A stretch of 64,000 nucleotides of DNA from Phycisphaerales bacterium (GTDB lineage Bacteria; Planctomycetota; Phycisphaerae; UBA1845): positions 1 to 64,000 of the forward strand of contig JADZBE010000020.1 of NCBI GenBank assembly GCA_020852275.1. The letters run 5' to 3'. The notes under the pieces are model-generated. The model had not been told where the DNA came from. It made no database searches and saw only the letters and a list, made by a program, of their open reading frames with translations. A program made the position numbers and the translations under genes. Below, piece after piece: positions 1 through 64,000 of the stretch (positions within the stretch are counted from its first letter, which is position 1; each line of letters opens with the position of its first letter).

Positions 1-2
1 AC

Positions 3-314
3 ATGTTCCTCCTCCGCTTCACGTGTCCGCAGGAATGTCCAGAATTGCTTAAGCATCGCGCCTCAGGGGGCGCAGGAGTCGCCAAGTCCAAGGTCGCAAC
101 GTCGCTGCCCTTGGGGCGCGCCACCGTGGAATGTGCGGGCGATGCGGGCACATTTGCCCGCGGCAAACGCCTCGACGCCGAGGGCCGGGCGAAGATCAAA
201 CTGCGCAACCTCCCGCCGGGGGACTACACCTGCTCGGTCACGCGCCTGGAAGACGATGCAGGCGCTGCGGTCTGCGAAGGGCAGTTCGAGCCGCGAAGCG
301 TGACGGTCGAGTGA
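3..314 (+). CDS. C-terminal part of an unknown protein with an Ig/prealbumin-like fold pattern (probably truncated by the window edge)
   Basis: An open frame runs from the window edge to a TGA at 312-314. The first ATG is at position 3, but the frame probably starts outside the window, so the true N-terminus is unknown. The last 60 residues (GKRLDAEGRAKIKLRNLPPG, then DYTCSVTRL) have the alternating-hydrophobic look of a small beta-sandwich that carries a 'nutrient/value then PGxY' turn. That pattern is common in carboxypeptidase-regulatory-like or Ig-like domains of surface proteins. No catalytic motif is visible and I do not recognise the family. It is followed by about 470 bases of repeat-bearing spacer before kdsA, so it is not tightly coupled to that gene. 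Confidence 0.4.
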   Translation: MFLLRFTCPQECPELLKHRASGGAGVAKSKVATSLPLGRATVECAGDAGTFARGKRLDAEGRAKIKLRNLPPGDYTCSVTRLEDDAGAAVCEGQFEPRSVTVE

Positions 315-446
315 TAGAGGGTTTCATGATCGTTGCGGGGCGGCGGTGGAGCCTGTTCTCGCCGGCGCATTCGCCCGGACCACGATCGGTGGTTCGGTGG
401 TCATGGTCGGAGCGGACCGGCATGCACGGTTCGGTGTTGTGATTCG

Positions 447-464
447 CGCGGGCTGAAGCCCGCG
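447..464. repeat. Small perfect hairpin (REP-like)
   Basis: Arms CGCGGGCT and AGCCCGCG (447-454 and 457-464) are separated by GA. It lies in the 315-784 spacer, which has no convincing gene. It has no T-run, so I call it a REP-like palindrome rather than a terminator. A similar GGGGCTTCAAGCCCC hairpin occurs near 63722. Confidence 0.5.
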
Positions 465-573
465 GCTTGGTGCGGTGTTCACCCTGCATGGGGCTGTGGA
501 AGGCCGTATCCCCGTTCGAGCCGTTGTTTTTGCCTCCGTGCTCTCTCCTGAATACAATGGGTCCCTGACTTCC

Positions 574-704
574 GCGCGCGGGGTAGGGGAGGACACTGCT
601 CACAGAGCAGTGGCACGCATCCCGACGGCCTCTCGCGCGCGGGGTGGGGGCGGACACTGCTCAGAGAGCAGTGGCACGCATCTCGACGACCTCTCGCGCG
701 CGGG
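574..704. repeat. 61-bp tandem repeat, two copies plus a partial third, with an internal hairpin
   Basis: Two near-identical units start near 574 and 635 and a third start is cut off near 697. Each contains GCGCGCGGGGT, then a GGACACTGCTC...GAGCAGTGGCACGCAT segment. The ACTGCTC/GAGCAGT halves form an inverted repeat inside each unit. The array occupies the spacer just upstream of kdsA. Reading frames across it are low-complexity and look non-coding. Confidence 0.8.
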
Positions 705-784
705 ATGAGACCTGTTCTGTCGCGCGGGATGATTCCTTGTCGCCCGGATTTCGGAGTGGAACACGCACGAGGCATGAACGGCAG

Positions 785-1657
785 ATGAATCGGCTTCAAA
801 CAGCACGCATCGCGGGGATTCAGATCGGGGCGGGAAGGCCATTGGCGGTCATTGCCGGACCTTGCGTGCTCGAGTCCGCGGATCACACCATGCACTTGGC
901 CGAGGCGATCACGGACATCTGCTCCTCGCACGATCTGCCGCTGATCTTCAAGGCGAGCTTCGACAAGGCCAACCGATCGAGCGGGCGCAGCTTCCGCGGG
1001 CCGGGGCTGACGGAGGGGCTGCGCATGCTGGCGAAGGTGCGCGAGGAGTATTTGGTGCCCATCCTGTCGGACATTCACGAGCCGTCGCAGGCGCAGGCGG
1101 CGGGCGAGGTGCTGGACTGCGTGCAGATTCCGGCGTTCCTCTGCCGGCAGACGGACCTGCTGCTGGCGGCGGCGAAGACGGGGCGCTGCGTCAATGTGAA
1201 GAAGGGGCAATTCATGGCGCCGGAGGAGATGGAGCAGGCCATCGGCAAGCTGGGCGAAGGCGGGTGCCGCAACGTGCTGCTCACCGAGCGCGGGACGTTC
1301 TTCGGTTACAATCGGCTGGTCAACGACATGACGGCGATCCCGCGCATGCAGCGCTTTGCGCCGGTGGTCTTCGACGCCACGCACAGTTGCCAGATGCCCG
1401 GAGCGGGTGGGCATCAGAGCGGCGGTCAGCGCGAGTTCACGGAAACGCTGGCGCTGGCGGCGGTGGCGGCGGGCGCGGATGCGCTGTTCATGGAAGTGCA
1501 CGATAATCCGGACCACGCCAAGAGCGACCCGGCGACGGTGTATCCGCTGAGCGAGTTCGGCGCGCTGCTGTCGCGCGTGGCAAAGGTCGCGCGGCTGCTG
1601 CGGGATCCTTCCTTTGGCGCGCCGGCGGCTGCGGAGCGGCTGGCATCGGCACTGTGA
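785..1657 (+). CDS. kdsA: 3-deoxy-D-manno-octulosonate 8-phosphate synthase (KDO-8-P synthase)
   Basis: This 290-residue protein matches the usual KdsA length. Family knowledge: KdsA condenses phosphoenolpyruvate with arabinose 5-phosphate to give KDO-8-phosphate, the precursor of the lipopolysaccharide inner-core sugar, in the cytoplasm. Seen in the sequence: IAGPCVLES near residue 20, FKASFDKANRSS near 55 (PEP/phosphate binding), DIHEP near 100, LCRQTDLLLAAA near 122, VNVKKGQFMAP near 140, ERGTFFGYN near 175 and FDATHSCQMPG near 200, all KdsA signatures. The ATG at 785 is chosen because conservation begins right after it. The frame stays open upstream to 644, but that part runs through the tandem repeat and is unlike coding sequence. 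It is the only KDO gene visible here and implies an LPS-bearing outer membrane. Confidence 0.96.
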   Translation: MNRLQTARIAGIQIGAGRPLAVIAGPCVLESADHTMHLAEAITDICSSHDLPLIFKASFDKANRSSGRSFRGPGLTEGLRMLAKVREEYLVPILSDIHEPSQAQAAGEVLDCVQIPAFLCRQTDLLLAAAKTGRCVNVKKGQFMAPEEMEQAIGKLGEGGCRNVLLTERGTFFGYNRLVNDMTAIPRMQRFAPVVFDATHSCQMPGAGGHQSGGQREFTETLALAAVAAGADALFMEVHDNPDHAKSDPATVYPLSEFGALLSRVAKVARLLRDPSFGAPAAAERLASAL

Positions 1658-1699
1658 TCCGCTGATCCGAGTCGCGCTCTTGATGAGGCGGAGCGCGGC

Positions 1700-1726
1700 A
1701 AAAACCCCTCACTTGCGTGAGGGGTT
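1700..1726 (-). terminator. Strong hairpin between convergent genes, Rho-independent type
   Basis: A perfect 10-bp stem (1703-1712 with 1717-1726) has a 4-base loop. Read on the minus strand the stem is followed by TTTTT (1700-1704), so it fits best as the terminator of the cytochrome gene ending at 1776. It may also stop transcription coming from kdsA. Confidence 0.8.
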
Positions 1727-1775
1727 CTGATGCTGCGCCATACGATTCTTCTGACTCGTTACGCGGGCGTGCGGA

Positions 1776-3170
1776 TCAAAGCCCCAACCCCGTCAGAAGT
1801 TCGTCTGCCTTCTCGAGCATGTCACGGACGTAATCCGGGTTGTGGAGTCCAAGGCTCCCGTCCTCGAGTGCGTAGTAGTAGAGGAAGCGAATCTGCTTGA
1901 CCTCGTCGGAGATCAGCGCCTGACCCTCCTCGTCCGGGCCGCCGTTGGCGACGTATTCCCATTCCGCCGGGTCGCCGAGACGCTCCCGGATGTCGTCAAG
2001 CCGGGACTGAATCTCCGTCTGAAGCGTAGTCAGCACGGCGACGGCCTGGTCCTCATTCGGATGGCAGCCCGAGTTCACGCAGCCCGCCGTGTTGACGCCG
2101 AAGTCGTGGCCGCTGATGGCCGGCGCCTCCTCGCTCTCAAAATCCTGTCGGTACATATGGCATGTCGCGCACTGCTCCGCGGCGAAGGAATGGACAGAGA
2201 CGCGGCTGAGGACGAGGACATCGGAATCCTCATCAGGCAACGGCATCTCGCCCACGTATACGTTGGCCTGGTTGGACGGGTGCGTCGGGCGCGAAGTCGT
2301 CTGCCAGGTGCGACCGCGGTCGTGGTGGCACTGCCCGCAGAGATTGAACCGCTCCTTGTTGGTGGCATCCTCGATCGTGTTGGAAGGCGTGGGGTTGGCG
2401 ATTTCCGGGTAACGAAGCTGGTAGTCGCGGCCATCCTCCGGCAGCGGGGCATTGCCCGTCTGGGCGTGGGGGTCGTGACAGATGGCGCACGTAATTGGGG
2501 TCATTTCCTCAGCCGTGCGTCCCGCGAGATAGTCGTCGGCGACCGTTTCCTCATTGATAATGGCCAAGTAGCGGAAGTCGCCGGAATGGCAGTTGCCGCA
2601 GTTGTTAAGTGCCGCACCTGCGGCGAACTCTTCGACCAAGGTTTCGTTCAGGGCTGCGTGGCCCGATCCCTCCCACTGCTCGAAGTTGGGATGATGCTCA
2701 CCCTGATGGCACGTGCCGCAGAGATTGGACGAGATGCTGATCGTTGGGCGCTTGCTCTCATCGCCGATGTCGTTCACGTGATCGCCGCCCGGACCGTGAC
2801 AGTTTTCGCATTGCACGCCGGCGAGGCCGTTGGTGGTGGCGCGATCGACGAAGCCGCCTTCCTCGCCGAAACCGACCGTGTGGCAGCCGAGGCACGCGGC
2901 GTTGGCGCCCTGCCCGATGGCTTCGAGTGTTTCGAGCGCTCCGGCGTGGAGCGTGGCGGTCCAGTCCTCATGGATGGTGACGTGGCATTCGGAACACTTC
3001 GAGGCGCCCACGTATTTCCCGGTCAAACCGCTGTTGCCGTTCGCGTTGTCATTGGCATTATCGGGTGGAGGGGTTGAACCGGGGCACCCGATCAGCAGGC
3101 CCAGCATGAGCGCCAAACCCGTTCCGCACGTGAGGACGACCCAAGCCCGAAGGTCTCTAGACTTCAACAT
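1776..3170 (-). CDS. Nonaheme cytochrome c lipoprotein, cytochrome c554-like
   Basis: The protein has 464 residues. A signal peptide ends in a lipobox (LIGC, Cys29), so it is probably a lipoprotein anchored in a membrane and facing the periplasm. It is followed by an Asn/Asp/Gly-rich linker. Eight CxxCH heme-binding motifs are visible (CSECH at about 59, then CLGCH, CENCH, CGTCH, CGNCH, CAICH, CGQCH, CATCH), plus a ninth, unusual CX4CH (CVNSGCH). The KYVGASKCSECH start resembles cytochrome c554-type multiheme proteins, which carry electrons in periplasmic redox chains; the partner here is not known. The ATG at 3170 has a good AGGAGA ribosome site at 3179-3184. It is divergent from the NapC-type cytochrome at 3922, so the two may form one electron route (inference). 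Confidence 0.88.
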   Translation of the reverse strand: MLKSRDLRAWVVLTCGTGLALMLGLLIGCPGSTPPPDNANDNANGNSGLTGKYVGASKCSECHVTIHEDWTATLHAGALETLEAIGQGANAACLGCHTVGFGEEGGFVDRATTNGLAGVQCENCHGPGGDHVNDIGDESKRPTISISSNLCGTCHQGEHHPNFEQWEGSGHAALNETLVEEFAAGAALNNCGNCHSGDFRYLAIINEETVADDYLAGRTAEEMTPITCAICHDPHAQTGNAPLPEDGRDYQLRYPEIANPTPSNTIEDATNKERFNLCGQCHHDRGRTWQTTSRPTHPSNQANVYVGEMPLPDEDSDVLVLSRVSVHSFAAEQCATCHMYRQDFESEEAPAISGHDFGVNTAGCVNSGCHPNEDQAVAVLTTLQTEIQSRLDDIRERLGDPAEWEYVANGGPDEEGQALISDEVKQIRFLYYYALEDGSLGLHNPDYVRDMLEKADELLTGLGL

Positions 3171-3184
3171 CCCTGATTTCTCCT

Positions 3185-3921
3185 GCGGTAATAGAACCGA
3201 CTACGCGACCCGCCCCTGACGAGGTCGCATCATGCCGACGGTCTGTCGCTTGTCCAGCCCCCGCCGTTGAGAAGTCGCCCGACCTCAATGAAGCGTGCGA
3301 CGCTGGTGGAGGCGCCCTCGCTGCACTTCGTTCGGTTTCCACGGCGCTCCAGCTTGCGTGCCCTGAAGCCCGCATCGCACTTGCCTGCATCACATACGCT
3401 GACGAGTGGGATCCCGCCGCCTCGATGCAGATGCGGACTTGCGTCTGCACGGGAAGCACAGCGGAGAGGCGGAGTCCGGCGCGGCGATGGTGCTACATTC
3501 ATATATAACTATCGGCCGTTTTGCCCATGGGATTTGGACGAAGGTCCCATCCCAGCGGGGCGTCTGGGCTGACTGGTGAGCGATTTAGCGCAGGCTTATG
3601 CTATGGGGGACGCAATGACGTCGTGCGTGAGCAGGAAGGAGTGCTACATTCGAGCACGATGTCGCAGCCTGGGGGGCGCTAAGCGGCTTCAGTGTGGCGT
3701 GCAGGGAGGGGGGAGGGCGCGTCGGAGAGCTTCCCACCCACCAGCCCGCTCCTTGCAGCGGAGGAACACCCGCAGGAAAGCCGGTGCCCCCACCGGGGAC
3801 GGATTCAGCCCAGGACTGCCAGAACCCATGACCTGCCCGCGCGGCCGAGGGGGGGCGCTGCGGCACGGATTGTGATCCGCATGGTTTGAGGAAGTCGGCA
3901 AACTCGTTCGGAGCTTTGGAC
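3185..3921. other. Long spacer between divergent cytochrome genes
   Basis: This spacer of about 740 bases has no convincing gene. Open frames are short, mutually overlapping and lack family signatures. It must hold the promoters of both cytochrome genes. An 11-base direct repeat, GTGCTACATTC, occurs near 3490 and again near 3642. The first copy is followed by an AT-rich stretch (ATATATAACTAT) that stands out in this GC-rich DNA and could be promoter sequence. Confidence 0.5.
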
Positions 3922-5538
3922 ATGTCAGATGCAGAAGGAACTCCCACAGGCGAGGCCCCCAGATTGTCTACATCGTCGCCGGGCGCGCCCATCTGGAACA
4001 ATTTCATCAGCCTCGCGGGGCTGTTCATCATCGTCGCGGCGATCATCCTGCTGCTGACGTTCGGCCTGTTCACGGTCATTTCGCCCTCGGCCAACCCGTA
4101 CATCGACATCATCGGGCTGATGGTGCTGCCGGGGATTCTCGTGGTGGGGATGGTGCTGACGCCGCTGGGTCTGGTGCTCCGGCGTCGCAAGCTGCTGCGG
4201 GCGGATCCCACGCTGAAGCTGCGTCTGGGTCTGCCGCGCATCGACCTGAATGACGCGCGGCAGCGCAAGGCCGTCACGGTGTTTCTGGCGCTGACGCTGC
4301 TGATGCTGCCGGTGCTGGGAGTCAGCGGCTATCACGGGTACCACTTCACCGAGACGTCTTCTTTCTGCGGGCTGACGTGCCACACGGTGATGGAACCCCA
4401 GTACGCCGCCTATGAGCAATCGCCGCACGCGCGGGTGCCCTGCGCGGAGTGCCACATCGGGTCCGGCGCCGGCTGGTTCGTGAAAGCGAAGTTGTCCGGC
4501 GTGCGACAGGTGCTGGCCGTGTGGCTGGAAAGTTATTCCAAGCCGATTCCCTCGGCGATCACGGAGCTGCGCCCGGCGCGGGACACGTGCGAGGAATGTC
4601 ACTGGCCCGCGAAGTTCTTTGGTTCGCAGCTTCGGACGCGCGTGCACTTCTCTCCGGACGAGGAGAACACCCGGCGCGAAGTGCGCATGATGCTCAAGAT
4701 CGGCGGAGCGGACGAACTGCTGGGCCGGGCGGAGGGCATCCACTGGCACATGGCGCTGGAGCGGCAGATCGAGTACATCGCCGTGGACGAGGGGCTGCAG
4801 GACGTTCCCTGGGTGCGGATGACGGACCACGACGGGCGCCAGACCGTGTTCCGGTCGGACGGGCGGTCGCACGACGAGCCTCCGCCGGCAGGGATCATCC
4901 GTTCGGTGGACTGCATGGATTGCCACAATCGTGCGGCGCACCTCTTCCGTCCGCCGTACGAGTCGGTGGACCTCTTCCTGGACATCGGGCGCATCGACCC
5001 GTCGCTGCCGTTTATCAAGCGCGAGGCCGTGGCGCTGCTGACGGGCAAGTACGCCGACAACGACGACGCGGCGGCGCGGATTCGATCGGGCGTAAAGTCC
5101 TTTTACGAAAAGGAGTATCCGCAGATCGCCGCATCAAAGGCGGCGGCCATCGAGAACACGATCACCGCGATCGAGGACATCTACGATCATACGTTCTTCC
5201 CGGCCATGAAGGTGGACTGGAAGACGTATCCGGAGAACGTGGGGCACATGTACTCCGCCGGGTGCTTCCGTTGCCATGACGGCAAGCACGTCAGCGCGGA
5301 CGGGGCGCAGATTTCCTCGGATTGCAGCGTGTGCCACACCTTCTTCAACAAAGTGGAAGACGAGGAGAGCACGTACACCGAAGGGTCGTTCACGCATTCG
5401 ATGAATCTGTTTCCCCATCCGACGCTGCGCTGCGAGCAGTGCCACACGGGCGGACGGCTGCCGCTGTGCCGCGAATGCCACCAGTCCGGCGAGTGGCTCG
5501 ATCAGCAGGGCAAGGAGCGCTTCGAGCCGCGCCCATGA
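3922..5538 (+). CDS. NapC/NirT-family octaheme membrane cytochrome c (quinol dehydrogenase type)
   Basis: The protein has 538 residues. Two hydrophobic helices near the N-terminus (about 25-55 and 65-90) and a third near 120-140 precede a heme-rich periplasmic part. Heme motifs are CGLTCH (a CX3CH variant, followed by TVMEP), CAECH, CEECH, CMDCH, CFRCH, CSVCH, CEQCH and CRECH. The block of CX3CH-TVMEP, then SPHARVPCAECH and WFVKAKLSGVRQV, matches the NapC/NirT superfamily, including ImcH-like inner-membrane cytochromes, which oxidise menaquinol and pass electrons to periplasmic multiheme proteins. ATG 3922 is preferred over an upstream TTG at 3886 because GGAG lies 8 bases before it. The natural electron acceptor could be the c554-like lipoprotein encoded divergently (inference). 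Confidence 0.88.
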   Translation: MSDAEGTPTGEAPRLSTSSPGAPIWNNFISLAGLFIIVAAIILLLTFGLFTVISPSANPYIDIIGLMVLPGILVVGMVLTPLGLVLRRRKLLRADPTLKLRLGLPRIDLNDARQRKAVTVFLALTLLMLPVLGVSGYHGYHFTETSSFCGLTCHTVMEPQYAAYEQSPHARVPCAECHIGSGAGWFVKAKLSGVRQVLAVWLESYSKPIPSAITELRPARDTCEECHWPAKFFGSQLRTRVHFSPDEENTRREVRMMLKIGGADELLGRAEGIHWHMALERQIEYIAVDEGLQDVPWVRMTDHDGRQTVFRSDGRSHDEPPPAGIIRSVDCMDCHNRAAHLFRPPYESVDLFLDIGRIDPSLPFIKREAVALLTGKYADNDDAAARIRSGVKSFYEKEYPQIAASKAAAIENTITAIEDIYDHTFFPAMKVDWKTYPENVGHMYSAGCFRCHDGKHVSADGAQISSDCSVCHTFFNKVEDEESTYTEGSFTHSMNLFPHPTLRCEQCHTGGRLPLCRECHQSGEWLDQQGKERFEPRP

Positions 5539-5583
5539 GAGTCGCGCCCGTGAGAGCCGCGCCCGTGAGAGTCGCGCCCGCAT
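5525..5583. repeat. 15-bp tandem repeat overlapping the 3' end of the NapC-type gene
   Basis: About four copies of AG(C/T)CGCGCCCGTGAG lie end to end. The first copy encodes the last residues of the cytochrome (FEPRP then TGA), so the array begins inside the coding sequence and continues past the stop. The unit is the arm sequence of the dispersed GAGCCGCG repeat family seen at 31980, 36141 and 55177. Confidence 0.8.
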
Positions 5584-5648
5584 CCAGCGCACTTGCGGGC
5601 CGCCTTGGATCGCGCGGGTCTGCCTTGGATGGCGCGGGTCCGCTTTGG

Positions 5649-5728
5649 GTGGCATGGTCTACGGTACTCCGTTGACCATGCTCTTGCCTCGCTCGCCACG
5701 GTCAGGCGAGTACGCCACACCGTGCCAC
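5649..5728. repeat. 80-bp palindromic dispersed repeat, copy 1 (GTGGCAYGGTC family)
   Basis: It starts with GTGGCATGGTC and ends with CACCGTGCCAC, forming imperfect terminal inverted repeats. A second copy of exactly the same length lies at 51243-51322 and differs at about 12 of 80 positions by eye. It sits in the 5539-5882 spacer, which holds no gene. Confidence 0.8.
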
Positions 5729-5882
5729 CCGTTCGGCGAGTCGTGGAATGCGGTTGCCCTGCGATTTCACCTGCCTGAGGTCTCGTTAGCTTGACGCAGC
5801 CGGGCGGATTATACTCGTGGCCCACGGAACCCACCCGGGCGACTCGGCGTGGGCGCGCGGGCGGTCCGCCAGTTTGGAATAC

Positions 5883-8800
5883 ATGAGTCATACGCAGAAT
5901 CAGCCCATGCAGCGCATCGCCGATCGGTGGAGGGGGCGTCAGGTGCTCGTCACCGGCTCGACGGGTTTTCTGGCGAAAGTCTTCGTCGAGAAGATGCTGC
6001 GCTGCGTGGATACCGTCGGGGGAGTACATCTCCTCGTGCGACCGCGCGCCGACGGTCGCGCGCCGCGGCAGCGCGTCGTTCAGGAAGTGCTCGGCTCGAC
6101 GGCTTTCGACCGCCTGCGCGCGACGCTGGGCGACCGGTTTGCGCGACTGTGCGAGGAGAAGGTCCACGTCGTCGCCGGCGATCTGACGCGCGAGCGGTTC
6201 GGGCTTGCGGTTGACGAGTACCAGGCGCTGGCGGACCGGGTCGACGTGGTGGTCAACAGCGCCGCGACGGTGACGTTTGATGAGCGGCTGGACCTGGCGC
6301 TGGAGCTGAACACATTCGGTCCGCAGCGGCTGCTCGCGTTCGCACGCGACGCGGGAAACGTGCCGTTTCTGCACGTTTCGACGTGCTACGTGTGCGGGAT
6401 CCGGCGAGACGTGGTGGTGGAGGACTTCAGCGCGCCGGAGCAGGCGCGGGAAGCGCTGCCGCGCGATCCGAAGACGGGCGGTTTCGACCTCGATGCCGTC
6501 GTGGAGTCCCTGCGCGCCACTTGCACGGAGATCGTCGGGCGGTACGACGGTGAAAACGAGCGCTGCCGCCGGGAGCTGATCGAGGCGGGCATGAGCGCCG
6601 CCCGGCGCAGCGGCTGGAACGACACGTACACGTTCACCAAGTGGCTGGGCGAGCAGTTCCTCGTCCGCAGCCGCGGGCAGGTTCCGCTGGCGATCCTGCG
6701 TCCAGCCATTATCGAGGGCGGCTTTGACGAACCTTCTCCGGGGTGGATCGACGGGATGCGCATGGCGGATCCGCTGCTGGTGGCCTACGGACGCGGCAAG
6801 CTGAAGAATTTTCCGGCGCACCCGGATGTTCCCCTGGACCTGATCCCGGTGGACTTCGTGGCCGGCGCGATGGTGGCCGCCGCGCCGCTTGAGGCGCGCG
6901 GGGGCGACGGCGTGCCGGTGTATCACTGCGCGTCGAGCGATCGCAACCCGATGCTGATCCGCCAGTTCACGGGCTACATGCACGAAGGGTTTCACCACCG
7001 CCCGCTGACGGACGACGATCATCGTCCGGTGTTCCCCGCCCCGCTGGAGTTGATCGACGGCGAGGATTTCCGCAAGTACTGGGAACGGCGGCTGGCGCGC
7101 GTGGAGAGCGCGAAGACGTGGCTGGGGCGGCTGCACATCAAGGGGGAGCTGGGGCGCAAGGTGTCGATGGCGCGTCGCTCGATCGAGCAGCTTCTTTATT
7201 TCGGGCAGATTTACACCTCATACACGCATCTCGACGTACGCTTCGCGTGCGACGCCACGGAGGGGCTGCTGGAGAAGCTGCACCCGGACGACGCGCGCGA
7301 CTTCGCGTTTGACGTCCGCAAGCTGGACTGGGCGGAGTACATCGTCCACCGGCACATTCCCGGTCTGCGCAACTACGTCCTCGGCGCGGGGGCGGAGCCC
7401 AGCGCCCGGCTCGTCGCGGCGGAGGGCAGGACCGCGCTGAAGGCGGGAGAATCGCTGCGCACGGAAAGCCTGTTCGAGGCGTTCAGCAATGTCGCCCGCG
7501 TGTATCCCGACAAGCCGGCGCTTCAGGTGCTGCGCGAGAAGAAGTGGGTGCGCTACACCTACGACGACGCCCTGCGCGCCACGGGCGTCATCATGCGCCG
7601 GCTGGAGGAGCGCGGGCTGGTCGCGGGCGATCGCGTCGCGCTCTGCGCGGAGAACGGTCCGGAGTGGGGGCTGACGTTCCTGGCGCTGATGCGCGCGGGG
7701 ATGACGGCGATTCCGCTGGACCCGCAGCTTCGCGGGGAGGACGCGTGGGCGTCCACGCGGTTCGCGCAAGGCAAGTTGATGTGCGCCGGGCGGACGACGC
7801 TGGAGAAGCTGGAGCAGTCGCGCGGAGGCGGTGATGCGCCGCTGGCACTGCTGGCGGACCCGTTCGTGCCCCCGCCGGGCGCCAGCCGCGACGCCGGTCC
7901 CGACGCTCATCCCATCAGCGGCTCGGAGCTGGCGTCCATCCTGTTCACCAGCGGCACGACCGTTGCCCCCAAGGCCGTGCAGCTTACGCATCGCAATTTC
8001 ATCGCCAACGCGCGGGCGCTGCTGGAGCGGCATCCGCTGCGTCCGACGGACGAGTTCCTGTCCGTTCTGCCGATTTATCATGCGTTCGAGTTCACGGGCG
8101 GGTTTCTGGCGCCGCTCGCCTGCGGGGCGACGATCACCTACCTCGACCAGCTCAAAGGCCCGGAAATCGTGGCCGCGATGCAGTCCACGGGCACGACGGT
8201 CATGCTCGTCGTCCCGCGCATTCTGCGGATGTTCTACGACTCGGTGCTCAAGAACGTCGCGCTGGCGGGGAAGTTCAAGCGATTCCTGTTCCGCGCCTCC
8301 GAGCGCGTGTCCGACTGGACGGGGCGGCGCTACGGGCGCGTGCTCTTTGCGCCGATCCACCGGCAGTTCGGCGGGCGGCTGCGCATGTTCGTCTCCGGCG
8401 GCTCGGCGCTGGACGCCGAACTCTTCCACGCCTTCCGCCGCTGGGGATTCCCGGTGTGCGAGGGCTACGGCCTGACGGAGACGGCGCCCGTGCTGACCGT
8501 CAGCACGCTGGACTCGGCCAGGCCCGGATCGGTGGGGACGCCGCTGTGCAACGTCGAGCTGGAGATCCGGCATCAGAATCTCGAAGGCATCGGCGAGGTC
8601 TGGGTGCGCGGACCGAGCTGCACCAGCGGCTACGCGTCGAACAAGGAGGCGACCGACGAACTGGTGGTGGACGGGTGGCTGCGCACCGGCGACCTCGGCT
8701 GGCAGGATTCGGTGGGCAACCTGTATCTCACGGGGCGGGCGAAGGATTTGATCGTCACGTCCTCCGGCAAGAACGTGTACCCGGACGAGGTCGAGTTCCG

Positions 8801-10109
8801 CTACCGCGAGCTGCCGTACGTCAAGGAGCTTTGCGTGCTGGCGATGCCCTGCAGCCGGACGCACGGCGAGGCCGTTCATGCGGTGGCCGTCATCGACCCT
8901 TCGGCCGCGCCGGGGCTGGACGTGTCGTCGATGGAGCGGGAGGTCCGCTCAGCCGCGGCGGAGGTGGCGGAGAGCCTGCCGAGTCACCAGCGGATCACGA
9001 CATTTCATTTCTGGCACACGGAGCTTCCGAAGACTTCGACGATGAAGGCGAAGCGCGGGCTGATCCGCGACATGCTGCTGAGCAAGGGCGCAGCCGAAAC
9101 GCGGCCGGACGCGGCGGGCGGGGAGATTCAGGTCGATCTGTCATCGCCGGCGGCGTCGTGCCTGTGGGGCATTCTTTCGCGCGTGTCGCGCCTGCCGAAG
9201 GAGGCGATCCACGCGCACTCTCATCTGCTGCTGGACCTGGGGATCGACAGCATCGCGCGGCTGGAGGTGGTCAGCGAGATCGAGGCCAACTTCCGCATGA
9301 AGATCTCGGAGAAGGAGTCGGGCGAGCTGGCGCGGGTCAGCGACCTGCTGGCGCGCATCGGCAGCCGCAAGCCGGTGGCCGGCGCGAGGCGCGAGCCGGA
9401 CGTGTTCGCGCGAAGCGTTTTGTCGAACGGGCGCACGGGCGATCTGAACGGCGGTCTTCCGCCGGCGCTCAAGCCGGTGCGTTGGGCGCTGCGCGGCGGA
9501 ACGATCGCGTTCATGAGCACGTATGTCCGCGTGGACGCGCACGGGGTGGAGAATCTGCCCGCGACGGGCCCGTTCATTCTGGCGCCGAATCACTCCTCGC
9601 ACCTCGACTCGCCGGCGGTGGTGACCGCGATCGGCGGGCGGCGGCGCGTGTGGATCGCGGCGGCGGAGGATTATTTCTTCGATACCTCCCTGAAGAAGTT
9701 CCTGTTCGGCAAGGTGTTCGACACCATCCCGTTCGATCGCCACTCGGACGGCGTCGCGGGGCTGCGGCGCTGCGCGGAGGCGCTGCACAAGGGCGACGGG
9801 CTGCTCATTTTCCCGGAGGGCACGCGATCGCAGAGCGGCTCGATTCAGCCGTTCAAGGTCGGGTCGGCCGTGCTGGCGACCGAAGCGGGCGTGCCCATCG
9901 TGCCCGTGCACATTGCCCGAACCTACGACCTCCTGCGCAAGGGGCAGCGATTCGTCCGCCCCGGGACGGTGCGCGTGGCGTTCGGCGCGCCGGTTCCGCC
10001 GCGCACCTTGGTCGATCCGCACGCCGATCGTTATGAGGCGTACCGCGCGATGATGGAGCAGGTCGAGCAGTCCGTGCGGCGGATGGCGCGGGAGGCGCTG
10101 GCCTCATGA
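5883..10109 (+). CDS. Multidomain lipid enzyme: thioester reductase - acyl-AMP ligase - ACP - PlsC acyltransferase
   Basis: This is a 1408-residue fusion. Residues about 15-390 form a NAD(P)-binding fatty-acyl reductase (male-sterility/thioester-reductase type): VLVTGSTGFLAKV, a VNSAATV segment and a YTFTK catalytic motif. Residues about 525-1060 are an AMP-forming acyl ligase (SILFTSGTT near 684, GYGLTETAP near 860, GWLRTGDLGW near 931, a GRAKDLIVTSSGKN motif). Residues about 1090-1165 are an acyl carrier domain with DLGIDSI, Ser1123 being the phosphopantetheine site. Residues about 1195-1400 are a PlsC-type acyltransferase (NHSSHLD near 1236, FPEGTRS near 1310). Inference: it activates a fatty acid onto ACP, transfers it to a glycerol backbone and reduces an acyl thioester or ester, as proposed for the ether-lipid enzyme ElbD. 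ATG 5883 is preferred; a GTG at 5817 is possible. The next gene overlaps by 4 bases. Confidence 0.93.
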   Translation: MSHTQNQPMQRIADRWRGRQVLVTGSTGFLAKVFVEKMLRCVDTVGGVHLLVRPRADGRAPRQRVVQEVLGSTAFDRLRATLGDRFARLCEEKVHVVAGDLTRERFGLAVDEYQALADRVDVVVNSAATVTFDERLDLALELNTFGPQRLLAFARDAGNVPFLHVSTCYVCGIRRDVVVEDFSAPEQAREALPRDPKTGGFDLDAVVESLRATCTEIVGRYDGENERCRRELIEAGMSAARRSGWNDTYTFTKWLGEQFLVRSRGQVPLAILRPAIIEGGFDEPSPGWIDGMRMADPLLVAYGRGKLKNFPAHPDVPLDLIPVDFVAGAMVAAAPLEARGGDGVPVYHCASSDRNPMLIRQFTGYMHEGFHHRPLTDDDHRPVFPAPLELIDGEDFRKYWERRLARVESAKTWLGRLHIKGELGRKVSMARRSIEQLLYFGQIYTSYTHLDVRFACDATEGLLEKLHPDDARDFAFDVRKLDWAEYIVHRHIPGLRNYVLGAGAEPSARLVAAEGRTALKAGESLRTESLFEAFSNVARVYPDKPALQVLREKKWVRYTYDDALRATGVIMRRLEERGLVAGDRVALCAENGPEWGLTFLALMRAGMTAIPLDPQLRGEDAWASTRFAQGKLMCAGRTTLEKLEQSRGGGDAPLALLADPFVPPPGASRDAGPDAHPISGSELASILFTSGTTVAPKAVQLTHRNFIANARALLERHPLRPTDEFLSVLPIYHAFEFTGGFLAPLACGATITYLDQLKGPEIVAAMQSTGTTVMLVVPRILRMFYDSVLKNVALAGKFKRFLFRASERVSDWTGRRYGRVLFAPIHRQFGGRLRMFVSGGSALDAELFHAFRRWGFPVCEGYGLTETAPVLTVSTLDSARPGSVGTPLCNVELEIRHQNLEGIGEVWVRGPSCTSGYASNKEATDELVVDGWLRTGDLGWQDSVGNLYLTGRAKDLIVTSSGKNVYPDEVEFRYRELPYVKELCVLAMPCSRTHGEAVHAVAVIDPSAAPGLDVSSMEREVRSAAAEVAESLPSHQRITTFHFWHTELPKTSTMKAKRGLIRDMLLSKGAAETRPDAAGGEIQVDLSSPAASCLWGILSRVSRLPKEAIHAHSHLLLDLGIDSIARLEVVSEIEANFRMKISEKESGELARVSDLLARIGSRKPVAGARREPDVFARSVLSNGRTGDLNGGLPPALKPVRWALRGGTIAFMSTYVRVDAHGVENLPATGPFILAPNHSSHLDSPAVVTAIGGRRRVWIAAAEDYFFDTSLKKFLFGKVFDTIPFDRHSDGVAGLRRCAEALHKGDGLLIFPEGTRSQSGSIQPFKVGSAVLATEAGVPIVPVHIARTYDLLRKGQRFVRPGTVRVAFGAPVPPRTLVDPHADRYEAYRAMMEQVEQSVRRMAREALAS

Positions 10110-10825
10110 GCCGCGCCGGGGACGGTTCCACTCCGCGCGAGGCGGCGTTCTTCGACGTGGACGGCACGCTCGTCGATTCCACGATCGTGCACTACTACGC
10201 CTTCTTTCGCCGGCGCGACATGCGCCCGCTCGTCGCGGCGATCTGGCACGTCGCTTTCCTCGCCAAGTGCGTGGGATTCATCCTGATCGACAAGATCAAC
10301 CGCACGTGGTTCAACCGCGTGTTCTACCGGGGATATGGCGGGCTTCCGGCTGCGCGGACGAAGGCGCTCGCCGCTGAGTGCTACGAGAAGGTGATCCGGC
10401 CTCGTCGATTCGCAGAGGGCGCAAGCTGCATTGATGGACACCTGCGTGAAGGGCGGCGCGTCGTCCTGGTGACGGGGTCGATTGATTTTCTGATCGCGCC
10501 GCTCGCGCAGGCCTTGAGCGCGGATGACGTGATCGCGCCGGCGCTGGTCGAGCGCGACGGCGTGTTCACCGGAGAGCTGGACGGTCCGCCGGTGGGCGAG
10601 GCCGAGAAGGCGCGGCGCGTGAGCCGGTTTGCCGAGGAGCACGGGATTGATCTTGCGGGCAGCTATGCCTACGGAGACAGCATCGCGGACGCGCCCATGC
10701 TGGAGCGGGTTGGACATCCGGTGGCGGTGAACCCGGACGGCAAGCTGTCGGCGATGGCGCGACAGCGCGGGTGGCGGATCGAGACATGGACGCGAACGGG
10801 CGTGGGGGGGGCGCAGGGCGCATGA
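10106..10825 (+). CDS. HAD-superfamily phosphatase (HAD-IB / phosphoserine-phosphatase-like)
   Basis: The protein has 239 residues and carries all four HAD motifs. These are FFDVDGTLV near residue 15 (nucleophile and acid aspartates), LVTGS near 120, a conserved Lys in motif III near 168, and GDSIADAPML near 192. Between motifs I and II is a hydrophobic helix pair (about 40-65) typical of HAD-IB enzymes, which often act on phospho-lipids or serine phosphate. It starts within the stop of the fusion gene (ATGA overlap) and its own stop overlaps the start of the dehydrogenase, so the three are translationally coupled. Inference: it dephosphorylates a lysophosphatidate or phosphatidate-like intermediate of this pathway. 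The substrate cannot be read from sequence. Confidence 0.88.
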   Translation: MSRAGDGSTPREAAFFDVDGTLVDSTIVHYYAFFRRRDMRPLVAAIWHVAFLAKCVGFILIDKINRTWFNRVFYRGYGGLPAARTKALAAECYEKVIRPRRFAEGASCIDGHLREGRRVVLVTGSIDFLIAPLAQALSADDVIAPALVERDGVFTGELDGPPVGEAEKARRVSRFAEEHGIDLAGSYAYGDSIADAPMLERVGHPVAVNPDGKLSAMARQRGWRIETWTRTGVGGAQGA

Positions 10826-12054
10826 AGGGCATCGAGTTCCGCCGGAGCCTGCCGCGTTATGCCGTGCTCAAGCTCGTCGCGCCGCGGCTCCGCGCGCTCT
10901 ACTCCATGCGCGGCCTGTTGCCCATCCGCTACGGCGACCTGCCCGAACCGAAGCTTCCAGGCGATCGGTGGGTGCGGGTGCGGCCCATGCTGGCGGGCAT
11001 CTGCGGATCGGACCTTTCCACGATCCTGGCGAAGGGCAGCCCTTACCTTGCGCCGCTGACGTCGATGCCGTTCGTGCTCGGGCATGAAGTGGTGGGGCGC
11101 GTGGTGGAAATCGGCGGCGCGGTCCGCGGCATGAGCATGGGTCAGCGCGTGGTGATTCATCCCGCGCTGGGCTGCAAGGTGCGCGGCATCGATCCGGTGT
11201 GCGCCGCGTGCCGTGCGGGGCGCGACGCGCTGTGCCGCAACGTCGCGCAGGGCTGCATTGCACCGGGCATTCAGACGGGCTATTGTCGCGACACGGGCGG
11301 CGCCTGGAGCGAGTCGCTCGTCGCGCACGAGTCGCAGGTGTATCGCGTGCCCGCGGAGATCGACGATTGCGCGGCCGTGCTGGTTGAGCCGTTCGCCTGC
11401 TGCCTGCACGCGGCGATGAGCGTGAAGCTCTCAGCGAAGGACACGGCGCTGGTGGTGGGGTGCGGATCCATCGGGCTGCTGACGATCGCGGCGCTGCGCG
11501 CGAGCGGGTGCGAGGCGCGGATCGTGGCCGCGGCAAAGCATGACCACCAGCGCGCACTGGCGAGCGCGCTGGGCGCCACGGAGTTGATCCCCTCCGACGG
11601 TCTTCTGAAGGATCGCTACGCGGCGTGGGGCAAGGCGCTGGATGCGCGCGTGTTCGAGCCGGAGTATGGCAAGCCGACCGTGGTCGGCGGGGCGGACGCC
11701 ACGTTCGATTGCGTGGCGGGCAGCGCCTCCATCGACGACTCCATCCGCTTCACGCGCAGCGGCGGCACGATGGTCCTGGTGGGGATGCCCTCCGTCCCGC
11801 GCGACGTGGACTGGACGCCGCTGTGGTACAAGGAGCTGACGCTGAAGGCGGCGTATGCCTACGGACCGGAGCGAGTCGGCGATCGCGTGATGGACACGTT
11901 TGAGTATGCGTTGGAGCTTTTTCAGAAATGGGGCGGGCGGCTGGCGTCGCTTCTCAGCCGGCCGTACGAACTGGCGGACTACATGAGCGCGCTGCGCTCC
12001 GCCACGAACACGAAGCGCAGCGGGGCGGCGAAGACGATCTTTCGGATTGAATAG
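10822..12054 (+). CDS. Zinc-dependent alcohol dehydrogenase family protein (MDR superfamily)
   Basis: This 410-residue protein is in the size range of medium-chain dehydrogenases. Seen: LAGICGSDLS near residue 60 (catalytic zinc Cys), GHEVVGRVVEIG near 92 (GHE zinc/proton relay), a structural-zinc cysteine cluster (CKVRGIDPVCAACRAGRDALC) near 120-140, and a nucleotide-binding VVGCGSIGLL near 215. The ATG at 10822 overlaps the HAD gene stop (ATGA), which decides the start; an in-frame upstream ATG at 10771 lies inside the HAD gene. Family knowledge: reversible NAD(P)-linked oxidation of alcohols. Inference: it handles the fatty alcohol or aldehyde made by the fusion enzyme's reductase, or an alkyl-glycerone-type intermediate. 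Confidence 0.9.
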   Translation: MKGIEFRRSLPRYAVLKLVAPRLRALYSMRGLLPIRYGDLPEPKLPGDRWVRVRPMLAGICGSDLSTILAKGSPYLAPLTSMPFVLGHEVVGRVVEIGGAVRGMSMGQRVVIHPALGCKVRGIDPVCAACRAGRDALCRNVAQGCIAPGIQTGYCRDTGGAWSESLVAHESQVYRVPAEIDDCAAVLVEPFACCLHAAMSVKLSAKDTALVVGCGSIGLLTIAALRASGCEARIVAAAKHDHQRALASALGATELIPSDGLLKDRYAAWGKALDARVFEPEYGKPTVVGGADATFDCVAGSASIDDSIRFTRSGGTMVLVGMPSVPRDVDWTPLWYKELTLKAAYAYGPERVGDRVMDTFEYALELFQKWGGRLASLLSRPYELADYMSALRSATNTKRSGAAKTIFRIE

Positions 12055-12359
12055 GGAATAGGCAACAGGCAAGAGGTAAGAGGCAAGAGGCAGCAGGCAA
12101 GAGGTAATAGGCGATAGGCAACAGGCAACGGGCAACGGGCAAGAGGCAATAGCGAACGGCGAATAGCGAATGGCGAATGCCGAATGCTGAATGCCGAATG
12201 GAAAATGGCAAACTTGGAATCTGAGATTCTGATTGTGAGATTGGGGATCTGAGGTTTGAAATCCAAAATCTCAAATTGAAAATCTGAAATCTGAAATCCA
12301 GCATCTCAAATTGAAAATCCGAAATCCGATATCCGAAATCCAAACATCCGAAATCCCAC
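12055..12359. repeat. AT-richer array of degenerate short repeats inside the lipid cluster
   Basis: Three stretches of short imperfect tandem units follow one another. First come GGCAACAGGCAAGAGG-type units (about 12056-12150), then GCCGAATGG/GCGAATGGC units (about 12155-12210), then ATCTGAAATC/AAATCCGAAATC units (about 12220-12355). Base composition is strikingly lower in GC than the flanking genes. All frames encode only low-complexity strings. The array separates the dehydrogenase from the LarA-like gene and ends directly at that gene's ATG. Confidence 0.85.
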
Positions 12360-13946
12360 ATGGCTTCGCCCAACATCCACACCGTGACTACTTTCGACCC
12401 GCCGTTCCTGATGCACCGCGGCGAGAGCTTCGTGCGCGAGCGGCTGCCGGCGGGGACGGACGTGATCTACCCGAATGAGCCGCTGCCGCCGGTGGCGGAC
12501 GCGCGGGCGGTCATTCTGCATGCCATCGACCATCCGCTGGGCGATGACCCGCTCGACGCGCAGCTTCAGACCGGAAAAATCAGGAAGGTCACGATCGCGT
12601 TCGACGACGTGTCCCTGCCGCTGCCGCGCATGCGCCGCCCCGACGTTCGGCAGATGGTGATGGAGATCGTGCTGGACAAGCTGGACCGCGCGGGCGTGAC
12701 CGACGTTCACCTGATCTGCGCCATCTGCCTGCACCGCCGCATCACGCCCGCGGAGATGCGCTGGATGCTGGGCGATGCGATCTTCGAGCGCTTTTCGCGC
12801 GACGGACGCCTGTACAACCACGACGCGGAAGACCCGCAGGGCAACGCCTTCCTCGGCACGACCGAGACGGGCGAAGACGTGGAAATCAACCGCCGCGCGG
12901 CCGAGAGCGACCTGATCATCTACGTCAACATCAACCTGGTGACGATGGACGGCGGGCACAAGTCGGTGCCGGTGGGGCTTGCCACGTACCGCAGCGTGCG
13001 CCATCACCACAACGCCTGCACGATGCTGCACGACAGCAGCTACATGGACCCGCCCGCCAGCATCTTCCACCGCTCGTGCGAGCGCATGGGCGCCGTGGTG
13101 GCGAGGCACGTCAAGATCTTCACGATCGAGACCACGCTGAACGGCGACCTTTTCGATCCGATGCTGGGCTTTCTGCAGAAGCGCGAGCACCGGTGGAACC
13201 TGCGCGACCGGATCACCTACGCGGGCATGAAGACCGCGCTCGATCTGGCGCCCTTCCCGCTGCGGCGCAAGCTGTACAACGCGCTGCCCGCGCCCTACGG
13301 CGTCACCGGCGTCCATGCCGGCGCGACGGGCCCGGTGCACGAGGCGACGCTGCGCAACGTGGATCTTCAGCAGCTTGTCAAAGTGGATCGGCAGTACGAC
13401 ATCGTGCTGGTGGGCCTGCCGAGCCTGGGCCCGTACAACGTCAACTCGATTCTTAACCCGATCCTGGTGCAATGCCTGTCGGCGGGGTACTTCTTTAATT
13501 TCTACCGGGGCAGGCCGCTGGTGCGGCGCGGCGGCGTGATGATCCTGCACCATCCCGTGCAGGAGGCGTTCAACCGCACGCATCATCCGTCGTATTACGA
13601 CTTTTACCACGAGTGCCTTTCGCAGACGCGCGACCCCCGGGAACTGGAGCGGCGTTTTGAGAAGAAGTACGCCGAGAGCGATCACTACCGGCATTTGTAT
13701 CGCACGTCCCACGCCTACCACGGCGTTCATCCGTTCTACATGTGGTATTGGGGCTCGCACGGCATGGCGCACATGGGCGAGGTCATCACCATCGCTCCCC
13801 GGAGCGCGACGGCCTGCGAGCGCATCGGGTTCGCATCGGCGAGGACGCTGGAGGAGGCCCTGGAACGGGCGCGGGGTCGGGTGGGTCGGGATGCGTCGAT
13901 TGCGTACTACCATTGCCCGCCCGTGCTGATGTGCGATCTTCGGTGA
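12360..13946 (+). CDS. Lactate racemase (LarA) family protein, DUF2088 N-terminal domain
   Basis: The protein has 528 residues. The N-terminal half follows LarA closely: KVTIAFDDVSLPLP near 77, AICLHRRITPAEM near 120 (the LarA THRxMT histidine motif), YNHDAEDP near 158 and GGHKSVPVG near 199. In Lactiplantibacillus LarA the Lys in this last motif (here Lys201) covalently holds the nickel-pincer nucleotide cofactor. LarA-type enzymes racemise or epimerise 2-hydroxy acids. Here the protein is longer and ends in a His/Tyr-rich region, so the substrate probably differs. It ends with a GTGA overlap to the diacylglycerol-kinase-like gene, tying it to lipid metabolism (inference). The ATG follows the repeat array with no clear ribosome site. 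Confidence 0.85.
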   Translation: MASPNIHTVTTFDPPFLMHRGESFVRERLPAGTDVIYPNEPLPPVADARAVILHAIDHPLGDDPLDAQLQTGKIRKVTIAFDDVSLPLPRMRRPDVRQMVMEIVLDKLDRAGVTDVHLICAICLHRRITPAEMRWMLGDAIFERFSRDGRLYNHDAEDPQGNAFLGTTETGEDVEINRRAAESDLIIYVNINLVTMDGGHKSVPVGLATYRSVRHHHNACTMLHDSSYMDPPASIFHRSCERMGAVVARHVKIFTIETTLNGDLFDPMLGFLQKREHRWNLRDRITYAGMKTALDLAPFPLRRKLYNALPAPYGVTGVHAGATGPVHEATLRNVDLQQLVKVDRQYDIVLVGLPSLGPYNVNSILNPILVQCLSAGYFFNFYRGRPLVRRGGVMILHHPVQEAFNRTHHPSYYDFYHECLSQTRDPRELERRFEKKYAESDHYRHLYRTSHAYHGVHPFYMWYWGSHGMAHMGEVITIAPRSATACERIGFASARTLEEALERARGRVGRDASIAYYHCPPVLMCDLR

Positions 13947-14869
13947 ACGGCTCGACGCGCGACATTCTCATCATCGCCAACCCGGTTTCGGGCCGCGGGA
14001 GGCGGCGGCGGGGGCACCCGGCGGAGACCGCGACCCGCGCGCTGCGCGAAGCTGCCCGGCAGGTGGAGCTGCGCTACACGCAGGCGGGCGGCGATGCAGA
14101 GGCTTTCACGCGCTCGGCCATCGTGGAGTCGCCCGGGCGATTCGGGTGCGTGGCCGCCTGCGGGGGTGACGGGACCGTTCAGCAGGTCGCGCACGTTCTG
14201 GCGGACCTGCGAGCGGAACTGGGCGACGAGACGCCGGCGCTGGGGCTTATCCCTGCGGGACGGTGCAACGACCTGGCCAGCGCGCTGGGGCTGCGGCTGG
14301 GACCGGCGGAAGCCGCGAGGGTGATCGCGGAGGGTCGCGCCATGGCGCTGGACCTGGGTCGCGTCAATGGCCGGCACTACTGCACGGTGGCGACCATGGG
14401 CTTCGACGCGGCCGTCTCGCGTTTCGTGGATGGCATGAAGATGCCGCTGACGGGGACGCCGGCGTATCTGTATGGCGCGCTGCGCGTGCTGATGCGGTAT
14501 GCATCGCCGCAGGTTTCGATGGAAGGGGACTTCGGATCCCGCAGCGGGCGGTTGTTCATGGTGTCCACGGCCAACACCGCGACGTACGGCGGCGCGATCC
14601 CCGTCGCGCCGCGGGCGTCGCCGACGGACGGGCTGCTGGACGTTTGCATTCTCGACGACGCGCCGAAATTACGTCTGGTCCGAACTCTGCTGAAGGTCAT
14701 TGCCGGCAAACACGAAGAACGCAAGGGAGTCCACCTTCTCAGGACACGCTCGCTTCACATCACGGCGGATCGCCCGCTGGAACTCTGGGCCGACGGCGAG
14801 CGCGTGGCGGAGACTCCCGCAAAGCTCGAAGCAGCCGCGTCGGCCATTCGGATATTCGTACCGGGTTGA
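13943..14869 (+). CDS. Diacylglycerol kinase catalytic-domain (lipid kinase) family protein
   Basis: This 308-residue protein is a typical DagK/YegS/LCB5-family enzyme. Seen: IIANPVSGRGR near residue 9, CGGDGTVQQVAHVL near 72 (the GGDGT nucleotide-binding signature) and GLIPAGRCNDLA near 98 (the family usually has GTxNDxA). The GTG start at 13943 overlaps the stop of the LarA-like gene by four bases, which decides the start. Family knowledge: ATP-dependent phosphorylation of diacylglycerol, ceramide or similar lipids at the membrane. Inference: it phosphorylates an alkyl- or diacylglycerol made by this cluster, closing a cycle with the HAD phosphatase. Confidence 0.92.
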   Translation: MNGSTRDILIIANPVSGRGRRRRGHPAETATRALREAARQVELRYTQAGGDAEAFTRSAIVESPGRFGCVAACGGDGTVQQVAHVLADLRAELGDETPALGLIPAGRCNDLASALGLRLGPAEAARVIAEGRAMALDLGRVNGRHYCTVATMGFDAAVSRFVDGMKMPLTGTPAYLYGALRVLMRYASPQVSMEGDFGSRSGRLFMVSTANTATYGGAIPVAPRASPTDGLLDVCILDDAPKLRLVRTLLKVIAGKHEERKGVHLLRTRSLHITADRPLELWADGERVAETPAKLEAAASAIRIFVPG

Positions 14870-14988
14870 AGCGACGTTCCGCACCGCTCCCGTTTCCAAG
14901 GGGAGGTTGGGAAGGAGTTCTGAATCCCACCCCTGCGACAATGAGCGGCGCGCCTGATTCAGATTTAATCGCCCTCGCCCCATCCCGC

Positions 14989-16197
14989 TCAGAACGGCTT
15001 GAACTGCGTTCGATCGCCGCCGGCGAGCGGAGCGAGGACGATCTCGCGGTCCGGGTTCACCCACGCGGCGCGGTTCCCGAGAATGCGCGATTGCCCGGCG
15101 AGACCGTCCGCGCGGAAATCGGCGAGCTGGGTGACGACACCCTCCGCGTTGTAACGGCGGACGACGATGCGGTTGGCCTCATCGGGGAAGTTCTCGACGC
15201 GCTCCTCGGTGATGAAGAAATCGTCGGTGGCGCCGACGAGGCGCCCGACGACAGAGTCCGCCCAGACGTTCTGCCCGCCGCCGGCGAGATCGAAACGGCT
15301 GACCCGAATCAGACCGCCCGAGGTCGGCTCGCTCCAGACGAGCGTATTGAGCGTCAGGTACACCACGTCCTGGGACTCAAGGGAACGCGTGTGCTCCTCA
15401 ATCACCTGAGCTTCGCCGGTGTCCAGGTTGTGGAGCACGAGCTGAAACGTGGCCAGGTCTGCATTCACGCTCAGATAGGCCAGGGCGTCGCCGCGCAAAT
15501 CAAACTGATCCGCGATGAGGCCCAGTTCGATCTCCGGCGCCGCTGCCCCCGTGCCGAGCGTCAGGTCGTGGATGCGCAGGACCGACTGTGATTCCGTCTC
15601 TTCACCGTCGGAGCCTAAGCGGGTGCGCTGGATCAGGTAGGCCAGCCGGTTGTCGTCCATCACGAGAGACCTTCCAGAGAGCCGCTCCTGCACGGGTCCG
15701 GACAGGTCTTCCTCAAATACCACGGCGTCATCCAGCACCGCGCCGACCTGTCCGACAACGACCTGCAAGGGCGAGTCCGCGCTTTGCAGGTTCGCATCCC
15801 AGATGTAGGCGATCCAGTCGCCGTCGGACGCCAGCCCTCCGAAGGCGCCGGAAGGAATCAAAGGGCGGATCAGTTCGCGGCGCCCGTTGCGATGTTCATA
15901 CAGATTGCTGGGGCCGATGAAGCCGGGCAGGACGACGTCGTTGGTGCTGCCTTTGTAGTTCAGTCGGATGTCGCCAAGGTTGGTGGCATAAAGCACGCGT
16001 TCGTCATCGCCGCCGATGAGCAGCGGGTAGGGATCGCTGTCCAGCGGGTCGGCCAGCCCCTGCTCGATCCGCCGCTCGAGGTTGTTCATGGCGTCGGAGA
16101 ACGACTCGAAAAGTCCATTGGGGTCTGAATTGAGGTCGGCGTTGCACGCGGCGAGCAGCAGGGCGGCCGCTCCGACAAGGAGATGACGCGGCTTCAT
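14989..16197 (-). CDS. Lipoprotein with TolB/beta-propeller-like repeats, function unknown
   Basis: The protein has 402 residues. A short signal peptide ends in a lipobox (LLAAC, Cys18), indicating a lipoprotein. The rest contains repeated segments of the form 'xxRLAYLxx', 'DWIAYIWD', 'GDALAYLSV', 'NTLVWSEP', 'NRAAWVNP'. This is the pattern seen in blades of TolB- or WD40-like beta-propellers that read a state and report it. No catalytic motif is visible. A GGAGG ribosome site at 16205-16209 supports the ATG at 16197. It is convergent with the lipid-kinase gene and I see no link to it. Confidence 0.72.
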   Translation of the reverse strand: MKPRHLLVGAAALLLAACNADLNSDPNGLFESFSDAMNNLERRIEQGLADPLDSDPYPLLIGGDDERVLYATNLGDIRLNYKGSTNDVVLPGFIGPSNLYEHRNGRRELIRPLIPSGAFGGLASDGDWIAYIWDANLQSADSPLQVVVGQVGAVLDDAVVFEEDLSGPVQERLSGRSLVMDDNRLAYLIQRTRLGSDGEETESQSVLRIHDLTLGTGAAAPEIELGLIADQFDLRGDALAYLSVNADLATFQLVLHNLDTGEAQVIEEHTRSLESQDVVYLTLNTLVWSEPTSGGLIRVSRFDLAGGGQNVWADSVVGRLVGATDDFFITEERVENFPDEANRIVVRRYNAEGVVTQLADFRADGLAGQSRILGNRAAWVNPDREIVLAPLAGGDRTQFKPF

Positions 16198-16400
16198 GGT
16201 TGAACCTCCATGATGCTCAGGTTGTGCGGCCGATCGGCGGACACACGCGCGCCCTCAGAGCCGCCTGGGATCGATCAAGCGGCATTATACCCGCGGGAAT
16301 GTGTTCGGGAAGGCGGGCCGCAATCGACCGACCAGAACGGGGCAGGGCAACCACATTCTAAGTCATGACGGCCCGACCGGTGAGGAATGCTGGAATGTTG

Positions 16401-16428
16401 AGTAAAACGGGTCCGCTGCAGCGGACCC
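16401..16428 (-). terminator. Palindrome with T-run downstream of the outer-membrane protein gene
   Basis: The 20-base perfect palindrome GGGTCCGCTGCAGCGGACCC (16409-16428) is followed on the minus strand by GTTTTACT. It lies 70 bases after the stop of the minus-strand gene at 16500, as expected of a Rho-independent terminator. The rest of the 16198-16499 spacer shows only the GGAGG site of the next gene. Confidence 0.7.
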
Positions 16429-16499
16429 CTGGCCGGCTCCGACGCTCACCTCCGCTCTCCGCGGACTTCACGGTTGTGCGAGCGGTTCTGTCGCGCGGC

Positions 16500-17624
16500 T
16501 TAAAACCGATATCGCAGCGCGGTCGTGATGTTGTAGCCGTTGTACTCCTCGGGGCGGTAGAAGTGGAACGTGTAGTGGATGGATGCGCCGAACGACCAGC
16601 GGTCGTCGATCGGCACTTCCCATCCCAGTCCGGCGAGATACGAAAAGAGCCAATCTTCGATCGACTGCGAGTCCTTGTAGATCTTGCCGATGGGCGCCAA
16701 TCCGACATATCCACGCCCGCGTCCGCGGACGTAGCCGATCTCGAAGCCGGAAAGCAGGAAGGGACGGCTGGCGTAGAATCGCTCCCGCCAGCTCGGATAG
16801 TTGGCGTGCTTGGGTTTGCCCCACGGGTAGAGGTCGGTTGTCAGGCCCGTGTAAACAATGTTGTATTGAAAATCGACGTCGATGTTCAGAATCACCCGGC
16901 GGTCGTGATTGAGGTCGCCGCCGAAGCCGTAGCCGAGGTAAGAGTTCCACGTCAGCCAGTCCGTCTCGCGCCGGCCCAGGCCGAGGTATTGCGTGGTCAT
17001 GCCCCAGTCCGTCTTTCGGTTGCGCGGCGTCACGGGCTCGTCGAACATGTGCACCGTGTCCAGCGCCATGAGCGTATCGAGCCGAAGGTCGAGCTGCTTA
17101 GACGTCTCCTCGAGTCGAACCTGGCCGAGGCGGAAGCCCGAGTCGAGGTACCAGAAATCCTCGTCTTCATGGAAGCCATGTGAGAACAGGCCCGGGCGCT
17201 CGGCAAAGGACGCGATGGGTGCTTCGAGATCATCTGCTCCAGGCGCGGCAAGCTCGTCCGGCAGGTCGGTGGTCAGTTCAGGTTCTTCGATGGTTGGGCC
17301 GGCGTCTTCATCAGGCGGCGGTCCATCCGGTGGGATGTCCGTTTCGATGAGGGCCGGCTGTGCATCGGTCGGCTCAGCCGGCTCGGTCGACTCCGCACTC
17401 GCACCCTCGGGAGCGGCGGCGCGCGGCGGCTGCGCGGCGAACGCGCGGAACGGTCCTTTCAGTTCCCACGGCTCGGCCACGCGATAACGATACGACCGGG
17501 TGCCATCGGGGCGGCACCCGGTGTTGCAGATCAGGAAAACGCCCCACGCCGCGACAACTGCAACGTGCAGGGCGACCGCGCTGCGGGTTTTCGATGGGTC
17601 GAAGAAATGGAATCGCAAGGGCAT
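16500..17624 (-). CDS. Probable outer-membrane beta-barrel protein with a Pro/Glu-rich linker
   Basis: The protein has 374 residues. A basic N-terminus and hydrophobic segment (about 17-36) end in TGC, a possible but weak lipobox. A long Pro/Ala/Glu/Asp-rich linker follows (about 60-140). The C-terminal 200 residues alternate aromatic and polar residues (YLGYGFGGDLN, DVDFQYNIVYTGLTTDLYPW, FGASIHYTFHFY) and end in ALRYRF, an aromatic C-terminal residue typical of outer-membrane barrels inserted by BAM. Size suggests about 10-12 strands. No specific substrate or family is recognised. It is transcribed toward the terminator at 16401. Confidence 0.7.
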   Translation of the reverse strand: MPLRFHFFDPSKTRSAVALHVAVVAAWGVFLICNTGCRPDGTRSYRYRVAEPWELKGPFRAFAAQPPRAAAPEGASAESTEPAEPTDAQPALIETDIPPDGPPPDEDAGPTIEEPELTTDLPDELAAPGADDLEAPIASFAERPGLFSHGFHEDEDFWYLDSGFRLGQVRLEETSKQLDLRLDTLMALDTVHMFDEPVTPRNRKTDWGMTTQYLGLGRRETDWLTWNSYLGYGFGGDLNHDRRVILNIDVDFQYNIVYTGLTTDLYPWGKPKHANYPSWRERFYASRPFLLSGFEIGYVRGRGRGYVGLAPIGKIYKDSQSIEDWLFSYLAGLGWEVPIDDRWSFGASIHYTFHFYRPEEYNGYNITTALRYRF

Positions 17625-18030
17625 ATTCCGGTTATCAGATTCGTTTCCTGGCGCCTGTCAACCTGTCCTTAGCGGAAGTTTAGCTCACACGGTTTTCACA
17701 TCAGGATTCATCGAGTTTTCACGCCCACGACCTGATGCGCTACCTTCTGTTTGACAGAAGGTTAGTTTCCGATTACCGGACCATGTGGAACTGGCGGGTT
17801 GATCGGACTCTGGTTACGCTGACGCGACACGACTGCGCCCATGCGGAGTCGCCGGCGTCTTGCAACAGGTCTAGAATCCGGCATCCGGCAGGGACGCAAA
17901 GTCACAGGAGCGAACTCAGGGTGGGGAAAGAAGCACTCTCCCCTTGGAACTCGCCCCGGATCTTCCGCTGCTTCGCTGATGCGGGCAGCGGGGTTGGACC
18001 GTGTTGCAGGCGCACCCGAGGGGGGGAGCC
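17625..18030. other. Spacer between divergent genes, with one inverted repeat
   Basis: No gene is seen in this spacer of about 400 bases. The only marked structure is a perfect inverted repeat, ACCTTCTGT-TTG-ACAGAAGGT, at 17742-17762. It sits about 120 bases upstream of the outer-membrane protein gene, so it could be an operator or a transcript hairpin. It has no T-run. Confidence 0.45.
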
Positions 18031-18891
18031 ATGTCCGCACGTAGAAACGGCGGGCCCATCGACTGCGTGGCGATCGACCTGAACACTCAGTTCGATTTCT
18101 GCGACGCTCGGGGGGCATTCCCGATTGCCAACATCCGGCAGATCCTGCCGGCGCTGAAGGCCGCGATGGCGTGGATCGAGGCGCACGGCGTCCCCGTCGT
18201 GTCCTCGCTCGACTCCCATCGCCGCTGGGAGATCGAGCGCGAGTGCGTGCCGGTGCACTGCATCGACGGCACCCCCGGGCAGCGCAAGCTCGGCTTCACG
18301 CTGATGCCCTCGCACAAGCTGATCGAAGGCGACAACACGCTGTGGGCGCCGATCGACATCTTCGATTCCTTCCGCCAGGTCATCTTCCGCAAACGCACCC
18401 GCGACTTCTTCGCCAATCCCAAGGCCGACCGCTTCCTCACGCAGCTTCCCGCGCTGGAGTACATCGTGTTCGGCGTCGGCATGGAGAACTCCGTCAAGAA
18501 CATCGTCCTAGGGCTGCTCGCGCGAAACCGCCGCGTCAGCGTGATTCCCGAGGCCTGCGGATACTGGCACAAGTCGGAGGCGGACCTGGCGCTGAGGCAG
18601 GTTGAGGCGAAGGGCGCCGCGCTCCTGACGCTCGCCGATCTTCACCTCAAGACGTTCCCCAAGCGCCGCCCCGCTTGGTTGGAGGAGGATGTTGCCTCCC
18701 CAGCGCCGCCCGATCGCGCCATCCGGCGGGATTTGCCGAAATCGCCCATCCCGGATAAGCTTCTGACCGAAAAGAAGGTCAACGGACACTCGAATGGGAA
18801 CGGTTACAACGGCCACGCCAACGGCAACGGCCATGGCCCAAGGAATGGCGAGGGCCACGGTCATGGGACCAACGGTCGTTCGCGCGGCTGA
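18031..18891 (+). CDS. Isochorismatase-fold protein with nucleophile Cys replaced by Ser and a Gly/Asn/His-rich tail
   Basis: The protein has 286 residues. The core (about 8-215) follows the cysteine-hydrolase/isochorismatase fold: VAIDLNTQFDFC near 13 (catalytic Asp strand), FRKRTRDFF near 118 (the Lys strand), and GVGMENSVKNIVLGLL near 149, where family members usually have Thr-Asp-x-Cys-Val. Here the nucleophile position is Ser154, so hydrolase activity is doubtful. A tail of about 35 residues repeats NGHSNGNGYNGHANGNGHG and could bind metal. The ATG at 18031 follows a GGGGGGAG ribosome site. A ferredoxin gene begins 22 bases downstream, suggesting co-transcription. Pncs- or RutB-like amidase function is not supported given the missing Cys. 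Confidence 0.82.
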   Translation: MSARRNGGPIDCVAIDLNTQFDFCDARGAFPIANIRQILPALKAAMAWIEAHGVPVVSSLDSHRRWEIERECVPVHCIDGTPGQRKLGFTLMPSHKLIEGDNTLWAPIDIFDSFRQVIFRKRTRDFFANPKADRFLTQLPALEYIVFGVGMENSVKNIVLGLLARNRRVSVIPEACGYWHKSEADLALRQVEAKGAALLTLADLHLKTFPKRRPAWLEEDVASPAPPDRAIRRDLPKSPIPDKLLTEKKVNGHSNGNGYNGHANGNGHGPRNGEGHGHGTNGRSRG

Positions 18892-18913
18892 CGGGCTTGG
18901 GGCGTGAGGTTCG

Positions 18914-19192
18914 ATGGCGAAGAAGCGGAAACTCCCGAAACAACTGGCGATCCTCGATGAGGACTTGTGCACCGGATGTGACGCCTGCGTGACGGTGTGC
19001 CCGGTGGACTGCATCGACAAGATTTCCGACCCCAAGCACCCCGGCTACGCCATGGGCGTGTGCACGATTGATCTGGTGGTGTGCATCGGCTGCAAGCTCT
19101 GTGCGCAGGTGTGCCCGTGGCAGGTCATCACCATGGTTCCCACCGAGGAAGTGCTCAAAGCCGACGGCGTGCGCGAACTGGTCGAGGCATAA
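18914..19192 (+). CDS. 2[4Fe-4S] ferredoxin
   Basis: This small 92-residue protein has two complete cluster motifs. CTGCDACVTVCPVDC lies near residues 19-33 and CIGCKLCAQVCPW near 57-69. Each gives a CxxCxxCxxxCP pattern for a 4Fe-4S cluster. The spacer between the two motifs is longer than in clostridial ferredoxins, resembling the NuoI/Alvin type. Family knowledge: low-potential one-electron carrier in the cytoplasm. It probably shares a transcript with the isochorismatase-fold gene 22 bases upstream; the redox partner is not identifiable from the window. Confidence 0.92.
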   Translation: MAKKRKLPKQLAILDEDLCTGCDACVTVCPVDCIDKISDPKHPGYAMGVCTIDLVVCIGCKLCAQVCPWQVITMVPTEEVLKADGVRELVEA

Positions 19193-19205
19193 GCCCGGTG
19201 GTGAA

Positions 19206-19328
19206 ACGTGACGTCCGTCATTCCCGCGAAGGCGGGAATCCAGCCGGCGGATAGAGACGAGGCACGAATCCAGTGGGCTTCCGAGGCGCTCCGGTCCCCC
19301 GCCTGCGCCGGGGTGACTGACGTCACGT
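19206..19328. repeat. 123-bp dispersed palindromic element (CCCGCGAAGGCGGG family)
   Basis: Perfect 10-bp ends, ACGTGACGTC (19206-19215) and GACGTCACGT (19319-19328), enclose TTCCCGCGAAGGCGGGAATCC near the left and CCCCGCCTGCGCCGGGGTGA near the right. The two halves are therefore inverted versions of one core. Related cores occur at 50286-50396, 51331-51410 and 55992-56094. No gene lies between 19193 and the tRNA at 19461; after the element is a short AACCCTGAACCCTGACC-type run. Confidence 0.8.
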
Positions 19329-19460
19329 CCGTTTCAGCGCCCCATTCTGAACCCTAACCACTGAACCCTGAACCCTGACCACCCAGCCCGGGGCGACAGG
19401 GCCCATGTCCGGGTTTGGGTTCCACCAAGGGATGACAGGGCGGGATCCAGCCGCAGGACA

Positions 19461-19531
19461 GCCGACGGTGAGAATCGAACTCACAACCCCGGCTTTACGA
19501 AAGCCGTGCTCTACCGTTGAGCTACGTCGGC
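19461..19531 (-). tRNA. tRNA-Thr (anticodon CGT)
   Basis: The complete cloverleaf can be folded by hand on the minus strand. It has a 7-bp acceptor stem GCCGACG/CGTCGGC, a D-arm GCTC/GAGC, an anticodon stem CGGCT/AGCCG with loop TTCGTAA (anticodon CGT, reading ACG), and a T-arm GTGAG-TTCGATT-CTCAC. CCA is not encoded. It reads threonine codon ACG, in keeping with the high GC content. Confidence 0.95.
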
Positions 19532-19556
19532 GGCAGTCTCCGATGGGGGGGCGGTA

Positions 19557-19961
19557 TTATGCGGGCTTCGCCGGTCCCGCGTCAACCAGCAGTTTTTCCA
19601 GCGTCGAAAGCAGGCGGTCCATGCGGAACGGCTTGTTGATGTAGCCGTCCGCGCCGAGCGAAACGGCCCAGTCCTGATGGCGCTTGCCCTCGTTGGCCGT
19701 GATCATGACGATGAACGGCTTCTGACCGCGCTTCTTGCCCGGTTTGAGCTTTTCGAGCACGAGGAAGCCGCTGCGCTTCGGCAGCATGGCATCGAGCACG
19801 ATGAGATCCGGATGTCCGGAGAGGGCGAGTTGGACGGCCTGTTCGCCGTCCTGGGCAACGGTGAGCGTGGCGCCCGTCGGACCCAGCGCCGCCTCGATCG
19901 CCCGGGCGATGTCGGGATCGTCATCGACGATCAGAATTGATTTCCCATCCAGCAAGCCCAT
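19557..19961 (-). CDS. Single-domain response regulator (CheY-like receiver)
   Basis: The 134-residue protein is a bare receiver domain. Seen: ILIVDDDPDIARA near residue 10 (acidic pocket), the phospho-acceptor Asp in LIVLDAMLPKRSG near 55, a T/S in MITANEG near 85, and KPF near 108 (conserved Lys). There is no output domain, so it must act by protein contact. ATG 19961 is preferred over one three codons upstream (19970), because the GAGGG at 19972-19976 is correctly spaced only for 19961. No kinase gene is adjacent; it stands between a tRNA and the M56/BlaI pair. Confidence 0.93.
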   Translation of the reverse strand: MGLLDGKSILIVDDDPDIARAIEAALGPTGATLTVAQDGEQAVQLALSGHPDLIVLDAMLPKRSGFLVLEKLKPGKKRGQKPFIVMITANEGKRHQDWAVSLGADGYINKPFRMDRLLSTLEKLLVDAGPAKPA

Positions 19962-20038
19962 GTGCCTCATTCCCTCGACCGTGGTCGCTCGCCCGTTTGC
20001 GATGCAAAGTGCGAGTATAATCGCCGTGCGGGCCGATG

Positions 20039-20078
20039 AAAAGCACGACGCCCCGCCGAGATCGTGCTCGACGGGGCG
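20039..20078 (-). terminator. Rho-independent-type hairpin downstream of the M56 peptidase gene
   Basis: On the minus strand a 12-bp stem (CGCCCCGTCGAG with CTCGGCGGGGCG, one G-T pair, 6-base loop) spans 20049-20078. A TTTT lies at 20039-20042. It lies 90 bases past the stop of the minus-strand gene at 20168. Confidence 0.7.
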
Positions 20079-20167
20079 CCGCTGTTCGAGGATGTCTGGG
20101 TGACGCGGCGCGAAGCCGCGGCTGAGATCCGAGCCGCCGCCGGCGCCGGCTTCGGCCGAAGCAGCCG

Positions 20168-22441
20168 TTACGGCTTCGGCGCTTCCTTGATCACTTCGAC
20201 CTTCTCAGCCTTGGCTTCCGCTTCGGCATGGACGCGGTTCGTGCCCGCGCGAACCTCTTCCTTGGAAAGTTCGCCGTCCTTGTTCGCGTCCCAGTCCGGG
20301 TGCTGCTCGAGCATCTTGGCGTGCATCTCCTTCATGCGCGTCAGCGACGACTTGCGGGCCTTCTCCTCGGCGACCTTCCGCTCATCCAAAGAGACCTTGC
20401 CGTCGCCATCGGCGTCAGCCTCGGGATGCCGCTCAAGGAACGCCACGGCCATCGCCTGCTCGAGCTCGCCGATGTGCGGCTTGACGTCGCGGGTCTTCGG
20501 CTGGAAGACGATCGTCTGGCGCATCCAGTCGGCGGTGGACTCCAGCGGCTTGTGCTCCTGAAACGCCACGAATTTGGAATCGGCAGCCTCGCCCGGGCCG
20601 GTGTGCTCGACGGTGACTTCCTCCTTGCCGTCCGCCTGGATGATGCGGCGACGAACGATCTGCCCGCCCTCAGGCGTGGTTTCCACCTGGACCTCTTCGT
20701 TGCCGCCCTCCACGTTCACCTCGACCTGAACTTCGCCCGTTTCAGAATTCTCATTTTGCTTCTTCATGGCGATGCGAATGGGGCGACCGGCCACCGCAAT
20801 CGCCGCTCCCGGTTCGCCCGGCGCGGCGAGTCCATGGAACATCATGGGCGGCATCGGTGGACGGGCGATGAGCCTGGCGGCCTCGATCGCGTCGAGCACG
20901 CCGTCCTTGTTGCGATCCGCCGCGGGGTACTTCGCGAGCACCGCCTGCGGATCCTTCAGCGCGATCGCAATGTGATACGCGGTGTACTCCTCGCGCGAGA
21001 TCTTCCCGTCCCCGTCCACGTCCGCCGCCGGCGCCTGCTCGATGAAATCCGGCGGGACGATGGGGAAGCCGCCCGCGGACGCGAAGGCCATGACGTGGTG
21101 CGGGCCTGCGCCTCCTCCCGATCCGCCCTGGATCATCAGGCGCGCGTGCGCCTGACCTTCGCCGTGTGGCATCCCCGGCATGGGCACAAAGTTCCCGTCG
21201 AGCTCCCCGTCGAGCACGATGTCGAATTCGAACTCGCCCTCCGCGCCTTCGATCCACTCGCCGTCTTCGTCATTCAGCTCGAATCCTTCGAGTACCACCT
21301 CGATCGGCGTGCCTTCGACGACGATCTCTTCCTCCTGGGGAACCGGCTTGACTTCCTCGGCCTTCGAGGAATCCGCCTTCGCCCCGCCCAGCACGAAGAA
21401 CGACCAGATCGCCAGCGCGGTGCAAGCCGCCGCCGTTGAAACCCACCCGCCTCGCCGCGGGCACTGCTGCATGATCATCTCGATTCTCCTTTCCACGGTT
21501 GAAACGTTCGATGCCATCGCCACGGGTCGCCACACCCCTTGCCGGACCGGGACCGGCGAAACGGCGTTCAGGAGACATCGCGCGTACTGTCCGTTCGAGA
21601 GCCGCCCGTGACGAAGAGCCCATTCGTCACACGCCAGCTCGCGGATCAGGTCCAGCCGCCGATTCACCCACGCAACCACGGGCCAGAAAAACAGCAGTGT
21701 GCCCGCCAGCCACTGCAACCAACGAACCCACAAATCGCCCCGTCGCAGGTGCGCCACTTCGTGAAGCACGACGGCCTCAAGCTCGCAAGCGTCGTCCAAC
21801 TGTCGGGTGGAAAGCACCAGGACCGGGCGGAAGAGACCTAGAATAAAAGGAGCGGGATACACCTCGCTGACGCGCACGTCGCGCACCCGTCGTGCGCCGA
21901 GTCTCCGGCAGACGCCGGCCACGAGTTGCTCAGTCCGACGCTCGGCGCGTGGGAGCCTGCGGCACTGCCGCACGACTCGCGCGTAGGCGCAGGCGCGCGC
22001 CGCACAAATCCAGATCAACAAGGCGATGTAGAGCGCGACCAGCACCGAGAGCATGGACTGCCTTGAAAAACCTGCCGCGGCGACGGGGGGAATCGACGCG
22101 CCGGCAGACGCCGTGGGATTCAGAGGAACCAAGGTCAACGTGACCGGACCGCCGCCCGTCGCGCCCTTTGACGGGGATTCCGCCGAGAGCGCAGGGTGCA
22201 GGGTTGCCAACAGCGTGGCCGCCGAATAGTCCAATGCCGGTCCGGCCGGAACCACGAACTTCACCAGCACCACGACCCACAAAGCCCCCTTCAGCGCCGG
22301 GCGGCATCGACGCAGCGCGAAGCGGATCAGCAAGGCCGTCGCCAATGCCGCCGCCGTCCCTTGCCAGAGGGAGGTGAAGAGCCAGTGTGCAAGGTCTTCC
22401 GCCGCGCGCGTGGAGAAGTTCTCCGACAACCACTGTGTCAC
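20168..22441 (-). CDS. M56 (BlaR1-like) membrane zinc peptidase with a C-terminal EF-hand region
   Basis: The protein has 757 residues. Hydrophobic segments near 20-40, 50-70, 125-150 and 240-260 frame a zinc-peptidase motif HEVAHLRRGD near 226, with a downstream glutamate in ELACDEW. These are M56/BlaR1 hallmarks. A further hydrophobic segment near 330 leads to a periplasmic C-terminal region. Instead of the penicillin-binding sensor of BlaR1, this contains four EF-hand-like calcium loops (DVDGDGKISREE near 474, DRNKDGVLDAIE near 507, DADGDGKVSLDE near 678, DANKDGELSKEE near 718). It overlaps the BlaI-type repressor by four bases. Family knowledge: the peptidase inactivates its repressor on signal. 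Inference: the signal here is calcium or a stress sensed by the EF-hand region. Confidence 0.9.
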   Translation of the reverse strand: MTQWLSENFSTRAAEDLAHWLFTSLWQGTAAALATALLIRFALRRCRPALKGALWVVVLVKFVVPAGPALDYSAATLLATLHPALSAESPSKGATGGGPVTLTLVPLNPTASAGASIPPVAAAGFSRQSMLSVLVALYIALLIWICAARACAYARVVRQCRRLPRAERRTEQLVAGVCRRLGARRVRDVRVSEVYPAPFILGLFRPVLVLSTRQLDDACELEAVVLHEVAHLRRGDLWVRWLQWLAGTLLFFWPVVAWVNRRLDLIRELACDEWALRHGRLSNGQYARCLLNAVSPVPVRQGVWRPVAMASNVSTVERRIEMIMQQCPRRGGWVSTAAACTALAIWSFFVLGGAKADSSKAEEVKPVPQEEEIVVEGTPIEVVLEGFELNDEDGEWIEGAEGEFEFDIVLDGELDGNFVPMPGMPHGEGQAHARLMIQGGSGGGAGPHHVMAFASAGGFPIVPPDFIEQAPAADVDGDGKISREEYTAYHIAIALKDPQAVLAKYPAADRNKDGVLDAIEAARLIARPPMPPMMFHGLAAPGEPGAAIAVAGRPIRIAMKKQNENSETGEVQVEVNVEGGNEEVQVETTPEGGQIVRRRIIQADGKEEVTVEHTGPGEAADSKFVAFQEHKPLESTADWMRQTIVFQPKTRDVKPHIGELEQAMAVAFLERHPEADADGDGKVSLDERKVAEEKARKSSLTRMKEMHAKMLEQHPDWDANKDGELSKEEVRAGTNRVHAEAEAKAEKVEVIKEAPKP

Positions 22442-22872
22442 GACTTCTTCCCTCCTCCCCGCGTGCGGTCTGGCCGCGCGGCGCAGGCGGAGTTGTCCAA
22501 CTCCTCGATCCGGGCTTCGATGCGCTTGCGGTCTTCAGGGGACAGGTCCACCTCATCGATGAGGCGCAACACGAGTTCGCCGGCCTGCCCGTCGAAGACG
22601 GTTTGCAGGAACTGCTTGAGCCGATGCCCCAGCACCTGCTCACGGCGGAGCATCGCGCGGTAAAGGAAGGGTTGCCGCGTGCGGTCCACTTCCAGCGCGC
22701 CCTTGGCGGCGAGCTGGTTCATCAGCGTCATGACGGTCGTGTAGGCCGGCACGCCCTCGGCGTCGTCGGCGAGTCGGTCCTTCACGTCTCGAACCGTGCC
22801 TTCGCTGAGATCCCAGAGGACCTTGAGGATCCGCAACTCGGCGGCCGTGATGTTCGGCGGATGCGCGGCCAT
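22438..22872 (-). CDS. BlaI/MecI-family transcriptional repressor
   Basis: The 144-residue winged-helix protein begins ITAAELRILKVLWD, the BlaI/MecI signature. It continues with VRDVKDRL, YTTVMTLMNQLAAKGAL (recognition helix region) and a C-terminal dimerisation helix set. Family knowledge: it binds TACTA-type dyads as a dimer and is cleaved when the partner M56 protease is activated. The start at 22872 has an AAGGAG site 9 bases upstream. Its stop overlaps the M56 gene (ATGA), so both are made together. It probably represses its own operon through the dyad at 22929-22966. Confidence 0.93.
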   Translation of the reverse strand: MAAHPPNITAAELRILKVLWDLSEGTVRDVKDRLADDAEGVPAYTTVMTLMNQLAAKGALEVDRTRQPFLYRAMLRREQVLGHRLKQFLQTVFDGQAGELVLRLIDEVDLSPEDRKRIEARIEELDNSACAARPDRTRGGGKKS

Positions 22873-22928
22873 GCTCAGCAGCTCCTTGCAGCCATATCAA
22901 GGCTTGCGACAAGCCCTGTCGAAGTCGC

Positions 22929-22974
22929 CTACTATCTATATCGGAATGTTACTAGGCGCATAGTAGCGCGTCAA
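22929..22974 (-). promoter_or_regulatory. Promoter with overlapping BlaI-type operator for the blaI-M56 pair
   Basis: On the minus strand TTGACG (22969-22974) and TAACAT (22946-22951) are separated by 17 bases, a good sigma-70-type promoter. The dyad TTACTA-GGCGCA-TAGTAG (22949-22966, plus-strand sense) lies within the spacer and touches the -10 box. A further CTACTAT half-site is at 22929-22935. BlaI/MecI repressors are known to bind TACTA/TAGTA-like dyads, so occupancy would block RNA polymerase. Confidence 0.75.
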
Positions 22975-23002
22975 GGGGCATTCTGCAAAAAAATGTCGGC
23001 TG

Positions 23003-24196
23003 CTACACCGGCGAGAACGGGTCACGATCCGCACGGCTGATGGCAGCCTTGGTTCCGGGCAGGGCGTCGACGATGCGGGATCGAAGCGGGACGAGCACGG
23101 GGTGCTCGCTGGACCAGTGCCCCAAGGCAATGGCGCTGGCGTCGGCCCGGCGGATGGCAAGTGCGTCGTGGTGACGGATTTCGCCGGTGATGATGACGTC
23201 ACCCGGTCCGCGAAGGGAGCGGATGGGCAGGTCGCCCGCGGCGCCGACCAGGATGATGGCGCGATTCACGCGGCGATTCAGGTCGCCGACAAGCTGCACG
23301 CACGAGGCCTCCGTTTTCTGCCGCAGCGCCTGCGCAAGCCGCCGCAGTTCGATCGGTCGCGGCAGCGATCCGCCTCGCCCGATGCCTCGCGTGACGGGAG
23401 GTTGAAGCGGATAGATGTCGAACGCCGGCTCTTCATAAGGGTGGGCGGCGCGCAAGGCCTGCAACGCGTCCGGCAAACCGGCGCGAGGCACGAGGACTTC
23501 AAGCCGCGTTTCCGCGACCCGCTCGCGCGTGCCGCGCTGCCCGATCACGGGGTTCGTGGACTCGCCGCCGAAAAACGTGCCCTGGCCTTCCAGCCGGAAA
23601 CTGCAATGCGTGTAGTCGCCGATCCGCCCGGCGCCGGCCTCGAAGAGCGCGTCCGCGACTTTTTCCAGCGCTTCCGGCGGGACGAACGTCACGAGCTTGC
23701 ACACTTGCGGCGCCGGCGGATCCACGTATTCGAGCGGCTCCGGGCGCTCGATGCCGCACAGCGCGGCAAGGCAGTCGTTCGTGCCGCCGTCGGCGGCATC
23801 GAGGGCGGTGTGCGAGGAGTACACGGCGATGCCCGCGCGAATGCAGTTGAACAGGATCGAGTCGGTCGCCTTCGAGGTGGCCAGCAGTCTGGAGATCGGC
23901 TTGAAGAGCGGCGGATGGTAGGCGAAAACCAACTCCGCGCGGGTCCGCCGGGCCTCCTCGACGACCGCGGGGGTCAGGTCGATGCACAGCAGCACGCGCT
24001 CCACGCCGGCATCCGGATCGCCCGCCAGCAAGCCGACGTTGTCCCAGGATTGCGCCAGCGCCGGCGGAGCGATGTGGTCGAACACCGCGGCGATGTGGGC
24101 GACGGTGGCGCGCGCGGCTGCGGGCGCGGCGGTGGCTCGCCCGGCGCGAGCGGGCGCGACGGCGCGGGCAGCGGGTTTGACGCGAGCCTTGGCCAT
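23003..24196 (-). CDS. NIF3 / DUF34 family metal-binding protein (GTP cyclohydrolase I type 2-like)
   Basis: The protein has 397 residues. A low-complexity Ala/Arg/Pro-rich N-terminus (1-31) precedes a NIF3 core: PPALAQSWDNVGLLAGDP near 45, FAYHPPLFKPI near 90 (metal-binding His), SHTALDAADGGTND near 128, a middle insert domain (PEALEKVADALFEAGAGRIG, HPYEEPAFDIY), and a final IITGEIRHHDAL plus GHWSSEH (His/Glu metal ligands). Family knowledge: NIF3 proteins form hexameric dinuclear-metal toroids whose function is still unsettled. It sits 12 bases after the TPR lipoprotein gene and is likely co-transcribed with it. Confidence 0.9.
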   Translation of the reverse strand: MAKARVKPAARAVAPARAGRATAAPAAARATVAHIAAVFDHIAPPALAQSWDNVGLLAGDPDAGVERVLLCIDLTPAVVEEARRTRAELVFAYHPPLFKPISRLLATSKATDSILFNCIRAGIAVYSSHTALDAADGGTNDCLAALCGIERPEPLEYVDPPAPQVCKLVTFVPPEALEKVADALFEAGAGRIGDYTHCSFRLEGQGTFFGGESTNPVIGQRGTRERVAETRLEVLVPRAGLPDALQALRAAHPYEEPAFDIYPLQPPVTRGIGRGGSLPRPIELRRLAQALRQKTEASCVQLVGDLNRRVNRAIILVGAAGDLPIRSLRGPGDVIITGEIRHHDALAIRRADASAIALGHWSSEHPVLVPLRSRIVDALPGTKAAISRADRDPFSPV

Positions 24197-24208
24197 GTGC
24201 CGCTCCCT

Positions 24209-25993
24209 CTACTTCGGCAGCCGGTTCGCTTCCTTGAGCCAGCCCTCGACCTGCGCTTTCATCTCGCGCAATCGCGGCAGAAGATCCTGCCGTTTCTGGG
24301 CGGACGCGGAGTCGATGGCCTTGCGGATCACGTCGTACGCCTGGCTCAACATATCGAGATTGCGCCCGCCGCCGAGCTGGGCGTTTTCGATGTAGGCGAG
24401 CGCCAGCGTCTCCAGATACTCCGGGAACTCAAGCCGAGCGAGGTTGTTCGTGACCTCGTTGACGCGCGAGGTGATCGCCAAGGCGTTGACCGGGTCGCGC
24501 AGCTCCGGCTTGGGGCACGTCAGCAGAAACCGCGCGAGCTGATTGGCAATGCCCGGATCGTGCGGAGCGACGCGGACTGCCTCTCGCAGCAGGTCATGGG
24601 CCTCGCTCGAACGTCCTTGGGCGTCGATCAGCGACACCAGTTCGCTGTAGGCGTCGATGTTGTTCGAATCGTGCTGAATCACCTTGCGGTAATGCTGCTC
24701 GGCGAGCTGGGCGGATTCGCGGCGGCGCGATTCGACGGGATCGTGAACCAGGATGTCGGCCATGTGGAAGTGGGCTTTCCAATAGCCGTCATCGCGGACG
24801 AGGATTTCACCAAGCTGCTCGAGGGCGAGGTCGCGGTTGTTCTCGCGCTGCAGGAGCAGCATCGCGTAATTCTCGCGCGCGGAGAAGAGCCGGGGGTCGC
24901 CCTCGATGGCCGTCAGAAAGCACTTCTTCGCTTCGCTGACTAGGAGCCGCCGCAGGCGCGCCTCGACGGCGTCCACGCGGTAAGCGTTGATGATCGTGCC
25001 CAGCAGGTCCCACGCCTCCGCGTCGCCCGGCTCGGCGAGCAGCAGGGCGCGAAGCTCCACCTCGGCTTCCTCGGCGCGTCCTGAGATCGCCAATCGCAGC
25101 GAGTGCGCCAGCTTCAGGCCGTGAAGCGACGTGGTCCGCCGCAAGGCCTGGAGATGGGGGTCCACGAAGCCGGTGTCTTCAGGCTCGGCGGAACCTGCCG
25201 CAAGCAGCTCGTCCGCTTCCCCCGCACGATCCAAGCCTCGAAGAAGCGCTGCCAGCGCTGCACGCGCCGCGTGGTAGTTCGGAGCCAAAGCCAAGGCGCG
25301 GCGGAAGTGCTCCTCGGCGGTTGTCGGATTCTTACGCAGGGCCTCCAGATCGCCCAGCCCGTAGTGTGCTTCAGGGACGGCTTCGAGCGCGAGGACGCTT
25401 TCGTAGGCTTTGCGCACCTGGGCGTCCGGCGACGCGGCGGAGCTTTCCTGCCCGCCCGCTGCATTCAGCTTGCGCAGGAGGTGTGCCCGCATCAGCAGGG
25501 CGGGCACGTCGCGTTCACGCAACGCGAGCGCGGCGTTCAGAGCTTTCAGGGACGCGTCGAATCGCTCCTGGGCGCCTGCGATGTCCGCGAGGTAGTACCA
25601 GCAAAGAAACTCGTCGTCGTCAAAACGCTTGAACCCGTCGCGCTTCAGCAGTTCCAGCACGAAACCATACCAGTCGCGGGCGAATTCCAGGTGGCCTTGC
25701 CCATGCAGCAGTCGCGCGATGCTGAACGCAGCCTGCGGAGTGGCGGCTGGATCGGCCATCTTCGTGAGCAGCGCGAAGTTCACCTCGAGCTGCTCACGCA
25801 CCATCGGATCGAGGGCGGCAGCCGACGGCAGCGGCAGTTCGGCGACGGTCTTCTTCAGCGCCTCAAGCGGGTCCGGCGGCGTCTTCGGCGGCGCGGCGTT
25901 TCGCTTGCAGCCTGTCGCCAGCGCGCAGGCGAGCAGGCAGGCAACCGTTGCAAGCCCCAGTCGACGGAGGATTCCACAGCGCGGCTCAGTCAT
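24209..25993 (-). CDS. TPR-repeat lipoprotein
   Basis: The protein has 594 residues. MTEPRCGILRRLGLATVACL begins a signal peptide that ends at a lipobox (LATGC, Cys26). The rest is predominantly alpha-helical and contains tetratricopeptide-type repeats (for example AHYGLGDLEALRKNPTTAEE and AEQHYRKVIQHDSNNIDAYS). They mediate protein-protein contacts, so the role is probably scaffold-like in the periplasm or outer membrane. The start at 25993 is chosen because the lipoprotein signal begins there; the frame stays open upstream within the aminopeptidase gene, which would give an Arg-rich, non-conserved extension. It overlaps the stop of the aminopeptidase by 8 bases. Confidence 0.85.
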   Translation of the reverse strand: MTEPRCGILRRLGLATVACLLACALATGCKRNAAPPKTPPDPLEALKKTVAELPLPSAAALDPMVREQLEVNFALLTKMADPAATPQAAFSIARLLHGQGHLEFARDWYGFVLELLKRDGFKRFDDDEFLCWYYLADIAGAQERFDASLKALNAALALRERDVPALLMRAHLLRKLNAAGGQESSAASPDAQVRKAYESVLALEAVPEAHYGLGDLEALRKNPTTAEEHFRRALALAPNYHAARAALAALLRGLDRAGEADELLAAGSAEPEDTGFVDPHLQALRRTTSLHGLKLAHSLRLAISGRAEEAEVELRALLLAEPGDAEAWDLLGTIINAYRVDAVEARLRRLLVSEAKKCFLTAIEGDPRLFSARENYAMLLLQRENNRDLALEQLGEILVRDDGYWKAHFHMADILVHDPVESRRRESAQLAEQHYRKVIQHDSNNIDAYSELVSLIDAQGRSSEAHDLLREAVRVAPHDPGIANQLARFLLTCPKPELRDPVNALAITSRVNEVTNNLARLEFPEYLETLALAYIENAQLGGGRNLDMLSQAYDVIRKAIDSASAQKRQDLLPRLREMKAQVEGWLKEANRLPK

Positions 25994-28676
25994 GTCCCGA
26001 TTCCGATCCTTCCTGATTGGGTTCGCCCCTATCACTGCCTGGCGCCGGATCCTTTTCGGTCGTCCCGTGGGCCGCGTTTCGATCGGCCTTCTTCCGGTCG
26101 CGCTTGGACGGCGGCGGCGCATTCTCGGCGGGCGGCGGGGTCTCGTCATCCCCGTGCTTCCTCCGCTTCTTGCCTTTGTCGCCGGCCTTCCCTTGCTTGT
26201 CGTCTTCACCTTGCTCGCGTTTGGGTTCGATCTGCGCAATCGCCCTTTCCGCCGCGCGGCGGACATGATCACTTCCATGGGACGCGGCAAGCTCGCGCAA
26301 TCGCGGCAGCGCGTCCGCAGCGGGCTTGCCGATCTGCCCCAGCGCGGAAATGACGCCGCCGAGGAACCGATCCGACTCGCCCGACAGGAAGGGCGTCAGC
26401 GCCGCGACGATCCGCTTGAGCAAATCCTTGTCCGGCTCCTGCTTCTCGACGTAGCGCGCCAAGCTCTGCACGGCGGACCGGCGGCACAGGCTCGGCTTGC
26501 CGCGGTCGACCCACGCCAGCAGCGGCTCCGCGGCCGCGGGTTCGTGCTGTTCCGACAGCCCCCGGAAAATGGCGCGGCGGATCACTTCATCCTGCGAGTC
26601 CCGGTTGAGCAGGGATGTCAGAAACGCCACCGCGTCCGGCGGATGGCGCTGGGCCCAGGATTCGATCGCGTCGGCCTCGACCTCATAGCTGGGGTCCCCC
26701 GCGGTGATGAGGCGGTGCAGCCGCTGCGTCCCTTCCTCGTCCTCGCCGACCTTGCCGAGGCGCGAAGCGCACGCGCTTCGGATGCGCGGATCGCGGGCAT
26801 CCAGCCCTTTCATCAGCGCCGCGCGCGCCTCGGGCGTGTCAGCCCTTGCGAGCTGCTCGGCGATCACGCCGGCGATCGCGTGATACGGTTCAGCGGCAAG
26901 CTGCGCCGACATCACGGCCACATCCTCTGGACTCTTGGATTCTCCCAGCTCCTTGGCGGCGCGGATACGCCCGGAAACGCTGGACCCGCCGGCCAGCTCC
27001 GCGATCCACAACGCATGAGGCAGCTCGATCTTAACGTCGCCGAGGATGAGCTGCCGCGGATCGAAGCTGACGCGGCGCGGCTCGGAAGAAACCTTCACGT
27101 CGAGGGTTTCAGATTTCTCATCCAGTTGATACGTCTTGCGCGTCACCGCGCCGCCCGCGTCCTCGATATCAAATTCCAGCGGCAACTCGAACGGGTCGCC
27201 GTCCTGTTTCTGACGGATGTCGATCTTGGCGCTACCGGCGTCGGCGTCCCATGCGTATTCGATGTGAATCCGCGGCTGGTCGTCGCGCTCCGTCCAGTCG
27301 TAGAAGAACCGCTCCAGCGAACCGCCGTAGGCCTCCTCCATCACGCGGCGGAAGTCGTGCGTCTCAACCGGTCGGTGGCGGAAGCGCGTCAGGTATTCCT
27401 TCACGCCGCGCCAAAAGACATCCTCGCCCATGCGCTCCATCAACACGTGAAGCATGAAGCCCGCCTTCTGGTACACGCGGGCGTCGAACATGTCGTTGGG
27501 ATTCTTGTAATCGCGGTCCACCACCGGCGCCTCGGCGGCGCCGACCAGCGCCTGCTCGCGGAAACGGTGCAGCACGGTTTGAGCCGCGTCCCGGCCGCCG
27601 GCCTCCTGCGCCCAGATCGCCTCGAACAGGCTGGCGAACCCCTCGTTCAGCCAGACGTGCGACCACGAGCGGCACGTGACCAGGTCGCCGAACCACTGAT
27701 GCGCCAGCTCGTGGGAGATGAGGTCGTCCACGTCGGTGTCGAGATGCGCGCGGTCGTCGTGCAGCACGCCCGTGCCCAGCGTCGTCGCGCTGGTGTTCTC
27801 CATTCCGCCGCCGAACTGCTCCGCGCACACCTGCGCATACTTGTCCCACGGGTACTCCACGCCCGTCTTTTGCGAGAACAGGTCGAGCATCCTTCGCGTG
27901 CGGCCGAAGGCGTTCTGCGCCTGCGATTCCTTGCCCGGCGGGACGTAGTAAAGCACCGGCTTGCCGCGCCACTCCTCGCGCACCACGGCGAACTTGCCGA
28001 CGACTAGCGTGATCAAGTAGCTGGCGTGGGGCTTGTCCTGAAGCCAGTGAAACGTGACCGTGCCGTCCGGGTTATCCTCGCGGCTTTCGAGGCGCCCGTT
28101 GGAGAGGACTTCGTTGCCGCCGGGGACGGTGACGATCAACTCGGACGTCTGCATCTCGCCCGGGTCGTCGAAGCAGGGGATCCAGCGCCGGTTGTCGATG
28201 GACTGCCCCTGCGACCAGACCTGGAGCGGAATGCCCGGATCGCCTTCGCACGGCGCGAAGAAGTGCAGACCCTCTTTCGGGTCGGAGACGGAGTAGCTCA
28301 CGCGGACCTGCGCCGTGTCCCCCGGCTTCGTCGGCAAGCCGTCCAGCGGAATTTTGAGCTGCTTGCCGGTGGCGTCGTACTTGGCCTCAATCGCGCTTCC
28401 AGATCCCCGGGCAAACGTGACCTGCGTGATGTTCAGATCGACCGCGTTAAGCTCGATGGCGTCCGACTGGCGTGTCGCGCGAAGGTCCACCGTGGCGATG
28501 CCGTCAAGGTGACGCTTCTCCAGATCGACCTTCAGCTCCAGCTTGAGGTGCGTTAGATCCCAAGGGCGATCGGGGATGAACTGCGTGTCGCCGCGGGCTG
28601 TGGACAGTGCAACGAGCAGCAGCAGGAAGGAGCAGGCGAGCCGGCTCCGGGTTCGGGCGCAATCTGAATGCCGCAT
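25986..28676 (-). CDS. M1 family (aminopeptidase N-like) zinc metallopeptidase with HEAT repeats and charged tail
   Basis: The protein has 896 residues. A signal peptide (about 1-29, SFLLLLVALSTARG) marks export. The M1 catalytic core shows GGMENTSAT near 287 (exopeptidase motif) and HELAHQWFGDLV near 319 with LNEGFAS further on (zinc ligands and catalytic Glu). The second half (about 590-820) has HEAT-like helical repeats (for example SPEDVAVMSAQLAAEPYH, DPRIRSACASRLGKVGED). A final stretch of about 75 residues is Lys/Glu/Asp/Pro-rich. Family knowledge: it trims N-terminal amino acids from peptides, probably in the periplasm. The ATG at 28676 has GGGAG 7 bases upstream; a farther upstream ATG gives no good signal peptide. 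It is the first gene of the run ending with NIF3. Confidence 0.92.
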   Translation of the reverse strand: MRHSDCARTRSRLACSFLLLLVALSTARGDTQFIPDRPWDLTHLKLELKVDLEKRHLDGIATVDLRATRQSDAIELNAVDLNITQVTFARGSGSAIEAKYDATGKQLKIPLDGLPTKPGDTAQVRVSYSVSDPKEGLHFFAPCEGDPGIPLQVWSQGQSIDNRRWIPCFDDPGEMQTSELIVTVPGGNEVLSNGRLESREDNPDGTVTFHWLQDKPHASYLITLVVGKFAVVREEWRGKPVLYYVPPGKESQAQNAFGRTRRMLDLFSQKTGVEYPWDKYAQVCAEQFGGGMENTSATTLGTGVLHDDRAHLDTDVDDLISHELAHQWFGDLVTCRSWSHVWLNEGFASLFEAIWAQEAGGRDAAQTVLHRFREQALVGAAEAPVVDRDYKNPNDMFDARVYQKAGFMLHVLMERMGEDVFWRGVKEYLTRFRHRPVETHDFRRVMEEAYGGSLERFFYDWTERDDQPRIHIEYAWDADAGSAKIDIRQKQDGDPFELPLEFDIEDAGGAVTRKTYQLDEKSETLDVKVSSEPRRVSFDPRQLILGDVKIELPHALWIAELAGGSSVSGRIRAAKELGESKSPEDVAVMSAQLAAEPYHAIAGVIAEQLARADTPEARAALMKGLDARDPRIRSACASRLGKVGEDEEGTQRLHRLITAGDPSYEVEADAIESWAQRHPPDAVAFLTSLLNRDSQDEVIRRAIFRGLSEQHEPAAAEPLLAWVDRGKPSLCRRSAVQSLARYVEKQEPDKDLLKRIVAALTPFLSGESDRFLGGVISALGQIGKPAADALPRLRELAASHGSDHVRRAAERAIAQIEPKREQGEDDKQGKAGDKGKKRRKHGDDETPPPAENAPPPSKRDRKKADRNAAHGTTEKDPAPGSDRGEPNQEGSESGHD

Positions 28677-28964
28677 TTCGTTCTCCCGTATGCTCGCGCG
28701 ACGTCCCGGCGCTGCGTGCACGAAGAAAGATTAGCGGCGGGTCCCGACAATGGGTAGAAGGGTCCGAGCCAGGTTCCCCACGGGCTTTCCACAAGGAGGC
28801 GCTCGCAAAGTCTCCATCGTCGGCCCTGGGCTTCGGATTCCTTGCGCACGCCGAGGCGCGAGCCATGCCAAAGCACGAGCGTTCCAAGGCGAGCGCCTTG
28901 AAATGGCGCAGCCGGCACGCGGGGGCTGCCTGATCGCAGGAGAAACGCCGGCCGGATTCCAGCG
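28677..28964. other. Spacer with a small inverted repeat
   Basis: No gene is seen here. The stretch near 28882-28902 (TTCCAAGGCG-AG-CGCCTTGAA) is an imperfect palindrome with one bulged base and looks like another member of the REP-like repeats of this genome. The ribosome site of the aminopeptidase lies at its left end. Confidence 0.45.
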
Positions 28965-29693
28965 TCACCGCTCGAGGCCGGTCGCGGTCCACATCAGCTC
29001 CTGCCCGACGGCGGGGACAAGCAGGCATTCCCGAAGCTGCGGCGCGAGGGCGGCGCGGAACGCGTCGGCGGACGGCGCGAGCGCGGGGAACGTCTGGTAG
29101 TGCAATGGAAGAATGGCGGTGGGCTGGAGGAACTCCGCGGCGAGCGCCGCCCCGTCCGCGCCCATGGTGTACAGGTCCCCGATGGGCAGCAGGGCGATCC
29201 GCGGCGCAAACAGCCGGGCGATGAGCGTCATGTCGCTGAACACGTCGGTGTCGCCGGCGTGATACACCGTCGCCAAGTGCGGCGCCGCAATCACGGCGCC
29301 GTTGGGCATTCCCGCATAAACCGCCCCGTTCTTCGTCTCCAGCGCGGAAGAATGATACGCGCGCGTGAGGCTGACGCGCACGCCGGCGCACTCCTGCGTT
29401 CCGCCGGTGTTCATGCCGCGGTACTGTCCGCGCCCGAACGCGCGCTCCATCGCGCAGCACAGATCGTAATTCGCCACCACCGGCGGATTGAACCGCTTGA
29501 TCAGCGCCGCCGTGTCGCCGACGTGGTCCGCGTGCCCGTGCGTCACCACGATCAGATCGCAGCGCTGCGGCTCACGCAGATGCGGCGGGCACGCGGGGTT
29601 GCCCGTCAGCCAGGGATCGATCAGCACCACGCGACCGTCCGAAAGGGTCAGCCTTACGGCGGAATGCCCCAGCCACTGGATCGTCGCTGACAC
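28965..29693 (-). CDS. Metallo-beta-lactamase-fold metal-dependent hydrolase (UPF0173/UlaG-like)
   Basis: The 242-residue protein has the metallo-beta-lactamase signature THGHADHVGD near residue 51, a YHAGDT motif near 143 (metal-bridging Asp) and a final PLHYQTFPAL near 198 (metal His). The opening IQWLGHSAVRL is typical of the UPF0173/L-ascorbate-lactonase-like group. Family knowledge: zinc or manganese hydrolases of varied small-molecule substrates; the substrate here is unknown. It begins 15 bases after the SelW-like selenoprotein gene, so the two are likely co-transcribed. Confidence 0.92.
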   Translation of the reverse strand: MSATIQWLGHSAVRLTLSDGRVVLIDPWLTGNPACPPHLREPQRCDLIVVTHGHADHVGDTAALIKRFNPPVVANYDLCCAMERAFGRGQYRGMNTGGTQECAGVRVSLTRAYHSSALETKNGAVYAGMPNGAVIAAPHLATVYHAGDTDVFSDMTLIARLFAPRIALLPIGDLYTMGADGAALAAEFLQPTAILPLHYQTFPALAPSADAFRAALAPQLRECLLVPAVGQELMWTATGLER

Positions 29694-29708
29694 GGTTGCC
29701 GCTCCTTC

Positions 29709-29954
29709 CTACGACTTGGGCTTTCCTTTCCCGGCGAGTTTGGCGATGCCGCTGAGGACTTCGTGATGCTCGGGAAAGCGGTCCATTTCGTGCTTGCTGA
29801 ATATCTTCTTGCCGTCCGCGTGAACATCGAAAACGCCGCCCCGGCCTTCGATGAGCGTGGGCTGGACGTCAAACTCCTCCTTGATGGCGTCCGCCAAACT
29901 GGCGGCTTTTGGGAGGTAGTTTCACTGCGTGCAGTACTGAATCGTGATCTTCAT
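29709..29954 (-). CDS. SelW/Rdx-family selenoprotein with in-frame TGA (Sec) in a CxxU motif
   Basis: The protein has 81 residues if the TGA at 29922-29924 (codon 11) is read as selenocysteine. ATG 29954 has AGGGAG 10 bases upstream. It begins MKITIQYCTQ, then U, then NYLPKAASLADAIKEEF. This is the Rdx/SelW pattern, where bacterial homologues carry YCTQC. The second half (LIEGRGGVFDVHADGKKIFS, then RFPEHHEVLSGI) matches the rest of the family, so the frame on both sides of the TGA is one conserved protein. Family knowledge: SelW-like proteins are small thioredoxin-fold redox proteins using a CxxC or CxxU pair. A SECIS-like hairpin follows the codon. If Sec is not inserted, only a 10-residue peptide results. 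The MBL-fold hydrolase follows 15 bases downstream. Confidence 0.88.
29891..29905 (-). promoter_or_regulatory. SECIS-like hairpin directing Sec insertion at the upstream TGA
   Basis: On the minus strand CCGCCA-GTT-TGGCGG forms a perfect 6-bp stem with a three-base loop starting G-T. The loop G is 23 bases after the TGA. Bacterial SECIS elements are short hairpins right after the UGA, with a G (often GU) in the apical loop about 16-37 bases downstream, read by SelB. This fits without special pleading. Confidence 0.7.
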
Positions 29955-30075
29955 TCTGAAAAAGCTCCCTGAGGCGCGAAGAATCCGCAACTCGCAGAAC
30001 CCATTCAGCGAGCCAATCGCGCCGATGGAGGATTATAGCCCGGTCCGCGCACTCGCAAAACATGCGGCGCCAGGC

Positions 30076-31923
30076 TTATTCAGCGTCCCGTCGAAAAGCC
30101 GCGAGGTAGTACGCGCGGCCGGGGTAGCTGTGGCGGAAGACGCGATGTGCTCCGGTCAGGCAGGCGAGGCGCTCCAGGTCGTCGGCGGTCGGGGGGACTT
30201 CCCGCGGGCGGAGGTAGTGCGAGCGGAACTCCGGGTGCTCCAGAAGGCGCTCCTCAATGGGCGTGAACGGGATGAGCTTGTTCCAGTCTTCCGTGCCGTC
30301 GGGTTCGTACGCCGTGTGCAGCACGATGACGAGCACCTCGGGCGCGCGATTGAAGACATAGGCAGGATCGAACTCCTTGCCGAGAAACTCGCCGGGAGAT
30401 TTGGCGATGAAGCGATCGGTCAGCCCGGTGACGTCGAGGATGCGCAGGTCCGGGTTGCGGAAGCCGACGATGCCGATGTCCATCAGGGCGACCGTCTGTC
30501 CGGGCGTCGTCGCGTCGGCGAGCCAGCGGGCGAGCGCTTCGTGCCCCGCGTGATACCCTTCGGCCCGCGTCAGGCAGTTGCGGCGATCGCGCTGGAAGCG
30601 GGGCCACTGCGCCCAGAAGACGCCGCCCGCAAGCACAAGCGCGATCGGCCAGGCGACCGCGCTGACGCGTCGCGTGAACACGCTGACCAGTGCGACCAGG
30701 CTGGTGACGGCGAGGGCGGACCACGCCGGGACATAGGGGACGAGCAGCCGATATCCGGGCATCCAGTCCGGACCGGTGGCGAAGACGGCCGCGAATCCGA
30801 AGGCCACGACGCCCGCGGCGGGTAGCGCGACGCGCCAGTCGGGTCCAAGGTCCGGGCGAGGCGCGTCGCCGGCGCAGGTTCCGTGGGTGCTCCGTGTTTG
30901 ATCGCCGCCGCCGGCGTTGTTCCGCGGATCCTCCAGCACGAACTCAGCGTCGCGCGTGCGATGGGCCAGAAGCATCAGCGACGGCGCGACGAGCGCGATG
31001 AGCAGCCGGGCCATCGCGGCGCCGACCGTGCCGGCCGCGAGGTGGTAATGCGCGAAGCCGAAGAGGTACTGCCCCGGCGTGTGCATCGGCATGCCGCTGG
31101 CTTTTGCGTAGTAGGTGTTGGGCAGGAATTCGCCATCGTACGCCCATAGGCGCAACGCCAGTTGCGCGAGGCAGGTACATGCGACGATGGCCGCGTCGCG
31201 CCGCCAGTAACCGCGGCTCGACCGGCGCGCCGTCAGCCCATGCAGCAGCGCCGCAACGCCGAAAACCGCGACGCCCTCCGGTCTTGTCAGCGCCGCCAGC
31301 GCGAAAAAAACGCCCGCGTAGCGCCATCGCCGCGTTGTCGCCGCGCGCGCCATCGCCGCCAGCCCCAGCGAGATGAACGCGCAGAACAGCGTCGTCTCAA
31401 GTCCGGTCGTGCTGTTGAGCGCCACCGCACTGCTCGCGGCAACGAGCGCCGCCGCCAGCCAGCAGAGCCCTCGGGCCGCGCTCCCCTCCCGAGCAGGCGG
31501 CAGGATGATCCGCAGGCAGTCGCGGCACAGCGACGCACTCGCCAGCACGGCCGCGCATCCGGCCAACATGCCGAGCACTTTCGCCGACGGCAACACGGCG
31601 TCATCTCCGCCCACCAGCCACGCCGCGGCCATCAGCGGGACCATCAGGAAGTTGGTGTAACCCTCGACGTGCTCGCCGGGGTTGAAGTACGGTCCGCGGC
31701 CCAGCGCGAGGAACTTCGCATAGCGGAAGGTGATAAAGGCGTCGTCGTTGACCTGCGGCCAGAAGGCGCCAGCGTGGATGACGTAACCGGCGAGCACGAC
31801 TACGCCAAGAAGGTAACCCGCGCCGCGCAGCCGCCCCGCTCCGGCGGCACCCGCGGCGCAAGTCCATTTGCCCCGCAGTTCTCTGCCCTTTTGGTCGAGG
31901 CTCGGCCCGTCCATGGAGGGCAT
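30076..31923 (-). CDS. GT-C-type membrane glycosyltransferase family protein
   Basis: This 615-residue protein is polytopic, with many hydrophobic segments. The N-terminal [19 protein letters not shown] and [14 protein letters not shown] motif (about residues 58-90) matches a known group of GT-C membrane proteins, in which the aspartate pair after the first helix acts on a lipid-linked sugar donor. The C-terminal part is periplasmic, soluble and ends in a Tyr-rich tail. Family knowledge: such proteins use polyprenyl-phosphate sugars to glycosylate cell-envelope polymers. The substrate cannot be read from the sequence. The start could also be ATG 31914. It stands alone between SelW and the 31.9-32.3 kb repeat. 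Confidence 0.8.
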
Positions 31924-31979
31924 TCAAGGGCGAGGGTGCGGAGACTGCAAGCGCGTGGCTCAATTGGAGAAGCGTGGCC

Positions 31980-32104
31980 GAGCCGCGCGCGTCAGCGAGC
32001 GAGACTCACCGCATTCCGGGCGGCAGCGCTCGCTCCCTCACGGTCGCGGCTCTAAACGGTCGCGGCTCTGAAATGGCGTGGCTCTGAATAGGCGCGGCTC
32101 TGAG
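31980..32104. repeat. GAGCCGCG palindromic repeat: 74-bp element plus three extra arm copies
   Basis: The 74-bp core (31980-32053) starts GAGCCGCGCGCGTCAGC, contains CACCGCATTCCGGGCGG and ends GGTCGCGGCTCT. Its ends form an inverted repeat. It is followed by three decayed copies of the right arm (CGGTCGCGGCTCTGAA, TGGCGTGGCTCTGAA, TAGGCGCGGCTCTGAG). A full copy of identical length lies at 36141-36214. No gene lies in the 31924-32281 spacer. Confidence 0.85.
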
Positions 32105-32281
32105 GGCGCCGTCCGGTCCGACTTGAGCTTTCCCCTTCGCTTCCCGGACGCTCCCGCGGGTGAAGTCCGCATTTGCACTGCATGAACGTCCGATCCGCTC
32201 CCATCCCGCCGGCGCTCAATTCTACATTCAACTCGGAAGTCTGCGGAAGCCCGGCAAACCTTGCGGAATGGGGAATGAAGC

Positions 32282-35200
32282 ATGTTCTCGGCCCTTGCTG
32301 ATTCACATTGTGACGACGCTGACGGTGGCCTGCGCCTGCGGAGAGTGGGACGTTCCTTGTGGTTCATCCCTGCGGCGACCCGCATCGCACGCGCGAGCTT
32401 GAACCGGTGGCGGCGAGACGCTGTTTACCTCACGCTTCTGCTCATCATGTGTGGTGCGTTGGCTGCATGGGCCGGCTGCGGCGCCACTCCCTCCGACGGT
32501 CAGCCGCCTTCGTCCAACGACGGCGGCAACGGCGACGGATCGGGCAACGACAACTTCTCCGACCCGCAGGACGACGGCGGCAACGGCGGCACGGGCGGCA
32601 CGGGCGGCGGCGACAACGACAACACGGACCTTGGCGATCCCGGCGTGGGCGTGAACGAGCCTCCGGTGGCCAATGCCGGCACGGACCGCTATGTGTACGA
32701 AGGCGAGTCCGTTCCGCTCGACGGCTCGGACAGCTTCGATCCGGAAGGCGAGCCGCTGACGTACCACTGGACGCACGTCTCAGGCCCGGAGGGCGAACTG
32801 CTCGATTCCGAGGCCGACGTTTGCACCTTCGCGGCGCCGCTCGTCGAGGAAGACAGCGTCGTCGTGTTCCAGCTCGAAGTCTCGGACGGGATCGACAGCG
32901 ACGTTGATCGCGTTGAAGTGATCATTCTGAATCTGACCGACAATCAGTCGGCGGGTCCGGTCGCGGACGCGGGGCCGGATCAGACCGTTTCCGCAGGCGA
33001 CCTCGTCGTGCTCGACGGCACGGGGAGTTACGGCGATGAGTTCGGAACGCTGGGTTTCGAATGGACTCAGCTTTCGGGCGAAGCGGTGGAGTTGAGCGAC
33101 GCCCTGCGCTCGTCCACGTCGTTCTTCGCGCCGGAGGTGGCCGAGCCGACGACGCTTATCTTCCAGGTGAGCGTGACGCAGTACGGCAAGTCCGACACGG
33201 ACGAGACGCAGGTCACCGTGAACCCGGCCGATGCCGGCGGCGGGGGAGGAGGCTCCGGCGGCGGCGGTGGTGGCGGCTCGGGTGGCGGCGGCTCCGGCGG
33301 CGGATCAGACAACAACCCGCCCACCGTTTCCGATCAAAACGCCGCCACGCAGCAGGGCACGAGCATCACGCTTACCCTGCGCGGGCGCGACGCCGACGGA
33401 GAGGACCTGACGTTCGAGGTCGTCGGCGGTCCTTCGTTCGGTCGGTTGGGCGCGATCGACAACTCGCGCCGCTCGTCGGCCACCGTGCTGTACACGCCGG
33501 ATGAGGACTTCGTCGGCACGGACGTGCTTAGCTTCCGCTGCTCGGATGGAATCGACTTTTCCAACACGGGCACGTTTACGATCTCCGTGGCGGGCGGACC
33601 GCTGGTGTCGGACCAGGACGCTTACGCGCTGCAGGACGCGCCCGCGGACATTCTGCTGGAAGGCAGCGATCCGGAAGGCGACGACCTGACGTTCGTCATC
33701 ACCCGCGTTCCCGCGCACGGCGATCTTGGCGTCGTCAACAACGGCGCGCCCAACTCGGCGGTCGTGACGTACACCCCGGATGCAAACTACAGCGGCGCGG
33801 ATTCGTTCGAGTTCTACGCCACCGATGGCGTGGATTCATCCGAGGAAGCGCGCGTCACGATCACCGTGTACCCGACCGTCGTGTTCACGATCAACCCTCT
33901 GGAAGGCGCGCGTCCATTGAACGTGACCTGCACGGCCAGTACCGTCAACGGCGACGCGCTGCCGGACGGCACGTACGCGTGGAGCTTTGACGGCGCGAAG
34001 GACTCCGGACCGATGAACACGCACAAGCAGCGCACGCGGACGTTCTCGTCGGCGGGTCCGCACACCCTCTCGCTGTCGCTGCTGCTGGCGGGGATCGGAT
34101 CCGAAGTCGGCTGTCACGATTCGCGCAGCGGCGGAACCGTGGCGCAAGCGGTCGTGCGTCCCATCGTTCACGGCTACATCCGCAATCAGTCCGGCTCACC
34201 GGTCAGCGGCGTCACCGTCGCGGCGAGCAACGGCGGCGGCACGGCCATCAGCGACGGCAACGGGCAGTACGTGGTCCACGTGCCGTACGAGTGGTCGGGC
34301 ACGGTCACGCCCGAGCATTCCAACTACACGTTCGATCCCGCTTCGCGCAGCTACGGCGCCACGACGACCGACCGCACCGACCAGAACTACACCGCCTCCG
34401 GCGACAACGTCGCGCCGGACGCCAACGCCGGTCCGGACCAGACCGTCACCGACGGCGATGGAAACGGCTCAGAGGCCGTTACGCTCGACGGGCGCGGCAG
34501 CCGTGATTCCGACGGGCAGATCGTGTCGTGGGCATGGACTGAGAACGGCAATGGAATCGCCACCGGCGATCATCCGACGGTCACGTTGTCCCGCGGAACT
34601 CACACCATCGTCCTCACCGTCACCGATGACGGCGGCGCCGCGGACACGGATTCCGTCGTGATCCAGGTCGTCGAGGCCGGCGCGGGGCAGTCGTACTACG
34701 TGGACGGCGACGACCCCGGCGCGGCGGACACGAACCCGGGCACGGAGGCGAGGCCGTTCAAGACGATTCAGAAGGCGGCGGACATCGTGAACGCGGGCGA
34801 CACGGTGTACATCAAGGCGGCGACGTATCCGCGTCCGTCGGGCAAGAGCCGCGTGGTCGAGATGCAACGCGGCGGAGCGAGCGGCGCGCCCGTGACGTTC
34901 CAGGCGTTCGGCGACGGGGACGTGCTTTTGGACAACGAGGGCGGCGGCGACTGGGTCGTGTACGTCAACGCGCGCTACCGCCAGGTGGACTACGTGGTGC
35001 TGCGCGGGCTGACGGCGCGCGGCGGCGTCAGCGGCGGCATGTTCATCCGCAATTCCAGCTACACGCTGCTGGACCACTGCAAGTCGCTCGATAACGGCGG
35101 CATCGGCGTCTACATCGACTGGGGCGGCACGGGCGTGGTCGTCCAGTATTGCGAGGTCGCGCGCAACGTCAACGGCCTGAAAGCCGGCGCAAACACCACC

Positions 35201-36106
35201 ACGCTGCACCCGACGAACATGACGTTGCAGTACAACCACTGCCACGACAACGTGGACCCCAGTTACGGCGGCAACTCCGACGGCATCCAGTGCGGCGGGC
35301 CGGGAAACAATTACTCCGTCATCCGCGGCAACGTCATTCACGGCAACGACGACGACGGCATCGACGTCGGCAACGGCGCCATGTACGTGCTCATCGAACA
35401 CAACACCGTCTATGACCACAACGGCCGCGGCGACGGCAGCGGCATCAAGATCGGCACGCACGAGTCCAACATCGACCCGGACGGCGGGCATCTCGTGCGC
35501 TACAACGTCTTGTTCAACAACAAGCTGCGGCATCTGGACATGGCCGGAAATTACCGCGACATCGAGCGCGGCGAGCGCCCGCCGCCGGTGGTGGCGCACA
35601 ACAACACGTGCTTCGACGCCGGTCTGGACGTGACCTACGGCGAGGACATGGACGTGATCTTCCGCAACAACATCGCGTTTGATCCCGGCAATGCGCCGTT
35701 CTGGTCGTGCCGGCTGCGCGGCAACGAAGTCGAGCCGCCGGTGGCGGATTCCGACTACAACCTGTGGGGCGACCGCTGGATTAAGGACTGGGATGAGCGG
35801 CTGCGCACGGATCTCGACGGGCGCTCGACGGAAGGCGACCCGAAGTTCGTGAACTCCGGCAACCCCGGCGTGAACACGGACGTGGACAGCGCGAGCTTCG
35901 GCGACGCGCCCGGTTTGCACCTGCGCTCCGGATCACCCGCGCTGGACACCGGCGTCGAGATCCGCGCCGAGCTGCAGCGTCTCCTGACGCAGGCCCAGCA
36001 GCAGAACAAGACCAAGTGGATCGACGCGCTCAACTTTGCGCTGAGCCAGACGCCGAACCCCGTCCCGTGGCAGGGCGCGGGACCGAACATGGGAGCGTAC
36101 GAATAA
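32282..36106 (+). CDS. Large modular lipoprotein: PKD/Ig domains, carboxypeptidase-regulatory domain, C-terminal parallel beta-helix
   Basis: The protein has about 1274 residues. A lipobox (AWAGC) near residue 62 suggests a lipoprotein. The ATG at 32282 gives an over-long leader; a TTG at 32398 (residues NRWRRDAVYLTLLLI follow) would give a normal signal peptide, so the start is uncertain. Domains in order: two PKD domains (VANAGTDRYVYEGESVPLDG, VADAGPDQTVSAGDLVVLDG), a Gly/Ser-rich linker, two cadherin/Ig-like repeats (NNPPTVSDQNAATQQGTSIT; PLVSDQDAYALQDAPADILL), another PKD-like domain, a CarboxypepD_reg-like domain (VHGYIRNQSGSPVSGVTVAA), a final PKD, then a right-handed parallel beta-helix (about 800-1200). 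The helix begins YYVDGDDPGAADTNPGTEAR and holds NGLKAG and YNHCHDN turns. Family knowledge: such proteins bind or cleave polysaccharide. No clear polysaccharide-lyase catalytic motif is seen. Confidence 0.85.
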   Translation: MFSALADSHCDDADGGLRLRRVGRSLWFIPAATRIARASLNRWRRDAVYLTLLLIMCGALAAWAGCGATPSDGQPPSSNDGGNGDGSGNDNFSDPQDDGGNGGTGGTGGGDNDNTDLGDPGVGVNEPPVANAGTDRYVYEGESVPLDGSDSFDPEGEPLTYHWTHVSGPEGELLDSEADVCTFAAPLVEEDSVVVFQLEVSDGIDSDVDRVEVIILNLTDNQSAGPVADAGPDQTVSAGDLVVLDGTGSYGDEFGTLGFEWTQLSGEAVELSDALRSSTSFFAPEVAEPTTLIFQVSVTQYGKSDTDETQVTVNPADAGGGGGGSGGGGGGGSGGGGSGGGSDNNPPTVSDQNAATQQGTSITLTLRGRDADGEDLTFEVVGGPSFGRLGAIDNSRRSSATVLYTPDEDFVGTDVLSFRCSDGIDFSNTGTFTISVAGGPLVSDQDAYALQDAPADILLEGSDPEGDDLTFVITRVPAHGDLGVVNNGAPNSAVVTYTPDANYSGADSFEFYATDGVDSSEEARVTITVYPTVVFTINPLEGARPLNVTCTASTVNGDALPDGTYAWSFDGAKDSGPMNTHKQRTRTFSSAGPHTLSLSLLLAGIGSEVGCHDSRSGGTVAQAVVRPIVHGYIRNQSGSPVSGVTVAASNGGGTAISDGNGQYVVHVPYEWSGTVTPEHSNYTFDPASRSYGATTTDRTDQNYTASGDNVAPDANAGPDQTVTDGDGNGSEAVTLDGRGSRDSDGQIVSWAWTENGNGIATGDHPTVTLSRGTHTIVLTVTDDGGAADTDSVVIQVVEAGAGQSYYVDGDDPGAADTNPGTEARPFKTIQKAADIVNAGDTVYIKAATYPRPSGKSRVVEMQRGGASGAPVTFQAFGDGDVLLDNEGGGDWVVYVNARYRQVDYVVLRGLTARGGVSGGMFIRNSSYTLLDHCKSLDNGGIGVYIDWGGTGVVVQYCEVARNVNGLKAGANTTTLHPTNMTLQYNHCHDNVDPSYGGNSDGIQCGGPGNNYSVIRGNVIHGNDDDGIDVGNGAMYVLIEHNTVYDHNGRGDGSGIKIGTHESNIDPDGGHLVRYNVLFNNKLRHLDMAGNYRDIERGERPPPVVAHNNTCFDAGLDVTYGEDMDVIFRNNIAFDPGNAPFWSCRLRGNEVEPPVADSDYNLWGDRWIKDWDERLRTDLDGRSTEGDPKFVNSGNPGVNTDVDSASFGDAPGLHLRSGSPALDTGVEIRAELQRLLTQAQQQNKTKWIDALNFALSQTPNPVPWQGAGPNMGAYE

Positions 36107-36140
36107 GCGCGCGAAACCCGAGCGGGGCGCGGCTTGAACA

Positions 36141-36247
36141 GAGCCGCGCGCGTCAGCAAGTGAGTCGCACCGCATCCCGGGCGGGAACACCCGCTTTCTC
36201 ACGATCGCGGCTCTGACAGAGCCGCGCTGTCACGCGGGCGCGGCTCT
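36141..36247. repeat. GAGCCGCG palindromic repeat, second 74-bp copy with extra arms
   Basis: The 74-bp core (36141-36214) matches the copy at 31980 in length and pattern: same GAGCCGCGCGCGTCAGC start, CACCGCAT(C/T)CCGGGCGG centre and ATCGCGGCTCT end. It is followed by two shorter arm copies (AGAGCCGCGCTGTC, GGGCGCGGCTCTGTC). It lies between the beta-helix lipoprotein and cysS; the rest of that 194-base spacer shows no gene. Confidence 0.85.
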
Positions 36248-36300
36248 GTCCAGCCGTCCCCGTTGTCATTCGCCCGCCGTTTCGCTACGTTCGCACGATC

Positions 36301-37848
36301 ATGGCGATCTCTATTTACAACACCCTCACGGGGAAAAAGGAACCTTTTGAACCTCTTCAGCCCGGGCGCGTCGGCATCTACCTGTGCGGGCCCACGGTGT
36401 ACAAGCCGTCGCACATCGGGCACGCCGTCGGGCCCGTTATCTTCGACGCCATCAAGCGCTACCTGACCTTCCGCGGATACAAGGTCACCTGGGTCGTCAA
36501 CGTCACCGACGTGGACGACAAGCTCATCGACGAGGCCGCGCGGCAGGGGACGACGACGGTGGCGCTGGGGCAGCGGATTCTGGGCGACTACCTCACCGCG
36601 ATGAAGAAGCTGCACATCGGTTACCCCGGCGACGGCGCGGGCGATGCGGGCACGGCCGGCGATGGCGATGCGCGCCATGCCGGCGGCGGCATCGACCACA
36701 TGCCCAAGGCCAGCGAGCACATCGGCGGCATTTGCGAGATGATCCAGAGGCTCATCGCGCGCGGGCACGCCTACGCGGCGGGCGGCGACGTGTACTTCGA
36801 CGTGACCAGCGACCCCGACTACGGCAAGCTTTCGCACCGCTCCATCGACGAGCAGACCGGGCAGCGCGAGCTGAAAAGCGGCGAGAAGCGTCACCCCGGC
36901 GACTTTGCCCTCTGGAAAGCGGCCAAGCCCGAGGAGCCGGACGAAGTGAAATACGACTCGCCGTGGGGCAAGGGCCGCCCCGGCTGGCACATCGAGTGCT
37001 CGGCCATGTCCGCGAAGCTGCTGGGCGAGACCTTCGACATTCACGGCGGCGGCATGGATCTCCTGTTTCCGCATCACGAGAATGAGATTGCGCAGTCGGA
37101 GTCGGCCACGGGCAAGGTGTTCGCCAAGTACTGGATGCACCACGGTCTGACGCGGTTCAACACCAAAAAGGTGTCCAAGTCGGACACGTCCCCCGAAGCC
37201 CTGGCGGCCATGAAGCGCATGACGCTGCACAACCTGCTCAAGGAGCTGTCGCCGGAGCACGTGCGGTTTTTCATTCTCAGCACGCACTACCGCCGCCCCA
37301 TCGACTTCTCCGACGAGAATCTCGAAGCGACGAAGAAGGGGCTGGAGCGGTTCACCACGCTGTTCGAGCGCGTTCAGCGCGAAACGGGCACGTCGGTGTA
37401 CGCCTTCGTGGACGGGGGCGGACTGCCGCCGCTGGACCGGATCGCCGAGCAGGATCGTTCGAGCTGGCCGGCGTTCTTCGCCGAATTCGTCGAAGCCATG
37501 GACGACGACTTCAACACTGCCGGCGCGATCGCCGCGCTGCACGATGCGGTTTCGCCGATCAATGCGGCGATGGACCACGGCGACGCGAAAGCGGACGACG
37601 TGCTGAAGTTGGCGGGCGGGCTGATGCAGCGCGGCCGACTGCTGGGCCTTTTTCTTGAGGCGCCTGCTGCGAAGACCGCCGCGCCGGACCACACGCTTTC
37701 AGAGGTCATGCAGGTCCTGCTCGATGTGCGTCTGCGTTTGCGCAAGAAGAAGGACTTCGAGACGGGCGACTACATCCGCGACGCGCTGACGAAGCTCGGC
37801 ATCACGCTGAAGGACCGTGCCGACGGGACGGATTGGAAAGTCGAGTGA
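36301..37848 (+). CDS. cysS: Cysteinyl-tRNA synthetase
   Basis: The 515-residue class I synthetase couples cysteine to tRNA-Cys in the cytoplasm. Seen: YLCGPTVYKPSHIGHAV near residue 27 (zinc Cys and the HIGH motif), GWHIECSAM near 227 (zinc Cys), LFPHHENE near 253 (zinc His) and KVSKSD near 285, a variant of the KMSKS loop. An insertion of about 20 residues, rich in Gly, Asp and Ala (GDGAGDAGTAGDGDARHAGG), sits after the Rossmann segment near 115-135 and is not usual in CysS. The ATG at 36301 begins right at the conserved N-terminus. A hairpin follows the stop. Confidence 0.96.
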   Translation: MAISIYNTLTGKKEPFEPLQPGRVGIYLCGPTVYKPSHIGHAVGPVIFDAIKRYLTFRGYKVTWVVNVTDVDDKLIDEAARQGTTTVALGQRILGDYLTAMKKLHIGYPGDGAGDAGTAGDGDARHAGGGIDHMPKASEHIGGICEMIQRLIARGHAYAAGGDVYFDVTSDPDYGKLSHRSIDEQTGQRELKSGEKRHPGDFALWKAAKPEEPDEVKYDSPWGKGRPGWHIECSAMSAKLLGETFDIHGGGMDLLFPHHENEIAQSESATGKVFAKYWMHHGLTRFNTKKVSKSDTSPEALAAMKRMTLHNLLKELSPEHVRFFILSTHYRRPIDFSDENLEATKKGLERFTTLFERVQRETGTSVYAFVDGGGLPPLDRIAEQDRSSWPAFFAEFVEAMDDDFNTAGAIAALHDAVSPINAAMDHGDAKADDVLKLAGGLMQRGRLLGLFLEAPAAKTAAPDHTLSEVMQVLLDVRLRLRKKKDFETGDYIRDALTKLGITLKDRADGTDWKVE

Positions 37849-37849
37849 C

Positions 37850-37873
37850 GGATCGCCAGGCGACGGGCGATCC
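37850..37873 (+). terminator. Candidate stem-loop after cysS
   Basis: The 8-bp arms GGATCGCC (37850-37857) and GGCGATCC (37866-37873) enclose an 8-base loop immediately after the cysS stop. No T-run follows, so a terminator role is tentative. Confidence 0.4.
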
Positions 37874-38239
37874 ATGGTTCGCCTTACTTCATCAGGGGAG
37901 TTCGCGAAGGACCGCTTACTGACGCGCGCGATTCCGTTTCGGCCGCGCGCGGCTCTGTGCCGGCGGACCGGGGTCCTGCCTTCGAGCGAGCCTCCACCCG
38001 TGCCTGCTTCGCCGTGCACGTTCCTCCGATAACACACTCGCCGTTGGTCTGATCGCTTCTCCTTCGGCTGCTCAGCGGGCCCCGACCCTTCGATCCTGCG
38101 CGATCGGTTGAACACCCCTGTTCTTAGTCAAGCTCCCCCGCGCGGGATTCGATAGATCATCGAAGGCCTGCGCCTTTCTTGCGCCGTGGGGGAATGCTCC
38201 CCAGTCGGGCTCCCTGGGCGGCGCAGGTTCAGGGGACGC
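37874..38239. other. Spacer between cysS and the kinase operon
   Basis: In these roughly 365 bases I see no gene and no recognisable repeat. The promoter of the long kinase/secretion block must lie here or overlap it, but no clear -35/-10 pair can be picked by eye. Confidence 0.4.
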
Positions 38240-40339
38240 GTGAACACCGTGATCAAGAGCCTCAAGCGCATCTGGTTTCCCGAAGACGTGCCGCGGTGGT
38301 TCGGGCTGACGGTCTTTCTCATCTACCTCGCGGGGCTGGCGGGCGTGGCGTACGTGGGCGTGCAGGACGTGCGCCAGGACGTGACCCGGTCCTACTGGAC
38401 GGCGACGGAACAGGCGTTCAGCGCGCTGGCAGGAGACGTGTCGGCGCAAGGAGAGGACGGGGCGGGGATTCACCGCACGCTGCGCGACTTCGCGGGGACG
38501 TTCAAGGCGCAGGAGCTGCGCCTCGTCGGCGCGGATCAGAAGGTCATGGCATCCATCGACGCGTCCGAAGAGGGCGCGCCCGTGGTTTCGCGTTACGCCA
38601 GCGCCTCGCGCCCTCGACGGCTCGAACGGCTCGATGTCCCCGGCGACGCCCATCATGAGCCCATGTTCGTTTTCCGCGCGCCTCTCGCGCTCAACGCGAC
38701 GCGGCCGGAAATATTTTCAGAGTCCCGGCCTGCAGCACAGGGCGCCCAACCACAAGATGACACTCCAGGCGGAACCGCGGGCGATGCGGCAGGCGGGACC
38801 GCAGGCGATGCGGCAGGCGAATCCGGTCGTGATGCGACCGGCGAAACCGGGACTGATCCCGCCGGCCAAGCCGTGAGTGCTGCTCCTGAGGATGCACAAC
38901 GCAATGAACCCGACAGCGTGCGACCGGATGACCCTGCGGCCGCCGCGTACCTGGTGATGGTCGTGCCGCAGAGGGTCGTCGGGGCGGTCTCGCTGGGCGA
39001 CTTCGCCGGACCGCTGAGCGTCGTGCTGGCGGGGTGCGGCGCGCTGCTCCTGGCGTATCGACGCTTGCGGCGGCAGATGCGCGGCGTCTCGCGCATCGCC
39101 ATGCAGCTCGCCACGACCGACGGCAACGTCGAGGACGCGGTGCACACGCTCCGCCGCGTGGACGAGGCCGACGCGTTGGCGCAGCAGTGGAACGGGCTGG
39201 TATCGCTGGTGGAGTCGCTCAGCGCCGAGGTGAAGCGATCACAGGCTTCGACGGAACTTACGAAAGCACTGTCGCAGGTGTCCGGCGGGGCGCTGCGGCA
39301 GGCGCTGAACGCGGTTCCCGACAGCATCGCGCTCCTGGTGGACGGCGGACGGATTGACTACGCCAACGCGGCCGCGCGAAGACTGCTGGGCGTGGCGGAT
39401 GGGGGGGAATCTCCCCCGACGCTGGATGAACTTTCGCCGGAAGGGGCGGGCGCCAAGTGCGTGGCGCTGCTGAAGGAGGCGCAAGAGGAGAGCGGTCAGT
39501 TCGAGACGCGGGCGCAGGTGGTGGAGACGGACGACCATGAAACGTTCCTCCGCGTGCGCGTGCTTCCGCTGCGCGGGACGGACGCGGGATCGTCCTGCGT
39601 GGTCATGGTCAGCGACGTCAGCCAGCAGGTCCGGGCCGACAAGGCGCGCGAGGAGTTCGTCTCGCAGGTGACGCACGAGCTGCGCACGCCGCTGACCAAC
39701 ATCCGCGCGTACACGGAGACGCTGGCGAGCGGGATGTTCGACGACCCGAAGATCGTCACGGAGTGCTACAACGTCATCACCAAGGAAACGCGGCGGCTGG
39801 CGCGGCTCATCGACGACATGCTGAACGTGTCGCAGATGGAGGTCGGCGCGATCCAGCTCAGCGTGGACGAGGTGGATCTGCGCGCCCTGCTGACCGACGC
39901 GGTGCGCGACGTGCGCGGGCTGGCGGAGGAGAAGCAGATCGACCTGCGGCTGACGCTGCCCTCGAAGCTGGAACCGATCCGCGCGGACAAGGACAAGCTC
40001 AACGTCGTGCTCAACAACCTGCTGGGCAACGCGCTGAAGTACACGCCGAGCGGCGGCAACGTGGTCATCGGCGCGCAGATCACGGGCGACAAGGCCATGG
40101 TCACGGTGAAGGACAACGGCATCGGCATCAGCGCCAAGGACCAGCAGCGCGTCTTCGAGAAGTTCGCGCGCGGCGACGATCCGCTGGTGCGCGAGCAGAC
40201 GGGCACGGGCGTGGGACTCTACACGGCGCGCGAGATTGTGCGGCGTCACGGCGGGGACATCGAGGTCATCAGCGCCAAGGGCGAAGGCTCGACGTTCGTG
40301 GTGCGCCTGCCGCACGAGCCGTCGCGCGCGGCGGTGTGA
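38240..40339 (+). CDS. Membrane sensor histidine kinase with PAS domain (PhoR/ResE-like)
   Basis: The protein has 699 residues. An N-terminal helix (about 20-40) and a second near 255-270 bracket an extracytoplasmic region. That region includes a low-complexity repeat (GGTAGDAA, GESGRDATGETG) near 180-215. A HAMP-like linker and a PAS domain (about 355-460) follow. The kinase core has FVSQVTHELRTPLTN with phospho-acceptor His479, an N-box NNLLGNALKYTP, VKDNGIGIS and GTGVGLYTAR ATP-binding boxes. The GTG at 38240 is taken as start because AGGGG lies just upstream; the ATG-less frame continues to 38186. Partner: the receiver protein starting 89 bases downstream. The signal is unknown. Confidence 0.9.
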   Translation: MNTVIKSLKRIWFPEDVPRWFGLTVFLIYLAGLAGVAYVGVQDVRQDVTRSYWTATEQAFSALAGDVSAQGEDGAGIHRTLRDFAGTFKAQELRLVGADQKVMASIDASEEGAPVVSRYASASRPRRLERLDVPGDAHHEPMFVFRAPLALNATRPEIFSESRPAAQGAQPQDDTPGGTAGDAAGGTAGDAAGESGRDATGETGTDPAGQAVSAAPEDAQRNEPDSVRPDDPAAAAYLVMVVPQRVVGAVSLGDFAGPLSVVLAGCGALLLAYRRLRRQMRGVSRIAMQLATTDGNVEDAVHTLRRVDEADALAQQWNGLVSLVESLSAEVKRSQASTELTKALSQVSGGALRQALNAVPDSIALLVDGGRIDYANAAARRLLGVADGGESPPTLDELSPEGAGAKCVALLKEAQEESGQFETRAQVVETDDHETFLRVRVLPLRGTDAGSSCVVMVSDVSQQVRADKAREEFVSQVTHELRTPLTNIRAYTETLASGMFDDPKIVTECYNVITKETRRLARLIDDMLNVSQMEVGAIQLSVDEVDLRALLTDAVRDVRGLAEEKQIDLRLTLPSKLEPIRADKDKLNVVLNNLLGNALKYTPSGGNVVIGAQITGDKAMVTVKDNGIGISAKDQQRVFEKFARGDDPLVREQTGTGVGLYTAREIVRRHGGDIEVISAKGEGSTFVVRLPHEPSRAAV

Positions 40340-40428
40340 GGCGGGCGCAAATCGACAGGTACGGCGACGGCGAAGCGCGTCGCCGCGGGATGAAATCCGA
40401 ACGGCGCGGAAACAGAAAGCGGTTCGTC

Positions 40429-40917
40429 ATGGCGAAAATTTTGCTGGCCGAAGATGACGCGCACACCATCCGCGTGATGCAGTTGTGGCTGACGCGGCAC
40501 AAGCACGTCGTCATCGAGAGCAACAACGGGCGCGAGGCGCTGGATCGCCTGCGCTCGATGAGCGTCGATCTGCTCATTTCCGACGTGAACATGCCGCTTA
40601 TGGGCGGACTGGAGCTGGTGCGCGCGGTGCGGCGGGAGCTGGGGCTGAGCGTGCCCATCCTCATGTTCAGCTCGCGGTGCGACCACGCCGACCTCGCCGA
40701 TCAGGTGCGCGACCTGTCGGTCAACCTGTATCCCAAGCCCTTCGTGCCGTCCAAGCTCGTCCAGCGGATCGAGGAGTTGATCGCCGGCGCTGTGAGCACC
40801 GGCGAGAGCGGCGCGCTGGTCGAAGGTGCGGGTTGTGGCTGTGTGGCAGCCGCCGTCGAAATGGGTGGAAGATGCGGCAATTCTTGTGCCCCCGGGAAGG
40901 GTGATGCGACCGCGTGA
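40429..40917 (+). CDS. Response regulator receiver protein
   Basis: The 162-residue protein has one receiver domain (ILLAEDDAHTIRVM near 4; phospho-acceptor Asp in LLISDVNMPLMGG near 48; LMFSS and a KPF near 103). The C-terminal 35 residues are Gly/Cys/Ala-rich with four Cys (GCGCVAAAVEMGGRCGNSCAP) and no recognised output domain. ATG 40429 is used because the receiver begins there. Its stop overlaps the start of the HD-GYP gene by 4 bases (GTGA), implying translational coupling and a shared job; the adjacent kinase is the likely phosphodonor. Confidence 0.9.
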   Translation: MAKILLAEDDAHTIRVMQLWLTRHKHVVIESNNGREALDRLRSMSVDLLISDVNMPLMGGLELVRAVRRELGLSVPILMFSSRCDHADLADQVRDLSVNLYPKPFVPSKLVQRIEELIAGAVSTGESGALVEGAGCGCVAAAVEMGGRCGNSCAPGKGDATA

Positions 40918-42290
40918 AGGAGCTGCTCCAAAAAATCGAGTCCGCCCGCCGCAGCGTGCAGGGTGGGCAGGTTGATGTCGAGTTGGATGCCCTCCTGGGC
41001 CAGCTCACCGACCAGACGGGTCGCGTGATGCGCGAGCACGAGGGGATGGCCGAGGAACTGCTGGGTCTCTACGAGCAGCTCGGCGCGGTGTTCGAGATCG
41101 CGCGCAAGCTTCCGCAGGTGCGCGACGAGAACGAAGTCGTCCAGCTTCTGCGCAACACCGTCGAGGAGAGCTTCTCCCGCCACCTCGTCGGCGTGGTCTG
41201 GCCCAAGGACGATGCGGAGTTCGATTTCCGCCTCGAATGGTGGCCCAAGTGCGATCCGCGGCAGTGCGAATGGCTGAACTCGCTGCTTCGGGACAGCGTG
41301 GCTGAGGCGTCGATCCTCGTGCGGGACGTGCCGAAGACGGAGTGTCTGGCGGGGCTGATCCAGGTCATGACGGCGCCGGTGGCGTGCGGATCGGACCTCG
41401 TGTGCATTCTCGTTATCGGGCGCAACGACGCGGCGCTGGAGCTGCGCGCCAGCGACATGAGCCTGCTGGAGATTCTGTGCACGTTCTCCGGCGACCTGAT
41501 CGCCAACATCCGCCTGCACCACCAGCTTCGGCAGATCTCGGTGGACCTCGTGCTTTCGCTGGTGTGCGCCATCGACCAGAAGGACCCATACACGTCCGGG
41601 CATTCCATGCGCGTGGGGCACTACGCCAAAAGCCTCGGGCAGGAGCTGGGGCAGAACGCCGAGGAGCTTCAGATGCTGGAGTGGTCGGCGCTCCTGCACG
41701 ACGTAGGCAAGATCGGGATCCGCGATGACGTGCTCAAAAAGGCCGGCAAGCTCACGGAGGAGGAGTTCAACCACATCAAGGAGCACCCCGTCCGCAGCTT
41801 CGAGGTGGTCAGCCGCGTGCCGCAGTTGCGCGCCGCGCTGGACGGCATCCGCCATCACCACGAGCGCTACGACGGGAAAGGCTATCCCGACGGCCTGAAG
41901 GGCGAGGGAATCCCGCTGCAAGCGCGCGTCATCCAGGTGGCGGACATCTTCGACGCGCTCACCAGCTCGCGGTCCTATCGCAAGGCCTTCGACTGGCAGA
42001 AGGCGCTGAGCATCATTGCGGAAGAGTCCGGAACGGTCGTGGATCCGCACTTGGGGGCGGTGTTTACGAAGATGATCCGCCGCAGGTTCGAGAACGACCC
42101 TCAGGCGTGGGAGGCGATGACGCGTTACGGGCAATCCAGCGGGGGAGGCGCGGCGGACGCGGAAACCGCGGGCGCGACGTCGACGGACGGCGGCGCATCA
42201 GACGCCGCCGCTTCAAGCGGCGCCGGGGCATCCACCGCCGCCGGCGCATCCGCGGCGACCGGCGCAGGCGGCGAACAGACCGGATCGTAA
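40914..42290 (+). CDS. GAF-HD-GYP domain protein (probable c-di-GMP phosphodiesterase)
   Basis: The protein has 458 residues. A helical N-terminus (about 1-60) and a GAF-like domain (about 60-205) precede an HD-GYP domain. The catalytic motif LLHDVGKIGI near 260 (HD metal ligands) and HHHERYDGKGYPDGLKGEGIP near 315-335 (GYP) are intact, as is the downstream SSRSYRKA. Family knowledge: HD-GYP enzymes hydrolyse cyclic di-GMP (or cGAMP) to linear products with a metal centre. The last 45 residues are low-complexity Ala/Gly. The GTG start overlaps the receiver gene. The position upstream of a probable c-di-GMP-binding secretion ATPase suggests it tunes local c-di-GMP (inference). Confidence 0.92.
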   Translation: MKELLQKIESARRSVQGGQVDVELDALLGQLTDQTGRVMREHEGMAEELLGLYEQLGAVFEIARKLPQVRDENEVVQLLRNTVEESFSRHLVGVVWPKDDAEFDFRLEWWPKCDPRQCEWLNSLLRDSVAEASILVRDVPKTECLAGLIQVMTAPVACGSDLVCILVIGRNDAALELRASDMSLLEILCTFSGDLIANIRLHHQLRQISVDLVLSLVCAIDQKDPYTSGHSMRVGHYAKSLGQELGQNAEELQMLEWSALLHDVGKIGIRDDVLKKAGKLTEEEFNHIKEHPVRSFEVVSRVPQLRAALDGIRHHHERYDGKGYPDGLKGEGIPLQARVIQVADIFDALTSSRSYRKAFDWQKALSIIAEESGTVVDPHLGAVFTKMIRRRFENDPQAWEAMTRYGQSSGGGAADAETAGATSTDGGASDAAASSGAGASTAAGASAATGAGGEQTGS

Positions 42291-42294
42291 TGCC

Positions 42295-43623
42295 ATGAAT
42301 CACGAATGGGTGCTGCTGTGGTTTCCGATCATCCTCGCGACCGGCGTGGGCGGGCGGCTGCTGGGTCGTCCGCGAGCGGCCGGGCTGGGCGTCCTCTGCG
42401 CGCTGTTCTGGGTGGTGCTGATTCAAGCTCGTCTGGGCACGTCGGTGTGGATGAGCGGGTGGTCGATCGCGTCGATCGTCTCCGGGGCGCTGGCGATTGC
42501 CGGCATGGCGCTGTGGGCGTCGGAGTCCGCGCCGTGGCCTTCAATGTCCCAGCCCGCGCTTAGCGGCAGGACCAGCGTGGTTTCCACGCAAGACGGTCGC
42601 GGCGGCGACGGGTTCTCGCGTTTCTCCCGTTGTCTGGAGCAGTTTGACGAGTGGCTTGAAGCCCGTCGCACGGACCCCGACCCCTGGCCGGAGTTCGGCG
42701 AGTTCATCCGCGGTATTCTCTACGACTGCTGCGCGACGTCGCACGTGCGGCTGTTCCGGGTGCTCAGCGAAGATGAGGAATTGGTCCCGGTCCGCGAGGC
42801 GCACCCGTTCACGGAGGAGGAGTGGCCTTCCGCGCGTGAGGGGATCGTCGGGCACGTCGTGACCACCGGGCGGTCGTATCTTGCGGGCGACGCTTCGCAG
42901 GGCGAACTGATTGAAGACCTGGCACGACGCACGCAGAAGGCGCCCGTCTGGTGCTTCGCGGTCACGCAAGGAGCGAGAAAGATCGGCGTGGTGACGGTCG
43001 GCGGGCTGGAGGGGCACGAGCGCTTTGATCGCAATCACTACCGCGCCGTCGAACTGCTGGTGGCGCATTTCTGGAACACGTTGAGCGAAGTCTGCCGCGG
43101 GCGGACGGCCGAGACGCGCGATCCCACATCGAACGCGCTGACGCGCAAGAGCTTCTTCAGCGAGGCCGAGCGGGCCCTGGCGGAGTCGTACAGACAGGGC
43201 GAGCCGTGCGCGCTGGCGGTGGTGGCGATGGAGTCGCTGCGCCACCTCAACGACACGGGGCGCTGGGACACGTTCGACGAAGTGGTGCGCGAGGTGAGCT
43301 GGACGCTGACGCAGCGGATGCGCGGGGACGATCTGCTGGGTCGGTTCGACGAGTCGCGCTTCTTGCTGCTGCTGCGGCGCGTGGATTCGTCGTTGGGATC
43401 GCTGATTCTGCAGCAGATCACCGCGAAGCTGGCGGCCCTGTGCGGGGACGAGCATCGCTGGGACACGGAGCTCGCGGTGCGCTGCGGCGTGGCCGGGACG
43501 GGCACGGGGCGGGCGGCGTTCGGGACGCTGCTCTCCCAGGCGCTCTCTCTGTGCCGCGAGGCGCGCGAAGGGGGCGTGGTGCTCGCCAGCGACCTTCAAC
43601 CCGACGAGGCGTGCAGCGTCTAA
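42295..43623 (+). CDS. Membrane GAF protein with a degenerate GGDEF domain
   Basis: The protein has 442 residues. Three hydrophobic helices at the N-terminus (about 5-20, 28-46, 52-75), a GAF-like domain (about 140-270) and a C-terminal domain with the GGDEF fold. The active-site half-turn reads DLLGRFDESRF where active enzymes have DxxARxGGDEF, so the signature is lost and the cyclase is almost certainly inactive. Such degenerate domains commonly bind c-di-GMP or GTP as sensors, or simply dimerise. It starts 4 bases after the HD-GYP gene and the STAS gene follows after 3 bases, so all are co-transcribed. Confidence 0.85.
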   Translation: MNHEWVLLWFPIILATGVGGRLLGRPRAAGLGVLCALFWVVLIQARLGTSVWMSGWSIASIVSGALAIAGMALWASESAPWPSMSQPALSGRTSVVSTQDGRGGDGFSRFSRCLEQFDEWLEARRTDPDPWPEFGEFIRGILYDCCATSHVRLFRVLSEDEELVPVREAHPFTEEEWPSAREGIVGHVVTTGRSYLAGDASQGELIEDLARRTQKAPVWCFAVTQGARKIGVVTVGGLEGHERFDRNHYRAVELLVAHFWNTLSEVCRGRTAETRDPTSNALTRKSFFSEAERALAESYRQGEPCALAVVAMESLRHLNDTGRWDTFDEVVREVSWTLTQRMRGDDLLGRFDESRFLLLLRRVDSSLGSLILQQITAKLAALCGDEHRWDTELAVRCGVAGTGTGRAAFGTLLSQALSLCREAREGGVVLASDLQPDEACSV

Positions 43624-43626
43624 GCC

Positions 43627-43962
43627 ATGAAGATCGAGCACCAGCAGGTTGGAAGCGTGGCCGTGATGACCGTCAAAGGCGCGCTTATCGAGGACGACGC
43701 GATGCGCTTCGCCGTGGACGTCAAGAAGCAGGCGCAGGGGGCCAACGCGCGGCTGGTCCTCGACCTGCACGAAGTTCCTTACGTGGACAGCACGGCGCTG
43801 GAGGGGCTGCTCGACGTGGCGGATGTGCTCGACCAGCGCAGCGCGCGACTGCGACTGGCGTCATTGCCGAGCACCGTGCGCGAGGTGCTGCAACTGACGG
43901 GCTTGTCGCAGCGCTTCGAGTTTTTCGAAAAGGTGGAGGACGCGGTGAGGAGCTTTCTGTGA
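43627..43962 (+). CDS. STAS-domain anti-sigma-factor antagonist
   Basis: This 111-residue STAS domain protein begins IEHQQVGSVAVMTVKGAL. The loop YVDSTALEGLL near residue 55 holds the Ser that is phosphorylated by anti-sigma kinases in SpoIIAA-type proteins. Family knowledge: the unphosphorylated form binds and inhibits an anti-sigma factor. No serine kinase of that family is in the window. It is the last gene before a repetitive spacer preceding gspE, so it could connect the sensory genes to the machine genes. Confidence 0.9.
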   Translation: MKIEHQQVGSVAVMTVKGALIEDDAMRFAVDVKKQAQGANARLVLDLHEVPYVDSTALEGLLDVADVLDQRSARLRLASLPSTVREVLQLTGLSQRFEFFEKVEDAVRSFL

Positions 43963-43965
43963 AGA

Positions 43966-44131
43966 GCTGCCGGCTGCTGGCTGCTGGCTGCCAGCTAATC
44001 GCTGTTAGCTATCAGCTATTAGCTATTAGCCAGAAGGACGACGCGAACACAGACGTGATGAGAATGGACTCAATCCCCGCCGCTGACACTGGCGAACAGC
44101 CAATAGCTAGCAGCTAGCAGCTAGCAGCTTC
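43966..44131. repeat. Degenerate AGCTATTAGC-type repeat array between the STAS and gspE genes
   Basis: Left part (43966-44035): units of GGCTGCTGGCTGCCAGC, then AGCTATCAGCTATTAGCTATTAGC. Right part (44095-44131): GCCAATAGCTAGCAGCTAGCAGC. The two parts are inverted relative to each other. It resembles the low-GC array at 12055. No ribosome site is visible before the gspE ATG at 44135. Confidence 0.75.
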
Positions 44132-44134
44132 CCC

Positions 44135-45901
44135 ATGATTGAACAGGCATTCAAACTCGGCGAACAGCTCATCTCCGAAGGGCTGATCACCTCCGAGCAG
44201 CTTGCCGCGGCGCTCGCCAAGCAGGCGTCGTCCGGCGGGCGGCTGGGCAGCACCCTCGTTTCCACCGGCGCGATTTCCAACAGCGCGCTGGTGGCCACCC
44301 TGTCCAAGCGACTCGGCGTGAAGGGATGCGTGCTGCGGCACGGGCTGATCGACCCGAAAGTGGCCAAGAGCGTCTCAAAGGAGGAGGCGCGGCGGCTTCG
44401 CGTTTTGCCGCTGTTCCGCGTGCGCGACGAGCTGACCGTGGCGATGGTCGAGCCGCAGTCTCTGCCGACGCAGGACCGTCTCCGCCAGCTCACCGGCTGC
44501 GACGTCCGTCCCATCCTCGTGCTCGAAGACAACCTCGAGGAGTTTCAGAACAAGTATCAGGCCGGCGAGGTCACGGTGGACACGTTCCTGGCGTCCATCG
44601 ACGAGAGCGAAGTGCTCATCACGGAGCACGAGGCGATCGACGAAGGTCCGGTCACGGATCTGGACCGGATGGTGGACGGCAGCCCGGTCGTCAACCTCGT
44701 GAACCTGGCGATCTTGACCGCGCTGCGCGACGGCGCCAGCGACATTCACATCGAGCCGGACCGCAACGCCACGCACATCCGCTACCGCATCGACGGCAAG
44801 CTCCGCGAGCTGCTCAATCCCCCCAAGGGGCTGCACGCCGCGCTGATCTCGCGCATCAAGGTCATCGGGCGCATGGACATCTCCGAAAAGCGCCTGCCGC
44901 AGGAAGGACGCGTGCACATCGTGGCGGAAGGGCGCGAGATCGACCTGCGCGTCTCCTCCATGCCCACGATCCTCGGCGAGAAGATCGTCATCCGCCTGCT
45001 GGACCGCAGCAACCTCAACTTCGAGCTGTCGGCGCTGGGCATGAGGGACGACGACCGGGCGGCGGTGGAGGCGATGATCCGCTGCCCCTACGGGCTGATG
45101 CTGGTGACCGGTCCGACGGGCAGCGGGAAGACGACGACGCTGTACTCGTGCCTGGACCTGCTGCGCGAGGAAGCCAACAACATCGTGACGATCGAGGACC
45201 CGGTGGAGTACCAGGTTCCGCTGATCAACCAGATTCAGACGAACGAGCAGGTGGGGCTGACGTTCGCGCGGGCGCTGCGGTCGATCCTGCGGCAGGACCC
45301 GGACATCATCATGGTCGGCGAGATGCGCGACCAGGAGACGGCGCGCGTCGCGGTGCAGTCGGCGCTGACGGGTCACCTCGTGCTCAGCACGCTGCACACG
45401 AACGACTGCCCGGGCGGGATCGCGCGGCTGTTCGACATGGGCATCGAGCCGTACCTGATCGCGTCGTCCGTGCTGGGTTTCATCGCCCAGCGCCTGGCGC
45501 GGAAGATCTGCCCGTCGTGCCGCACGTCGTATTACCCGCCGCCGACTCTGCTGGCGAGCGTGGGCTGGGAAAGCCGCACCAGCGAGCTGTTCCAGAAGGG
45601 CGAGGGCTGCCGCGAGTGCCACAACTCCGGGTTTAAGAGCCGCGTCGGCATCTACGAGGTGATGCTCATGGACCCGGAACTGCGGCGCCTGGTGCATGAG
45701 CGCGCCAACGAGGGGCAGATTCGAGAGTACCTCGCACAGGTCGGGTGGCGGTCGCTGCGGCAGAAAGCACTCGACGTTGTGGAGGACGGGCAGAGCACGC
45801 TGGAGGAAGTCCTGCGCGTGACGCGGTCGGAATCGGTGGAGGTGGGCGATCCGACGGGCGCCGGCGCTACCGAACCTGAGCCGGCGCTGGCGGGCGTTTG
45901 A
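44135..45901 (+). CDS. gspE: Type II secretion / type IV pilus assembly ATPase GspE (PilB-like), MshEN N-terminus
   Basis: The protein has 588 residues. Two MshEN-type motifs open the protein (KLGEQLISEGLITSEQLAAA near 6, GRLGSTLVSTGAISNSALVA near 35); MshEN domains bind c-di-GMP. The ATPase core shows Walker A GPTGSGKTTTLY near 326, an Asp box (LRQDPDIIMVGEMRD near 388) and a His box (LSTLHTNDCPGG). A tetracysteine zinc site (CPSCRTSYYPP, then CRECHNSG) sits near 455-495. Family knowledge: hexameric cytoplasmic motor that drives pseudopilin assembly by ATP hydrolysis. The first MshEN motif has Lys for the usual Arg, so c-di-GMP binding needs testing. It heads the machine genes. Confidence 0.95.
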   Translation: MIEQAFKLGEQLISEGLITSEQLAAALAKQASSGGRLGSTLVSTGAISNSALVATLSKRLGVKGCVLRHGLIDPKVAKSVSKEEARRLRVLPLFRVRDELTVAMVEPQSLPTQDRLRQLTGCDVRPILVLEDNLEEFQNKYQAGEVTVDTFLASIDESEVLITEHEAIDEGPVTDLDRMVDGSPVVNLVNLAILTALRDGASDIHIEPDRNATHIRYRIDGKLRELLNPPKGLHAALISRIKVIGRMDISEKRLPQEGRVHIVAEGREIDLRVSSMPTILGEKIVIRLLDRSNLNFELSALGMRDDDRAAVEAMIRCPYGLMLVTGPTGSGKTTTLYSCLDLLREEANNIVTIEDPVEYQVPLINQIQTNEQVGLTFARALRSILRQDPDIIMVGEMRDQETARVAVQSALTGHLVLSTLHTNDCPGGIARLFDMGIEPYLIASSVLGFIAQRLARKICPSCRTSYYPPPTLLASVGWESRTSELFQKGEGCRECHNSGFKSRVGIYEVMLMDPELRRLVHERANEGQIREYLAQVGWRSLRQKALDVVEDGQSTLEEVLRVTRSESVEVGDPTGAGATEPEPALAGV

Positions 45902-45915
45902 GGGAATAACGGGCC

Positions 45916-47124
45916 ATGAACCTGACGTACGATGCCATCGACTCGACGGGCGCCGCGGTGCGCGACGTGATCGACGCCGTAGACACGGGCGAGGCGATCG
46001 AAAAGCTCCGCCGCCGCGGGCTGTTCGTCAAAGCCATCAAGCAGGCGGATGAGAGCAAGGCGGTTGTCGGGAAGGCCTCATCCAATCTCGTGCTTCCGCT
46101 GAAAACGCTGGTGTTCTTCACGCGGCAGATGGCAATCCTGCTGAAGACGGGCAGCGCCGTCGTGCCCGCGCTTCAGGTCGTTCGCAAGCAGATGAAGAAG
46201 CCCGTCCACGCGGAGATGATTCGATCGCTGGTCACGGATCTGGAAGACGGACTGCAACTCGCGGACGCCATGCGCAAGTTCCCCCGGACGTTCGACCCGG
46301 CGTTCCGCGCGGTGGTCGCGGCCGGCGAGGCGAGCGCAACGTCGTCGATGATGATGGAGCGACTCGCGCTCATCCTCGTAAGACGCCGGGCGCTGCGGAA
46401 CAAGATACTTGGCGCGATGACGTACCCGACGCTGCTGCTGCTGATGTCGATCAGCACCGTGAGCGGGATGCTGACGTTCGTGGTTCCGCGCTTCGCGGGC
46501 ATGTTCAAGACCATCGGCGTCGAGATTCCGTGGAGCACGCAGTTTCTGCTCAACCTGTCGGACATGTTGACTCGATACTGGGGGCTGGCGCTGGGAGCGG
46601 TCGTGTCGGTGCTGACGGCGCTGGGGCTGCTGACCTGTTCCCCGCCGGGGAAGCGGTTTCTCGCGAACATCCAGACCGAGCTGCCGATGATCGGCCGGCT
46701 GACGTCGCGGTTGATACAAGGGCGCATCTACCGCACGCTGGGCACGCTGATTGAGTGCCGCGTCGGGATCCTCGACGCGCTGGCGCTGACGCGGGAAGTC
46801 ACTTCCAACCGGCGGTTTCGGCGCGTGTTCGATGAGATGGACGAGGCGCTGACGTCCGGCGATCGGATCAGCACGGTGCTGCTGAAGAACCGGTTTATCG
46901 AACCCTCGCTGGCGTATTCCATCCAGACGGGAGAGGAGAACGGTCAACTGGGTCCGTCGATATCGTATTGCGCGGACATCCTCGAGGAGGAGAACGCGGA
47001 GATGATCGCCGCGATGACCAAACTCATCGAGCCGATGATTCTGATTGTGATGGGCGCGGTGGTCGGCGGAGTTGCGATCTCGCTGTTCCTGCCGCTGTTC
47101 GACGTGACCTCCGCACTGAAATAG
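45916..47124 (+). CDS. gspF: Type II secretion / type IV pilus inner-membrane platform protein GspF (PilC-like)
   Basis: The 402-residue protein opens with LTYDAIDSTGAAVRD and GEAIEKLRRRGLFVKAIKQA, the GspF N-terminal region. It then has two T2SSF domains, each with helix pairs (ILLKTGSAVVPALQVV near 78; ILDALALTREV near 285) and three transmembrane helices (about 175-200, 225-250, 370-395). Family knowledge: the inner-membrane platform that couples the GspE motor to pseudopilin extraction. It starts 14 bases after gspE. The C-terminal LIEPMILIVMGAVVGGVAIS is a typical GspF ending. Confidence 0.95.
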   Translation: MNLTYDAIDSTGAAVRDVIDAVDTGEAIEKLRRRGLFVKAIKQADESKAVVGKASSNLVLPLKTLVFFTRQMAILLKTGSAVVPALQVVRKQMKKPVHAEMIRSLVTDLEDGLQLADAMRKFPRTFDPAFRAVVAAGEASATSSMMMERLALILVRRRALRNKILGAMTYPTLLLLMSISTVSGMLTFVVPRFAGMFKTIGVEIPWSTQFLLNLSDMLTRYWGLALGAVVSVLTALGLLTCSPPGKRFLANIQTELPMIGRLTSRLIQGRIYRTLGTLIECRVGILDALALTREVTSNRRFRRVFDEMDEALTSGDRISTVLLKNRFIEPSLAYSIQTGEENGQLGPSISYCADILEEENAEMIAAMTKLIEPMILIVMGAVVGGVAISLFLPLFDVTSALK

Positions 47125-47173
47125 ACCGGCGGCGCGCGTCCAGGCGGGCACGGTCGTGCAGAGAGAACATGGG

Positions 47174-48361
47174 ATGAGATTGGGCTTGAAGACGAGAAGA
47201 GGCGCCTCGCGCATCGGGCTGGACATCGGCGCGACCGCGGTGCGCGCCGTGCAGCTCGCCTTTGACGGGCGGCGATGGACGGTCCGGCACAAGGCCGAAG
47301 CGCCGCGCCGTCGCACGCGCGAAGCGGAACCGGCCTCGCTGAAGAAAGGCCAGGAGCCGTCGCACCCGGTCCCCCCGGGAGCCGCCTCGTCGCTGGGGGC
47401 GGAGATCGAGATGTGCCTTGCACAAGCGCCGTTTCGCGGCAAGCGGGCGGCGGTGGGGCTGTCCGCCCCGGACATCGAGCTGCTCACGCTGGACCTGCCG
47501 CCGCGCGGCGAACAGAGCCTGGCCGATTTCGAGCAGATCGTGCGCATCGAAGTGCAGCGACTGGCGACGCGCAACCAAAGCCCGCTGGAAATCGCCTGCT
47601 GGTCCCTGCCGAAGGGAACGGGTCGATCGCCCACGGCGATCGGCGTGGCCGCTCCCGGAGATCTGGTGCGCGAAATGGCAGACGTCTGCCACGCAGCCGG
47701 CGCGGATTGCGAGACGATCGACGCCTCGGCCTGCGCCTTGGTGCGCGCGGCGCTGGTGATGATCGGTCCGCGCGAGGGACAGCTCTGGGGCGTGCTCGAT
47801 CTCGGCGAGCGACAGACGAGGCTGGCCGTGTGTCTGGGCGATACGCCGGTGCTGGTGCGCTCGCTGGGCGACGGCGGGCGGGGTTGGACCCGGCGGCTGG
47901 CGGAGGAGTTGAAGATTTCAGAGGACGCGGCGGAAGTGCACAAGTGCGACGTGGGCATCGAGCCGTCCACGCGCGGCGTGCGCCGGACCGGCTCGGCCGA
48001 CCCGCAGCTTATCGCGCACCCCGACGGCGCAGCGCGCAAGGAACTCGGCGCGATCCTCTTTGGCGCGCTGCGCGGATCCCTCGGGCGGCTCGTGACGGAA
48101 ATCGAGCGGTCGTATTCGTATGTGCTCAGTTGCTACCCCGCGGCCAAACCACTGGACCTGCTGATGACGGGAGGCGGGGCGTCGATGCGCGGGCTGATGG
48201 GTTTTCTGGGGGAATCGCTGGGCATCGGCGTGCGCTCGTTAGGCGAGGGCGGGTCCGCGGAGGAGTGCCGCTTGAGCTTCGGGCACGCGTCAGGCGGCGC
48301 GGCGTCCTGCGACCGCTTTTCAACGGCCATCGGTCTGGCACTGGAGGGCTGCACACGATGA
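47174..48361 (+). CDS. pilM: PilM-like actin-fold protein of pilus/secretion assembly
   Basis: The 395-residue protein begins with an actin-like ATP-binding fold: SRIGLDIGATAVRAVQLAF near 12 (phosphate-1 loop) and LLMTGGGASMRGLMGFL near 320 (adenosine loop). Family knowledge: PilM binds the PilN N-terminus at the cytoplasmic face of the inner membrane. ATG 47174 is preferred to an in-frame ATG 6 codons upstream. Its stop overlaps the PilN start (ATGA), consistent with stoichiometric production. Confidence 0.9.
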   Translation: MRLGLKTRRGASRIGLDIGATAVRAVQLAFDGRRWTVRHKAEAPRRRTREAEPASLKKGQEPSHPVPPGAASSLGAEIEMCLAQAPFRGKRAAVGLSAPDIELLTLDLPPRGEQSLADFEQIVRIEVQRLATRNQSPLEIACWSLPKGTGRSPTAIGVAAPGDLVREMADVCHAAGADCETIDASACALVRAALVMIGPREGQLWGVLDLGERQTRLAVCLGDTPVLVRSLGDGGRGWTRRLAEELKISEDAAEVHKCDVGIEPSTRGVRRTGSADPQLIAHPDGAARKELGAILFGALRGSLGRLVTEIERSYSYVLSCYPAAKPLDLLMTGGGASMRGLMGFLGESLGIGVRSLGEGGSAEECRLSFGHASGGAASCDRFSTAIGLALEGCTR

Positions 48362-49005
48362 TCGGCGTGAACCTCCTGCCCTTGCCGCGGCGCCTGGCGC
48401 GACTTCGCCGGCGACGCACGCTCTGCTGGTGCGTCATTCTCGGCGCGGAGATCGCCATCGGGATCGCGCCCGTGATCGCCGCGACGATCCAAGCTTCGCG
48501 CCTTGACGGGCTTGTGGATCAGCAGGAGGCGCTGGCCTCCCGCATGACCGTGGCGCGCGCGGAACTGGCCGGGTTGATTCAGCAGAACAAGGGCGTGACG
48601 GAGGAGATCGACCGCGCCTCCGCGTTCCGCAACAAGCGGGCGTGGTCGGCCCTTTTGGCGCTGGTCGGACGCAAGCTTCCGGCCGACGTCTGGCTGGAGT
48701 CGGTCGCCACCGACCCGGCGATGCCTGCGGCGGGGGCGGCGCCCCGCGGCGGCAGCAAGCCCGCGCCGCAGCAGCCGGGAGTCGCGCCGCCCACCGGCGC
48801 CGCGACTGCGACCGAAGCCGTGGTGATCGACTCGCCGCGGAAACTCGTGCTGAAAGGGCAATCCCAATCCTACGAGTCGCTTCAGAGTTACGCCGTCGCG
48901 CTGCAGGAGGCGGGTGCGTTTCAGCGCGTCACGCTCGGTCGATCCGTGAAGGGATCGGGTCCGCAGGGGGACGCGTATCGCTTCGAGATTTCCTGCGAGT
49001 GGTGA
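48358..49005 (+). CDS. pilN: PilN-like inner-membrane assembly protein
   Basis: The 215-residue protein begins MIGVNLLPLPRR. The INLLP motif is the PilM-binding peptide of PilN proteins. One transmembrane helix follows (about 20-45), then a coiled coil (about 45-85) and a periplasmic domain after a Pro/Ala/Gly-rich segment (WLESVATDP then KLVLKGQSQSYESLQSYAVA). Family knowledge: it links cytoplasmic PilM to the periplasmic PilO/PilP ring. It is coupled to PilM by a 4-base overlap and to the PilO-like gene by 7 bases. Confidence 0.9.
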   Translation: MIGVNLLPLPRRLARLRRRRTLCWCVILGAEIAIGIAPVIAATIQASRLDGLVDQQEALASRMTVARAELAGLIQQNKGVTEEIDRASAFRNKRAWSALLALVGRKLPADVWLESVATDPAMPAAGAAPRGGSKPAPQQPGVAPPTGAATATEAVVIDSPRKLVLKGQSQSYESLQSYAVALQEAGAFQRVTLGRSVKGSGPQGDAYRFEISCEW

Positions 49006-49012
49006 ATCCGTC

Positions 49013-49585
49013 GTGGTGACCAACAAAGCCATCCTGTGGATTGACCTGTCGGGCATCGCGATCGTGCTGGCGATCGGCTTTGCGCTGTTCAGCTACGCCT
49101 CGCAGCCCTTCCGCCAGGGCGAGCGCATGCAGGAGCTGCAGGAGGCCATCGCGACGATGGAGAAGGACGCCGCGGCCATGGACGCGCGCATCGAGCAGGA
49201 GCGCGCGCGGCTCACCGGGCAGAAGGCGGAGCTGACCACCGCGGGCAAGCTGCCGGAGATCGCGCCCGTGGCGGCGTATCAGGCGCGGCTGGCTGAGCTG
49301 GCGGCGGGCAGCGGCGTGCGCATCACCAGCTTCGCGCCCATCGCGGACCAGGAGTATCCCGGGCTGATGGAGAAACGCTTCACGTTCGACGCGCGCGGAG
49401 AGACCGCCAACGTGCTGCGGTTCCTGCGCTCGGTGGAGCTGGACCCGAGCTGGGCGGACATCGGCTACTTGACGCTGGCTCGTGCGACCACGCCCGGCGA
49501 CACGGGGCGCGAGCGCAGCCTCGGGTTCGTCATCAGTCTGTTCTCGTCGCCGAAGCAGGAAACCCAGAAGCCGGAAGGCACTTGA
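49013..49585 (+). CDS. PilO-like inner-membrane assembly protein
   Basis: This 190-residue single-pass protein has a helix near 10-28, a coiled coil (about 38-75) and a small ferredoxin-like periplasmic domain (YQARLAELAAGSGVRITSFA then FLRSVELDPSWADIGYLTLA). This is the PilO/GspM layout, and its place after PilN supports PilO. The identity is by layout and position more than by motif. The start is GTG 49013 (GTG 49016 is equally plausible). Confidence 0.75.
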   Translation: MVTNKAILWIDLSGIAIVLAIGFALFSYASQPFRQGERMQELQEAIATMEKDAAAMDARIEQERARLTGQKAELTTAGKLPEIAPVAAYQARLAELAAGSGVRITSFAPIADQEYPGLMEKRFTFDARGETANVLRFLRSVELDPSWADIGYLTLARATTPGDTGRERSLGFVISLFSSPKQETQKPEGT

Positions 49586-49673
49586 TGGAGCGTGCGGCGG
49601 GAAATCACGGTCGAGGTCAATAGAGAGTGGCGCGGGATCGCAGTCGAGACCCGCGCAGAACGGCGATACGTCC

Positions 49674-50249
49674 ATGACAGCGGCGCAGCGAAAAAAGCTG
49701 ATCTACGGCGCGATCATCGGTGCGGGACTCCTCGTCCTGCTGATCGATCGCCTGTTCCTCGGCGGCGCGACGGCTCCCGGCGAGGCCGTCGCCGCAGACG
49801 GCGCGCCGACGGAAGTTGCGGGGCAGCCGGGTCAGCCGGCGTCCCTCGCCGGCGGCATTCCCGTGTTGCCATTTCCCCGGAACCTGCCGCCGTTCAATCC
49901 GCAAGCTGATTCGGAGCGCGACGTCTTCGCCAGTCCACTGGAGCGCCAAGCGCTGCAGGCATCCTCGGCATCCGCCGGAGCAGACGGTGAAGGGTCCGCA
50001 GACGCGCCGGGCGTGAAGGAGTTTGTGGCCCGCCATCGTCTGGACGGCACGATCGTCGGCTCGAGGCAGAAGCTCGCCTTCGTGGATGGCGCCCGCCTGC
50101 AGATTGGCGCCAAAGTGGATGGCTTTACCCTCGTGGAAATCGTGAGCCAGGGGGCCGTCTTCCGGCGCGACGGAGAATTGGCCACGCTGCGCACAGCCGA
50201 TCCGATCTCGCGCAAAGCGGATGCGCCAACCCAGGCGCCCGGGCAGTAG
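49674..50249 (+). CDS. PilP/GspC-like periplasmic linker protein
   Basis: The 191-residue protein has one N-terminal transmembrane helix (about 10-27), a low-complexity Ala/Gly/Pro linker and a C-terminal beta-rich domain (VARHRLDGTIVGSRQKLAFV then GAKVDGFTLVEIVSQGAVFR) like the homology-region domain of PilP and GspC. Family knowledge: these domains contact the secretin. The usual PilP lipobox is absent, so a GspC-like membrane anchor fits better. ATG 49674 starts just before the helix; a longer frame upstream is Arg/Ser-rich and improbable. Confidence 0.72.
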   Translation: MTAAQRKKLIYGAIIGAGLLVLLIDRLFLGGATAPGEAVAADGAPTEVAGQPGQPASLAGGIPVLPFPRNLPPFNPQADSERDVFASPLERQALQASSASAGADGEGSADAPGVKEFVARHRLDGTIVGSRQKLAFVDGARLQIGAKVDGFTLVEIVSQGAVFRRDGELATLRTADPISRKADAPTQAPGQ

Positions 50250-50285
50250 CAGCCCATGTTGGGCGGCGGCAATCGTCGTTCTCGT

Positions 50286-50396
50286 GCAGGCGGGAATCCA
50301 CCCGTCCGGTGATGCGCCCAGGACCTCCGCCTGCGCGGGGTCGCGATGCCGGAGCCCGGGACCTCCGCCTGCGGCGGAAACGGAGAGCTTACCGGT
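50286..50396. repeat. Dispersed CCCGCCTGCGC-type repeat copies before the first pseudopilin gene
   Basis: GTGCAGGCGGGAATCCACCC, ACCTCCGCCTGCGCGGGGTC and ACCTCCGCCTGCGGCGG are copies of the core of the 19206-19328 element. The 50250-50538 spacer holds no gene. The pseudopilin at 50539 starts at its right end. Confidence 0.65.
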
Positions 50397-50538
50397 CCCG
50401 CCCCATGGGGCGCGGGCCGAGTTCTTCCGAGCAATATCCAGCTAAACCGCGCGGGTTCCCCGGTCGATATGCACATGGAGAGCCGAACGGACCTGTGACC
50501 GTAGGCTGGGAATTCCGGGGGATCATTGGGACCAGATT

Positions 50539-51042
50539 ATGAAGAACATGAAGAACCGCAAGGCGTTTAGTCTCGTTGAGTTGGTGATCGTCGTGGTGAT
50601 TCTCGGCATCATTGCCGCCATCGCCGTTCCGCGCATCAGCCGTGGATCGAAGGGCGCCGGTGATTCCGCGCTGCGCAGCAGCCTGGCGGCCATCCGCAAC
50701 GCCATCGATCTCTACTATGCGGAACACAACAACTCGTTCCCCGGCTCGGACGGGGTCGAGGCGACACTGATCGGCCAGCTCACCAAGAAGACCGACGCCA
50801 GCGGGAACGTCGGCACCACGGCCGGCACGCACATCTATGGGCCGTATCTGCGCGGCAGCTCGTTCCCGCCGGTGCAGGTGGGACCGAACAAGACGGCCAC
50901 CGGCGTGATTCTGGCGAACACGGGACCGGCGGTGGACGAAGCCCAGACGACGAAGGGCTGGTCCTTCAACTACGCCACCGGCGACATCATCGCCAACACG
51001 GATGATCCCGACGAGAACACCAAGCTCTACAGCACGTATTGA
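50539..51042 (+). CDS. Major-pseudopilin-like protein (GspG-type)
   Basis: This 167-residue protein has a type IV prepilin signal: MKNMKNRKA, then FSLVELVIVVVILGIIAAIA (9-residue leader, cleavage after Ala, invariant Glu at +5). The rest (RISRGSKGAGDSALRSSLAA, AIDLYYAEHNNSFP) is the GspG layout with a helix stalk and a short beta-loop. Family knowledge: prepilin peptidase cleaves the leader and methylates the new N-terminus; the mature subunits stack into the pseudopilus. It is the first of two similar proteins separated by a repeat-bearing spacer. Confidence 0.88.
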   Translation: MKNMKNRKAFSLVELVIVVVILGIIAAIAVPRISRGSKGAGDSALRSSLAAIRNAIDLYYAEHNNSFPGSDGVEATLIGQLTKKTDASGNVGTTAGTHIYGPYLRGSSFPPVQVGPNKTATGVILANTGPAVDEAQTTKGWSFNYATGDIIANTDDPDENTKLYSTY

Positions 51043-51242
51043 CCCGAGGCGCGCATGATCCGCGGTTGAGCGACCGCGATGCCGACATGCTGACGCCTGA
51101 AATCCTTTGATTCCCAGCGCCGCTCATCCGGGCGGCGATCAGACAAATACCACGGGCCGGTCTCGACCGCCGCAAGCCTGCCTCGAGCAGGAAGCGCGAG
51201 AGAGTCCGGCCCGCGGGCGTTTGAGGGCCGACACCACGGCCG

Positions 51243-51322
51243 GTGGCACGGTCAACGGCACTCCGCTCACCATGGGCTTGCCCCGCGCGCCACGGCCTGG
51301 CGAGTACGCCAGACCGTGCCAC
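51243..51322. repeat. 80-bp palindromic dispersed repeat, copy 2 (GTGGCAYGGTC family)
   Basis: GTGGCACGGTC starts and GACCGTGCCAC ends the element, a perfect 11-bp terminal inverted repeat. It is the same length as the copy at 5649-5728 and about 85 percent identical by eye. It lies in the 51043-51494 spacer between two pseudopilin genes. Confidence 0.8.
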
Positions 51323-51330
51323 TCCGTCGC

Positions 51331-51410
51331 GGGAATGACGGAACTGGATTTCCGCCTGCGCGGGAATGACGGAAGCTGTCGTCACCCCCGCGAAGGTCGG
51401 GGTCCAAGGC
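51331..51410. repeat. Dispersed CCCGCGAAGG-type repeat copies
   Basis: GGGAATGACGG occurs twice (about 51331 and 51362) around CCGCCTGCGCGGG, then CACCCCCGCGAAGGTCGGGG. These are cores of the family seen at 19206. They sit directly after the 80-bp element, so two repeat families are nested in one spacer. Confidence 0.65.
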
Positions 51411-51494
51411 GCAAGCCCACGCTTCCAGGTTTCCCCCCTGTAATCGGACCCGCCCACCCTTGTGCCTGATATCTTATGCTGTCCGTGGAGGTCT

Positions 51495-52049
51495 ATGTCC
51501 GGGCAGAGATTCAGTCGCTGGGCGAAGACGGTTCGACCGGCGTTCTCGCTCGTCGAACTGGTTCTGGTCGTGGTGATCCTCGGCATTCTGGCCGCGATCG
51601 CCGCGCCGCGGGTGTCGCGCGCCGCCGGCGACGCCGAGCGCAACACGCTGGATTCGACGTTGACCACGGTGCGAAAGGCGATCGACGTGTACTACGCCGA
51701 GCATGGGCGCTATCCGGGGTATCTCGTGTCCGACGGAAGCCCGGACGGCACGGCCTTCGTCAAGCAGATGACGCTGTTCACGGACGAGCCGGGAAACACC
51801 AACGGGACGTATGGAGCGCCGTTTACGTATGGACCGTACCTGCGGGAACCGTTCCCGGTGAATCCGTTCAACGAACTGGACACGGTCGCGGTGATCCGCG
51901 CGGATGCGTCGGCCAAGCCGGCGGCGAACAGTACGGGCTGGATCGCGGTGCTCAGTTCGGGGGCGTTCAAGTTGAACGGAACGGACGCGGACCTGATCGA
52001 CCGCGGCGTGTCGGACCCGAAGAAGCGGAGTGATTTGTTGCTGCCGTAG
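51495..52049 (+). CDS. Second GspG-type pseudopilin
   Basis: The 184-residue prepilin starts MSGQRFSRWAKTVRPA, followed by FSLVELVLVVVILGILAAIA. The leader is 16 residues, longer than usual, and cleavage is again after Ala. The stalk and a YYAEHGRYPGY segment parallel the protein at 50539 (AIDLYYAEHNNSFPG versus AIDVYYAEHGRYPGY), so the two are likely paralogues. ATG 51495 follows a GGAGG site. It may be an alternative major subunit. Confidence 0.88.
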   Translation: MSGQRFSRWAKTVRPAFSLVELVLVVVILGILAAIAAPRVSRAAGDAERNTLDSTLTTVRKAIDVYYAEHGRYPGYLVSDGSPDGTAFVKQMTLFTDEPGNTNGTYGAPFTYGPYLREPFPVNPFNELDTVAVIRADASAKPAANSTGWIAVLSSGAFKLNGTDADLIDRGVSDPKKRSDLLLP

Positions 52050-52128
52050 CGGCAGCGTGGGCGGCGGCGTGGGAGATCGGTCATCGTGGGGCATGGGCGC
52101 GGAGCCCGCTGAAGGAGCGGTCAGTAAG

Positions 52129-53259
52129 ATGGGTCGTCAGGCAACACACCGTCGAAGAACAGGCATCAGCCTTGTTGAAACGGCCGGCGCCGTGCTCATC
52201 ACCGGCGTCTGCGTCGCCGCCACGACCTCGGCTCTGTACGTCGTCAGCACCGCCTCCGGCAAGTCCGTGGCACGCACCGAGCAGACCAACTCGTCGGGGC
52301 TGATCCTTCAGCGGCTTCGGGACGAGCTGAGCATGGCCGCGAGCATCTCGGAGCTGACGGCGTCGCGCGTCACGTTCACCCACCCGGATTTTACGGGCGA
52401 CGCGGTGGACGAGAAGATCGCCTATTCATGGGGCGGAGCGGCGGGCGACCCGATCATCCGCACGCTCAACGGAACCTCACAGAACGCGCTGGAAAACTGC
52501 ACCGGGCTGTCGATGGAGGCGGCGCTCATCAGTCCCGAGCTGGAAATGACCGACGCGAAGACAACGAGCACGACGCTCGCCTATCACGACACCTACCTGA
52601 TCACGTATCAATCCCGCGTGGTGAACGTCAGCACGACCAACTGGTACGGCGAGTTGTTCGCGCCGACCTATTCCGGCGCGCAATCCTGCACCATCACCAG
52701 CGTCTGGCTGCGCGCGCGCCGCGCCACCGGCGGCACGCCCTCCGGGAACTTCAAGGTCTCGATCCAGGAAACCACCAGCGGAACGGATAACCCCAGCGGC
52801 GTCATCCTTCAGGAAGTCGTCGTAGCCGCCACCAGTCTGCCCGTCGCATGGAGCTGGGTCGAGTTTCCGTTCTCCAGCGTCAAGATCGCCAACGGGCAGC
52901 GCGTCGCGGTTGTGGCGAAGGGAACCGCCGCGTACTCGGGCGAAGTCAACTACAACGACACCGTCTCCATCGACGTTCTGGATGGAGATCAGCTCCTTCG
53001 CTACACGACCAACTCCGGAACCAACTGGTACCCCATTAATTTCAAGCGGACCAAGGACCTTCGCTTTTACGCCTACGGCTACTTCACGCTGTCCGACCCC
53101 GCGCCCACGGGCAAGTACGCCTCCGGGACCGTCGGAAGCATCCACGTGCACGCCGAGCGCCGCGTGGACGCGGAAACCCTGGTGAGCGACACGGCCGTGA
53201 ACTGCGTGAACCGTCCGATGATCGGAGGCATGACCGTCGCCGACATTCCGGTGCACTGA
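52129..53259 (+). CDS. Large minor-pseudopilin-like protein (GspJ-type)
   Basis: This 376-residue prepilin starts MGRQATHRRRTG, followed by ISLVETAGAVLITGVCVAAT, with normal Gly before the cleavage site. It is much larger than GspJ, with a beta-rich domain (about 150-340, FAPTYSGAQSCTITSVWLRA, KVSIQETTSG) resembling a carbohydrate-binding-like sandwich. Start chosen at ATG 52129 because the prepilin leader begins there; the frame upstream overlaps the previous gene and is low-complexity. A role as an oversized minor tip pseudopilin is an inference. Confidence 0.8.
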   Translation: MGRQATHRRRTGISLVETAGAVLITGVCVAATTSALYVVSTASGKSVARTEQTNSSGLILQRLRDELSMAASISELTASRVTFTHPDFTGDAVDEKIAYSWGGAAGDPIIRTLNGTSQNALENCTGLSMEAALISPELEMTDAKTTSTTLAYHDTYLITYQSRVVNVSTTNWYGELFAPTYSGAQSCTITSVWLRARRATGGTPSGNFKVSIQETTSGTDNPSGVILQEVVVAATSLPVAWSWVEFPFSSVKIANGQRVAVVAKGTAAYSGEVNYNDTVSIDVLDGDQLLRYTTNSGTNWYPINFKRTKDLRFYAYGYFTLSDPAPTGKYASGTVGSIHVHAERRVDAETLVSDTAVNCVNRPMIGGMTVADIPVH

Positions 53260-53285
53260 GTCTGGAGGCGCGAGCGAAAGCGAGA

Positions 53286-53825
53286 GTGTGTGTGCCCCTG
53301 AGGACTGGAAAACTCGTTGCCCGCCGATTCCGCCGCGCGGCGTTCTCTTACGTCGAAGCGGCCATTTCGGCGCTCATTCTCGGCGGCGCCATCGCCACGG
53401 CGCTGAACACCTTCGGCACGTACACCTACGGCGCGCGCGTCGAGACCGAAACAAGAATTGCCGAGGACCTCGCGGCGGACTTGATGGCTGAGATTCTCAC
53501 GAAGGAGTTCGAGGATCCTGCGCTTGCCGAGGGCAGCTTTGGACGCGCCGTCGAGGAGGTTGCGCGGCGCGACTTCGACGACGTGGACGATTACCACGGC
53601 TGGTCCGAGTCGCCTCCCGCGGACCCGGACGGCAACGCGCTGAGCAAGTCCTACAGCAAATACCGCCGCACCGTGCGCGTCTGGAACGTCAAGCTGGCAG
53701 ACATGGAGACGACGGCCGCAAACGGATCGACCCCGGCCAAGACCATCGAGGTCAGGGTCATGATTGGCAACGCAACGCGCGCCACGGCGCGCGGACATCG
53801 CACGCGGCATTCCGGGTATGAATAG
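53286..53825 (+). CDS. Minor pseudopilin (GspI-like)
   Basis: The 179-residue prepilin has leader ...RRFRRAA then FSYVEAAISALILGGAIATA. Cleavage is after Ala and the +5 Glu is present. It continues as a soluble domain rich in acidic residues (EILTKEFEDPALAEGSFGRA) and ends TRATARGHRTRHSGYE. GspI-type minor pseudopilins start the assembly of the tip. Its stop overlaps the next start by 8 bases. The start codon could be GTG 53286 or a nearby one; the leader is about 20 residues. Confidence 0.8.
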   Translation: MCVPLRTGKLVARRFRRAAFSYVEAAISALILGGAIATALNTFGTYTYGARVETETRIAEDLAADLMAEILTKEFEDPALAEGSFGRAVEEVARRDFDDVDDYHGWSESPPADPDGNALSKSYSKYRRTVRVWNVKLADMETTAANGSTPAKTIEVRVMIGNATRATARGHRTRHSGYE

Positions 53826-55128
53826 ACGAACCTGGCCGAAAATCCACTTCCACGATTCACGCGCGGAGGGCGGCGGCGGCGCCGTCGTCCCGCGCCGGGG
53901 ATCCCGCCGCACGACGCGCGGCGTCATGCTCTACGGCGCTACCCTGATGCTCTCCATGCTGGTCGCCGGCATGTGCATCACCCTCGTCAGTCTCCAGATG
54001 GCCTCGCGGCGGATGCAGACCAACCTGCGCGACCGTCGCAACGGGCAGGAGCTTTCGCACTCCGGCATGGAGTTCGCGCTGGCAACCGTGCAGGCGGATG
54101 CCGCCTGGCGCGGCACGTTCACCACGAACCCCACCGTCTCCATCAAACCGGATGGGCTGGGGCGCATTGACGTCACCGTCGCCGACGACGACGGCAATCT
54201 GCAGGACGACGATACCGAGGCCGCGAGCGTCACCGTCTTCACCCGCGTCAACGGGCTGGAGCAGACGTTCGCTTATGCCGCCAAGCCGCATCCCAGCCCG
54301 ACGATGGCATACGGCATTGCCGCCCGGGGAACGATCACCTTCACCAACAGCGCGAAGGTCGATGCCCCGCTCTACGCCAAGACGTCCATCATCGGCGCGG
54401 GCGCCACGGTCACCACCGGCAGCGCGGCTTCCTTCAACGTGCCCACCGGCGGCGTCATCACGGCTACGCTCACCCCGCAGAACCTCAACGAAGAGTCGTA
54501 CACCATGCCCGCGCCGGACCTCAACTTCTACATCAACCTCGGGACGGCCCTCCCCCCCACGGCCAAAGGGAGCAATTGGAGCATTGAGGGCGAAAAGATC
54601 ACCGCCGCCTACAACAGCATCGGCGCGGTCAATAAGTATGGCATCTACGTCATCGACATCGGTTCCAAGAACCTCGACATCCGGGATTCGTTGATCGAGG
54701 GCACGCTGGTCGTATTGGGGAGCAACGGCAACAAGGTCAAGGTGGACAAGCCGGTCATCATCCGGCCCGGCGCCAATCCCTACCCTTCCTTGATCATATC
54801 GCTCGGAGCGGGTTCCAGTGTGGATCTTATGATTCCCAACAGTCTGCTCGACGAAAGCTCCGCTGCCGAGGACTTCAACGGCGACGGCGACAAGGCGGAC
54901 ACGTTGACTCCTTCGGTCTCGGGGCTGGTGTACGTCTCGAACGCGGACACCACTCTGGGCTCGTCCGTGTGGACGTTTACCGGCTGTCTACAGGCGGGCA
55001 ACGTGACGGTATCGGACGGCGTCATCCTTGGCGATGGAACGACGAACCTCGCGGGGCAGCTCAGCCCCGGATTCACGGACAACGTGCTGCACCCCATCAG
55101 CGGCAGTGGGGTGGAGGTGTTGCCATGA
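53818..55128 (+). CDS. GspK/PilX-like minor pilus protein
   Basis: The protein has 436 residues. A basic N-terminus (about 1-39) leads to a hydrophobic helix MLYGATLMLSMLVAGMCITL, the GspK/PilX position. It lacks the canonical G/A-F-x-x-x-E prepilin motif, so cleavage is unclear. The soluble part is beta-rich and repetitive (DAPLYAKTSIIGAGATVTTG, SLIEGTLVVLGSNGNKVKVD), like a small beta-helix. It ends in GSGVEVLP. ATG 53818 overlaps the GspI-like stop. Family knowledge: GspK is the large cap of the pseudopilus tip. Confidence 0.75.
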   Translation: MNRRTWPKIHFHDSRAEGGGGAVVPRRGSRRTTRGVMLYGATLMLSMLVAGMCITLVSLQMASRRMQTNLRDRRNGQELSHSGMEFALATVQADAAWRGTFTTNPTVSIKPDGLGRIDVTVADDDGNLQDDDTEAASVTVFTRVNGLEQTFAYAAKPHPSPTMAYGIAARGTITFTNSAKVDAPLYAKTSIIGAGATVTTGSAASFNVPTGGVITATLTPQNLNEESYTMPAPDLNFYINLGTALPPTAKGSNWSIEGEKITAAYNSIGAVNKYGIYVIDIGSKNLDIRDSLIEGTLVVLGSNGNKVKVDKPVIIRPGANPYPSLIISLGAGSSVDLMIPNSLLDESSAAEDFNGDGDKADTLTPSVSGLVYVSNADTTLGSSVWTFTGCLQAGNVTVSDGVILGDGTTNLAGQLSPGFTDNVLHPISGSGVEVLP

Positions 55129-55835
55129 CGCGGGTCTTGTTCGAGAACGCGCGCGCCGGCGGTTCGCAAGACTACAGAGCCGCGCCCGTAAGGAAGCGGT
55201 CCCCCGTGTGGGGCGCTTCGTTGGGACAATCGTGGGCTCGACCGTTTCCTCACGGGCGCGGTTCGGTCAGGCGTTGGGCGTTTACTCTGACCGAGCTGGT
55301 CGTCGTGCTGGCGATCACGGCGATCATGATGGGCATTGCCCAGCCGCGCCTGGCGCAGGTGATGGTGCGCGACCGCTTGCGCCGCGCAGGCACGAAGCTC
55401 AAGACGGACATCCGGGCGCTTCAGAGCGAGGCGGTCCGCGCTCGGAACAAGACTGGGCTGGGCTTTGACGCCGACAACGAATTCTACGTGCTCTGGGAGT
55501 ACAACCCGACGAACTCGAAGTGGAGAGTCCTCGACCGCCTGGAACCCAGGGTGAGCGGCTGCACTTCATTGGGGATGGACCGCGACTACAAGACGGCGAT
55601 TCACGCGCCCGCGTCCATCGGATACGTGACCTTCGACGCCTACGGCATGGTTGCGGCGGATACGACCTTGACGCTGGGGATCGGCCTGCTGCGCATCGAC
55701 GTCAAGATCGAGGCCGCGTCGGGCAAGGTCACCGTGGGCGATCTTTACGAGGTCGTCACCGCCACACCCAATGTCGTGACGGTGTGGCCGACTCACTCCG
55801 ACATGAAAGCCACCGCGCCGGGCACGCCGGAGTAG
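55125..55835 (+). CDS. GspH-type pseudopilin with an unusually long leader containing a dispersed repeat
   Basis: The 236-residue prepilin has a hydrophobic start WA then FTLTELVVVLAITAIMMGIA (cleavage after Ala, Glu +5) at residue 52. The leader is 52 residues, against the usual 6-30. Residues 18-47 are encoded by the in-frame palindromic repeat at 55177-55264 (RAAPVRKRSPVWG and PFPHGRGSV). The mature part has a GspH-like layout (QPRLAQVMVRDRLRRAGTKL, DIRALQSEAVRARNKTGLGF, then a beta domain). The start is a 4-base overlap with the GspK-like stop. A later internal start could exist, but no good ribosome site is seen. Confidence 0.8.
   Translation: MTRVLFENARAGGSQDYRAAPVRKRSPVWGASLGQSWARPFPHGRGSVRRWAFTLTELVVVLAITAIMMGIAQPRLAQVMVRDRLRRAGTKLKTDIRALQSEAVRARNKTGLGFDADNEFYVLWEYNPTNSKWRVLDRLEPRVSGCTSLGMDRDYKTAIHAPASIGYVTFDAYGMVAADTTLTLGIGLLRIDVKIEAASGKVTVGDLYEVVTATPNVVTVWPTHSDMKATAPGTPE
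55177..55264. repeat. GAGCCGCG palindromic repeat copy inside a coding region
   Basis: GAGCCGCGCCCGTAAGGAAG...CGGTCC at the left and GGACCG...CCTCACGGGCGCGGTTC at the right form long inverted arms across 88 bases. It belongs to the same family as 31980 and 36141 and lies wholly within the leader-coding part of the pseudopilin at 55125, in frame. Confidence 0.75.
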
Positions 55836-55991
55836 GCGGGAAGGACCGCAGGGGGGCTGCCGGCGGTGTCCAGGGCAGCGCATTCACGCGCCGGCATTCG
55901 CATGAGCCGGCCAAGCGGTTCGCCCGGGGGTGCCCGGATTCCTGGCCACGCCCAATCTGCCCGTGGTGGAACTCGATACCAGCCGTAGAAC

Positions 55992-56094
55992 CCGTCACCC
56001 CCGCGCAGGCGGGGGTCCAGGATGCCCGGGAAACTCCTGGATTGTGTCGCCTCCCAAACCAGCGGCTGGATTCCCGCCTTCGCGGGAACGACGC
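55992..56094. repeat. Inverted pair of CCCGCGYAGGCGGG repeats
   Basis: GTCACCCCCGCGCAGGCGG near the left and GGATTCCCGCCTTCGCGGGA near the right are inverted copies of the core seen at 19206. The 55836-56227 spacer otherwise has no gene; short open frames there are low-complexity. Confidence 0.75.
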
Positions 56095-56227
56095 GCGTCG
56101 GCTTTTACCATGGGCTGGCATCCAAGGGTAAATCCCCCACCCCCTTCCCTTCTCACCTGGGCGTGGATAAACTTAAGCAAGGGTACATGGGAGTTGTGTT
56201 CGCGGAGAGGAGGCGAGTTCCGCCGAC

Positions 56228-57103
56228 ATGCGCGTTGTCCTGCAACAACCGCGTCCGCACAGCATCGGCCGGCACACCGGCGCCGACAGCGTGTTCTTGC
56301 GCGCTCCGCGCTCCGCGATCCGGTGCAGTTCCAAGGCGCCAGCCACTCGCGCGTTCACGCTGATCGAGATGCTCGCCGTTATGACGATCATCGCGCTGCT
56401 GATTGCGCTGTTGGTCCCTTCCCTGCGCGCCGCGCGGTCGCAGATGATGACGTTATCCTGCTCGTCCAACCTGCGCAGCGCGTCCTTCCACCTTCAGCTT
56501 TTCGCCCAGGGCGAAACGGAGCGCGGGCGCGGCGACAGCGATAAAGAGTTCGGCGCCGATTCGGGGCGGTTCTACGTGGATGATTTTCAGCAGAGCCTCT
56601 ACGGCGTGGCGGAGTTCTGGGATCCGGCGGGCAAGTCGGTTTCCCCACTGCCGGAGAATCACCCGATGGCCTGCCCAGCCGCGACGGCAGCGCTGACCCG
56701 GCTGGATCGGCAGCTCGATCTCGGCGACGCGCTGCAGCCGCTGGAGAACGTGTCCGTCGCGCTGAACATGCGGTTCTATCGCGCGGTCATCACGGTCAAC
56801 GGCAATCAGAAGCTGAGCATGGTGTCAAACTCCTTCCTCAGTTCGCGCGCATTGGAGCATCCATTCGCCCCGCTGGTGATCGAGGTGGACGGCGCTGCGG
56901 CGAAGCGCGCCAGCGGCTATCCGTTCTACGTGGCTCCACCGATCCCCGGCAGGGACGATCCCTACTCCGACGGCAAGTACTGGTCGCCTTCGCGCCGCCA
57001 CGCGGGCAAGACGCTCGTGGGCTTCGTCGGCGGGCACGTGCTAAAATCCGAAGCGCCGCAGCGCGAATCATGGGACTGGAGCTATCAGGCCGAGACAAGG
57101 TAG
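56228..57103 (+). CDS. Prepilin-like protein with FTLIE motif (planctomycete secretion-pilin type)
   Basis: The 291-residue protein has RA then FTLIEMLAVMTIIALLIALL at residue 42 (cleavage after Ala, Glu +5), with an unusually long 42-residue leader. The soluble domain ends in RRHAGKTLVGFVGGHV, like the H-x-G-x-x-x-x-x-F-x-D-G-H-V pattern common in planctomycete prepilins (DUF1559-type and relatives). The start is ATG 56228, but conservation begins near residue 38. It is the last pilin gene of the block, 22 bases before the hybrid kinase. Confidence 0.82.
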   Translation: MRVVLQQPRPHSIGRHTGADSVFLRAPRSAIRCSSKAPATRAFTLIEMLAVMTIIALLIALLVPSLRAARSQMMTLSCSSNLRSASFHLQLFAQGETERGRGDSDKEFGADSGRFYVDDFQQSLYGVAEFWDPAGKSVSPLPENHPMACPAATAALTRLDRQLDLGDALQPLENVSVALNMRFYRAVITVNGNQKLSMVSNSFLSSRALEHPFAPLVIEVDGAAAKRASGYPFYVAPPIPGRDDPYSDGKYWSPSRRHAGKTLVGFVGGHVLKSEAPQRESWDWSYQAETR

Positions 57104-57124
57104 GCGGCGGCGGAGCTTGACGGC

Positions 57125-59398
57125 ATGACGCTGCGCCGAAAGCTCATCATCCTCCTGTCCTGCTTCGCGCTGTTCGTCGCCGGCGTGACCACGGCCACCA
57201 TCTCCGCCGTGCAGGTGTACATCGACACCGCGTTCGAGCGGTTCAACCTGTGGACGACGGAGGCGGGGCGCATCGACCGGCTGCGCAGCGAGCTTTCACA
57301 CCACGGCGCCACGCTCCGGGCGATGCTCGACGACCCGGACAAGCTCAGCCGCTACTCCACGCGCCAGTCGCCGCTCTTCCTGGAACTCGACGCACCGGAG
57401 GTCGTGCGCCAAGCGCTGCCCCCGTTGATCGAAACGGCGCTGCGCCTCGCCGCGGATCAGCTCAAATCGCGGACGAGCCAGTTCCTCGAAGCGGCGCGGG
57501 CGGGGCGGATCGCGGAGGCCCGCGCCCTGCTGGAAACGCAGATCGTGCCTCTGGATGTTCCTGATCTCGAGCGCCGGCTCGCCGCGTCCCGCCCCGCCAT
57601 GGAAGCCTGGCGGCATGAATCCGATCAGCAGCTCGTGCGCAGCGGCGAACGCGTGCTCATGCTGGCCGTGGGCGTGGTCGTCGGAGCGGCCGTGCTGCTG
57701 CTGCTCAGCGCGCAACTGGTGGGGCGCTGGCTGATCTTGCCGATCGCGGATCTGCAGCGGGCGACCGAGGAGTATCGCCGCGGGCGGCTCGACTTCCGCA
57801 CCCAGCCGCGCTCCACCGATGAGCTGGGCGAGCTGGCCGTCGCGCTGAACACCATGGCGGAATCGCTCAGCGAGGCGGACCGCGTGCTGCAGGCGTCGGA
57901 ACGGAAGTCGCGCGCCCTGTTTGAAAACCTGCGCGATGCGCTGGTGATCTGCGACATCGACGGCGTCGTGGTGGAGTGCCGCGACAGCGAGCCGCCGGTG
58001 CTCAGCGCCGCCGCTGGGGGCGATGCGGCGCGGCGCTCGATCCGCGACGTGCTCCCCGGCGCCTCGACCGGCGCCTTCGACTGGACGCACCTCGTGCGCG
58101 AAGTGGCGGGCGGGGGACGGCATCGCCGCGGAGAGGACGTGGTGCTGCTGGAATCGGACCCCCGCACCGACAGCGAGCCGCTCGTGGTGGACTACGTCGC
58201 GTTCGCCATCGCGCTGGGGGATCGCACGTGTGCCGCCATCGTGCTGCGCGACGCGCGGGAGCGCCATCGCCTGCAACGCCGCGTGCGCGAGGGCGAGACG
58301 ATGGAAGCCATCGGCCGCTTCGCCGGCGGCATCGCGCATGATTTCAACAACCTGCTGACCGGCGCGATCGGCTCCCTCTCGCTGATCAAGGAGCAGAAGG
58401 ACGACGCACGCGCGCCGGACCGGCTGAACACCGCGCTGCAATCCTGCTGGCAGGCCGCCGGGCTCTCGCGCCGGCTGCTGCACTTCGCGCGCGGCGGACG
58501 CGGGCGCCCGCAGACGCTGGCGTTGGCGGAAGTCGTGGAAACCGTGCTCGCCTCGCAGGATGAAGCGTTCTTTCAGGGGCTGCAGGTGCAGCGGCAGCTC
58601 GATCCTCAACTCCAGGTGCGGATGGACAAGGACGAGCTGACGCAGGTCGTCCTCAACCTGATCGTCAACGCGCGCGAGGCCATGCCCGACGGCGGGACGC
58701 TGAGCGTCAGCGTTGAACGCGCTGCGTCTCCGCTCGCCTCGTCGCAGACCGGCGGCGGGAACCTGGCCGTCCTGCGCGTGTCAGACTCCGGCGGCGGCAT
58801 TCCCCCCGACATCCGGCGGCGCATCTTCGAACCGTTTTTCACCACCAAGCACCGCTCGCAGAAGCGCGGCACGGGGCTGGGGCTGTCGATCGTGTACACC
58901 GCCGTGCGCAGTGCGGGAGGCGACATCACCGTGGAAAGCGAGCCGGGACGCGGAACAACGTTCAGCGCGTCGCTCCCGGAAGCATTCGGCGCGCCGGACA
59001 CGCCCGCGCCGACATCCGAGCCTGTCAGTGCGCCGCGCGCCGGGCAGACCGTGCTGGTAGTCGATGACGATCCGCTGGTCCTGCGGACCTGCGCCGACGC
59101 GCTTCAGGCCTGGGGATGCCGCGTGCTGACGGCGGGCTGCGTGGAGGAAGCGCGGCGTCAGATGGCGGCGAGCGACGACCCCGCGCCGGCGGCAGCGCTG
59201 ATCGACGTGGCGCTGCCGGACGGGTCGGGGTATGACCTCGCGCGCGAGTGGCTGGCGGCAAGACCCGCGCTGCGCGTCGCCGTGATGACGGGCTTTTCAC
59301 AGGAGCCGGTCCCGGCGGCGCTTGAACCCCTCCTTGCCGCGCGGCTGGACAAGCCATTCTCCAGCGACGCGCTGCTGCGCCTCTTCCGTGCGACGTGA
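57125..59398 (+). CDS. Hybrid sensor histidine kinase with receiver domain
   Basis: The protein has 757 residues. A transmembrane helix near 7-28 and another near 180-200 bracket a periplasmic helical sensor. HAMP follows (about 200-255, ILPIADLQRATEEYRR). A PAS-like domain lies at about 265-380. The HisKA part has AGGIAHDFNNLLTGAIGS near 398 (phospho-acceptor His) with an N-box, SDSGGGIPPDIRRRIF and GTGLGLSI ATP-binding boxes. The C-terminal receiver starts TVLVVDDDPLVLRTC near 640 and has phospho-acceptor LIDVALPDGSG near 692. Family knowledge: hybrid kinases relay phosphate through an Hpt protein; none is visible here. Confidence 0.92.
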   Translation: MTLRRKLIILLSCFALFVAGVTTATISAVQVYIDTAFERFNLWTTEAGRIDRLRSELSHHGATLRAMLDDPDKLSRYSTRQSPLFLELDAPEVVRQALPPLIETALRLAADQLKSRTSQFLEAARAGRIAEARALLETQIVPLDVPDLERRLAASRPAMEAWRHESDQQLVRSGERVLMLAVGVVVGAAVLLLLSAQLVGRWLILPIADLQRATEEYRRGRLDFRTQPRSTDELGELAVALNTMAESLSEADRVLQASERKSRALFENLRDALVICDIDGVVVECRDSEPPVLSAAAGGDAARRSIRDVLPGASTGAFDWTHLVREVAGGGRHRRGEDVVLLESDPRTDSEPLVVDYVAFAIALGDRTCAAIVLRDARERHRLQRRVREGETMEAIGRFAGGIAHDFNNLLTGAIGSLSLIKEQKDDARAPDRLNTALQSCWQAAGLSRRLLHFARGGRGRPQTLALAEVVETVLASQDEAFFQGLQVQRQLDPQLQVRMDKDELTQVVLNLIVNAREAMPDGGTLSVSVERAASPLASSQTGGGNLAVLRVSDSGGGIPPDIRRRIFEPFFTTKHRSQKRGTGLGLSIVYTAVRSAGGDITVESEPGRGTTFSASLPEAFGAPDTPAPTSEPVSAPRAGQTVLVVDDDPLVLRTCADALQAWGCRVLTAGCVEEARRQMAASDDPAPAAALIDVALPDGSGYDLAREWLAARPALRVAVMTGFSQEPVPAALEPLLAARLDKPFSSDALLRLFRAT

Positions 59399-59643
59399 AC
59401 CGCCCGGGCTGCGTTTTTTTCCGGTGCGCGTGGTCCGCGTGAAGTTTGCGCGCCTATCATCTTCCAAAGCCCGGCCGCCGTGCAGGCCGCAAGAATCGAC
59501 AGCTCTACTCAGGAGGCCCGCCGGTCCGATCGGCATCGCCGCATCCTCGAAAGCTCTCATCCATTCATCCCGTTCGACGTGCGGCGCCTCGCGCGGCGAG
59601 GCCGCCGGTCGAGTCCGGGTTTCGCATTCGTGGGAGTGCAGCG

Positions 59644-60450
59644 ATGAACAGAGCGCTGGGACGATTGGGGTGGGTGGCAAGTGTCGGGGCACTGGCGGCC
59701 TGCGGACAGGAGACGCGTGCGCAGGATCGCGGCAGGGCGGGCGACTCCTCGGAAGCCGCCGGCTGGACGCCGAGCGCGGAATCCGCTGCGGCGGGCGCTC
59801 GCGATGCGGCGGACCTGCTCCGCCAGAGCGTGGACGAGGTGCGCTGGGACGACGTGGCGCTCGAGGATGCGCTGGACTGGCTCTCGCAGCGCGGGCGGGT
59901 CAATGTCCTGCCCGACTGGAAGGCGCTGGGCGAAGTCGGCGTGAGCGCCGATACGCTCGTGTCCATCCGCCTGCGCCGGGTGCGCGTGGCCGACGTGCTT
60001 GACGCGCTGGTGGATGCGCTGGCCCCGGACGGCGCGGTGACCTACCAGGGACAGGCCAACATTCTGCGACTCTCGACGCGGCAGGGTTTCGAGCGCCGCA
60101 TGATCGTTCGCGTGTACGACGCCGCCGACCTGACGGTTCGCATCCCGCGTTTCCGCGGAGCGCCGAGTATCGAGATGGTCGCCCAATCCTCAAGTTCGTC
60201 CGGCGGGGGTTCGCTGATGAGCAGGGCTTCGGGCGACGCGGGCGCCGAGTCCGAGTCGGGAGATTCGGAGGATCCCACGGCCGACCCCGCCATGAATGCG
60301 CTGGCCGACCTGATCGAGGACGTGATCGAGCCGGCCTCCTGGGACACGTACGGAGGCAGCGGGCGCATCCGGGTTCTCGGCGGGCGGCTGGTGGTGCGCA
60401 ACACGGCGGAGGTGCACGAGCAAATCGGCGGGCGCGTGCGGGCGGAGTAG
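59644..60450 (+). CDS. Lipoprotein with secretin N-domain-like (STN) repeats, no secretin core
   Basis: The 268-residue protein has a lipoprotein signal (GRLGWVASVGALAAC, Cys20). WDDVALEDALDWLSQRGRVN and SIRLRRVRVADVLDALVDAL then TYQGQANILRLST form one STN/secretin N1-type domain. IVRVYDAADLTV and a C-terminal NALADLIEDVIEPASWDTYG then IRVLGGRLVVRNTAEVHEQI form a second N-domain. The long beta-barrel secretin domain of GspD/PilQ is absent. Family knowledge: such domains line the secretin vestibule and bind GspC/PilP. It may act as a partner or pilotin of a secretin encoded elsewhere (inference). It is convergent with NeuC. Confidence 0.8.
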   Translation: MNRALGRLGWVASVGALAACGQETRAQDRGRAGDSSEAAGWTPSAESAAAGARDAADLLRQSVDEVRWDDVALEDALDWLSQRGRVNVLPDWKALGEVGVSADTLVSIRLRRVRVADVLDALVDALAPDGAVTYQGQANILRLSTRQGFERRMIVRVYDAADLTVRIPRFRGAPSIEMVAQSSSSSGGGSLMSRASGDAGAESESGDSEDPTADPAMNALADLIEDVIEPASWDTYGGSGRIRVLGGRLVVRNTAEVHEQIGGRVRAE

Positions 60451-60469
60451 CGGCCGCCTCCGTCCCTCG

Positions 60470-61618
60470 TCATGTCCAAGCGATCTGCTTGCGACGCAAC
60501 TCCTCGGAGATCTCGATGCTCGCGAGGATCTCCGCGATCTTGCGCCCGGCGTGTCCATCGCCGTATACGCTGTGCGCCGGGCGGCGATTGCGCGTTCGCA
60601 AGGCGCGGGCCAGCGCTGCGCTGATGGATCTTGAATTCTCATCCACGTGGATGACGGACGCACCGCCCGGCTCGCGACCGGTCTGCCGCGCGCCGACGTT
60701 GACCGACGGCGTGCCGACGAAGGGGGCTTCGATGATGCCGCTGGAGGAATTGCCCACGAGCACGTCGGCTGCGCTGAGGCAGCGGACGAACTCGTCGCGG
60801 GGAAGCGACCGGAAGACGCTGACCTCCCCCGGGCGGCTGCGCGCCGCGTGATCTCGGATGGCGCGGATGACACCCTGGTGTCCGCGATCGCTGTTGGGGT
60901 ACACGATGAGGCGCCGAAGTCCGTGCCGCTCCACCGACGCAAGGAGATCGCGCATGACGCGGGCTTCGATCTTCGCGGATCGCCCGCAAGGGTGATGCAC
61001 GATGAGCGCGTGTCCCGATCGCTGAGGCGCACGGGCGTGCGCGCGCAGGATGGAAGCAAGCTCGTCCAGCCCCGGCGCGCCGACGAGAAAGACGTGCTCG
61101 CGCCGTTCGCCCATCCGCACGACGCGGCGCATCGACGCCCGCGTGGCCGGGAGGTGGAGGTGCGCCAGCTTGGTGATGGCGTGACGCAGCGCGTCGTCGA
61201 GGTCGCCGGGCGCCACGTCACCGCCGTGGACGTGAGCGACGATCCGCCCGGTGGTCACGCCCGCCAGCGCGCCAGCCATTGCCTCGATCCGGTCGCCCAG
61301 CACGAGGACGATGTCGGACCGCGCTTCGCGCAGAAACCGGGCGATGCCGCGGACGCCGCGCGCGAGACCTTCCGCCTGATCGAGCGCGTCATCTGTGCCG
61401 CGCTGCATGGGCACGCGCGCGGCCACGCGAAAGCCGTCCGCTTCGATCTGCCGCACGGTGGATCCGAACTTGCGGACAAGGTGCATGCCGGTCGCCACGA
61501 GCTGAAGCTGCAATCGCGGGTGGCGCTGAACCGCGCGGATCGTCGTGCGCAGCAGACCGTACTCGGCGCGCGTCCCGGTGATGACGGCGATGCGTCGATG
61601 GCGCGGCGGGCGGGGCAT
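60470..61618 (-). CDS. neuC: UDP-N-acetylglucosamine 2-epimerase (hydrolysing), NeuC-like
   Basis: The 382-residue protein is in the NeuC/WecB epimerase family. Seen: AVITGTRAEYGLL near 11 (UDP-sugar loop), HVHGGDVAPGDLDDALRHAI near 125 with TKLAHLHLPAT after it, YPNSDRGHQGV near 240 and VGNSSSGIIEAPFVGTPSVN near 284. Family knowledge: converts UDP-GlcNAc to ManNAc plus UDP, the first step of sialic acid synthesis. Its ATG shares one base with the stop of the NeuA-NeuB gene (TGATG at 61616-61620), which decides the start and implies coupled translation. A 6-deoxy or legionaminic-type variant substrate is possible. Confidence 0.92.
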   Translation of the reverse strand: MPRPPRHRRIAVITGTRAEYGLLRTTIRAVQRHPRLQLQLVATGMHLVRKFGSTVRQIEADGFRVAARVPMQRGTDDALDQAEGLARGVRGIARFLREARSDIVLVLGDRIEAMAGALAGVTTGRIVAHVHGGDVAPGDLDDALRHAITKLAHLHLPATRASMRRVVRMGERREHVFLVGAPGLDELASILRAHARAPQRSGHALIVHHPCGRSAKIEARVMRDLLASVERHGLRRLIVYPNSDRGHQGVIRAIRDHAARSRPGEVSVFRSLPRDEFVRCLSAADVLVGNSSSGIIEAPFVGTPSVNVGARQTGREPGGASVIHVDENSRSISAALARALRTRNRRPAHSVYGDGHAGRKIAEILASIEISEELRRKQIAWT

Positions 61619-63429
61619 CACTCCACCATGTCCCATGTCAGCACGGTGTCAGCGGAAACGGCCACGCGCAGGCGGCGGTGCGTGAGCGTCTCGAGGGCGT
61701 CCGCCGGCAGCCCGGTTCCGGGTCGTTTCAACGCCAGTGCCGAGGCGGTGAGCACGGCGCCCGCGGGCAGATCGCGCGCGGCGACGATGCTGCGCCGCCC
61801 GATGCGTCGCACGTCCTGCTCCGTCTCGTGCATGTCGATCCCGCCCGTTCCCAGCGCGGTCTCCACTTCGCGGATGCGCGCCACGTATTCCCGCAACTTC
61901 TCCGGGCACAGCGACATCGCGTGGTCCGGTCCGCCCGCCGACCGGTCCAGCGTCAGGTGCTTTTCAATCACCCCAGCGCCCAGCGCCGTCGCCCACGAAC
62001 CGGTCCAGACCGAAAGCGTATGGTCGCTGAAGCCGGTGGGAACGCCGTAACGATCTCGCAGCGCGACGATGCGCCGCAGATTGGCCCGCTCCACAGGCGT
62101 GGGATAGCAGCTCACGCAGTGCATCAGCGTGAGCCGTTCCAGAGCGCCGGCCTGCCGGAACCGCTCGATCGCGTTGTCTATCTCCGCTTCGAGCGACGCG
62201 CCGGTGGAGAGAATGACCGGCAGCGCCGTGGCGAGCGCCGCGTCGATCAGGCGCGGGTTCGTCAGATCCGTCGAGGCAATCTTGATTGCCTTCGCCCCCA
62301 GCGCCGCCAGCCGCTCGACCTCCGCCGGTCCGAACGGCGTGGCGAGGAAGTCGATGCCACGTTCATGGCAGCGGCGGATCAGCGCCGGCCAGGCTTCGTC
62401 GCGAAGCTCCAGCCCGCTGAGCATCCGCCGCTGTGATCCTGCCGGCGCGCAGGCCTGCTGATACGCTGCCTGCGCCGCGTCCGCCGTCGAGAGGTCGTCG
62501 GCGCGGAACATCTGGAACTTGACGGCGTTCGCGCCGGCGTCCGATGCGGCGTCAATCAGCGTCAGCGCGTTGTCGAGCCGCCCATCATGGTTGACGCCGG
62601 CCTCGGCGATGACGTAGGTCGTGCGGCGGATGGTGTTGAGCGGGTCGGCGGTTGCGAGTCGGACCGAGGCGGCGCGAGCATCTTCAGTCGCGTTCGCCGC
62701 GGGCAACGGAGCCGGCGAATATCCTCGTGCGCGCAGCGCGGCCTCGGCGGCGTAAAGATCGCCCGGCTCGTCCACGTCCACGGCGTCGCCCGCATTCTGC
62801 AACAGCGCGCGGCGGTCTTCGCCGAGGAAAGCGTGGGCATCGTCGGGACTGCGCAGCGCGAGGTCGAAGAGCGCCCGCCGCGTCACCGCGACGACGGCGC
62901 CGTCGTGGCAGTATAGAGGCTCCAGGTCTTGACGACGGTAAATGCTGTTAGGTCGAAACTGGCGCATCCGGTCGCCTTCCAGCCGGTGCAGCCAGTCCGG
63001 GTGCATCTTGCCCACGGGCGCGACGGTCCGAACGGAGTCCGCGCCGGTTTCGAGCAACAGGGAGATCGCGTGGTCGATCGCCGTTTCGCTGCGGACCGGG
63101 ATGTTGCCGTACAGCAGAACGACCTGATTCGCGCGGCGGGCATGGCGGCGCTCCCACACTTCCACCGCGTGCCGTGCGGCGTCGTCCACGCGCGCGGAGT
63201 CCGTCGCCAGTTCGGCCGGGCGGTCCACAACCTCGATGCCCCGCTGGCGCGCCCGCAGCTTCGCAGGCTCGCAGTCGCTGGTGAACACGATCCCGTCGAG
63301 CCGGCGCGAAGCGAGCGCATGGTCGAATGTGTAGTCGATAAGCGGTCGGCCCAGCAGCCGGCGCAGGCACTTTCCGGGCAGCCCCTTGCTGCCCGCGCGC
63401 GCAAGGATGACGCCGAGAGTCTCCATCAT
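61618..63429 (-). CDS. Fused CMP-nonulosonate cytidylyltransferase and synthase (NeuA-NeuB type)
   Basis: The protein has 603 residues. Residues about 1-235 are a NeuA-type cytidylyltransferase (GVILARAGSKGLPGKCLRRL near 5; TSDCEPA; DAVDVDEPGDL near 220). Residues about 250-603 are a NeuB-type nonulosonate synthase (YVIAEAGVNHDGRLDNALTL near 265, FQMF near 293, KIASTDLTNPRL near 370, ILSTGAS, CYPTP, GFSDHTL and EKHLTLDR near 475) with a C-terminal SAF domain (VLTASALALKRPGTGLP). Family knowledge: NeuB joins PEP to ManNAc or a relative and NeuA activates the product with CTP. The start is ATG 63429 or 63426 because the NeuA motif follows at once; the frame stays open to 63882 through repeat sequence. 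It is a natural fusion of steps usually on separate genes. Confidence 0.92.
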   Translation of the reverse strand: MMETLGVILARAGSKGLPGKCLRRLLGRPLIDYTFDHALASRRLDGIVFTSDCEPAKLRARQRGIEVVDRPAELATDSARVDDAARHAVEVWERRHARRANQVVLLYGNIPVRSETAIDHAISLLLETGADSVRTVAPVGKMHPDWLHRLEGDRMRQFRPNSIYRRQDLEPLYCHDGAVVAVTRRALFDLALRSPDDAHAFLGEDRRALLQNAGDAVDVDEPGDLYAAEAALRARGYSPAPLPAANATEDARAASVRLATADPLNTIRRTTYVIAEAGVNHDGRLDNALTLIDAASDAGANAVKFQMFRADDLSTADAAQAAYQQACAPAGSQRRMLSGLELRDEAWPALIRRCHERGIDFLATPFGPAEVERLAALGAKAIKIASTDLTNPRLIDAALATALPVILSTGASLEAEIDNAIERFRQAGALERLTLMHCVSCYPTPVERANLRRIVALRDRYGVPTGFSDHTLSVWTGSWATALGAGVIEKHLTLDRSAGGPDHAMSLCPEKLREYVARIREVETALGTGGIDMHETEQDVRRIGRRSIVAARDLPAGAVLTASALALKRPGTGLPADALETLTHRRLRVAVSADTVLTWDMVE

Positions 63430-63587
63430 CGGCTTATCGGTCAGCGCCCCGTTCTCGCTTGACTGCACGGGCAACCGGGTGCCACGGGTCCGCAGCCGCG
63501 GAGCCGTGCGCCTTGAGGGTGTGGCCAGTCTTCCTGGCCTCGGTGGTGTGTGCTGCGCCAGGACGTTCTCCGCCCTGATGGCGCCGC

Positions 63588-63765
63588 GCCCGGAGAGCGC
63601 GCGATCGTTGCCAGGCACGGGTAGTCCTTGCGACCGGAATCGCATCTCACCCTCTTGCACCCGGAGGGCACTCGAAGCCTGCGTCCGCGCTCCGGGCGGC
63701 GGGAGAAGAGGATGGACGATTCCAGGGGCTTCAAGCCCCTGGCAACGATCGTGCGCCCTCCGGGC
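63588..63765. repeat. 178-bp element with 28-bp imperfect terminal inverted repeats
   Basis: The left end (63588-63615) starts GCCCGGAGAGCGCGCGATCG and the right end (63738-63765) is its inverted partner with two mismatches; both carry CGATCGTTGCCAGG at the inner end. Inside is a perfect hairpin around 63722-63742 (AGGGGCT/AGCCCCT). The interior has no gene. It fits a MITE or large REP-type element, in the spacer between the NeuA-NeuB and GmhB-like genes. Confidence 0.75.
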
Positions 63766-63860
63766 GAAGAGCAGATGCCAGAATCCACGGCCAGACCCGC
63801 GGCTTGCTCCCGCCGCCGATTTGATTCCCATCCCCGCGCGTCCGCAGTATCCTGCCGCGC

Positions 63861-64000
63861 ATGTCCAATGCGGACCGTGCACATCGAGCCGCCCGCCGCG
63901 CTGTCTTTCTCGACCGCGACGGGACGATCATCGAGGACACGGGCTTCGTGGACGACCCCGCTAAAGTTCGGCTTGCACCTGGCGCGGCGGACGCGCTGGC
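63861..64000 (+). CDS. D,D-heptose 1,7-bisphosphate phosphatase-like HAD protein (5' part; truncated by window end)
   Basis: The first 46 codons are visible, beginning MSNADRAHRAARRAVFLDRD then GTIIEDTGFVDDPAKVRLAP. FLDRDGTI is the HAD motif I, and the following EDTGFVDDP is typical of the GmhB/histidinol-phosphatase (HAD-IIIA) group. Family knowledge: GmhB dephosphorylates heptose bisphosphate in ADP-heptose synthesis for lipopolysaccharide core. The 3' end lies beyond the window, so length and later motifs cannot be checked. It is divergent from the sialic acid genes. Confidence 0.82.
   Translation, partial: MSNADRAHRAARRAVFLDRDGTIIEDTGFVDDPAKVRLAPGAADAL

Follow-up and report, generated by a model that had tools for sequence, protein, structure and literature searches.

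An in-frame UGA in a selW-like gene of a Phycisphaerales bacterium, predicted to be read as selenocysteine

The TGA at positions 29922..29924 of the 64,000-nucleotide stretch of DNA analysed here (the window), read on the minus strand, could end a short frame or encode an amino acid within a longer one, and the question raised by this locus is which of the two applies. A sequence-only reading had proposed the latter, describing a minus-strand frame that crosses the TGA and encodes a single Rdx/SelW protein in which the TGA replaces the second cysteine of a CxxC motif. Re-reading of the frame agrees with this description. It opens at ATG 29954, passes through the in-frame TGA (29924-29922) and continues to a TAG at 29711-29709, so that the gene occupies 29709..29954 of the minus strand. 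With the TGA translated as U, the product is a protein of 81 residues (MKITIQYCTQU-NYLPKAASLADAIKEEF...KPKS), which carries the N-terminal CxxC/CxxU redox motif of the family as CTQU at residues 8-11 (C8-T-Q-U11). The sequence GGGAG at 29965..29969 of the same strand, 10 nt 5' of the ATG, is a plausible ribosome-binding site. The curtailed frame that the same reading had expected from an internal TTG (29897) is also present, as an ORF of 62 amino acids, and this is what an ORF caller returns.

Family assignment of the 81-residue product

We searched family profiles with selenocysteine replaced by cysteine in the query. The protein matched Pfam Rdx (PF10262; 69.2 bits against a cut-off of 22.6), NCBIfam NF041051 SelTWH_Campy (92.3 bits against 88) and NCBIfam TIGR02174 CXXU_selWTH (57.9 bits against 34.2). 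All three scores exceed the curated cut-offs, and the NCBIfam family model spans residues 3-69; the Rdx/SelTWH matches need both sides of the UGA, as expected if a single Rdx/SelW protein is encoded across it. The nearest named relative, and the one such relative given by a scan of genome contigs, comes from a Planctomycetota metagenome-assembled genome (L082) and is 65% identical. A search of the plasmid collection gave distant homologues, all below 40% identity.

The protein, for which a thioredoxin-like fold would be expected, has significant sequence matches over residues 2-70 to the solved bacterial Rdx proteins 3dex, 2ojl, 2fa8, 2oka and 2p0g, which are farther in sequence (phmmer E from 1e-8 to 2e-4). 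A very weak sequence match (E = 0.49) was obtained with selenoprotein W of mammals (2npb), a member of the same family that likewise carries a CxxU near its N-terminus. In eukaryotes the SECIS is located in the 3' UTR (PMC1088965).

Conservation of the UGA and of the hairpin that follows it

Among 100 related genomes we found a homologue in 79; an in-frame TGA is present in all homologues among the matches listed. Sampling the phylum more widely gave 143 genomes with an NF041051 match out of 392, mostly with one TGA. The codon could be located in 61 homologue loci, where it is TGA at exactly residue 11 in 60 and TGC in the remaining one (L065), in keeping with the claim that the TGA stands for the second redox residue of the motif. 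The presence of the gene also follows that of selA, which was found in 74 of the 79 genomes with the SelW-like protein versus 13 of the 21 without it (Fisher P = 7e-4, uncorrected for phylogeny). We chose selA for this comparison because tRNA-Sec counts in the relatives are noisy, since the model also picks up long-arm tRNAs for Leu and Ser, and because only part of the tRNA-Sec candidates had been scored.

Two kinds of variant were seen among the relatives. Seven loci of the phylum (L084-L089 and L092) have Gly (GGC or GGA) or Ala (GCG) at the second redox residue, the GGA codon of L085 being one base from TGA. In every case the genome concerned also has the UGA form, so these seven look like selenocysteine-less paralogues. 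Separately, two TGAs occur within a few of the homologue stretches (L041; G008, G056 and G084), and in L041 the second looks like the terminal stop.

Directly 3' of the UGA, at 29891..29905 of the minus strand, lies the hairpin CCGCCA-GUU-UGGCGG, whose small apical loop contains a G, the arrangement described for bacterial SECIS elements (PMC1088965). The sequence-only reading had called this hairpin perfect, with a loop G 23 bases after the TGA; the stem is indeed exact over 6 bp, the G is the first loop base, 23 nt past the UGA, and the register is fixed across relatives. Across 38 distinct sequences aligned without gaps, standard pairs make up 88.7% of stem cells, and three stem pairs have changed on both sides (for example columns 18/30, from CG to GC and AU). 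Covariation in the stem was 0.242, a value reached by none of 500 shuffles (0.147 +/- 0.012), and slid registers gave at most 0.144. The loop G is invariant. In 49 of 51 distinct sequences the eighth and ninth codons past the UGA read AGT TTG, GGT CTG or AGT CTG, although five ORFs that neighbour the gene in the window use AGT for just 8 of their 212 serine codons and GGT for 28 of 363 glycine codons; the retention of such rare codons in the loop points to selection on the RNA rather than on the protein. In the Cys homologue L065 the stem is broken and the loop G absent.

Folding of the region was mildly more stable than that of shuffled sequences (z = -1.70), a modest value by which the hairpin would stand unproven; it is the comparative evidence that proves it. 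The outer stem is not shared by all: in this register, about a dozen more distant selenocysteine forms pair over only a short stretch or with an interruption (GCCACCA-GTT-TGGCGGC type). A search of Rfam gave no match for the hairpin beyond chance lncRNA hits.

Selenocysteine machinery and competing readings of the UGA

The sequence-only reading had made its case dependent on selA, selB, selC and selD, and all four were found in the host genome (5.05 Mb, 43 contigs), which disposes of the objection that selB or selC might be absent. A single tRNA-Sec exceeds the Rfam cut-off (C32:111988-112082, 66.3 bits), and ARAGORN reports it as tRNA-SeC with anticodon tca (UCA). The selB gene (C31:20399-22279), which has its C-terminal part, scores 348 bits in frame and is followed directly by selA (C31:22321-23679, 564 bits). 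The selD gene (C38:157082-157999, minus strand, 364 bits) has a single in-frame TGA of its own, its product beginning MTPSRKIRLTDYASCAGUAGKLP; SelD is therefore probably a selenoprotein as well.

These data bear on three other accounts of the locus. The first is that the UGA arose as an error of sequencing or assembly, or that a nonsense mutation has recently turned the gene into a pseudogene. One genome by itself would be insufficient to exclude this, and the account found no positive support beyond that. In independent genomes across the genus, family, order and phylum, however, a UGA recurs at this very residue, and coding conservation reaches the C-terminus, the 30 best relatives being 54-68% identical. 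A TGA shared by independent genomes is no sequencing error of the kind (TGC or TGT in the reads) raised earlier, and on these alignments error and pseudogene alike may for practical purposes be regarded as excluded, the chance that either is correct being minute. Hardly more can be said for a start at the internal TTG, which would give a 62-residue protein lacking the redox motif and leave the upstream part untranslated: that ORF is what standard gene calling would give, but MKITIQYCTQ and the residues just past the UGA are conserved as protein in relatives, with Cys8 kept, and the family model extends well upstream of the TTG. Conservation of the TGA together with the co-occurrence of selA is what error, recent nonsense mutation and an internal-start gene all fail to explain.

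The UGA might instead be read as Trp or Cys, through a change of code or near-cognate suppression, and not as selenocysteine. Some bacteria are known to read through UGA. Against this stand the complete selenocysteine machinery of the genome and a SECIS-type hairpin with compensatory changes, and we consider such a reading very improbable here. A further argument against it is that the selW-like gene was the one credible case of the two candidates left when every TGA of the window was filtered by open frame, CxxU/UxxC motif and SECIS-like hairpin. The other lies in a low-complexity frame and looks like chance.

We are thus left, with very high confidence, with a gene that would encode a bacterial SelW-like, thioredoxin-fold redox selenoprotein in which UGA codon 11 is read as selenocysteine by way of the SECIS. 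In bacteria, SelB and Sec-tRNA(Sec) bind the hairpin and the UGA is decoded as selenocysteine. By analogy with this established mechanism, the ribosome would reach the UGA as codon 11, SelB-GTP carrying Sec-tRNA(Sec) would bind the hairpin 17-31 nt downstream through the loop G, selenocysteine would be delivered at the UGA, and translation would run on to the TAG. The Cys-x-x-Sec pair of the finished protein would then be able to form a reversible selenenylsulfide. The window protein is probably a small thiol oxidoreductase, although this is less certain than selenocysteine insertion; the CXXU motif suggests a redox function for the SelW-like family, whose function is otherwise unclear (PMC1088965).

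The downstream hydrolase and the place of the gene in its family

A metallo-beta-lactamase-fold hydrolase (Lactamase_B_2/B_3 by Pfam match) is encoded at 28965..29693 of the minus strand, its GTG start lying 15 nt after the selW-like stop, and the two genes are possibly cotranscribed. A hydrolase homologue lies near selW in 11 of 30 loci (L022-L051), which makes a functional link possible. No Cys orthologue was seen among the matches listed for the 79 relatives. It is conceivable on this ground, though we think it rather unlikely, that in this planctomycete clade the protein is selenocysteine-only, the residue being indispensable and not exchangeable, and that it also forms a two-gene redox unit with the hydrolase.

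The SelW-like family, including its bacterial CxxU form, has long been known (PMC1088965, PMC1794560, PMC2398784). Members with CxxU have been described in the Sargasso Sea and GOS sets (PMC1088965, PMC2398784). The family is also listed for Geobacter sulfurreducens, Desulfotalea psychrophila and other cultured bacteria, few or no Cys homologues being present in organisms that use selenocysteine (PMC1794560). The window protein shares with bacterial SelW-like selenoproteins (PF10262, NF041051, TIGR02174) its size, CxxU, UGA position, SECIS directly 3' of the UGA and a whole-length match; the architecture is identical and the host lineage alone differs. It is a well-made, ordinary member of a family already counted among the commonest bacterial selenoproteins, and as such raises no new question on selenium use. 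The locus is nevertheless a clean case of a selenoprotein cut by ordinary ORF calling, the annotation of which is corrected here, and its many UGA-bearing relatives, together with the covarying hairpin, enlarge the SECIS data for the SelW-like family.
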